A DNA stretch of 27,289 bases. Origin: a virus. The translations under genes were made by a program, and so were the position numbers. This document shows, in pieces, positions 1-27,289 of this stretch (its first letter is position 1; each line of letters starts with the position of its first letter). The DNA lies in the IMG/VR virus record IMGVR_UViG_3300047564_001896, positions 1 to 27,289 of that record. One strand, 5' to 3'. Under the pieces are notes generated by a model. The model ran no database searches and was not told the origin of the DNA. It saw only the letters and a list, made by a program, of their open reading frames with translations.

Positions 1-127
1 GTCAATTTTATTACTTCTACCACCAAGAATTGATGAATAACCATTTACAGTAGTTCCAAGTGAAGAAGAAATAATGTTTGATGAACCACCAATAATTGTT
101 GAACCTTGTGAAGAAACTCGGTTACCA
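1..127. repeat. Terminal direct repeat, left copy (circle closure)
   Basis: These 127 bases are identical to the last 127 bases of the window (27163-27289). An exact 127-base end overlap is what a de Bruijn assembler with k=127 leaves when it closes a circle, and the fibre reading frame continues perfectly across the join. I therefore read it as an assembly overlap of a circular or circularly permuted genome of 27,162 bp, not as a biological repeat. A true short terminal repeat cannot be excluded from sequence alone. Confidence 0.93.
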
Positions 128-2340
128 GTTCCAACAAAGATACCAGCATTACTGATAAATGGTAAAGATGTTCTCTCAATTCGGTTTGCTAAACCACCAA
201 CAATAGCAGGTTGTGCTGCACCTGAAGAACCACTATTCAGAATTCTATTTGTTTGACCACCAATGATAGTTGCGTAAGTGGCGTTTACTGAACCAGCGAT
301 TGATTCGGTAACTTGGTTTGTAGCACCACCGATTACGGTATTGTAAGTTCCAGCCGCTTTTAATTCACTTGATATACCAGCACCTCCACCAATCAATACG
401 GAGTTTAATCCGGTTGACTCATATGAACTACCTTCTCTAACACCAATGATGATTCGTGAAGCACTCGTAGCGGTAGATGTATTGGTAACGATGAAATCTT
501 GTGATTGAGATAACACCATTTTTACTGGGCCAGTTCCGTAGAAACCGCCTGAAGATGTTACTTCACCAAGTAGCTTGAACGCAGATACACCATCGTATTT
601 GAATTTATCTGCGATATTGATTTGATTGTTAGCAGATGAAGTGATATTGTATCCAATAACCACACAATTTTGGTTGTTAGTCACAGCACTTGCACCGATT
701 GCTACTGAATAGTTGTCGCCTGTTCTTGAGTTTCTACCAACAGCAACCGCAGATTCAATACCAAAAGCACCATCACCAATCGCAACTGCGTTTTGATATG
801 CCTGAGCATCAGCACCAATAATAACTGAATTGAATCTGTTAGAATCAATGTTATTTGCGTTATGTCCAATTACAATGGTTCTTGAGTTTGCGCCTGAACC
901 ATAAGCTTTTGCATCATTACCAATTGCAATTGTGTATCTACCTTCAGCCAAAGCCGCATTTCCAATTGCTACGTTATTACCATCATTGCTTGTCGGAACA
1001 ACAGCATTTGCATTAGGACCAATTGCTACACCTTCAGCGTTAGCTGAAGCATTTACACCTATGGCGATTGCGTGTGACCTATTACCACCGATATTAGAAC
1101 CTGCGCCAATTGCAATTGATGCGTTAGAGTTTTCTGCGATAGAACCACTACCGATATTGATAGCACCATTGGCCGCTGTTCCAATTTGAGAACCTACACC
1201 AATTGCGATAGAGCCAGTTGAATTAGTCGTTGAATTATTACCAATAGCAATACTCTCATTTGCGTTAGCCAAAGCCGGAACCGATGTTAGAGCAGATTGT
1301 AATGAGTCTTGTCCGTGACCTAATATCAAACCACTTTCAACGCCTGTAAGATTAGAACCATCACCATAATAAGTTGATGCGGATACGGGACCTGTGATAG
1401 AAACTTGTGAACCATCATCAGAAATGTTTGAGTCAGTAAGTTGGTTGAAACCACCACCCTTTTGAACTCTATTTGTAGTTGGGAACGCTTCTGAACCACG
1501 AGAACCGGTCATACCTGTAAGGATTACAGCAGTATCGCCTGATTCTTCCATCAAAATCCAAGTGTCTTGAACACCATCCCACTCTAAAGATGCGGTTGCT
1601 GGTGCGCCTGAACCTGTATCGTAAATCTTGATACCTGCGTATCTTGCAGCAGGAGTTGCTGCGTTTAGAATAATGAACTCTTCACCGATGATTACTGCAG
1701 AACCCGTTACAGTTTGAACGTGAGCAATACTTGCGGTTCCACTCACTGCGATGTTTACAAAGTTTTGAGTTCCACTAAAAGAATTGTTTACATTCGTTTT
1801 TGCGTAAGATGAAGTAGTAGCTACCAAAGAATCTACACGAGAAGTTTGTGTAGCGATGTTGGTTGTATTAGTAGCGATATTAGTCTCATCAGTAGTCAAT
1901 CGTGTTGATACTGAAGAAGAATACGATGTAAAGGTAGATGTGTTTAGTTTAGTAGTAATATCACTTTTGTTGGTTGCAATTCCATCAGCAAGAGAAGCGG
2001 ATGTAGCGGTAAACGCTCCACTAATGTTGGTAGCAATTTGAGCTGATGAAGAAACAATACCACTTGGGATATTTTGTAATTGTAAGTAATTTACTTGGGT
2101 TGATGAAGAAACAATACCACTTGGAGTTCCACTAACTGGCCAAGTAGCACTACCACCACCAGCACCAAAACCAGCAGCAGCTGCTGAACGAGATACTTCA
2201 GTTGGGAAATCTATAATTGATGCGGTAACAATTGGACTTGCATTGCCAAGACCATCAACTAAAACATTTGAATCATTTACCTGCGCTAATTGTTCGTAGG
2301 TATCTTTTATTTGTTGTGAAGTAAGATTGTAATTAGCCAT
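1..2340 (-). CDS. Tail fibre with YadA-like head repeats, N-terminal 780 residues (gene crosses the junction)
   Basis: This is the first part of a 940-aa structural protein starting at ATG 2340 (MANYNLTSQQ), with AAGGA at 2349-2353 as a possible ribosome site. Residues about 70-100 hold a duplicated motif (PSGIVSSS...Q). Residues about 120-185 look like a coiled stalk rich in T, N and S. From about 362 to 570 the protein consists of repeated units of the form SIAIGxxSxxxxxG, the signature of YadA/Hep_Hag-type trimeric adhesin heads. A second set of VIIGG/TIIGG units follows from about 625. Such repeats form trimeric left-handed beta-rolls in bacterial adhesins, so I infer a trimeric fibre or receptor-binding stalk. 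It lies 12 nt after the adaptor gene in the last transcription unit. The repeat assignment is strong; the exact role on the virion is inference. Confidence 0.85.
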   Translation of the reverse strand, partial: MANYNLTSQQIKDTYEQLAQVNDSNVLVDGLGNASPIVTASIIDFPTEVSRSAAAAGFGAGGGSATWPVSGTPSGIVSSSTQVNYLQLQNIPSGIVSSSAQIATNISGAFTATSASLADGIATNKSDITTKLNTSTFTSYSSSVSTRLTTDETNIATNTTNIATQTSRVDSLVATTSSYAKTNVNNSFSGTQNFVNIAVSGTASIAHVQTVTGSAVIIGEEFIILNAATPAARYAGIKIYDTGSGAPATASLEWDGVQDTWILMEESGDTAVILTGMTGSRGSEAFPTTNRVQKGGGFNQLTDSNISDDGSQVSITGPVSASTYYGDGSNLTGVESGLILGHGQDSLQSALTSVPALANANESIAIGNNSTTNSTGSIAIGVGSQIGTAANGAINIGSGSIAENSNASIAIGAGSNIGGNRSHAIAIGVNASANAEGVAIGPNANAVVPTSNDGNNVAIGNAALAEGRYTIAIGNDAKAYGSGANSRTIVIGHNANNIDSNRFNSVIIGADAQAYQNAVAIGDGAFGIESAVAVGRNSRTGDNYSVAIGASAVTNNQNCVVIGYNITSSANNQINIADKFKYDGVSAFKLLGEVTSSGGFYGTGPVKMVLSQSQDFIVTNTSTATSASRIIIGVREGSSYESTGLNSVLIGGGAGISSELKAAGTYNTVIGGATNQVTESIAGSVNATYATIIGGQTNRILNSGSSGAAQPAIVGGLANRIERTSLPFISNAGIFVGTGNRVSSQGSTIIGGSSNIISSSLGTTVNGYSSILGGRSNKID
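2044..2124 (-). repeat. 24-bp direct repeat inside the fibre gene, period 57 bp
   Basis: The plus-strand motif TGATGAAGAAACAATACCAC plus TTGG occurs at 2044-2067 and again at 2101-2124. The 57-nt offset is 19 codons, so it encodes the repeated peptide PSGIVSSS near residues 72-100. This is an in-frame tandem duplication in the stalk-proximal part of the fibre and could allow length change by recombination. Confidence 0.8.
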
Positions 2341-2351
2341 CTTCTATGTCC

Positions 2352-2933
2352 TTATTGAGGTAAGTATTTGTATCTTGAATCAGTAATCTTGATACCAAGT
2401 TTTTTCATATCTTCTGCATAACCCCTTTTGGTCACGAAGGGTGAGTTGAACGCAGAACGCTGGTCTGGGTAGATTTCCATACCTGTTTCAGTACCGAATT
2501 CGGGGAACTTGGTCTCGTTATCAATCAAGTATCCAACCAATCTTTCAGCATACCATTCAGCTTTGTTTCTAACTGAATCACGTTTCTTGTCATAGATTCT
2601 CATATCCGCAGGTTGACCTTCTTGACCACCTTGTGGGATGAGTAATCCGTTATTACGAGGTCTCAACCAAATGGCTTCAAGCGCTTCGTAGTAAGACCAA
2701 TAAAGTAATGTGTCTTGGATGTAAGTTGTCATAAGGAATAGGTAATTACCACTCAATGATGATGAGTTTACATCTGAAATCAATTTTTGATAGAGTTTGT
2801 ATCCAAGATATTGTTGAATGTGAATATCTTGAGCTTCTCTGATTGCGTTCTTCAACAAATCAGCGTCAACTGACTGATTCAAGTCAGAAAACGCTTTGAG
2901 TTTGTTTTCGCTAATGAATAAAGTAGTAACCAT
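2352..2933 (-). CDS. Head-tail adaptor / head completion protein (DUF6712-like)
   Basis: A 193-aa protein starting MVTTLFISENKLK. It is mostly helical by composition, with a conserved-looking core around QYLGYKLYQKLISD and a charged DKKRDSVRNKAEWYAERL helix. This layout fits the DUF6712-like proteins that sit next to the portal in Bacteroidota phages and are treated as gp6-like adaptors bridging portal and tail. The start overlaps the portal stop by one base (TAATG), so the two genes are translationally coupled, which supports a connector role. The family call rests on pattern and context, not on a catalytic motif. Confidence 0.65.
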   Translation of the reverse strand: MVTTLFISENKLKAFSDLNQSVDADLLKNAIREAQDIHIQQYLGYKLYQKLISDVNSSSLSGNYLFLMTTYIQDTLLYWSYYEALEAIWLRPRNNGLLIPQGGQEGQPADMRIYDKKRDSVRNKAEWYAERLVGYLIDNETKFPEFGTETGMEIYPDQRSAFNSPFVTKRGYAEDMKKLGIKITDSRYKYLPQ

Positions 2934-4129
2934 TATACTATTCCCTCTGCTTTAGTTTCCAAGATTAGGTCTTCACCTGCTTCTGCTTCAACTGATGTCA
3001 CTACATCAACTTCAGTTGTTCCATCATCAAACAACTTGATTTGCTGAACACCCAATACCGTGTCTACACCATTTACAGCGAATAACATCTCAAAAGTCTT
3101 GAGGATGTCTGATTGCATTGGATAGATTACCGTGGTCAAGAAGTGTGCGTATGCGTCAAGTAATTCTTGTCTACCACCTAATTGACCTTCCGTCTTGATA
3201 CCTAACAACATAGGTGATGTGATTCGGTGACCTGTCAAAATCTTTTGTGTCACCATATCATTTACAGTTGTGTAGTATCCATCCGCACCATTTTGTGGGA
3301 TTGGTGTGATTACGGGCGCTTGGTCTTTGTCTGCAACATCCATATACATCAACGAACCTGCGTTGTCTGACCCTGCGTATGCTGCTCGTAGTTGACGCTC
3401 AATTGCTTCACGTTCTTCTTCGTTTGCATCAGTAAATGTGGTGATTGCAAGTGATGGTGCTAAACCATTCTTGATATTATTTTTGTGGAAGTTGTCCACC
3501 TCTGCGTCTAACTCAATTGTTTTCAATGCTCCCATATAATCAGGGATTGGGTAGTAATCCAAACCTGCGGTGTAAGGTCTGAAGTATAACAATTGACTTG
3601 GAGCAGTTCTATCTACCTTTGAAAATGATGGTAGGTAAGGTAAATCTTTTTTGTATGGAATAACACCATATCTTTTACCAAAATACTTGGAGATGTAATA
3701 TCCAGGAATGTGACCTCTATGGTCAGACTTATGCGCTCTGATATAAGAAAAATCAACGTGATAAATTTCAGCAATCTTGGTTCTATCATTTGACCAAATG
3801 ATTTCTAATGCGAAACCACCAAAAAGAACTCTATCTAAAGCGACTTTGTTGAAGATATCATTCCAAGTTTCATCTTCTTTGTTTACTTTATTCAACAAAT
3901 CTTCGTTGATACCTGTCAAACCTTGACCAATTACTGCTTGGTGTTTAGCGTTGACAGCAGTTGCGTGAACTGATGACTTGTGAAATAAATCAATTAGAAG
4001 TTGTGGGAACTTATTGCTCTCACCATAGTATACGACATCACCTTTGTCGTCTTCAAATACATACCCATCAGGGTAGTAAAACTCCCCATATTTTGGGATA
4101 ATGGTGAATTTGTGTTTTTGTGCTTCCAT
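2933..4129 (-). CDS. Portal protein
   Basis: A 398-aa portal, the dodecameric ring at the capsid vertex through which DNA is packaged. Recognisable portal features include an N-terminal wing (YGESNKFPQLLIDLF), the segment RVLFGGFALEIIW, a DYYPIPDYMGALKTIELD helix leading into FHKNNIKNGLAPS, and the clip/stem part with KILTGHRITSPMLLGIKTEG. I chose ATG 4129 (MEAQKHKF), which falls 4 nt after the upstream stop. An in-frame ATG at 4168 would add 13 residues but overlap the previous gene by 35 nt. It is unusual that the portal lies about 18 kb downstream of the large terminase and after the capsid gene. Confidence 0.88.
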   Translation of the reverse strand: MEAQKHKFTIIPKYGEFYYPDGYVFEDDKGDVVYYGESNKFPQLLIDLFHKSSVHATAVNAKHQAVIGQGLTGINEDLLNKVNKEDETWNDIFNKVALDRVLFGGFALEIIWSNDRTKIAEIYHVDFSYIRAHKSDHRGHIPGYYISKYFGKRYGVIPYKKDLPYLPSFSKVDRTAPSQLLYFRPYTAGLDYYPIPDYMGALKTIELDAEVDNFHKNNIKNGLAPSLAITTFTDANEEEREAIERQLRAAYAGSDNAGSLMYMDVADKDQAPVITPIPQNGADGYYTTVNDMVTQKILTGHRITSPMLLGIKTEGQLGGRQELLDAYAHFLTTVIYPMQSDILKTFEMLFAVNGVDTVLGVQQIKLFDDGTTEVDVVTSVEAEAGEDLILETKAEGIV

Positions 4130-4133
4130 ATTC

Positions 4134-4553
4134 TTATCCGTTGAATACCACATAAGCTGCGTTTTCATTAGTAGAAGAATACTCCGTTCTTGCTATACTC
4201 TCTGAAACATACGCTTTTGTAGTCATTTCGTTGATATACGAATCTACCGTTCCTACTGACCAAACTACTTGAGATGTACCCCAAACTTCAGTAGATGTTC
4301 CCCAAATTGTAGAAACACCCGCTAAAACTTTTTGGAAAGTGAGGTCATAGGTTCCACCTTTGAGGTCAATGTCAGTAGGAAGTGTGACTTGTCCTTTTAC
4401 CCAATTTCCGGATGATGTTGCTGGGAATAGAAATAATGAACTACTTTCAGTAAATCCGCCAACAAATAAAGCTCTCATACTCTCACCCGATGAAATAGAT
4501 GATGAGGGTATAAAAGCGAAGTTGTTACTTGATGATGCGTATAAATAAATCAT
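4134..4553 (-). CDS. Small virion-associated protein, function unknown
   Basis: A 139-aa protein starting MIYLYASSSNNFAF, rich in S, T and V with few charged residues, as in beta-structured virion proteins. The middle holds a near-duplicated motif (STIWGTSTEVWGTSQVVW). The fold resembles small immunoglobulin-like or beta-sandwich decoration or tail proteins only in composition; I recognise no family. It is the first gene after the terminator at 4565-4616 and directly precedes the portal, so it is probably made in modest amounts with the connector proteins. Confidence 0.6.
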   Translation of the reverse strand: MIYLYASSSNNFAFIPSSSISSGESMRALFVGGFTESSSLFLFPATSSGNWVKGQVTLPTDIDLKGGTYDLTFQKVLAGVSTIWGTSTEVWGTSQVVWSVGTVDSYINEMTTKAYVSESIARTEYSSTNENAAYVVFNG

Positions 4554-4564
4554 TTACTATATCC

Positions 4565-4616
4565 CAAAAAAAATAGTAGATAGGGAGCCGCACAATCACG
4601 ACTCCCCTCTACTATT
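4565..4616 (-). terminator. Strong intrinsic terminator after the tail tube gene
   Basis: On the minus strand, AATAGTAGA (4616-4608) pairs with TCTACTATT (4580-4572). An inner GGGAG (4606-4602) pairs with CTCCC (4587-4583), and a run of eight T (4572-4565) follows. This is a textbook Rho-independent terminator 10 nt after the tail tube stop codon. It divides the highly expressed capsid/tube genes from the portal unit. Confidence 0.88.
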
Positions 4617-4625
4617 ATATGAATT

Positions 4626-5168
4626 TTAGCCTACGCTGATACCTGAAAGGACACCAACCAAATTAGAACCCGAAAGTTCTGATGCTGGTTCTGGTTCTTG
4701 ACCTGTGAAGGTAAGAGTGTATCCATTGAGGTCACCGAAAGCGGTACCTGTCTGGCCTTGTCCACCACTCAATGACAATCCACGAGTTTGACCAAGAAGG
4801 AAGAACACGCCAACTCCATCTTCTGAACCATTGTTTGTTTCAACAATCATTCTGATGTCAGGGTTTTTAGCGAGAGTTCTAACTTGGTTTCTCGTTGAGG
4901 ATTGCAACTTGTGGAAAGGAGCATTCACAGTTTGTTCGTAGAAGATGGTTCCGTTTTCTACTGATGAGTTGATAGCCTCGGTGAAGTCACCTGTTTGGCG
5001 AGTCAATTCAAATTTGTAGAAAGTTCCGGCGCCTGAAATCTGCGAAATCAAACCTGTTGTGCCGCTTGTTGAACTGATAGAGCCAGACAAGATGTAGATA
5101 TTCTTGAGACCGCCCGTGTTGTCACGGCAGCCAAGGGTAAACCCTGTTGTAATGTCGCAAGTGCTCAT
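4626..5168 (-). CDS. Probable major tail tube protein
   Basis: A 180-aa protein starting MSTCDITTGFTLGCRDNTGG. It contains the segment INSSVENGTIFYEQTVNAPF followed by a charged helix (KLQSSTRNQVRTLAKN) and VETNNGSEDGVGVFFLLGQ, a layout I associate with tail tube-like proteins of uncultured marine and Bacteroidota phages. It lies 29 nt after the major capsid gene and carries a strong Shine-Dalgarno sequence (AAGGAG, 5175-5180, 6 nt before ATG). A strong terminator follows. Both suit a protein needed in hundreds of copies. A head decoration protein is the alternative. Confidence 0.65.
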   Translation of the reverse strand: MSTCDITTGFTLGCRDNTGGLKNIYILSGSISSTSGTTGLISQISGAGTFYKFELTRQTGDFTEAINSSVENGTIFYEQTVNAPFHKLQSSTRNQVRTLAKNPDIRMIVETNNGSEDGVGVFFLLGQTRGLSLSGGQGQTGTAFGDLNGYTLTFTGQEPEPASELSGSNLVGVLSGISVG

Positions 5169-5174
5169 TCTTGT

Positions 5175-5180
5175 CTCCTT
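5175..5180 (-). promoter_or_regulatory. Shine-Dalgarno sequence of the tail tube gene
   Basis: AAGGAG on the minus strand, 6 nt upstream of ATG 5168. It fixes the start and is notable because Bacteroidota genes usually lack such sites. Confidence 0.7.
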
Positions 5181-5197
5181 TTATTTTAGTTCAACGA

Positions 5198-6127
5198 TTA
5201 GGCTTGGTTGTTAGATACCCAGAATTCAGGGTAAGCTACGTTCACACCAAGTTTAGTAACAACGCGGTGCTTCAACTTGTCGTCGTTGATGTCGTACCAC
5301 ATTTGGAACGCAGATACATCAGACAATAAATCAACACCTACAACGATGTGCTTAGCAGGTCCGAGAACCATACGGTTAGAACCTTGAAGACCGATTGTAC
5401 CAACGATAGTTACGTTTGGAGTGAATGGGTGCTTCATAGCCATAAAGTTTACACGATTCTCAACAGCAGCTGGGTCAAAGTGGTAGTTGTTCTCGTTTCT
5501 CAACCAAGTGATGTACTTACGGAAGTTAGAGATTGACATAAATACAGTCAAGTCTTCACGGTCTTGTACATCAGCAGAAAGGTTCTCAATCATTACGTCA
5601 ACGGTATCACCGATGTTAGCAGAAGTTGGAGCAGAACCTGTGATAGAGTTAGGAACAACAACGCCAGTGGTAGCAGAAGAAAGGATTTGAGACAAACCAT
5701 TTGAACAAGCACCTGAAGCGGTGTTAGCAGTCCAAATGAATTGGTCGTTGTACTTCTGGAAACCACGAACGATTTGGTCAGCGTATTCACTTACAAGAGT
5801 GAAAGTCTCGTTGTAACCACCAGCTGGTTGAAGAACACCAAGGTATTTAGTGTCAAGGTCACGAAGACACAAGCCATCGTGAGAAGAAAGTTGACAAACT
5901 TCAATGTCGCGTTGTGCGAAAGAAGCAGTTCCAGCCATAGTTGATACACAACCACGACCATCAACGATGTTCAAGTCAACTTCAAATAAGTTGATAGGTT
6001 CTTTATATTTTACGCCCTCTTTTACTGTGGCGTATTCTATGGTGCTTCCCACCATAATTGATTTCACGATGAGTTCGCCAGCGACCTCGTTGTTGAAATC
6101 AGATAAAGCTAATACGTCAAATGCCAT
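5198..6127 (-). CDS. Major capsid protein
   Basis: A 309-aa protein starting MAFDVLALSDF. It sits directly after an acidic scaffold-like gene and before the tail tube, the classic position for the shell protein. The N-terminal third (NEVAGELIVKSIMVGSTIEY) is arm-like. The middle has FTLVSEYADQIVRGFQKYND, as in HK97-fold capsid proteins of Bacteroidota phages, and the C-terminal part has LSDVSAFQMWYDINDDK and LGVNVAYPEFWV. The start is preceded by AAAGG about 7 nt upstream. HK97 fold is inferred from these patterns and gene order. There is no sign of an N-terminal delta domain, so the separate upstream gene probably supplies the scaffold. Confidence 0.82.
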   Translation of the reverse strand: MAFDVLALSDFNNEVAGELIVKSIMVGSTIEYATVKEGVKYKEPINLFEVDLNIVDGRGCVSTMAGTASFAQRDIEVCQLSSHDGLCLRDLDTKYLGVLQPAGGYNETFTLVSEYADQIVRGFQKYNDQFIWTANTASGACSNGLSQILSSATTGVVVPNSITGSAPTSANIGDTVDVMIENLSADVQDREDLTVFMSISNFRKYITWLRNENNYHFDPAAVENRVNFMAMKHPFTPNVTIVGTIGLQGSNRMVLGPAKHIVVGVDLLSDVSAFQMWYDINDDKLKHRVVTKLGVNVAYPEFWVSNNQA

Positions 6128-6151
6128 AATTTTGCCTTTATAATTTAGTTA

Positions 6152-6763
6152 TTATTTTCTTTTTTTAGCAGCGATAAATTTTTCAACTAAATCAGAGTTT
6201 ACTGACTTACCGAAATCTTCACGACTTGCAATTTGGGTTGGGATAGTTTTCTTTGCAGCTGGAGCAGATGAGAAAGAATCAAATTTAGCTTCTAAAGCAG
6301 CCATCTTCTCTTCGTATTTTTTCATCATTTCACCAACAGCACCAGCAACAGCTTCGGTAACCGCAGCGATTACTTCTTCTGAAATTGCCTCTTCAACAAC
6401 TGAAGCGACTTCTTCAGAAACCTCATCAGCTACTTCTTCAGCAACTGCTTCGGCTGGTGTCATCTCTTCTTGCATTTCTTGACCTACTAAAGCTTCCTCA
6501 GCCATTGGTGTTTCCTTGATAGCTTCAATTTTGCCATCCATAGTTACGATGGTGATACCACCTTCTAACATATGTTCTCCGTCTGGAGCAGGAACTTGAC
6601 CGTCGGCGGTTACTACGAAAACTGCTAAACCTTGAGCGAGTTCATCGCCCTCGTATGCGATGGTCAATTGACCATCCGCAGTTTTGATTTCGCCAAAGGA
6701 TTGCTTAGCAGAAGCCTCAACCAAGTTGAAATGCTTTTTTACTAATTCTTTGATTGTATTCAT
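6152..6763 (-). CDS. Scaffold-like acidic protein
   Basis: A 203-aa protein starting at ATG 6763 (MNTIKELVKKHF); a TTG two codons upstream is a less likely start. The N-terminal part has short beta-type segments (TADGQLTIAYEGDELAQG). From about 90 to 150 it is extremely rich in E, A and V, forming a long acidic helix. A coiled segment (MMKKYEEKMAALEAKFD) and a basic C-terminus (EKFIAAKKRK) follow. Long acidic helices with a basic tail that contacts the shell are typical of phage scaffolding proteins. Its position between the protease and the capsid gene supports this: it would be cleaved or expelled during maturation. Confidence 0.7.
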   Translation of the reverse strand: MNTIKELVKKHFNLVEASAKQSFGEIKTADGQLTIAYEGDELAQGLAVFVVTADGQVPAPDGEHMLEGGITIVTMDGKIEAIKETPMAEEALVGQEMQEEMTPAEAVAEEVADEVSEEVASVVEEAISEEVIAAVTEAVAGAVGEMMKKYEEKMAALEAKFDSFSSAPAAKKTIPTQIASREDFGKSVNSDLVEKFIAAKKRK

Positions 6764-6932
6764 AATCAAAAATCCTATTATTATTCAACAATTGAATTAG
6801 AACGAATCCATTACCCATTTTATATCCCATCCGTAGACGCATCTGCAAATCAAGAAATAAAACTATTGTGTAACGCTTTTCCGTTCTCCATTCTCTCCAT
6901 ATAAATATGGAATTCCAAAGGGTTTCGTTAGA
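6764..6932. other. Intergenic region with short inverted repeats
   Basis: 169 nt between the protease and scaffold genes. It holds GGAATTCC (6909-6916), the inverted repeat CCATAT-AA-ATATGG (6897-6910) and two copies of ATGGAGA on the minus strand. I see no convincing promoter: TTTG is present, but the -7 element TATAAAAT is poor. No credible gene is present. Confidence 0.4.
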
Positions 6933-9386
6933 TTATTGGAAATTAGATTGTTTTTTATTGAGAAGCTCATCCAAGAAGAAGCCCTCAACTGAAAAACCTT
7001 TCAACAATCCGGTCTTGATATATTCGTTCCAAAGTAAAGAGTTCTTTACCTTGACTAAACCATACCAAGTTCCCTTTGGATATTCTTTGCCGCTTGAATA
7101 GACAAGAGACTTGTCTCTCTTTGGGTCAGCAACTAACCACGACTCAACTACGAACACATCATCAAACATTTGGTTTGAATCGTGCTCAATGTTTGTTTTG
7201 TCGGTGTATTTTTTCTCCATAAACTTGTGAGCAATCTTTTTGATTGCGTCTTCGGGGAAGTACACATAGTATTCCCCATTCATTTCATCGTATCGGTAGA
7301 TAAGTTTATCAGGAATCATAAAAGGACCCGCCAACACTTGTTGGTCTTGGAACTCTTGTCTATTGAATCTTGATGTTACGATGTCTGATGGATTTACAAT
7401 CTCACCACCAATCAAAGCAAGACCACTTGATGGGTTTGTGATTGTATTGATAGGACTTTCTACTTTTGTTTCTTCGTATCTACCCCACTTATTAGCTTGT
7501 GGATTGAAGAATTGTGTAATCGCTTCCCAAGAATGTCTGCAATACTTTCCACCTTTGTAAAGGAAAATATCATAGTAATTGTTTTTAGGTCCAGCACCAA
7601 AGCCAGTATTTACACCTTGTAAAGACATATTGTTGATGTCTTCTTTCCGATATACTTTGTTTAGGTCTAACATCAACGCACAAAAGTCTCTATTCTTTGA
7701 GTCTCTTGGTCCAACATACTTGTATCTGATACGAGTATATGGTGAATCTAAAAATGATGTCTCATTCGGCTTTGCAGCTGAACGGATTTTAGATGTTTCA
7801 ATGAATTGTCTTTTGAACACCACATCCTCTTCACCGATTTGGTCTAATTGTTCTAACAAAGCAATTTGTTCTTCAGGTGACAATTCATCCCACGACTTTT
7901 GGTTCATTTGTTTCCAAGTTTCATATGCTTCTTGTAACATTGAATCCATAGATGGGTCGTGTTCTTTACAAGGCATATAAACTATGAATTCACCTACTTC
8001 GTGTTCGTGGTATCCTTCACATCCTACGATTTTGGCAACCTCTTCAGCTTCTTGCGGAGTTGCAAAAACTGGTAGTCCATCCAAGTAGCCCAATAAATCA
8101 AATACGCGGGATACATAATTTTGTATATTTCTTTTATCTTCTTCATATCTTTCTCTCCAATAGGAATAGCAAATCGCAGCCGCTTGGTCTTGTGGGTATC
8201 CTTCGTTTAGAAGTGTTGGAATACAACGACCAAGGAAATCATCTTCGGTTTCTCCGGCTGATGGACTTACAAAGTTTTCTGGCTTTTGGATTTGTCTCAA
8301 ATTATCTACATACTGACCTACAACACTACCATCAATAGTTTCAATCAACGCAACGGGTCGTTCTTCGGTTGCGGTTAGCGTAAAATCCGTGCCAGGTACA
8401 TTTACTTCACCTGATACACGAAGGTCTTTGATTTGACCTCTTGCTCGGTCATCACCTTCACCTCTACCAGCGTAAGTCCACGATACATAATCACCAACAC
8501 TAAATCCGCCAGCATTGTCTACAAACACATCTTTTAGATAAGACTTGATTGTTACCAAGTGACCATTCATATAGCTTGTATCGTAATCTTTACCAACAAG
8601 TTCTTCAATCTCCAACATAAGGTCTTGGAAATCTGAAACAAGTACTGTGGCTTCATCAAGTTTATCTTGAGTTGTTTGACCACTTTCAATAGCTTGTTTT
8701 TCAATCAAGAATACATTATCAGCAATTTGAGCTGCTGAACGAATCATTCCAATAATATCTTCATCAAGATTAGTAAGAGATTTCAAACCTTCAAATGTTC
8801 CAATTGCGCCAGGACAAATGTAAAAGTATTTTGTTTTATATCCAAATACATCAATCTCCATAGATTGGTAAATGTCTTTTACAATCAAAGAACCTGATGG
8901 TTCATTTACATAATCAGGCAATGTAGAAACATCAATCGCTCCCTCAAACAAACCTAATTCTTTGAGTTTAGACTCAGCCCATCTTTTACCAGCAAGACCA
9001 CCCCAAAGCAAATACGAGATTGTTCCACACGCTGTGGTGTCTGATTCATCGTAGTATTCTTCAGCACGAGACAAGTAAGAGTACATTCTCTTGATTGTTT
9101 CAACCGAAATGGCTTCTTTGTTTGCAAGCTGCTGCGCTCTAACTTTACCAACTTGTGTAGCGCATTTGTTTCCTTGCTTCTCGTTGAGTTCAATTCCACG
9201 AGCAGCGTTGTTAGAAACACCATCTGGATAATCTGAATACGACTCAAACATATGAGGTTGAGTTTTAGAGAAGAACATAAAGTTTTCTTCAATAGCAGGT
9301 TCAGAAACAATTGAGATAGCATCAACACCACTCAAGTCATCCAACTCGTTGATGTCTAATTTGATAATTTTGACTGATTTGTTCAT
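6933..9386 (-). CDS. Multidomain XkdF-like (S78_2) prohead protease fused to structural modules
   Basis: An 817-aa protein. Residues about 5-40 (SGVDAISIVSEPAIEENFM) match the N-terminal signature of XkdF-like phage serine proteases, and residues about 685-805 hold the core: AGPFMIPDKLIYRYDEMNGE, NIEHD (His735) and KGFSVEG (Ser799), the likely His/Ser pair. Some 600 residues separate the two. They contain a YPDGVSNNAARGIELNE module (52-145), a Tudor/DUF2945-like segment (297-365, VSWTYAGRGEGDDRARGQ), a short Cys motif (380-411, RCIPTLLNEG...AAICYSYW), a His/Cys motif (434-477, GCEGYHEHE...YMPCKEHD), and a MuF-like structural region (527-620, YVGPRDSKNRDFC...YCRHSW). It probably matures the capsid and may itself be a virion protein. 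It lies upstream of scaffold and capsid. Confidence 0.82.
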   Translation of the reverse strand: MNKSVKIIKLDINELDDLSGVDAISIVSEPAIEENFMFFSKTQPHMFESYSDYPDGVSNNAARGIELNEKQGNKCATQVGKVRAQQLANKEAISVETIKRMYSYLSRAEEYYDESDTTACGTISYLLWGGLAGKRWAESKLKELGLFEGAIDVSTLPDYVNEPSGSLIVKDIYQSMEIDVFGYKTKYFYICPGAIGTFEGLKSLTNLDEDIIGMIRSAAQIADNVFLIEKQAIESGQTTQDKLDEATVLVSDFQDLMLEIEELVGKDYDTSYMNGHLVTIKSYLKDVFVDNAGGFSVGDYVSWTYAGRGEGDDRARGQIKDLRVSGEVNVPGTDFTLTATEERPVALIETIDGSVVGQYVDNLRQIQKPENFVSPSAGETEDDFLGRCIPTLLNEGYPQDQAAAICYSYWRERYEEDKRNIQNYVSRVFDLLGYLDGLPVFATPQEAEEVAKIVGCEGYHEHEVGEFIVYMPCKEHDPSMDSMLQEAYETWKQMNQKSWDELSPEEQIALLEQLDQIGEEDVVFKRQFIETSKIRSAAKPNETSFLDSPYTRIRYKYVGPRDSKNRDFCALMLDLNKVYRKEDINNMSLQGVNTGFGAGPKNNYYDIFLYKGGKYCRHSWEAITQFFNPQANKWGRYEETKVESPINTITNPSSGLALIGGEIVNPSDIVTSRFNRQEFQDQQVLAGPFMIPDKLIYRYDEMNGEYYVYFPEDAIKKIAHKFMEKKYTDKTNIEHDSNQMFDDVFVVESWLVADPKRDKSLVYSSGKEYPKGTWYGLVKVKNSLLWNEYIKTGLLKGFSVEGFFLDELLNKKQSNFQ

Positions 9387-9417
9387 AATATACTATATCT
9401 TTTTTTATTAGTGTTGA

Positions 9418-11163
9418 TTAGCCGGGACCTAATCTACGTCTGTTTCTCAATCTTGCTTCTGCTTCCAAACCATTCTCTACATCACCAGCAATTACATACG
9501 CAGGGATGGGTTGAGGAGCCCCAGCTTGGAACGATGGGGTCAATTGTGTTCCTGCGGGCTGTTGACCGATTGGAATAAACGAACCTTGAGCACCAATGGT
9601 TGCAGCACCGCCACCACCACTACCAACTACTGGCGATGATGGAGAACCGCCACCTTCAAACTTTGAGTTTTGAATATCGGTGATTGCTTTCTTTGATGAT
9701 GCAATAATTGCAGCAACCAAGGCAGCACCCAAGATGGTTCCTAATCCAGGCACGGTTCCGTTCAACTTTTGAGCTGATGCGAATGCTTCAAACGCAGCTT
9801 GTGTAGAGGTAGTGACAACTTGTCCGATTTTATATTTCTTTGATTTCTCAAATCCCTCTTTGTTAGATTCATCAACAGTTTCACGAAGAGTAGAAAATAA
9901 CTGATTACCAACTTGAGCAACACCTTGAACAGTCTGAGCCGCTGAAGAATTTAGGAATGTTTTCACTCTCAAGTCAATGTTTTCTGCGTATGCTCCAATG
10001 GTGTCTAATGCTTTTTCAGTTTCAGTTCGTGTATCCTCAACAAAAGGTTTGATAGTTGATACTCGTTTTACAGCATTGTCACTCAACTTTTTATTTAGTG
10101 CGTCTTCGCTCTTTTGTAATTCATTAGAAAGATTTTCTTGAGCCTTTTTGAACGCGTCACTTCGCCATTTGATGTACATCAACCAATCTGCTTCTTGTTG
10201 AGCAATGGCTTCTTTACGTTTACGTTGGAACTCTTCTTCTTCTTTCTTTTGTAATTCTATTCTTTGCTTGCTTTGTTCTTCACGTCTTTTCTTTTCATCA
10301 TCCGCTTCTTTTTGTCTTACTTGACCAAGTTCAAGATTGAGAATGATTTCATTATCCAACGCTTTTTGAAGTTCATCGTTTATCTTTGTTCTATCTTCAG
10401 CAGTTTTAGCTAACTTACTCTCACTTTCTAATCTCTTGATAAGAGCATCATTAGCTTCAATTTCAAGTTGTTTGATTTGTTCAGCTGATTGACCCGTTGC
10501 GTTTGCAATTCGTAATTGGAAATTAGCAGACTTTTCCAATTGTTGGTTTCTTCTCAATTGTGCTTGAGTATTGGCTTCAGTCTCATCAGTATTTGATGAC
10601 ATCGCTTTGGTGAATGCGTAAATCCCTGCGGTGACTGCTGCAAGAACCGTAACAAGTAAGAAGATTGGGTTTGCATTCATCACCACGTTGAATGCGGCTT
10701 GAGCAATGGTCGCAGCTTTAGTAGCAACCGCAGCTGTACGTTCTGCAATAATTCTTGCTGCAATTTGGGCTTGTAAAGCACCCTCTGCAATGGCTCTTGC
10801 ACCAATAGCGATTGCGATGGCTCCTTGAACCTTTTCTTCAATCTTACCAATGGTCTCTGACTCAGCACCAAACAAAGCCATAGTTCCTGCGGTTACAGCA
10901 ACAGCCCCTGAAATGGCTTCAAATCCTTTTAGGAACGCTTCGGTCTTTTGTTGTGGTTCCAAACCTTCAAAGGTTTTCTCAAGCGTCTTGATTTCTGACG
11001 CAGTATTTCTTGCCTTGTCAGAAAGCTCAGTAAACGCCTTGGAACCAATCTCCGCTTGCTCTAATTGTTCGTTGATTTGTTCTAATTGTGTTTTCAGTCC
11101 AGCAAGGGTCTTGACTGAACTACCACTATCAACTTCTACATCAAATGCTACTGTTTTAGCCAT
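9418..11163 (-). CDS. Tape measure protein
   Basis: A 581-aa protein starting MAKTVAFDVEVDSGSSVKTL. It has an N-terminal coiled coil (LKTQLEQINEQLEQAEIG), a hydrophobic Ala/Ile-rich region (about 85-185, with AVTAGTMALFG and FLLVTVLAAVTAGIYAFTKA) and long charged coiled coils (200-345, EEQSKQRIELQKKEEEEFQR). A Gly/Ser/Pro-rich C-terminus follows. This is the usual plan of siphovirus tape measure proteins, which set tail length. At roughly 0.15 nm per residue the tail would be short for a siphovirus, about 85-90 nm (inference). AAGGA lies just upstream of the start. Unusually, the gene follows the tail-tip genes instead of the chaperone. Confidence 0.85.
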   Translation of the reverse strand: MAKTVAFDVEVDSGSSVKTLAGLKTQLEQINEQLEQAEIGSKAFTELSDKARNTASEIKTLEKTFEGLEPQQKTEAFLKGFEAISGAVAVTAGTMALFGAESETIGKIEEKVQGAIAIAIGARAIAEGALQAQIAARIIAERTAAVATKAATIAQAAFNVVMNANPIFLLVTVLAAVTAGIYAFTKAMSSNTDETEANTQAQLRRNQQLEKSANFQLRIANATGQSAEQIKQLEIEANDALIKRLESESKLAKTAEDRTKINDELQKALDNEIILNLELGQVRQKEADDEKKRREEQSKQRIELQKKEEEEFQRKRKEAIAQQEADWLMYIKWRSDAFKKAQENLSNELQKSEDALNKKLSDNAVKRVSTIKPFVEDTRTETEKALDTIGAYAENIDLRVKTFLNSSAAQTVQGVAQVGNQLFSTLRETVDESNKEGFEKSKKYKIGQVVTTSTQAAFEAFASAQKLNGTVPGLGTILGAALVAAIIASSKKAITDIQNSKFEGGGSPSSPVVGSGGGGAATIGAQGSFIPIGQQPAGTQLTPSFQAGAPQPIPAYVIAGDVENGLEAEARLRNRRRLGPG

Positions 11164-11165
11164 TT

Positions 11166-11306
11166 TTATTGTCCTTTTATTTTTCGTTTACTCATCCAAA
11201 CCACGCGTTCACTCATTATAGTGATTTTTGGTGTCCAACTCTGTTCATAAGTCATATATCTAAGCATCTTTAGGTTAGAGGGAAATTGATATACTACACC
11301 ACTCAT
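11166..11306 (-). CDS. Small conserved-position protein, 46 aa, unknown
   Basis: A 46-aa frame from ATG 11306 to TAA at 11166-11168: MSGVVYQFPSNLKMLRYM at the start and SKRKIKGQ at the end. The start overlaps the stop of the 1356-aa gene as ATGA, and the stop ends 2 nt before the tape measure ATG. The gap between those genes is thus filled exactly by one frame, the arrangement seen for real coupled phage genes. The protein is basic, with no membrane segment and no recognised family. It may be a small tail assembly factor, but this rests only on position. Confidence 0.55.
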   Translation of the reverse strand: MSGVVYQFPSNLKMLRYMTYEQSWTPKITIMSERVVWMSKRKIKGQ

Positions 11307-14300
11307 AACGATGAACCCATTATCAACCATTGACCTGAATCAGCATATAGTTCAATATAATCATATGATGATGAAAAAGAAGCTGATGGTAAACCTTCAA
11401 CATTTTGTGGTGATGTGAACGGAACCAATTTTACAAGTGTAGTTCCATCAAAAGTTCCATTTGCTTTTATCCTATAATGAATCTTCTTGTAATCATTATT
11501 TGATAAGTTAGGTAAGTTGATTGTTGTTGTACCTGGCGAGAACCCTGTCCAATTCAGTATGAATAAAGAATCGTGTTGGTATTGAGTATCGTATAAATTG
11601 ATAGTTGTAGCATCGCCACAAGTTAGGGTTTTAGGTTCAATAAATTGAGCTCCACCCATATAAGTGTCGCCCAAATAGTTTGAATTTTCACGATATTCTA
11701 ATAAATCAATACCATTACCTTCTTTATTTAGACCAATCACAGTGTGACCATTACCATTTATCACCACCTCATTTAGATGTGGGTTGATAAGGGTAGTAAA
11801 ATCACTATCTCTTGCAGCAGCGATATTACCATTGATAATTCCAACGTAATCACCACCATAGATTGCAGAACCTGAACCACCAACGATGAATCCATAGTTT
11901 GTTTGACTACCAATGGTTGCGTCTTGTGTATTTAGGATTGTTGCGTAGGTAGAACCCGTTCCAATGGTCAAACCATCACCAATTGTCATTGCTGATTTTA
12001 CGTTTTGTTGTAGGTCAATGTTTGAACCTACTGCAAAAGCTCTATCTACATCCTTACCTACTGAACCATCAGTAATACTACCCAATGCGTATCCGATAGA
12101 TTCGTCTTGGTTTAGGTTTCCATCCAAATTGTTTTTAGTACCTGTTTGGAGTGTCAAATTGAATTCAGGCGTATAAACTGCTTTATCACCTTGGAACGCT
12201 AACGAGTCCAACTTTGCGATGTTCTTCAAGAACGAACCTGAAGAGTATGTTTGGCCAGTTGTGGTGTCAACGTAAGTTGCGGTACCTGAAATTGGGTCAA
12301 ATGAACTCAACGTTAGGTCTGCTGTGGTAGTTCCACCAACACGGACACGACGGTGTCTCTTGAACTTGAACTTACTTACAGGCGCTTTCAATAATTCTAC
12401 TTGAACTGATGCTTTTTTGGAAAGATTGAAACCACTAATTTTGTTGATACGATAGTATGCGTCTTTGATAAAGATTTTATCGTTGAGCTGAATTGTTGGT
12501 AATTCATATGGGTCAAAGTAAATGTTGCAAGTCATTACTCTTGCGTCATCATCATACAATTCGTTGATGTATCTACCCCAATACTCGTTGAACAATCCGT
12601 TGATTGTGTATCCGTATGCAAAGTTGTTGTGGTATGGATACCACTTGTTTCCGTTGAAGTGTAATGATTTAGTTGAGCCATCCGCTGGAAGCGCTGACAA
12701 ATGGTTCATTGTTGCGTAAGATGTCTTACCTACTGAATTACCATTCTCATCTTTTACATAAATCTTACCACCAACCGCGTCAAGGGTTCCTCTATTAGGA
12801 ATGAGATATAATAATCTTGGCTTGAATTTGATTGGTTTCTTCTCACCATTCTCTGCTTTGTACAAGTGAGGAATGATGATGTTATTACCACCTGCGACCC
12901 CTTTGGTTGGAGTAGAAGCAAAGAACGAACCAACACTTCTTTCACCTTGAGCAATATCAGAGTCAGCAGTATAGAAGTTTGTTCCGTAAGGGTAGTCTCT
13001 ATCAAATTGTTGTTTAGAGTAAACGTTTAGAGAATCATCATCATCTTCTAATTTATGAATGATGGTTCTTGGTTGGTCTTGGATAGGATGCTTGATAGAA
13101 ACCTTGGTTACAGTGTCCCATTTGGTTGTCCAATCTTTGATTACGCCGGAGTCTCTCCAAGTATCAAATGGCTCAATAATGAGGGTCTTACGTTCATCCT
13201 TTTTAGGTTCAATAACCAAGTTGAACATCTGAATAATTCCGCTCAGGAAATCCAAGGATTTAGCGTTCTCCTCAAATTGTTGAGCCATATCAACATTACC
13301 ACCAATCAGTGCGGTGGGAGCGTACACGGTTTGGAAGAAACCGCCTGTAATGACAGCGTTTGGAGTTGTTCCGAAACTTTGTATTCTATATCTTGCATCA
13401 ACTTGGACGGTATCACCAACATCAAGGGTTTGACCTGGGGTGACAAAAGTCATAACACCACTTTCGTTTCCAATCAAATCATAGAATTGAGCAAAAGAAG
13501 AACCACCATTTACTTTTAGTCTAATGGTAAATTCTTTTAGGGTTGGTTCATCCGTTCCATCAGGCGCTGAAACATTCAGATTTAGTTTGAATGCGTACTG
13601 ACCTGCGGTTTGAACCGTGAATGTTTCAGTTCCTAAATTGAACCCTGCGGTTGGGTCGTATTGTTCTACTTCCCAAGTTACCGTTGAATACGCTGGAGAA
13701 TCCGTGAAAACCTGTGAAGTATTCTTACTCACATAAAATCCAGCATCTTGATACGCTTGAGATTGTACACCTAATTTGTCAGTTGCAGTTGGAAGAACAT
13801 AAATGTTGTTGAAGTCAGTAGAATCAAAGAATGATGATGAGTATCTATACCCAACTGAATCAAACATTGCGTCTATCACCTTCTTTGCTCTGATGGCTGG
13901 CTTGAACTGAATTGTTTTTAGTGGAGTTGTAGAGTTATCCATCTTACCATTTTGACCGCCTAATTCAATTAGGGGTAAGGTATTGTCAGATGAGTCCACA
14001 CCATAGTCAACAAGAGGATATACAATATCGCCAGAGAAAAGAGAGCCAGTCCACGATGCGGTAATTGATGTCATCGTGTAGTTGTGATTGTAATCACTAA
14101 AATCCAAGTCGGAAATATATTGGTCTTGGATAAGAGTTTGGAAGTCAATGGTTTCGTTTACAACCTCAACTGAATACGTTGTGTTGTTGTTTCCATCAGT
14201 AATAATCTCTTTTAGTACAAGATTACCTTTGTAGATTTCACCACCATTTACAAGGACTTGACAATCAACCGAATTCTTCAATCCCTTCACCGATGTGGAG

Positions 14301-15373
14301 TTCACATTGAAAGCCGCTGAAAAAAATTCATCATTTGTTTTAGATGATGGTAGTTCAAAGGTCTGCGATGCTACACCAAAGACTGAACCGATTTCAGTAT
14401 TTTCAATAGCTGATAAGTCAATTCTAAAATCAATATCAGATGGCGTGTCTAAATCGTATGTTTCGTTTAGATATTTTAGGTATCTAACAACTACAATACC
14501 GCTACCACCACTAGCGCCCGAAGATTGACCTGATGGAGCTGATTCACCTTGAGCTCCACCACCACCACCTCCACCCGTATTTGGTGAACCTGTAATGGCT
14601 AATTGAATAGAAGAGCCCGGGTCATACGCGCCACATCCGCCACCACCAAGTCCACCTGGACTTGCGCAAGGAATAGATGAAGCCGCGGTACTAACTCGGC
14701 CGCCACCACCACCACCACCAAAGTATTCGGTTGTTCCACGAATTGTAGTAGATTTACCATCACCACCAAAAGCAACACTCGTAATTGTATCAAGACTACC
14801 ACCATTTTCAGGTTGTGCTCCACCGCCTCCACCACCGGCAAGTATTAGTGTGGTTGCAGCAACATTTTGTTTACCACCATCACCACCTGTGGTTCCAAGT
14901 CCACCTGAACCTGTGATATCAATAGTTCCATTAGCAGTAGCACCACCACCGCCTGAACCACCATTGAGTCCATTGAATGTACTTGCGTTTGAAGATGAAT
15001 ATCCGCCATTGCCACCACTAACTGCGGTCAGTCCTGCAAATGTGGTAAATCCGTTGTTTGAACTTTTATTACCAATAACAACAGGCCAAGTAGAACCAGT
15101 AGAGCCCAATGAAATAAAATTTTCTAATACTTCACCACCACCACCGCCTCCACCTGCGGAATCGGTTCCTACCGCGTCACCACCATTACCACCAGCACCA
15201 ACCAATAAAACTTGGAATTGTGTATTTGGTGTAGTTTTTTCTACAATAAAATTAGCTGATGATGTAAATGTATGAATTACATATTGACCATCATATGTGA
15301 TTTCTCCACCACTAGCAACAGCACCATCTGATGCTATGCCAGTTGTAACTCTCAATACTAAATCATTTGCCAT
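11303..15373 (-). CDS. Large tail-tip / receptor-binding protein with Gly-rich adhesin domain
   Basis: A 1356-aa protein. Residues about 25-300 form a glycine-rich domain with at least six runs of five or more Gly and the closing signature GGSGIVVVRYL, as in the Gly-rich domains of phage adhesins. Residues about 310-1000 form a long tail-hub-like region with motifs such as IDAMFDSVGYRYSSSFFDS, TLIIEPFDTWRDSG and FKPRLLYLIPNRG. From about 1080 to 1260 the protein returns to short repeats of the AFAVGSNI/AMTIGDGL/GFIVGG type, related in form to those of the junction-spanning fibre. I infer a baseplate hub carrying host-recognition modules. It starts 3 nt after the 443-aa gene, and the 46-aa gene overlaps its stop. 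Confidence 0.75.
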   Translation of the reverse strand: MANDLVLRVTTGIASDGAVASGGEITYDGQYVIHTFTSSANFIVEKTTPNTQFQVLLVGAGGNGGDAVGTDSAGGGGGGGEVLENFISLGSTGSTWPVVIGNKSSNNGFTTFAGLTAVSGGNGGYSSSNASTFNGLNGGSGGGGATANGTIDITGSGGLGTTGGDGGKQNVAATTLILAGGGGGGAQPENGGSLDTITSVAFGGDGKSTTIRGTTEYFGGGGGGGRVSTAASSIPCASPGGLGGGGCGAYDPGSSIQLAITGSPNTGGGGGGGAQGESAPSGQSSGASGGSGIVVVRYLKYLNETYDLDTPSDIDFRIDLSAIENTEIGSVFGVASQTFELPSSKTNDEFFSAAFNVNSTSVKGLKNSVDCQVLVNGGEIYKGNLVLKEIITDGNNNTTYSVEVVNETIDFQTLIQDQYISDLDFSDYNHNYTMTSITASWTGSLFSGDIVYPLVDYGVDSSDNTLPLIELGGQNGKMDNSTTPLKTIQFKPAIRAKKVIDAMFDSVGYRYSSSFFDSTDFNNIYVLPTATDKLGVQSQAYQDAGFYVSKNTSQVFTDSPAYSTVTWEVEQYDPTAGFNLGTETFTVQTAGQYAFKLNLNVSAPDGTDEPTLKEFTIRLKVNGGSSFAQFYDLIGNESGVMTFVTPGQTLDVGDTVQVDARYRIQSFGTTPNAVITGGFFQTVYAPTALIGGNVDMAQQFEENAKSLDFLSGIIQMFNLVIEPKKDERKTLIIEPFDTWRDSGVIKDWTTKWDTVTKVSIKHPIQDQPRTIIHKLEDDDDSLNVYSKQQFDRDYPYGTNFYTADSDIAQGERSVGSFFASTPTKGVAGGNNIIIPHLYKAENGEKKPIKFKPRLLYLIPNRGTLDAVGGKIYVKDENGNSVGKTSYATMNHLSALPADGSTKSLHFNGNKWYPYHNNFAYGYTINGLFNEYWGRYINELYDDDARVMTCNIYFDPYELPTIQLNDKIFIKDAYYRINKISGFNLSKKASVQVELLKAPVSKFKFKRHRRVRVGGTTTADLTLSSFDPISGTATYVDTTTGQTYSSGSFLKNIAKLDSLAFQGDKAVYTPEFNLTLQTGTKNNLDGNLNQDESIGYALGSITDGSVGKDVDRAFAVGSNIDLQQNVKSAMTIGDGLTIGTGSTYATILNTQDATIGSQTNYGFIVGGSGSAIYGGDYVGIINGNIAAARDSDFTTLINPHLNEVVINGNGHTVIGLNKEGNGIDLLEYRENSNYLGDTYMGGAQFIEPKTLTCGDATTINLYDTQYQHDSLFILNWTGFSPGTTTINLPNLSNNDYKKIHYRIKANGTFDGTTLVKLVPFTSPQNVEGLPSASFSSSYDYIELYADSGQWLIMGSSL

Positions 15374-15376
15374 ATC

Positions 15377-16708
15377 TTATCTGCTTCTCTTTTGGTTAGC
15401 CATCTTATAGGTCAAAGTGAGACGATATAATTTTTGTGTTCTTGGATTGGTCTTGTAATTGAATGATGTATTGGTAATCACCACAGGCAAGAATGTGGTT
15501 CCTGACTGAATAAACACTTCAGGTGACTCTACCAATTGTCTCAACCAATCTGCTTCTTCTTGCGTCAAGAAACCTGACTCAGCCACTCTATCTTGTTGAT
15601 AGTCTTGGTTATACACCTTTGCTCCTCTACGACTTGCGTTATAAGTAACACCGCCAAAGGTAGTTGAGTAATCAACAAAGGTTTGGGTGTATTCTGAACG
15701 AGTCATTGAATCATTGATGGTGTCTGCGAATGGGAATGTGTAGTAATCCCAAGTTCCAAGTTCGTTGATGAACGCAAAACGAGTACCGGTGTACCCACAT
15801 TCAGGCGTCTGCTTTTCATATCTACGGAACGCAAATACACCTGATTCATTTTCTAATGCATCATCACTTTGTCCTAAAACTTTTACAGTATAGTAAGACC
15901 AAGATGAGGTCAAAGCCGTAGTCCAATCATCAATGTTTTGAGGACCTACTCCGATGGTTAGTAATTTAGTTTTATCAGTTTGTTGATTGTAAACGTTCAC
16001 CCACAATTCACTTGTTGGAGTGATTCTTGGACCACCACCATTTGATACTGAATTGTAGAATGACTGCGTTTGAACTAATGTGTTGTTTGAGTCATAAACC
16101 TTGAACTGAACTTCAAATATGTCTTGAGCATAAACCGATGCGGTTGGTGTATTTTCAAAATTACCATTGATAAAAGAAATAGTTTCGTATTCACCATCTC
16201 TTACACTCTTGGTCACAGGCGCATTTGATAAGGTATTTTGATATGAGTAAGTTGTTCCACCATCACTTGCAAATACAGCATCGTAATATGAAGATGATGG
16301 GAAGTTCCAATATCCTGCGTCTGGCTGAACTACTGCTGGGATGATGTATATTTTAGAACCCGTGATGGTATTGTAAGTAGAAACCGATGAAGATGTAGAT
16401 GTTCCGTATTCTTCACCAAAGGTAGTCACAAGAGTTTTACCGGTCAATGACGCAGTACTAAACTTTTGTGTCTTCCATAAATTATCATAATCAATCAGAG
16501 TTGACGCAATAGAACCCATATTGAACACGCCATAACCATTAGGGTTTGGTTGCTGCTTTAGGGTCACCACATCAGTAGAGCCCGTTAGTGCGATTGTAGC
16601 CACAAACTGAAATTGTGGTTGATTCTGATTGGTAGAACTAGCTACCCAAATCAAATCAGCAAACGCTGCGTTAGGAGTTGTTGGTTGTTGATGTAAAGTG
16701 ATACTCAT
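15377..16708 (-). CDS. Distal tail / baseplate-associated structural protein
   Basis: A 443-aa protein starting MSITLHQQPTTPNAAFADLI. The first part (WVASSTNQNQPQFQFVATI) is followed by a long Ser/Thr-rich beta-type region. The C-terminal third is better conserved in appearance: TPECGYTGTRFAFINELGTW, YNASRRGAKVYNQDYQQDR, GFLTQEEADWLRQLVESPEV and YRLTLTYKMANQKRSR. Proteins of this layout sit between the tail completion genes and the large tail tip in Bacteroidota phages, so I infer a distal tail or baseplate role. No enzymatic motif is visible. Confidence 0.6.
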   Translation of the reverse strand: MSITLHQQPTTPNAAFADLIWVASSTNQNQPQFQFVATIALTGSTDVVTLKQQPNPNGYGVFNMGSIASTLIDYDNLWKTQKFSTASLTGKTLVTTFGEEYGTSTSSSVSTYNTITGSKIYIIPAVVQPDAGYWNFPSSSYYDAVFASDGGTTYSYQNTLSNAPVTKSVRDGEYETISFINGNFENTPTASVYAQDIFEVQFKVYDSNNTLVQTQSFYNSVSNGGGPRITPTSELWVNVYNQQTDKTKLLTIGVGPQNIDDWTTALTSSWSYYTVKVLGQSDDALENESGVFAFRRYEKQTPECGYTGTRFAFINELGTWDYYTFPFADTINDSMTRSEYTQTFVDYSTTFGGVTYNASRRGAKVYNQDYQQDRVAESGFLTQEEADWLRQLVESPEVFIQSGTTFLPVVITNTSFNYKTNPRTQKLYRLTLTYKMANQKRSR

Positions 16709-16709
16709 T

Positions 16710-17216
16710 TTATTTCACCTTGATTTTAGAATTCTTACTAACCGCTACTACGATTGAGTTCTCAATATCTTTTACTCCAGCTTCCTCTAATTTAGGAATC
16801 AAGAAATTATTTACTACACCATCAATCGCAGGTTGGATAAATGGTCTAGCCTTTATCAATGCTCCCTCACGACCAATCTTTGCTTGAATTAGAAACGCAA
16901 AGGAACGAGTAGACATACCCTCTGGCGGTGTAATTAGTTTTCTCTGCAACCAATCAATGATAGGTTGAACAGGTGGTTTCCTACCAGCAGGTCTGAAGAA
17001 ACCCGCATCTTGATAGAGACCATAGTCTTCCATAACTATTTGGAATCCAAACACACCCTCTTGTTGTGGGGTAGGTTGATAGGTAATTGACCTAGCCAAT
17101 TCACCGGTAGCGAATAAATCTTTAGCCAAAGCACCATCACGCATAGCGTCAGCCATCAACTTTCCAGCTGCGTCTAATACCTCTTGAATGTTTTGGAAAT
17201 CTTCATTCGCCATCAA
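16710..17216 (-). CDS. HK97 gp10-like neck / tail completion protein
   Basis: A 168-aa protein (MMANEDFQNIQEVLDAAGKL; the second Met is an equally good start). It has the features of gp10-like head-tail joining proteins: an N-terminal helix, a TGELARSITYQP strand, GLYQDAGFFRPAGRKPPVQP, and the C-terminal motif IKARPFIQPAIDGVVNN. These proteins sit at the head-tail interface or tail terminus. The start overlaps the upstream stop by four bases (ATGA), so it is translated with the preceding small gene. Confidence 0.75.
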   Translation of the reverse strand: MMANEDFQNIQEVLDAAGKLMADAMRDGALAKDLFATGELARSITYQPTPQQEGVFGFQIVMEDYGLYQDAGFFRPAGRKPPVQPIIDWLQRKLITPPEGMSTRSFAFLIQAKIGREGALIKARPFIQPAIDGVVNNFLIPKLEEAGVKDIENSIVVAVSKNSKIKVK

Positions 17217-17401
17217 ATACCTTTGTATACTATCAGTAATTTACAATCTTCATCTAAATCGTAATCCCAATCTTGACCATCCATCTCGTAATCTATCTGG
17301 CGTGATATTCTTTTCATATCATCTAAATCCAATACATCATCACCACGTTGTGTATACACCGTGATAAACTCGTTTAGGTCTTCTCTTACAATTACGCTCA
17401 T
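17213..17401 (-). CDS. Small acidic protein in the tail module, unknown
   Basis: A 62-aa protein starting MSVIVREDLNEFITVYTQRG. It is strongly acidic in the second half (YEMDGQDWDYDLDEDCKLLI). Both ends overlap neighbours by an ATGA tetranucleotide (17398-17401 and 17213-17216), so it belongs to a tightly coupled run of tail genes. I recognise no family. Confidence 0.65.
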   Translation of the reverse strand: MSVIVREDLNEFITVYTQRGDDVLDLDDMKRISRQIDYEMDGQDWDYDLDEDCKLLIVYKGI

Positions 17402-17844
17402 TGATTAGTTGGGATATAGCAGATAGAAAGACCTGAAGTATCAGTAATAACTTGCATTTGTGAAACCCAACCAATTGCTCGGTCTTGGAACGCTTCACTA
17501 ACTGGGGTGATGTTCAACATCGCAATCTCATAGGTTTGTTGCTGAGCACCATCTCTAAAGAACGTATAAACATCGTATAAAGCACGTTCGGTGTCTGAAT
17601 ACGCCTGAATGTAATTGGAGTCATCACCCTTTGGGATTTCCAACATAAACACCTCAAACGTAAGGGTTCGTTGTCCGTAAGGAGAAACCCCTTGTGATGA
17701 AAGCGGTCTCAACCACATCAAGGGGTAGGGTTGGTTGATGGTGTCGTTCAGCTTGTCTACATTACCAAAGCCAAATGACTGAATGTAGATATGATAGTTT
17801 GCTGCGGCTTCAAACTTCTCTACTATTTCTTTGAATGTTTTCAT
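17398..17844 (-). CDS. Tail terminator-like / minor tail protein
   Basis: A 148-aa protein starting MKTFKEIVEKFEAAANYHIY. The pattern is an N-terminal helix, a PYPLMWLRPLSSQG strand, a long strand pair (LTFEVFMLEIPKGDDSNY), a central helix (YSDTERALYDVYTFFRDG) and a final strand region (ITPVSEAFQDRAIGWVSQMQ). This resembles tail terminator (lambda gpU-like) proteins. It begins inside the stop of the frameshift product (ATGA at 17841-17844), which is independent evidence that the -1 frame is translated. Confidence 0.6.
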   Translation of the reverse strand: MKTFKEIVEKFEAAANYHIYIQSFGFGNVDKLNDTINQPYPLMWLRPLSSQGVSPYGQRTLTFEVFMLEIPKGDDSNYIQAYSDTERALYDVYTFFRDGAQQQTYEIAMLNITPVSEAFQDRAIGWVSQMQVITDTSGLSICYIPTNQ

Positions 17845-18140
17845 AATCGTGTCCTTTGTGTCATCTCAGCCATTCGCTGTTGTCTTTCTTGTTCGTTCTG
17901 AATATCCTTTTCCATCGCCATCCAATTCAATAAGAATATAATGTTTACATCAAGGATTGATTTCTTTCCGGTGATGTGGAGGACTTGTGAACTAATTCCT
18001 CGTAAGATGTATAACCATCCGAAATGTTGAGCGATTGAAGGGCCAGTTCTATCATCTGACTCATCTCCTTCTTCTGCTCCTTTGTCAACTCCGGGGAAGA
18101 GAGAACTAAATCTTTTTGTAACATCATTCCGAACCCCAAA
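17841..18140 (-). CDS. Tail assembly chaperone, -1 frameshift extension (GT-type)
   Basis: This is the second frame of the chaperone gene, fused after codon 184 by -1 slippage to give a product of 283 aa. The extension contains IAQHFGWLYILRGISSQVLH and ILDVNIIFLLNWMAMEKD, then a charged end (NEQERQQRMAEMTQRTRL). It matches the shape of phage T domains (FGW...L...hydrophobic helix...EKE). Three points support real translation. The frame stays open exactly to an ATGA overlap with the next gene. Its first 62 codons have G/C in the third position in only 19 cases, typical of the genome. The reading from ATG 18691 to TGA 17841 is 851 nt, which a -1 shift turns into 284 codons. Confidence 0.78.
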   Translation of the reverse strand, partial: FGVRNDVTKRFSSLFPGVDKGAEEGDESDDRTGPSIAQHFGWLYILRGISSQVLHITGKKSILDVNIIFLLNWMAMEKDIQNEQERQQRMAEMTQRTRL

Positions 18141-18691
18141 AAAAAAGTGAGCGCCCCAAATGTATAGCTGATTGGTAGGTCTTTGAATACCTCTGCTCTC
18201 CAATCTCTTTTCTCTACATCGTACTCTTCAACTGAATACAACTTGAATAGAGACTCTGATGAACCCATCAAGGTTTTGATGTAGTTCTTTACCTTCCAAG
18301 AGAATGAATCAAAATTAGATTCAGTAATGGGTCGGTATAGAATCGCCATCAGCTCTTCTAAATTATTTATGGGGTCTTTTAGTCTTGAATCTAAATCAAT
18401 CCACTCTGCTACTGACATTTTGGATAAGGGCTGAAACCCATATACTACACCCTTGAATTCAAACACAGGGTAGAACTCATTTGTAATTTCGTTTAGTAAT
18501 TGTGAGACTCCCTTGTAAACGGCTAACATATCGGTTAGATTCCATCTCATCACTTCTTCAGCCGAATGTTCGGTAGTTGCAACAATAGTATAGACAACTC
18601 TCTCAAGCTCATCCAAGTGTTCAAATGAACCAAGGGACTTGTAGTGCTTGATTGAGAAGTAATCGGGCAATTGAACTTGTATCTTTTTCAT
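17945..18691 (-). CDS. Tail assembly chaperone, G-type product
   Basis: A 248-aa protein starting MKKIQVQLPDYFSIKHYKSL, with EVMRWNLTDMLAVYKGVSQL, a MSVAEWIDLDSRLKDP segment and DLPISYTFGALTFFLGFG. This is the organisation of the short (G) form of siphovirus tail assembly chaperones, which coat the tape measure protein. Around residues 182-185 the frame runs through nine T (18146-18138), a site for -1 slippage into the frame described at 17841-18140. The C-terminal 62 codons past the slip have G or C in the third position in 33 cases, unlike the AT-rich codons typical of this genome, so this tail may be the less constrained of the two readings. Confidence 0.75.
   Translation of the reverse strand: MKKIQVQLPDYFSIKHYKSLGSFEHLDELERVVYTIVATTEHSAEEVMRWNLTDMLAVYKGVSQLLNEITNEFYPVFEFKGVVYGFQPLSKMSVAEWIDLDSRLKDPINNLEELMAILYRPITESNFDSFSWKVKNYIKTLMGSSESLFKLYSVEEYDVEKRDWRAEVFKDLPISYTFGALTFFLGFGMMLQKDLVLSSPELTKEQKKEMSQMIELALQSLNISDGYTSYEELVHKSSTSPERNQSLM
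18138..18146 (-). promoter_or_regulatory. Slippery site for -1 programmed frameshift (nine T)
   Basis: The minus strand reads AC TTTTTTTTT GGGG. In the chaperone frame the codons are ACT TTT TTT TTG; slipping back one base at T TTT TTT gives TTT GGG GTT and opens the T-domain frame. I did not find an obvious strong pseudoknot just downstream. The alternative is a homopolymer length error: ten T would fuse the frames directly. Confidence 0.72.
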
Positions 18692-18735
18692 ACTAAATTA
18701 TATTTTTTATCCTAAATACTGATTGTATAAAAGAA

Positions 18736-18769
18736 GAACCCCCTCAGCGGCAGATTGCTTTGGGGGCTC
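18736..18769 (-). terminator. Intrinsic terminator after the HNH gene
   Basis: On the minus strand GAGCCCCC (18769-18762) pairs with GGGGGTTC (18743-18736), including one G-U pair that exists only in the minus-strand RNA. TTCTTTTAT follows. It would end the transcript of the HNH gene 45 nt before the tail chaperone start. Confidence 0.7.
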
Positions 18770-18772
18770 TAA

Positions 18773-18865
18773 ACCGATTACTTGAGAAATCGGTATAATG
18801 GTAGGGGTGGAGGATTATATCATAAGAATGGATACGCTGAAAGTAATAAAGGCGTGACCCCTACC
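18773..18865 (-). other. Structured intergenic region downstream of the HNH gene
   Basis: Two further inverted repeats lie between the HNH stop and its terminator. ACCGATT/AATCGGT (18773-18779 with 18788-18794) has an 8-nt loop. GGTAGGGGT/ACCCCTACC (18800-18808 with 18857-18865) is a perfect 9-bp stem closing a 48-nt loop that contains TATAAT-like sequence and a short ACGC/GCGT pair. With the terminator they make three consecutive stems within 130 nt. This is not a recognisable tRNA (no T-loop consensus) and not a group I intron core. It could be a small RNA, or a 3' UTR structure belonging to the mobile HNH cassette. Confidence 0.5.
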
Positions 18866-18901
18866 TTTTTCTTTATATGTTAGAAAGTAAATGTTGATTT
18901 C

Positions 18902-19378
18902 TTATTTAGCCCACTTCTTTCGTGTAACTATCTGACCGATTTGTGGGATGGATACATTGAATACTTTTGATAGTCTTTCGTAAGTGTACTTGCCTGTTGC
19001 GTATTGTTGTCTGATATAGTCTACTTGAACTTGGGTTAGTTTAGCCATATTGTGTTCTTCACCTCTTTTCATCAAACCATTATCGTAAGCGTGTTGGGTA
19101 TTTTCTGATTTCGTAACCCACTCAAGATTAGTGTAGTGGTTATTTTCTCGGTTTCCATCCTTATGGTTGATGTCTGGTTTATTGTCAGGGTTTTCTACAT
19201 ACGCAAACCCAACTAATCTATGAACGAATTTTGCGTAGCCTTTACTATCTTTATACAATATCACTTGAGGATATCCTTTGCCCGAAAGTCCGGGCTTCAA
19301 CCACCTCTTTACATTATTAGACCAAACCTGTCCTAATCTTGTTACTGAATAATTTTCAAATCCTTCTACCTCTTTCAT
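18902..19378 (-). CDS. NUMOD4/HNH homing endonuclease
   Basis: A 158-aa protein. ATG 19378 (MKEVEGFENYSVTRLGQVWS) is set by AAGGAG four bases upstream; an upstream in-frame ATG at 19447 would add 23 residues encoded by a leader hairpin and is unlikely. The N-terminus is a NUMOD4 motif (EGFENYSVTRLGQVWS...K). Residues about 50-92 are the HNH nuclease (FVHRLVGFAYVENP, INHKDGNRENNHYTNLEWVT), with His53, His72 and Asn80 or Asn84 as likely catalytic/metal residues. Residues 114-155 form a helix-turn-helix (YTYERLSKVFNVSIPQIGQI). It is a free-standing, apparently intact selfish nuclease gene with its own promoter and terminator, inserted between the replication-type genes and the tail module. Confidence 0.9.
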   Translation of the reverse strand: MKEVEGFENYSVTRLGQVWSNNVKRWLKPGLSGKGYPQVILYKDSKGYAKFVHRLVGFAYVENPDNKPDINHKDGNRENNHYTNLEWVTKSENTQHAYDNGLMKRGEEHNMAKLTQVQVDYIRQQYATGKYTYERLSKVFNVSIPQIGQIVTRKKWAK

Positions 19379-19382
19379 AGTT

Positions 19383-19388
19383 CTCCTT
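19383..19388 (-). promoter_or_regulatory. Shine-Dalgarno sequence of the HNH gene
   Basis: AAGGAG on the minus strand, 4 nt before ATG 19378. It decides the start against the upstream ATG. Confidence 0.7.
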
Positions 19389-19401
19389 TTAGGCGCCAGA
19401 G

Positions 19402-19440
19402 GTGGGTTAGGGTAAAAACAAATAAAACACCCCAACCCAC
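19402..19440 (-). promoter_or_regulatory. Leader hairpin of the HNH gene
   Basis: In minus-strand RNA GUGGGUUGGGGU (19440-19429) pairs with ACCCUAACCCAC (19413-19402): twelve pairs, one of them G-U, with a 15-nt U-rich loop. The same arms on the plus strand would have an A-C mismatch, so the structure favours the mRNA strand. It lies between the predicted transcription start (about 19457) and the Shine-Dalgarno site and may control translation or mRNA stability. Confidence 0.65.
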
Positions 19441-19463
19441 ATAGCAATCAAAAATCAATAATA

Positions 19464-19495
19464 CAAATATACAACATTTTTTTGATATATCCAAA
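19464..19495 (-). promoter_or_regulatory. Bacteroidota-type promoter for the HNH gene
   Basis: The minus strand has TTTG (19495-19492), a 20-nt spacer, and TATATTTG (19471-19464), a perfect match to the Bacteroidota primary-sigma consensus TTTG-N19-21-TAnnTTTG. It is about 85 nt upstream of the HNH ATG. The flanks (TTTGGATA..TCAAAA...GTATATTTGT) resemble those of the promoter at 23264-23295. Confidence 0.85.
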
Positions 19496-19571
19496 TTATT
19501 ATATCAGTTTGTAGTCCCCGCCTGGCTCCGTATTACTTGAACGATAGCTTTGGTTGAGTCAACGCGTAATT

Positions 19572-20165
19572 TCAGCTATTTTGCGATTTATACTCCATCA
19601 TAACTTTCTTTACTAACCATTGTTTGATATCAAGTTGATTAGCAATCTGACCATACTTTATACCACTCAACCCAAGTTGTATAATCTTGTTCTTATCAAT
19701 CTTCAACCACTTACACTTATCAAAGTGTTTACCTTTCATAATGTTGTAGTTGCTGGTCAGTCCACAATGAGGACACTTTACTTTCTGTGTTACAATCTCT
19801 AATGCTTTCTCTTGACACTTTGTCCAATGACCAGTCTCTACGTTTTTAGCACCTGTTTTTTTACCACCATCTGACTGACTTTTTTTTGTTCTAACGCCAG
19901 CAAGTTGTTCTTTTCCGCCATTCTTTGCACGTTCTTTACCTGCTTTAGACTGATGATGTTTATCTTTACCTACGTTACGAACTTTACCACCTTTTGAGGC
20001 ACGTTCTGATAATACTCCTGACATAGAGTTGTATGAACCAAGAACTTTAGCGTTGTGATACGCTTTTACTTTTTGATTATCTATCTTTTTTAGCTCTTCT
20101 TCGGTAAAGGACTCAAGTGCTTTACTCAAGTCCTTCCACCAATCTTGTGTTTTATAGTGACCCAT
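19572..20165 (-). CDS. NUMOD-repeat, zinc-finger and HTH DNA-binding protein
   Basis: A 197-aa protein from ATG 20165 (MGHYKTQDWWKDLSKALESF); this start overlaps the ATPase stop by 14 nt and avoids a 74-nt overlap. The middle is a series of Gly/Lys motifs (SKGGKVRNVGKD, KNGGKEQLAG, DGGKKTGAKNVETGHW) like the nuclease-associated modular domains (NUMOD) that contact DNA in phage homing proteins. A C2HC finger follows (CPHCGLTSNYNIMKGKHFDK then Cys; C131, C134, H147, C151), and then a C-terminal helix-turn-helix (LSGIKYGQIANQLDIKQWLV). No HNH or GIY-YIG nuclease core is visible. It may be a derelict or repurposed homing protein acting as a DNA-binding regulator or ATPase partner. Confidence 0.72.
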   Translation of the reverse strand: MGHYKTQDWWKDLSKALESFTEEELKKIDNQKVKAYHNAKVLGSYNSMSGVLSERASKGGKVRNVGKDKHHQSKAGKERAKNGGKEQLAGVRTKKSQSDGGKKTGAKNVETGHWTKCQEKALEIVTQKVKCPHCGLTSNYNIMKGKHFDKCKWLKIDKNKIIQLGLSGIKYGQIANQLDIKQWLVKKVMMEYKSQNS

Positions 20166-21045
20166 TTCCAATCTTGTTTTTGATACTGATGTGGTCAATG
20201 TAATCTTGGTTCCACTCATCTTCATAATCTTCCGAATCCCACTTCATAACATCTGCAAGTTGGTTCACCGTACGAAGACAACGACCACTCAAGTGTTGCC
20301 AGTTGTTCCACATCCAACGAAGAAGTTCAACTTGTTGGTCCTTACTGATAATGTGGTCAACTGAACCATCGTTTAGAACTGCGTCTGCAATCCAACCCCA
20401 CCACTCCATATCGTTCTCAAAGATAATGTCCTTAGCCTTCACACGAGTTCGGATAGCATTCAAGTTGATAATCTTCTGAGCGCTGTTGCTCGGTCCTTTA
20501 GCTTCTGCTGCGAGAGCTTCATTAGAGTTAGGTAGTCGGTAGTTAGAAGTGAACAAGAAAATAAACTCATCACACGGAACCTCAAATCCAACAGGCGTTC
20601 GTAAAGCGTCAACTGCTTCTTGCTTCTCTGGCGTATCCAACAAGTGTGGTGGGATAAACTGGTTCCACACCAACTTTTTTTGACCCTCAAGCATATTTTT
20701 TAGGGTGTTGATAAAGGAGTTAGACAAGATAGCATCACAGTCGTCAACTACAATACGCATCGGAGTACCCTTTGGTTTCATATGATAAGTGACAGCCAAC
20801 ATCAATGCGAATCCAAAATCAGAAGCCTTACCACTTACTACTACATATGGAAGACCAAGTTTATCTAAAGCCTTGGTTACGTTCCAAGTTTTACCCAATC
20901 CACCCAAAGAATATATGTACGAGTGAGGATAATCTTGCTCAAGAGAGTTATGAGCAAACTTCTGAGCCGCTTTTATGAGTTGGTCACGGCGAATCTTACC
21001 CATAAGAAGGGCTTGTTGTTGTTTAGTGTTTAGTGTTTCTTTCAT
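20152..21045 (-). CDS. AAA+ ATPase
   Basis: A 297-aa protein starting MKETLNTKQQQALLMGKIRR. Walker A is at residues 46-53 (SLGGLGKT) and Walker B at 97-104 (RIVVDDCD, with Asp in place of the usual second acidic Glu). A sensor-1 Asn lies at about 168 (FIFLFTSNYR), followed by a C-terminal helical lid. It is the only replication-type enzyme in the genome, so it may load or remodel host replication proteins, or act in DNA transactions with the downstream DNA-binding protein. The gene has its own promoter 32 nt upstream. A role in packaging cannot be excluded. Confidence 0.8.
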   Translation of the reverse strand: MKETLNTKQQQALLMGKIRRDQLIKAAQKFAHNSLEQDYPHSYIYSLGGLGKTWNVTKALDKLGLPYVVVSGKASDFGFALMLAVTYHMKPKGTPMRIVVDDCDAILSNSFINTLKNMLEGQKKLVWNQFIPPHLLDTPEKQEAVDALRTPVGFEVPCDEFIFLFTSNYRLPNSNEALAAEAKGPSNSAQKIINLNAIRTRVKAKDIIFENDMEWWGWIADAVLNDGSVDHIISKDQQVELLRWMWNNWQHLSGRCLRTVNQLADVMKWDSEDYEDEWNQDYIDHISIKNKIGNGSL

Positions 21046-21076
21046 TTTTTATTTATCTTTGTTTCTTATTACTCTA

Positions 21077-21108
21077 CTAATGTACGAAACATTATATCAA
21101 TCGCCAAA
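21077..21108 (-). promoter_or_regulatory. Bacteroidota-type promoter for the ATPase unit
   Basis: The minus strand has TTTG (21108-21105), a 20-nt spacer, and TACATTAG (21084-21077), one mismatch from TAnnTTTG. It lies 32 nt upstream of the ATPase ATG and downstream of the terminator at 21152-21214. Confidence 0.7.
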
Positions 21109-21134
21109 TCTTTGGTCAATTATTTTCAATCAAG

Positions 21135-21143
21135 TTATCCACA
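21135..21143 (+). other. DnaA-box-like 9-mer
   Basis: TTATCCACA is a perfect match to the DnaA box consensus TTATNCACA, in the noncoding gap upstream of the ATPase. Two more perfect copies lie nearby inside genes, at 21373-21381 (reverse orientation) and 22222-22230. A function in host DnaA-dependent replication is only a hypothesis. Confidence 0.45.
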
Positions 21144-21151
21144 ATTTCAAC

Positions 21152-21214
21152 CAAAAAGAAATCCCCCCAATCAGCAGGTGTTTTGAGTCGTGAAGGACCT
21201 GCGTCAAGGGGGGA
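21152..21214 (-). terminator. Terminator after the terminase/bS21 unit
   Basis: On the minus strand TCCCCCC (21214-21208) pairs with GGGGGGA (21168-21162). An inner stem GCAGGT/ACCTGC and a loop lie between them, and TTTCTTTTT follows. It ends the unit carrying the large terminase and bS21 just before the ATPase promoter. Confidence 0.78.
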
Positions 21215-21226
21215 AAATCAAAAGAT

Positions 21227-21272
21227 AAGGTATCTGACCTATGGGTAAATCAGACACATATAACTATACCTT
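21227..21272 (-). other. Stem-loop containing the stop codon of the 114-aa gene
   Basis: AAGGTAT (21227-21233) pairs with ATACCTT (21266-21272), enclosing TCTGA/TCAGA (21233-21237 with 21250-21254). On the plus strand TTTTTT follows; on the minus strand the stem includes the GTA TAG end of the 114-aa gene. It may protect the 3' end of the mRNA or stop antisense transcription. Confidence 0.5.
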
Positions 21273-21608
21273 TTTTAGAATAGGAAGTCCAAAATCAGTT
21301 ACGAGTGGTGACTTTTTATTCTTTATGTAGATATACATACCATTGTCTCCGTAGAACTCTGCTGATTGGACTTGTGGATAAGATTTCTCAATAGAGTAAA
21401 TCATAAATCCAACTTGAACATTAGACCATTCTTGCGGGAAACAATTTTGGATTACAATACCTCCTTCGTAATCTTTGTTGACTGCTTCTTCAATCATATC
21501 AACAAGGGGTTGGAAAAGAGGATGAGACGCCATTTCATTCAACATATCTTCGTTGATAATGGTTGGTTCTTCTCTTTTTACATATGATATATTAGTGTTC
21601 TCGGTCAT
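21264..21608 (-). CDS. Protein of unknown function, 114 aa
   Basis: The protein starts MTENTNISYVKREEPTIINE and overlaps the end of the bS21 gene by 17 nt. It is acidic in the first half (MLNEMASHPLFQPLVDMIEE) with a strand-rich second half (QVGFMIYSIEKSYPQVQSAE, GDNGMYIYIKNKK). No motif or membrane segment is visible and I recognise no family. It is the last gene of the terminase unit and ends in a stem-loop. Confidence 0.6.
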   Translation of the reverse strand: MTENTNISYVKREEPTIINEDMLNEMASHPLFQPLVDMIEEAVNKDYEGGIVIQNCFPQEWSNVQVGFMIYSIEKSYPQVQSAEFYGDNGMYIYIKNKKSPLVTDFGLPILKKV

Positions 21609-21840
21609 ATCTTTTCTTTTCTAACCATTGTGAGTATTCAGCATCAGTTTGTTTTTTTCTATTCACCACCGAAGGTTTTACATATTCCTTCTTTGATTTT
21701 AGGATATCAACTTTACCAGCATCTTTTACATACTTCTTCCAAAGCTTTAGCGCTGAGTTGATGTCATTATTTACTACTTTGAATCCGTTGGGTTTACCAA
21801 CGATAATCATATCTTCTTTTCTTGTTCTTTGTTTCTTCAT
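21592..21840 (-). CDS. rpsU: Ribosomal protein bS21 homologue
   Basis: An 82-aa protein from ATG 21840, which overlaps the terminase stop as ATGA; Met11 (MIIVGKPNGF) is an alternative start. Residues 20-63 align by eye with E. coli bS21: FKVVNNDINSALKLWKKYVK matches [20 protein letters not shown]. AG at 41-42, then YVKPS (53-57) and RKK (61-63), match AG, YEKPT and RKR. bS21 is a small basic 30S protein near the 3' end of 16S rRNA. In Bacteroidota it helps to hide the anti-Shine-Dalgarno sequence. Phage-encoded bS21 genes are known, so this copy may exchange into host ribosomes during infection. The C-terminus (TDAEYSQWLEKKRYDREH) differs from the E. coli protein. Confidence 0.83.
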   Translation of the reverse strand: MKKQRTRKEDMIIVGKPNGFKVVNNDINSALKLWKKYVKDAGKVDILKSKKEYVKPSVVNRKKQTDAEYSQWLEKKRYDREH

Positions 21841-23069
21841 CGTATTGAACCAATTTTTAGACCACCACCTCGTTTTGGATTTGTTCTGCAAGAGTTTGCA
21901 ATTGCAAGTGATAAAACACAATCATCGTGAAACCCTGATGGGTGTCCATATCGTATCTTACCACTTGGCAGAACTTCATATTCAAAAATCTCCAATTCAT
22001 CACCGAGCGGTGGAAATAAACTCAATGAGGGTAATTCAAGATTCATATCTTCAATATCAGCCATCAGCCTTCTGATTATATTCTCTTTAGTCTGATTTGT
22101 TTGGAAAAGGGGACTTGAACGTGAATATGCTTTCTTGATTTGTTCAAACATCACATCGCCAGGTCCGTTCGTTTCTACTAACAATTCTCTGACATTGTAA
22201 TGTTTACAAATCTCAACAACCTTATCCACAATCCGTGAGTATTCCATATGTCGTTCACGCCAGATAAACAAAACCCTACCCAACTCATCTATGATTGTGA
22301 GAACTGAATAGTCTTCACGATTACCAATATCAAGTCCTCCATAGATATTAGAGTTGGGTGATTTTTGGGGCCAGGAATCGTTTGTAAGGACACTTTTCAA
22401 TCCTCTGAACACTTGTCCATCTTGGTCTTGGAAAACCCCTTCAAACTCTTGTTTATAGACATTTTCAGGCAATGACTTTCTCTGCTCTTCCAAGAAATCT
22501 TTACTTACATAAGGAGATGCTGAAGATGGGAATGTGTATGCTTTATAGTTAGAGTAATCGTTTGATTTACCCATCATAAAGTAATCATAAAAGAAATTCT
22601 TTTTCTTGGGAGTTCCTGCAATGATTACCTTTTTACCTGCTGCTGTAATTGTTGGTAGAATTGATGTCTGCCAATCTGATGTTTTGATATCTTGACATTC
22701 ATCCACTAATAAGTAATTGATACTCAAACCACGAATAGAATCTGCTCTTTCAGCTGACCTAAACCATATCTTTGAACCATTTACTAATTTGATTTCATAA
22801 TCACTTCTATTTGCAGAAGCCATTATTTGGGTCGGAGCCAAAGCATCCATAATCTGACCCATCACTTTGTTGATTTGACTATAAACCGGGCTGACCCAAA
22901 GAACCTTTGATTTTGGGTTATTGATTGCATAATAAAGTAGTAAGTTGATAAGGGTAATTGTCTTACCAACTTGCCTACCACAAACTACGGTATGATATAA
23001 TGACTCTGAAGCCAGTACACCATCAATAACCTCTTTCTGCTCTTTGTAGGGTTTGTAACCTTTTATCAT
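21837..23069 (-). CDS. terL: Terminase large subunit
   Basis: A 410-aa protein starting MIKGYKPYKEQKEVIDGVLA. The ATPase domain has Walker A at 31-37 (GRQVGKT), Walker B at 119-124 (YLLVDE) and the coupling motif AGTP at 151-154. The C-terminal nuclease has acidic residues in GGLDIGNREDYSV (Asp247), LLVETNGPGD (Glu299) and FHDDCVLSLAIAN (Asp382/383). It packages and cuts the phage DNA at the portal. The length is normal for the family. It overlaps the upstream 73-aa gene by 47 nt and is coupled to bS21 through ATGA. Confidence 0.95.
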   Translation of the reverse strand: MIKGYKPYKEQKEVIDGVLASESLYHTVVCGRQVGKTITLINLLLYYAINNPKSKVLWVSPVYSQINKVMGQIMDALAPTQIMASANRSDYEIKLVNGSKIWFRSAERADSIRGLSINYLLVDECQDIKTSDWQTSILPTITAAGKKVIIAGTPKKKNFFYDYFMMGKSNDYSNYKAYTFPSSASPYVSKDFLEEQRKSLPENVYKQEFEGVFQDQDGQVFRGLKSVLTNDSWPQKSPNSNIYGGLDIGNREDYSVLTIIDELGRVLFIWRERHMEYSRIVDKVVEICKHYNVRELLVETNGPGDVMFEQIKKAYSRSSPLFQTNQTKENIIRRLMADIEDMNLELPSLSLFPPLGDELEIFEYEVLPSGKIRYGHPSGFHDDCVLSLAIANSCRTNPKRGGGLKIGSIR

Positions 23070-23244
23070 CTTTTAGTTTCTCTAGCAAATACGGAACATC
23101 AAAATAATGATTCCTTCCGTTTTCATCTCTTACAATATGAAATGGGACTTTACCTTGTTTTTGTCTTGGCCAGAGGATTTCACCTGTATCGTTATTGATT
23201 AGACATCCATCTTCAATAACTTGATATTTGTAAAATAGTAACAT
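23023..23244 (-). CDS. Unknown 73-aa protein, first gene of the terminase unit
   Basis: The protein starts MLLFYKYQVIEDGCLINNDT and continues GEILWPRQKQGKVPFHIVRD, then a charged helix (DVPYLLEKLKDDKRLQTLQR). The first half looks like a small beta unit similar in style to NUMOD4 or HNH-leading domains (a GCLINN..GEIL core), but no nuclease follows. It is expressed from the promoter at 23264-23295 with a very short leader and runs 47 nt into the terminase gene. Function unknown. Confidence 0.6.
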   Translation of the reverse strand: MLLFYKYQVIEDGCLINNDTGEILWPRQKQGKVPFHIVRDENGRNHYFDVPYLLEKLKDDKRLQTLQRAERGY

Positions 23245-23263
23245 AGTTTTTTATTTAGTGAAA

Positions 23264-23295
23264 CAAATATACGAAATAATTTTGAATTATCCAAA
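23264..23295 (-). promoter_or_regulatory. Bacteroidota-type promoter for the terminase/bS21 unit
   Basis: The minus strand has TTTG (23295-23292), a 20-nt spacer, and TATATTTG (23271-23264), a perfect match to TTTG-N19-21-TAnnTTTG. The predicted start is about 13 nt before the ATG at 23244. Confidence 0.87.
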
Positions 23296-23304
23296 TGTTT
23301 CTAT

Positions 23305-23407
23305 AAGCCCTGGGCTTGTAAGCCTTGTAAGCTTTACTACTTGTTTGGTTTATGCTTGAACCAAAAGTTCGTTTCACTACGTTACACTCACTGTATACAA
23401 GTATACA
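23305..23407. promoter_or_regulatory. Cluster of palindromes between small and large terminase genes
   Basis: In about 100 nt there are AAGCCC-T-GGGCTT (23305-23317), overlapping GGCTT-GT-AAGCC (23313-23324), AAGCTT (23329-23334), TTTGGTT/AACCAAA (23344-23350 with 23359-23365), GAAC/GTTC (23358-23370) and the perfect palindrome TGTATAC-AA-GTATACA (23392-23407). This lies upstream of the terminase promoter and next to the small terminase gene. Candidates are repressor/activator operators, a terminase recognition (pac/cos) site, or mRNA 3' structures of the preceding unit. Confidence 0.5.
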
Positions 23408-23467
23408 TATCCTTCCTGAACATTTTGGATACAATTTTTAGTCACCATAATTAGTCAAAGGTTACTT

Positions 23468-23860
23468 TCAATTAGTATCCGTATCAAAATCAAATTTCAA
23501 AGACACCTCTGACTTGACCTCAACATTCTCCTTACCCAAGCCCAGCAGTCTGTGACGCTCCTTGAGGATATTTGACAATGTGTTCCAATCAGCATCTCTC
23601 GCTCTTGCATCCGCATACAAGGAATCAATACGCAGGAGTGCTTGAGTTAGGTTCTCATCAGCTTTCGCAGAATACTTTTCTTTGATTCTACTCCAAGCTT
23701 CAGACCATAGTTTCTCAGCCCATCTCTGACCGAATTGGTATTTGTCAGCAGTATACCTAATCCAATCGCCGTGGGTGATGTTCTTCTCAGCAATCAACAT
23801 AATACATTCCGCAAGGATTGCTTCTTTCTTATCATCGGTGCTACCCGGCTTCCTTCCCAT
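23468..23860 (-). CDS. terS: Probable terminase small subunit
   Basis: A 130-aa protein starting MGRKPGSTDDKKEAILAECI. The N-terminal half is a helix-turn-helix-like DNA-binding domain (YTADKYQFGQRWAEKLWSEA). The central helices (ALLRIDSLYADARARDADWN) resemble oligomerisation helices of small terminases. The C-terminal signature RLLGLGKENVEVKSEVSLKF is the typical ending of Bacteroidota-phage TerS proteins. It lies upstream of the large subunit but is separated from it by 220 nt of palindromic DNA, a reasonable place for the packaging site it would bind. The start overlaps the previous gene by 20 nt. Confidence 0.72.
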   Translation of the reverse strand: MGRKPGSTDDKKEAILAECIMLIAEKNITHGDWIRYTADKYQFGQRWAEKLWSEAWSRIKEKYSAKADENLTQALLRIDSLYADARARDADWNTLSNILKERHRLLGLGKENVEVKSEVSLKFDFDTDTN

Positions 23861-24302
23861 TTTTCTCTCTCTTTTTTTCTAACTTACTCAAATAAGATTC
23901 CGCGTTGATAGTATCCTTGATTACACTTGGTAATGTATGATAGTCTATCTTTACACCCCATCTATTGTATACCAACCTTGAAACTGATATACCACCTTTA
24001 TCAACTGTGGTTGTGATGTGGGCTCCTTGCATTTGAGTCCGTCTCCATTGTTTATTCTTTATATTTGCGAGTCTTCCGTAGATGGTATACACAAACTTGT
24101 CTGATAGATAATGGTCCCATTTCTCTCCTTCAAGTAATTGAGACTCAAACCAAGCCATACCTTCGGTATACCATTTTGGGTCTTCAGACATATCTTCTTC
24201 CCCACCAACATCACCCACATACTTCAAAGGAACATTATTGAAGAAATAGTCCCATAGGTCTTGACCTGAATTATGGATTAGTTGTTTCTCCGTTAGTTTC
24301 AC
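23841..24302 (-). CDS. Unknown 153-aa protein upstream of the small terminase
   Basis: The likely start is GTG 24302 (VKLTEKQLIHNSGQDLW): the frame is open up to ATG 24386, but that extension is the out-of-frame reading of the Lys/Thr-rich tail of the upstream gene. Visible features are WDYFFNNVPLKYVGDVGGEE, WYTEGMAWFESQLLEGEKWD, a basic NKQWRRTQMQG stretch, VSRLVYNRWGVKIDYHTLPS and a basic C-terminus. It is not a family I recognise. Its place directly before terS suggests an early or DNA-related role. Confidence 0.58.
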   Translation of the reverse strand: MKLTEKQLIHNSGQDLWDYFFNNVPLKYVGDVGGEEDMSEDPKWYTEGMAWFESQLLEGEKWDHYLSDKFVYTIYGRLANIKNKQWRRTQMQGAHITTTVDKGGISVSRLVYNRWGVKIDYHTLPSVIKDTINAESYLSKLEKKREKNGKEAG

Positions 24303-24669
24303 TTTGTGTAGCTTTTTTCGTAGTTTTTCTCGTAGTTTTTTTAGGTTTCTGAACCTCTTCATCAAAAATAAACAATTCATCCTCATTTTTAGTCATAGAT
24401 GAAAAGTCAATCTTTACGTTTGATTGAATTGGTAGAGGTTCAGTCAATTTCAAATACTTTTCTAAATTCCTTGTTACTTTCAAGTCAGTATCCCTGTCCA
24501 TACAAGTACACGCGTTTACATCACGTTGTTGTCCATTGAACAACTGATTATACAACTTATAGGTCAGATGTCTATTGATGCGCTGAGGAGATTTCTTCTT
24601 TTCCTCAACCCATTGGTTTACGAGTTTGTTGAATTCAAACTCATCTAATTTTGGTTCAATCTTTGCCAT
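24271..24669 (-). CDS. Unknown 132-aa protein with Lys/Thr-rich tail
   Basis: I chose ATG 24669 (MAKIEPKLDEFEFNKLVNQW); ATG 24675 is two codons upstream. A helical N-terminal half (SPQRINRHLTYKLYNQLFNG) leads to the motif VNACTCMDRDTDLKVTRNLE, with a Cys-x-Cys pair of a kind I have seen in other Bacteroidota-phage proteins. The C-terminal 30 residues are basic and of low complexity (KPKKTTRKTTKKATQSETNG), possibly a nucleic-acid-binding tail. It overlaps the genes on both sides. Function unknown. Confidence 0.62.
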   Translation of the reverse strand: MAKIEPKLDEFEFNKLVNQWVEEKKKSPQRINRHLTYKLYNQLFNGQQRDVNACTCMDRDTDLKVTRNLEKYLKLTEPLPIQSNVKIDFSSMTKNEDELFIFDEEVQKPKKTTRKTTKKATQSETNGETTNP

Positions 24670-24907
24670 TTTCAATTTTATAGATTAGGTTATCAATCAA
24701 GTAAGCAATAAGGGCGGTGGCTGCTGCCAGATAGAGATTCTGTAAAATTGCTAGCGAGACCCAAAAGCCCATACACTTTGTGCAATTTACGAACGAGAAC
24801 ATATCAGGTAGTTTATGCCACCAAATCTTTTGTTTGACCCATTGGATTGGTTGAAACCAATGTACAAACATATTCACTAATACCGCAAGTCCAAGAACTT
24901 CAATCAT
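24656..24907 (-). CDS. DUF1360-like small membrane protein
   Basis: An 83-aa protein. ATG 24907 (MIEVLGLAVLVNMFVHWF) shares an 8-nt overlap with the preceding 45-aa gene; the upstream ATG 24961 would run through that gene. There are two hydrophobic segments, residues 2-18 and about 48-76. Between them is NCTKCMGFWVSL, the C-x2-C...GFW signature of DUF1360 membrane proteins found in phages. The family function is not established. A holin-like role is possible because no other lysis gene is recognised, but nothing in the sequence proves it. Confidence 0.7.
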   Translation of the reverse strand: MIEVLGLAVLVNMFVHWFQPIQWVKQKIWWHKLPDMFSFVNCTKCMGFWVSLAILQNLYLAAATALIAYLIDNLIYKIENGKD

Positions 24908-25037
24908 TGTGTTCCTCTTTATAGTTGTCAAGGATTTTATCCAAACATTTCTTGCAAACATTCATTGCGCTAGGACCTGTGACATAATAGTCAGCCCATT
25001 GTTTGTCTTGATGACAAACCTTACATAGTAGACTCAT
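24900..25037 (-). CDS. 45-aa zinc-ribbon-like protein
   Basis: ATG 25037 to TGA 24900-24902: MSLLCKVCHQDKQWADYYVT, then GPSAMNVCKKCLDKILDNYK. Two C-x2-C knuckles (Cys5/Cys8 and Cys28/Cys31) would bind one zinc ion. It overlaps the previous gene by 17 nt and the next by 8 nt, so it fits a coupled operon. This is probably a small protein- or nucleic-acid-binding factor. Short knuckles like this occur in phage proteins that modify host transcription, but that role is speculation. Confidence 0.68.
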   Translation of the reverse strand: MSLLCKVCHQDKQWADYYVTGPSAMNVCKKCLDKILDNYKEEHND

Positions 25038-25185
25038 CTTGTAACTCTTTTAGATAATTTAGGACTTCTTTACGAATATATGATTTGATTGGGTTCTTGA
25101 ACTTTACATTATTGTAAATCCAATTCAGACCCAATCCTCCAGCGAATACGATGCTGACTAATCCTACGAAAGATAATAGTTCCAT
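25021..25185 (-). CDS. 54-aa single-pass membrane protein
   Basis: ATG 25185 to TAA 25021-25023: MELLSFVGLVSIVFAGGLGL (a hydrophobic helix, residues about 3-24), then a basic amphipathic part (NNVKFKNPIKSYIRKEVLNY) ending LQDEST plus Met. It overlaps the sigma-factor gene end by 22 nt and the next small gene by 17 nt. Its size and topology would suit a small inner-membrane phage protein, such as a holin, antiholin or superinfection factor; no specific motif decides. Confidence 0.65.
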   Translation of the reverse strand: MELLSFVGLVSIVFAGGLGLNWIYNNVKFKNPIKSYIRKEVLNYLKELQDESTM

Positions 25186-25691
25186 TGCTTTTTGACTTTT
25201 TCAATTATTTCATTTTTCACCGGAGTTATGGTATCGCTAACATACTTTCGGTTCAACCCATACTCTCTACTAATTTCTGAATATGATTTACCACCAATTA
25301 GGTGTTCAGTAGTTAGTATCTTCGTATACACATTATATGTCTTCAGCTCTTCCTTGATAAACTCTCTAATCAATTCTATTTTGTTTATCTCTTCTTCATC
25401 ATCAATTTGGGTATTCCAATCTTGGATTTCAGTTGTATTATCCAAAAACTTTCGGTACTTGTAATAGTATGGCGATGTTGATGATTTGAATTGAATTGAA
25501 GCTGATGATACAAACCAATGGTCTACTTTATTTTTATCTAATAAATCCATTTGATATTGTATTGGTTTCTCTAATAAGGAAATTGATAGGTCTTGTAATA
25601 AGTCATCAGTATTGTTGTGATGTTTACAAACAGCTCTAACCTTTTTTCTAATCGTTTCCCAATTTTGTGTAATGTATTCTTCCATATTCAT
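25164..25691 (-). CDS. ECF-like sigma-70 family factor
   Basis: A 175-aa protein starting MNMEEYITQNWETIRKKVRA. Residues 27-43 (NTDDLLQDLSISLLEKP) match sigma region 2, and 135-155 (KSYSEISREYGLNRKYVSDT) is the region 4 helix-turn-helix. A low-complexity acidic linker (QIDDEEEINK) joins them. It would redirect host RNA polymerase to phage promoters, or act as a packaging-stage regulator. It is the first gene after the paired terminators, so probably the start of the genome's expression programme. It has a strong Shine-Dalgarno site (AAGGAG at 25699-25704). Confidence 0.78.
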   Translation of the reverse strand: MNMEEYITQNWETIRKKVRAVCKHHNNTDDLLQDLSISLLEKPIQYQMDLLDKNKVDHWFVSSASIQFKSSTSPYYYKYRKFLDNTTEIQDWNTQIDDEEEINKIELIREFIKEELKTYNVYTKILTTEHLIGGKSYSEISREYGLNRKYVSDTITPVKNEIIEKVKKQWNYYLS

Positions 25692-25698
25692 TATCGTT

Positions 25699-25704
25699 CT
25701 CCTT
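25699..25704 (-). promoter_or_regulatory. Shine-Dalgarno sequence of the sigma-factor gene
   Basis: AAGGAG on the minus strand, 7 nt upstream of ATG 25691. Further upstream (about 25735-25800) I see only a weak promoter candidate, TTGGAG-N17-TATATT, which is not of the Bacteroidota type. Confidence 0.65.
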
Positions 25705-25805
25705 GGTAATAAATATGGAATAATTCGGAAAAAAGTTATTTAGATTTTACACATATAATATAGTAAGGCATTATTAGTTCTCCAACTGTAATACTTGATA
25801 TCTCA

Positions 25806-25831
25806 AACCCCACGATTCAGCCCGTGGGGTT
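25806..25831. terminator. Terminator hairpin, second of a pair
   Basis: AACCCCACG (25806-25814) and CGTGGGGTT (25823-25831) form a 9-bp stem with an 8-nt loop. On the plus strand it is followed by TTTTTAT. It would stop antisense transcription into the fibre genes and back up the minus-strand terminator beside it. Confidence 0.75.
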
Positions 25832-25849
25832 TTTTATTGCGCAAAATAA

Positions 25850-25868
25850 AACCCCCACAAGGGGGGTT
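25850..25868 (-). terminator. Terminator after the fibre/LamG unit
   Basis: On the minus strand AACCCCC (25868-25862) pairs with GGGGGTT (25856-25850), with a 5-nt loop, and TTATTTT follows. It lies 33 nt after the LamG-like stop codon and marks the end of the whole minus-strand gene series. Confidence 0.85.
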
Positions 25869-25901
25869 ATTCAATTCTCAATTAGTAAAGATAGCTAAAG
25901 A

Positions 25902-26669
25902 TTACAATCCTGTATAGTAATTTTGGAAGTATGTGTAGTTTGTTCCAACTTCGGTAGAACTCAAAGCTTTGTTATACCAAGCAAAAGCACCCATTTGTAA
26001 TTGTTGTAATTTATTTCCACGGTCACCTTGTGCTCTTCGGTGTAAGTTGATAGTAGAAGTTCCACAATTTAGGGTTGTTGAACGAGCTTTTGTTGAGATA
26101 TTTGTTGTATTCAAATAAAACTTTACATTAGTTCCATCCCAAGTCACAGTCCACATCCACCACTTATTTCTCATATCAGACCCATAAGTGTATTCGTATT
26201 CAGCTTCACCTATTTCAATAAGAATAACAGGCAATGCTTTTGTGTATGGACTTCCTATTGCGTTTACCCAAGAAAATAAATCATAGGTGTTATTGCCGGT
26301 AGAACATTCAAAGAATGGACCTGTATTTGTTGAACCAGCACTATCATATGGAGCTGTTCCCCATTGTTGTATTATACAAAATGAAAATGCGGATACTGAA
26401 GTTCCTGGAGCATATCCCGTAGAAACGTAGTTTGAATCTGGCGTCGCATTTGTATCATCCAAGAACCAATAATTTCCATTTGCGTCAGTATAATGTGTTA
26501 TACCATCGTTGTCTTCACTACTTTCAGTTCCATCATATCCATTACCACTTGTATCAGTCCACACACCTTGTTCGGTAGTTGATTCAGCTTCATAAGCAAA
26601 TTGTAAACCATCAGTCACCCCTCCGAATGACCAACCCGATGGTGCAAAAAATCCAATTGGTGTAAACAT
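25902..26669 (-). CDS. LamG / concanavalin-like virion protein
   Basis: A 255-aa protein starting MFTPIGFFAPSGWSFGGVTD. The body has the marks of a laminin-G-type beta-sandwich: WTDTSGNGYDGTESSEDNDG, FSFCIIQQWGTAPYDS, NKWWMWTVTWDGTNVKFYLN, and the closing MGAFAWYNKALSSTEVGTNY. Such domains bind carbohydrates, so it is a good candidate for a receptor-binding or virion-surface protein acting with the fibre gene just upstream (10 nt gap). It has AAGGA about 8 nt before the start and is the last gene before the paired terminators. Confidence 0.75.
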   Translation of the reverse strand: MFTPIGFFAPSGWSFGGVTDGLQFAYEAESTTEQGVWTDTSGNGYDGTESSEDNDGITHYTDANGNYWFLDDTNATPDSNYVSTGYAPGTSVSAFSFCIIQQWGTAPYDSAGSTNTGPFFECSTGNNTYDLFSWVNAIGSPYTKALPVILIEIGEAEYEYTYGSDMRNKWWMWTVTWDGTNVKFYLNTTNISTKARSTTLNCGTSTINLHRRAQGDRGNKLQQLQMGAFAWYNKALSSTEVGTNYTYFQNYYTGL

Positions 26670-26679
26670 ATACTATTCC

Positions 26680-27289
26680 TTATGAAAAGTTAGCCAAGCC
26701 CGTTGCGTATAGGTAGTTTCCATCACTTACCATAGTCACAATATCCACACCTTCTGATAAGGTTGGATAGGTTCCACCTGCGAACTTGAATGAAGTTCCG
26801 TAAGTAGAAACCAAAGAACCTGAATTGATAACCAAGGTATAAGTGGTTCCGCTCTTGATGTTAGATGGGTTTCCAATGTGAGTTGGTTGAGTAAGAGTGA
26901 GAACTGCAAAGTTTCCGTTGTTGAAATCAATTGATGATGTCTGACTTGAGATTGAAGCACTAAATACTGGCGAATATAATTGACCACTAACTAATAATTG
27001 TGGAACAACTACTTGGTCAGTTTCGGTAGTTTGTAATGAATCACCACCAATTACCACACTTCTATCGTGTAGAGCAGAACCTGTAGCACCACCAATTACA
27101 ACTGCGTTAGAACCACTAACTGAATTGAATCTACCAGCGATGATAGCCGAATCGTATAGTGCGTCAATTTTATTACTTCTACCACCAAGAATTGATGAAT
27201 AACCATTTACAGTAGTTCCAAGTGAAGAAGAAATAATGTTTGATGAACCACCAATAATTGTTGAACCTTGTGAAGAAACTCGGTTACCA
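26680..27289 (-). CDS. Tail fibre with YadA-like head repeats, C-terminal part (continues from base 1)
   Basis: This is the end of the 940-aa fibre; bases 27163-27289 duplicate the start of the window. It contains the last IIGG-type repeats (SAIIAGRFNSVSGSNAVVIG), a linker around VVVPQLLVSGQLYSPVF, and a roughly 90-residue C-terminal domain ending GLANFS before TAA at 26680-26682. The C-terminus is not a YadA membrane anchor (no 12-strand barrel segment), as expected for a phage fibre and not a true autotransporter. It may be a trimerisation cap or receptor-contact domain, but I do not recognise its family. The LamG-like gene follows after 10 nt. Confidence 0.83.
   Translation of the reverse strand, partial: GNRVSSQGSTIIGGSSNIISSSLGTTVNGYSSILGGRSNKIDALYDSAIIAGRFNSVSGSNAVVIGGATGSALHDRSVVIGGDSLQTTETDQVVVPQLLVSGQLYSPVFSASISSQTSSIDFNNGNFAVLTLTQPTHIGNPSNIKSGTTYTLVINSGSLVSTYGTSFKFAGGTYPTLSEGVDIVTMVSDGNYLYATGLANFS
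27163..27289. repeat. Terminal direct repeat, right copy (circle closure)
   Basis: Exact second copy of bases 1-127. Removing it and joining 27162 to 1 gives one uninterrupted 940-codon minus-strand fibre gene (2340 down to 1, then 27162 down to 26680; 2823 nt, a multiple of three). Codon 780 (Asp) ends at base 1 and codon 781 (Ala) is 27162-27160. Confidence 0.93.

What the first reader, a model, noticed from the sequence alone, without database searches (positions are those of the whole stretch)
17841..18691. Tail chaperone: 193 nt read in two frames with a nine-T slippery site
Frame 0 ends at 17945 and the -1 frame is open to 17841, where it meets the next gene as ATGA. The overlapping part has 33/62 G/C third positions in frame 0 but 19/62 in the -1 frame, so the -1 frame looks the more constrained one. 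Most G/GT systems slip near the end of G; here the slip is 64 codons before the end, giving two proteins with alternative C-termini (248 and 283 aa).
Basis: partly seen in the sequence, partly recalled or inferred. Interest (0 to 1): 0.68.

Follow-up and report, generated by a model that had tools for sequence, protein, structure and literature searches.

The report
Phage gene with two overlapping endings
A phage gene, probably for a tail-building helper protein, uses a run of nine T's to make two proteins that share a beginning but have different endings read from the same DNA, and about 90 diverse relatives (probably all phages of Flavobacteria-type hosts) keep both the T run and the double reading.

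Summary
Frame 0 (18691-17945) encodes 248 aa. T9 (18138-18146, minus strand) leads into an open -1 frame ending at 17841 in ATGA, giving 283 aa; 193 nt are read in both frames. It is conserved. Two close homologues keep T9 and both frames. A search anchored only on the -1-frame domain found the same layout in 78 of 78 untruncated contigs; 180 contigs (90 representatives) all have T9 or T10, never fewer, with 19-92 codons of dual coding. Both frames are under selection. A cultured relative, Nonlabens phage P12024S, has the site, unannotated. Tail-chaperone identity is likely, not proven: weak fold match to the HK97 chaperone, weak tail-protein profile hits. This favours RNA-polymerase slippage (about 0.55) over purely ribosomal slippage (about 0.4). 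Sequence alone cannot settle it.

The parts
17945..18691 (-). frame-0 product, 248 aa (G-like)
   Evidence: family profile match, hhalign 99.1% E 5e-19; AF2 model pLDDT 85.8
18138..18146 (-). T9 slippage run (ACT TTT TTT TTG)
   Evidence: T9/T10 in 180 of 180 untruncated relatives
17841..18146 (-). -1-frame extension entered at T9 (T-like; fused product 283 aa)
   Evidence: -1 extension in all relatives; profile match E 8.5e-4
17945..18137 (-). 193 nt read in two frames
   Evidence: constraint in both frames
17841..17844 (-). ATGA overlap of -1-frame stop with next start codon
   Evidence: 58 of 90 relatives have ATGA here
17398..17844 (-). next gene, 148 aa; syntenic about 151-aa gene in relatives (phrog_30964 in 26 of 29 aligned members, not in the window's own copy)
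16710..17216 (-). 168 aa, weak match to 'tail completion or Neck1'
   Evidence: phrog_5 E 8.8e-5
9418..11163 (-). 581 aa, weak match to tape measure protein
   Evidence: phrog_3336 E 2.7e-5
21837..23069 (-). terminase large subunit; directly upstream of the gene in relatives

Best explanation
This is a tail-assembly-chaperone-type gene (G/GT-like) of a tailed phage, probably of Bacteroidota. Most mRNAs are read in frame 0 to a 248-aa protein. At a run of nine T's the frame changes by -1, giving a 283-aa protein with the same first ~184 residues and a different C-terminal domain. The following ~64 codons encode both C-termini and both are selected. I think the change most likely happens when RNA polymerase slips on the T run and adds one U (net +1), so that an ordinary ribosome enters the -1 frame (about 0.55); a ribosomal -1 slip on U_UUU_UUU would give the same peptide (about 0.4). 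SHOWN: site, both open frames, conservation, selection on both frames. INFERRED: expression, the slipping machine, chaperone function. The confidence below is for programmed -1 recoding of a chaperone-type gene, whichever machine slips.
For: T9 is identical in L006 and L007 (65% aa identity), with gapless dual coding. A search anchored on the -1-frame WGWYxSIY motif, which says nothing about the T run, gave T9/T10 and a -1 partner in 78 of 78 untruncated loci; 180 of 180 in all. The frame-0 protein alone would keep the run in about 17 of 90 representatives. No run is shorter than 9; register changes compensate: where the upstream T is lost two T's follow (Fisher p=1e-5; 8e-4 with the window clade counted once), three separate times on the tree, once within a 100%-supported sister pair (L143/L105). 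No downstream RNA structure (mean z 0.05 +/- 0.14). Nine is the run length at which selection against runs appears in many bacteria (PMC1088944), and bacterial slippage on nine A or T is established (PMC5009743). The P2-type ribosomal site is only TTTTTTG (PMC3091744). In 23 of 90 the -1 frame is closed within 6 codons upstream of the run, and 46 of 90 have no ATG/GTG/TTG there, which argues against internal initiation. Chaperone: HK97 chaperone 2ob9 aligned to residues 1-67 (Z 3.5); phrog_166 'tail protein' in 9 of 67 members; tape-measure-like gene downstream.
Against: Every T9 also contains an in-phase U_UUU_UUU, so the ribosomal mechanism is equally available, and all characterised tail-chaperone frameshifts that I know of are ribosomal. 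Z 3.5 is weak and unrelated folds score higher. The gene is not next to a tape measure gene and no major tail protein was identified. No RNA or protein data exist. Register counts are few (3 lineages with the upstream T lost). Published thresholds vary: an E. coli study gives at least 7 T (PMC6260861).
Confidence: 0.75

Rival explanations
1. Purely ribosomal -1 frameshifting on U_UUU_UUU, as in lambda or P2; the two extra T's are kept for efficiency or by flanking amino acids.
For: An in-phase U_UUU_UUU is present in all 90 representatives (follows from the states). Known tail chaperones use ribosomal shifts without stimulators (PMC5009743; PMC3091744). In most members the flanking T's fall on hydrophobic codons.
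Against: No member has T7 or T8. When a flank loses T the other gains it. Residues at the flanks vary (V, L, F, I, T, S before; Y, W, L, S, F, C after) although the run does not.
Confidence: 0.4
2. Sequencing error or a pseudogene: the true gene is one frame.
For: Long homopolymers are error-prone.
Against: 180 of 180 untruncated contigs show the same -1 layout and none is in one frame; both frames are under selection.
Confidence: 0.01
3. A phase-variable contingency run: replication slippage switches the frame on and off in the population.
For: T9 is a mutable repeat.
Against: 127 near-identical pairs all have equal run length, none differs; the genomic frame relation is -1 in every locus.
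Confidence: 0.03
4. Recoding is real but the protein is another morphogenesis factor, not a tail assembly chaperone.
For: It lies directly after TerL in relatives, several genes before the tape-measure-like gene; Pfam and PDB sequence profiles find nothing.
Against: N-terminal match to HK97 chaperone 2ob9, weak phrog_166 'tail protein' hits, a BFVD 'Tail assembly chaperone' hit (E 0.12, prob 0.99), and the G/GT-like -1 logic.
Confidence: 0.25

Closest known systems
Phage lambda G/GT tail assembly chaperones (and the HK97 equivalents)
   Same: one start, two C-termini by a -1 shift; downstream tail genes; weak fold match of the N-terminal part to the HK97 chaperone
   Different: slip is 52-92 codons before the end of frame 0 in nearly all members, so the second C-terminus is mostly dual-coded; the site is T9/T10, not the lambda site GGGAAAG (the lambda site is from my own knowledge); the gene is not adjacent to the tape measure gene
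P2 E/E+E'
   Same: T-run slippery site, -1 shift, no downstream hairpin
   Different: P2 site is TTTTTTG; here never fewer than nine T
Bacterial programmed transcriptional slippage (Thermus dnaX A9, Shigella spa13/mxiE)
   Same: homopolymer run at the frame change (nine A in dnaX); the slipped product has an extension that overlaps the start of the next gene, as in spa13
   Different: phage virion-assembly gene; both C-termini selected over a long dual-coded stretch; mRNA heterogeneity untested here
phrog_32199 / Nonlabens phage P12024S_38 and _39
   Same: same family and same T9
   Different: P12024S frame 0 ends soon after the site; deposited as two separate hypothetical genes

Membership tests
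G/GT-type tail assembly chaperone | two products from one start by a -1 frame change | tested here: met
   sequence layout and conservation; expression itself not tested
G/GT-type tail assembly chaperone | gene between major tail protein and tape measure gene | tested here: inconclusive
   tape-measure-like genes lie downstream with other genes between; major tail protein not identified
G/GT-type tail assembly chaperone | chaperone fold | tested here: inconclusive
   2ob9 Z 3.5 over 66 residues; no Foldseek PDB hit at E<=0.001; phrog_166 in 9 of 67
G/GT-type tail assembly chaperone | binds tape measure and tail tube proteins, absent from the virion | not testable with these tools
   needs biochemistry
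programmed transcriptional slippage | homopolymer of about nine or more A/T | tested here: met
   180 of 180
programmed transcriptional slippage | mRNAs of heterogeneous run length | not testable with these tools
   no transcript data
-1 programmed ribosomal frameshifting | in-phase X_XXY_YYZ heptamer | tested here: met
   U_UUU_UUU in phase in every member (follows)
-1 programmed ribosomal frameshifting | downstream stimulatory structure (common, not obligatory) | tested here: not met
   mean MFE z 0.05 +/- 0.14 over 60 loci; phage tail cases often lack one (PMC3091744), so this does not exclude membership

The most novel reading that the evidence does not exclude
A large, unannotated family of Bacteroidota phages makes its tail-chaperone pair by RNA-polymerase slippage on an obligatory run of nine or more T's instead of by ribosomal frameshifting, with nearly the whole second C-terminal domain dual-coded inside the first.
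Probability: 0.5. Interest if true: 0.75.

Novelty: new variant of a known kind. Interest (0 to 1): 0.62.

Why it matters
Tail-chaperone frameshifting is textbook ribosomal recoding. A family in which the run is never below nine while its register moves is a natural experiment separating polymerase from ribosomal slippage. It is testable in a cultured phage (P12024S). It also gives about 90 diverse examples of long same-strand dual coding under selection, and shows that standard annotation misses the fused product (P12024S_38 and _39 are deposited as separate hypothetical genes).

Tried and rejected
Sequence error, phase variation and internal initiation: rejected or disfavoured. The -1 frame being open by chance, or frame 0 being open by chance: rejected. 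Pfam, PDB-sequence and Foldseek-PDB searches gave no useful hit; absence there shows nothing. The first AF2 model, from 3 sequences, was poor (pLDDT 51), though its viral Foldseek hits led to P12024S. A prokaryote-genome scan for close relatives found none; the motif scan found one Winogradskyella MAG contig. The three neighbour families tested had no informative PDB match. The immediate +1-frame stop (3-7 codons in all 90) looks like a by-product of the two coding frames.

Full report
OBSERVATION. The minus-strand gene at 18691-17945 encodes 248 aa. At 18146-18138 lies T9 in codons ACT TTT TTT TTG. The -1 frame is open across it and ends in TGA at 17843-17841, sharing ATGA with the next gene; the fused product is 283 aa, and 193 nt after T9 are read in both frames. 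T9 is the longest homopolymer in the window. The window is an IMG/VR virus record; the contig in L005 is identical to it over 8,571 bp, so it counts as the same virus.

CLOSE HOMOLOGUES. L006 (66% identical in frame 0) and L007 have the same T9 in the same codons, both frames open, and no indels in the overlap until near the frame-0 end; frame 0 ends 58-67 codons past the run. Among conserved degenerate codons, synonymous change is depressed in the overlap, for frame 0 relative to the region before the run (p=0.005, 0.12, 8e-5) and for -1 relative to its single-coded end (p=5e-4, 3e-4, 0.04).

FINDING THE FAMILY. A first AF2 model (weak) matched viral models, among them a protein of Nonlabens phage P12024S. 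That phage has T9 too, leading by -1 into the annotated P12024S_39. Its G-like protein found 63 relatives, whose contigs show T9 or T10 and a -1 extension; that search used a peptide pattern at the site (FFYHLGND), so it could be biased. The unbiased test anchored on the -1-frame motif WGWYx[ST]IY: of 80 listed loci the 78 untruncated ones all had T9/T10 and a -1 partner frame. Over everything held, 177 records plus three more (L082, L090, L183) have T9/T10; no untruncated exception was seen. Profile comparison joins the window clade to the family (G: 99.1%, E 5e-19, aligned through the site; T: E 8.5e-4 but probability only 24%). Hosts are inferred: P12024S infects a Persicivirga strain and the one genome hit is a Winogradskyella MAG contig.

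SELECTION ON BOTH FRAMES. Resampling -1 codons synonymously, frame 0 would stay open about 17 codons; the observed median is 65 (range 19-92), and 93% of the 90 representatives are beyond the 5% level. In 444 pairs the synonymous-change fraction is 0.515 before the run, 0.218 (frame 0) and 0.315 (-1) in the overlap, and 0.366 in the -1 end. The pairs are not independent, so these are descriptive. The deeper AF2 model (pLDDT 85.8) folds the first ~35 frame-0 residues after the site as confident helices; the last ~25 residues are low-confidence.

RUN LENGTH. Taking the in-phase core T_TTT_TTT, the T's before and after it are (1,1) in 70 representatives, (2,1) in 8, (1,2) in 6, (0,2) in 5 and (2,0) in 1. 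The total is never below nine. All five with no upstream T have two downstream, against 6 of 85 of the rest (p=1e-5; 8e-4 with the window clade as one). On the tree the (0,2) state arises three times, once within a sister pair at 100% (L143/L105), and the whole set needs 12 state changes (quick tree, careful search not finished). From frame-0 amino acids and codon usage, the run would be intact in 17 of 90. The -1 'FF' codons at the run need not be read in the -1 frame in a shifted product, so they do not by themselves explain it. This is inference from pattern: selection acts on run length.

MECHANISM. Bacterial polymerase slippage on runs of nine A or T is established (PMC5009743), and nine is where avoidance of runs begins in many genomes (PMC1088944); one E. 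coli study sees slippage from 7 T (PMC6260861). The P2 ribosomal site is only TTTTTTG (PMC3091744). No downstream structure was found. I favour polymerase slippage at about 0.55 and leave about 0.4 for the ribosome; both could contribute.

FUNCTION. Gene order in relatives is TerL, this gene, about 151 aa, about 175 aa, about 370 aa, about 700 aa, then a 600-730 aa protein, which in L133 weakly matches the tape measure family TMP_2. The HK97 chaperone 2ob9 aligns to residues 1-67 (Z 3.5, weak), 9 of 67 members weakly match phrog_166 'tail protein' and 64 match phrog_32199 of unknown function. Chaperone identity about 0.75.

NOVELTY. Two products from a tail gene by -1 recoding is known; I did not find the long selected dual coding or the minimum-nine run described in the papers I could search. 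That library is incomplete, and Xu et al. 2004, the main survey of tail frameshifts, was not read.

Noticed in passing
window 18902-19447: An HNH endonuclease gene (phrog_59 E 4e-48) sits directly upstream of the gene; in relatives TerL is the direct upstream neighbour, so it looks like an insertion.
   Followed up: partly
window 6933-9386: An 817-aa ORF carries a head-maturation-protease-like C-terminus and a stretch matching the end of a portal family (phrog_33693), while a separate portal gene lies at 2933-4168.
   Followed up: no
window 11303-15373: 1356-aa ORF with a glycine-rich N-terminal domain (PF21722) and a part matching phrog_38559, which in relatives is a separate gene of about 700 aa.
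   Followed up: no
L011 23136-23830: P12024S_38 and _39 are deposited as two hypothetical genes but are joined by T9 and an open -1 frame.
   Followed up: yes
L012 10048-10927: Flavobacterium phage 6H has a fold-level relative (191 aa) with T6 and a stop in -1 directly after it; its arrangement is unresolved.
   Followed up: partly
L086, L088, L097, L105, L114, L119, L123, L125 near the frame-0 end: A recurring GCAAAAAAAC motif 13 codons before the frame-0 stop in one set of relatives: a possible second slippery run.
   Followed up: no
90 representatives, just after the T run: The third (+1) frame stops within 3-7 codons in every one, probably forced by the two coding frames.
   Followed up: partly
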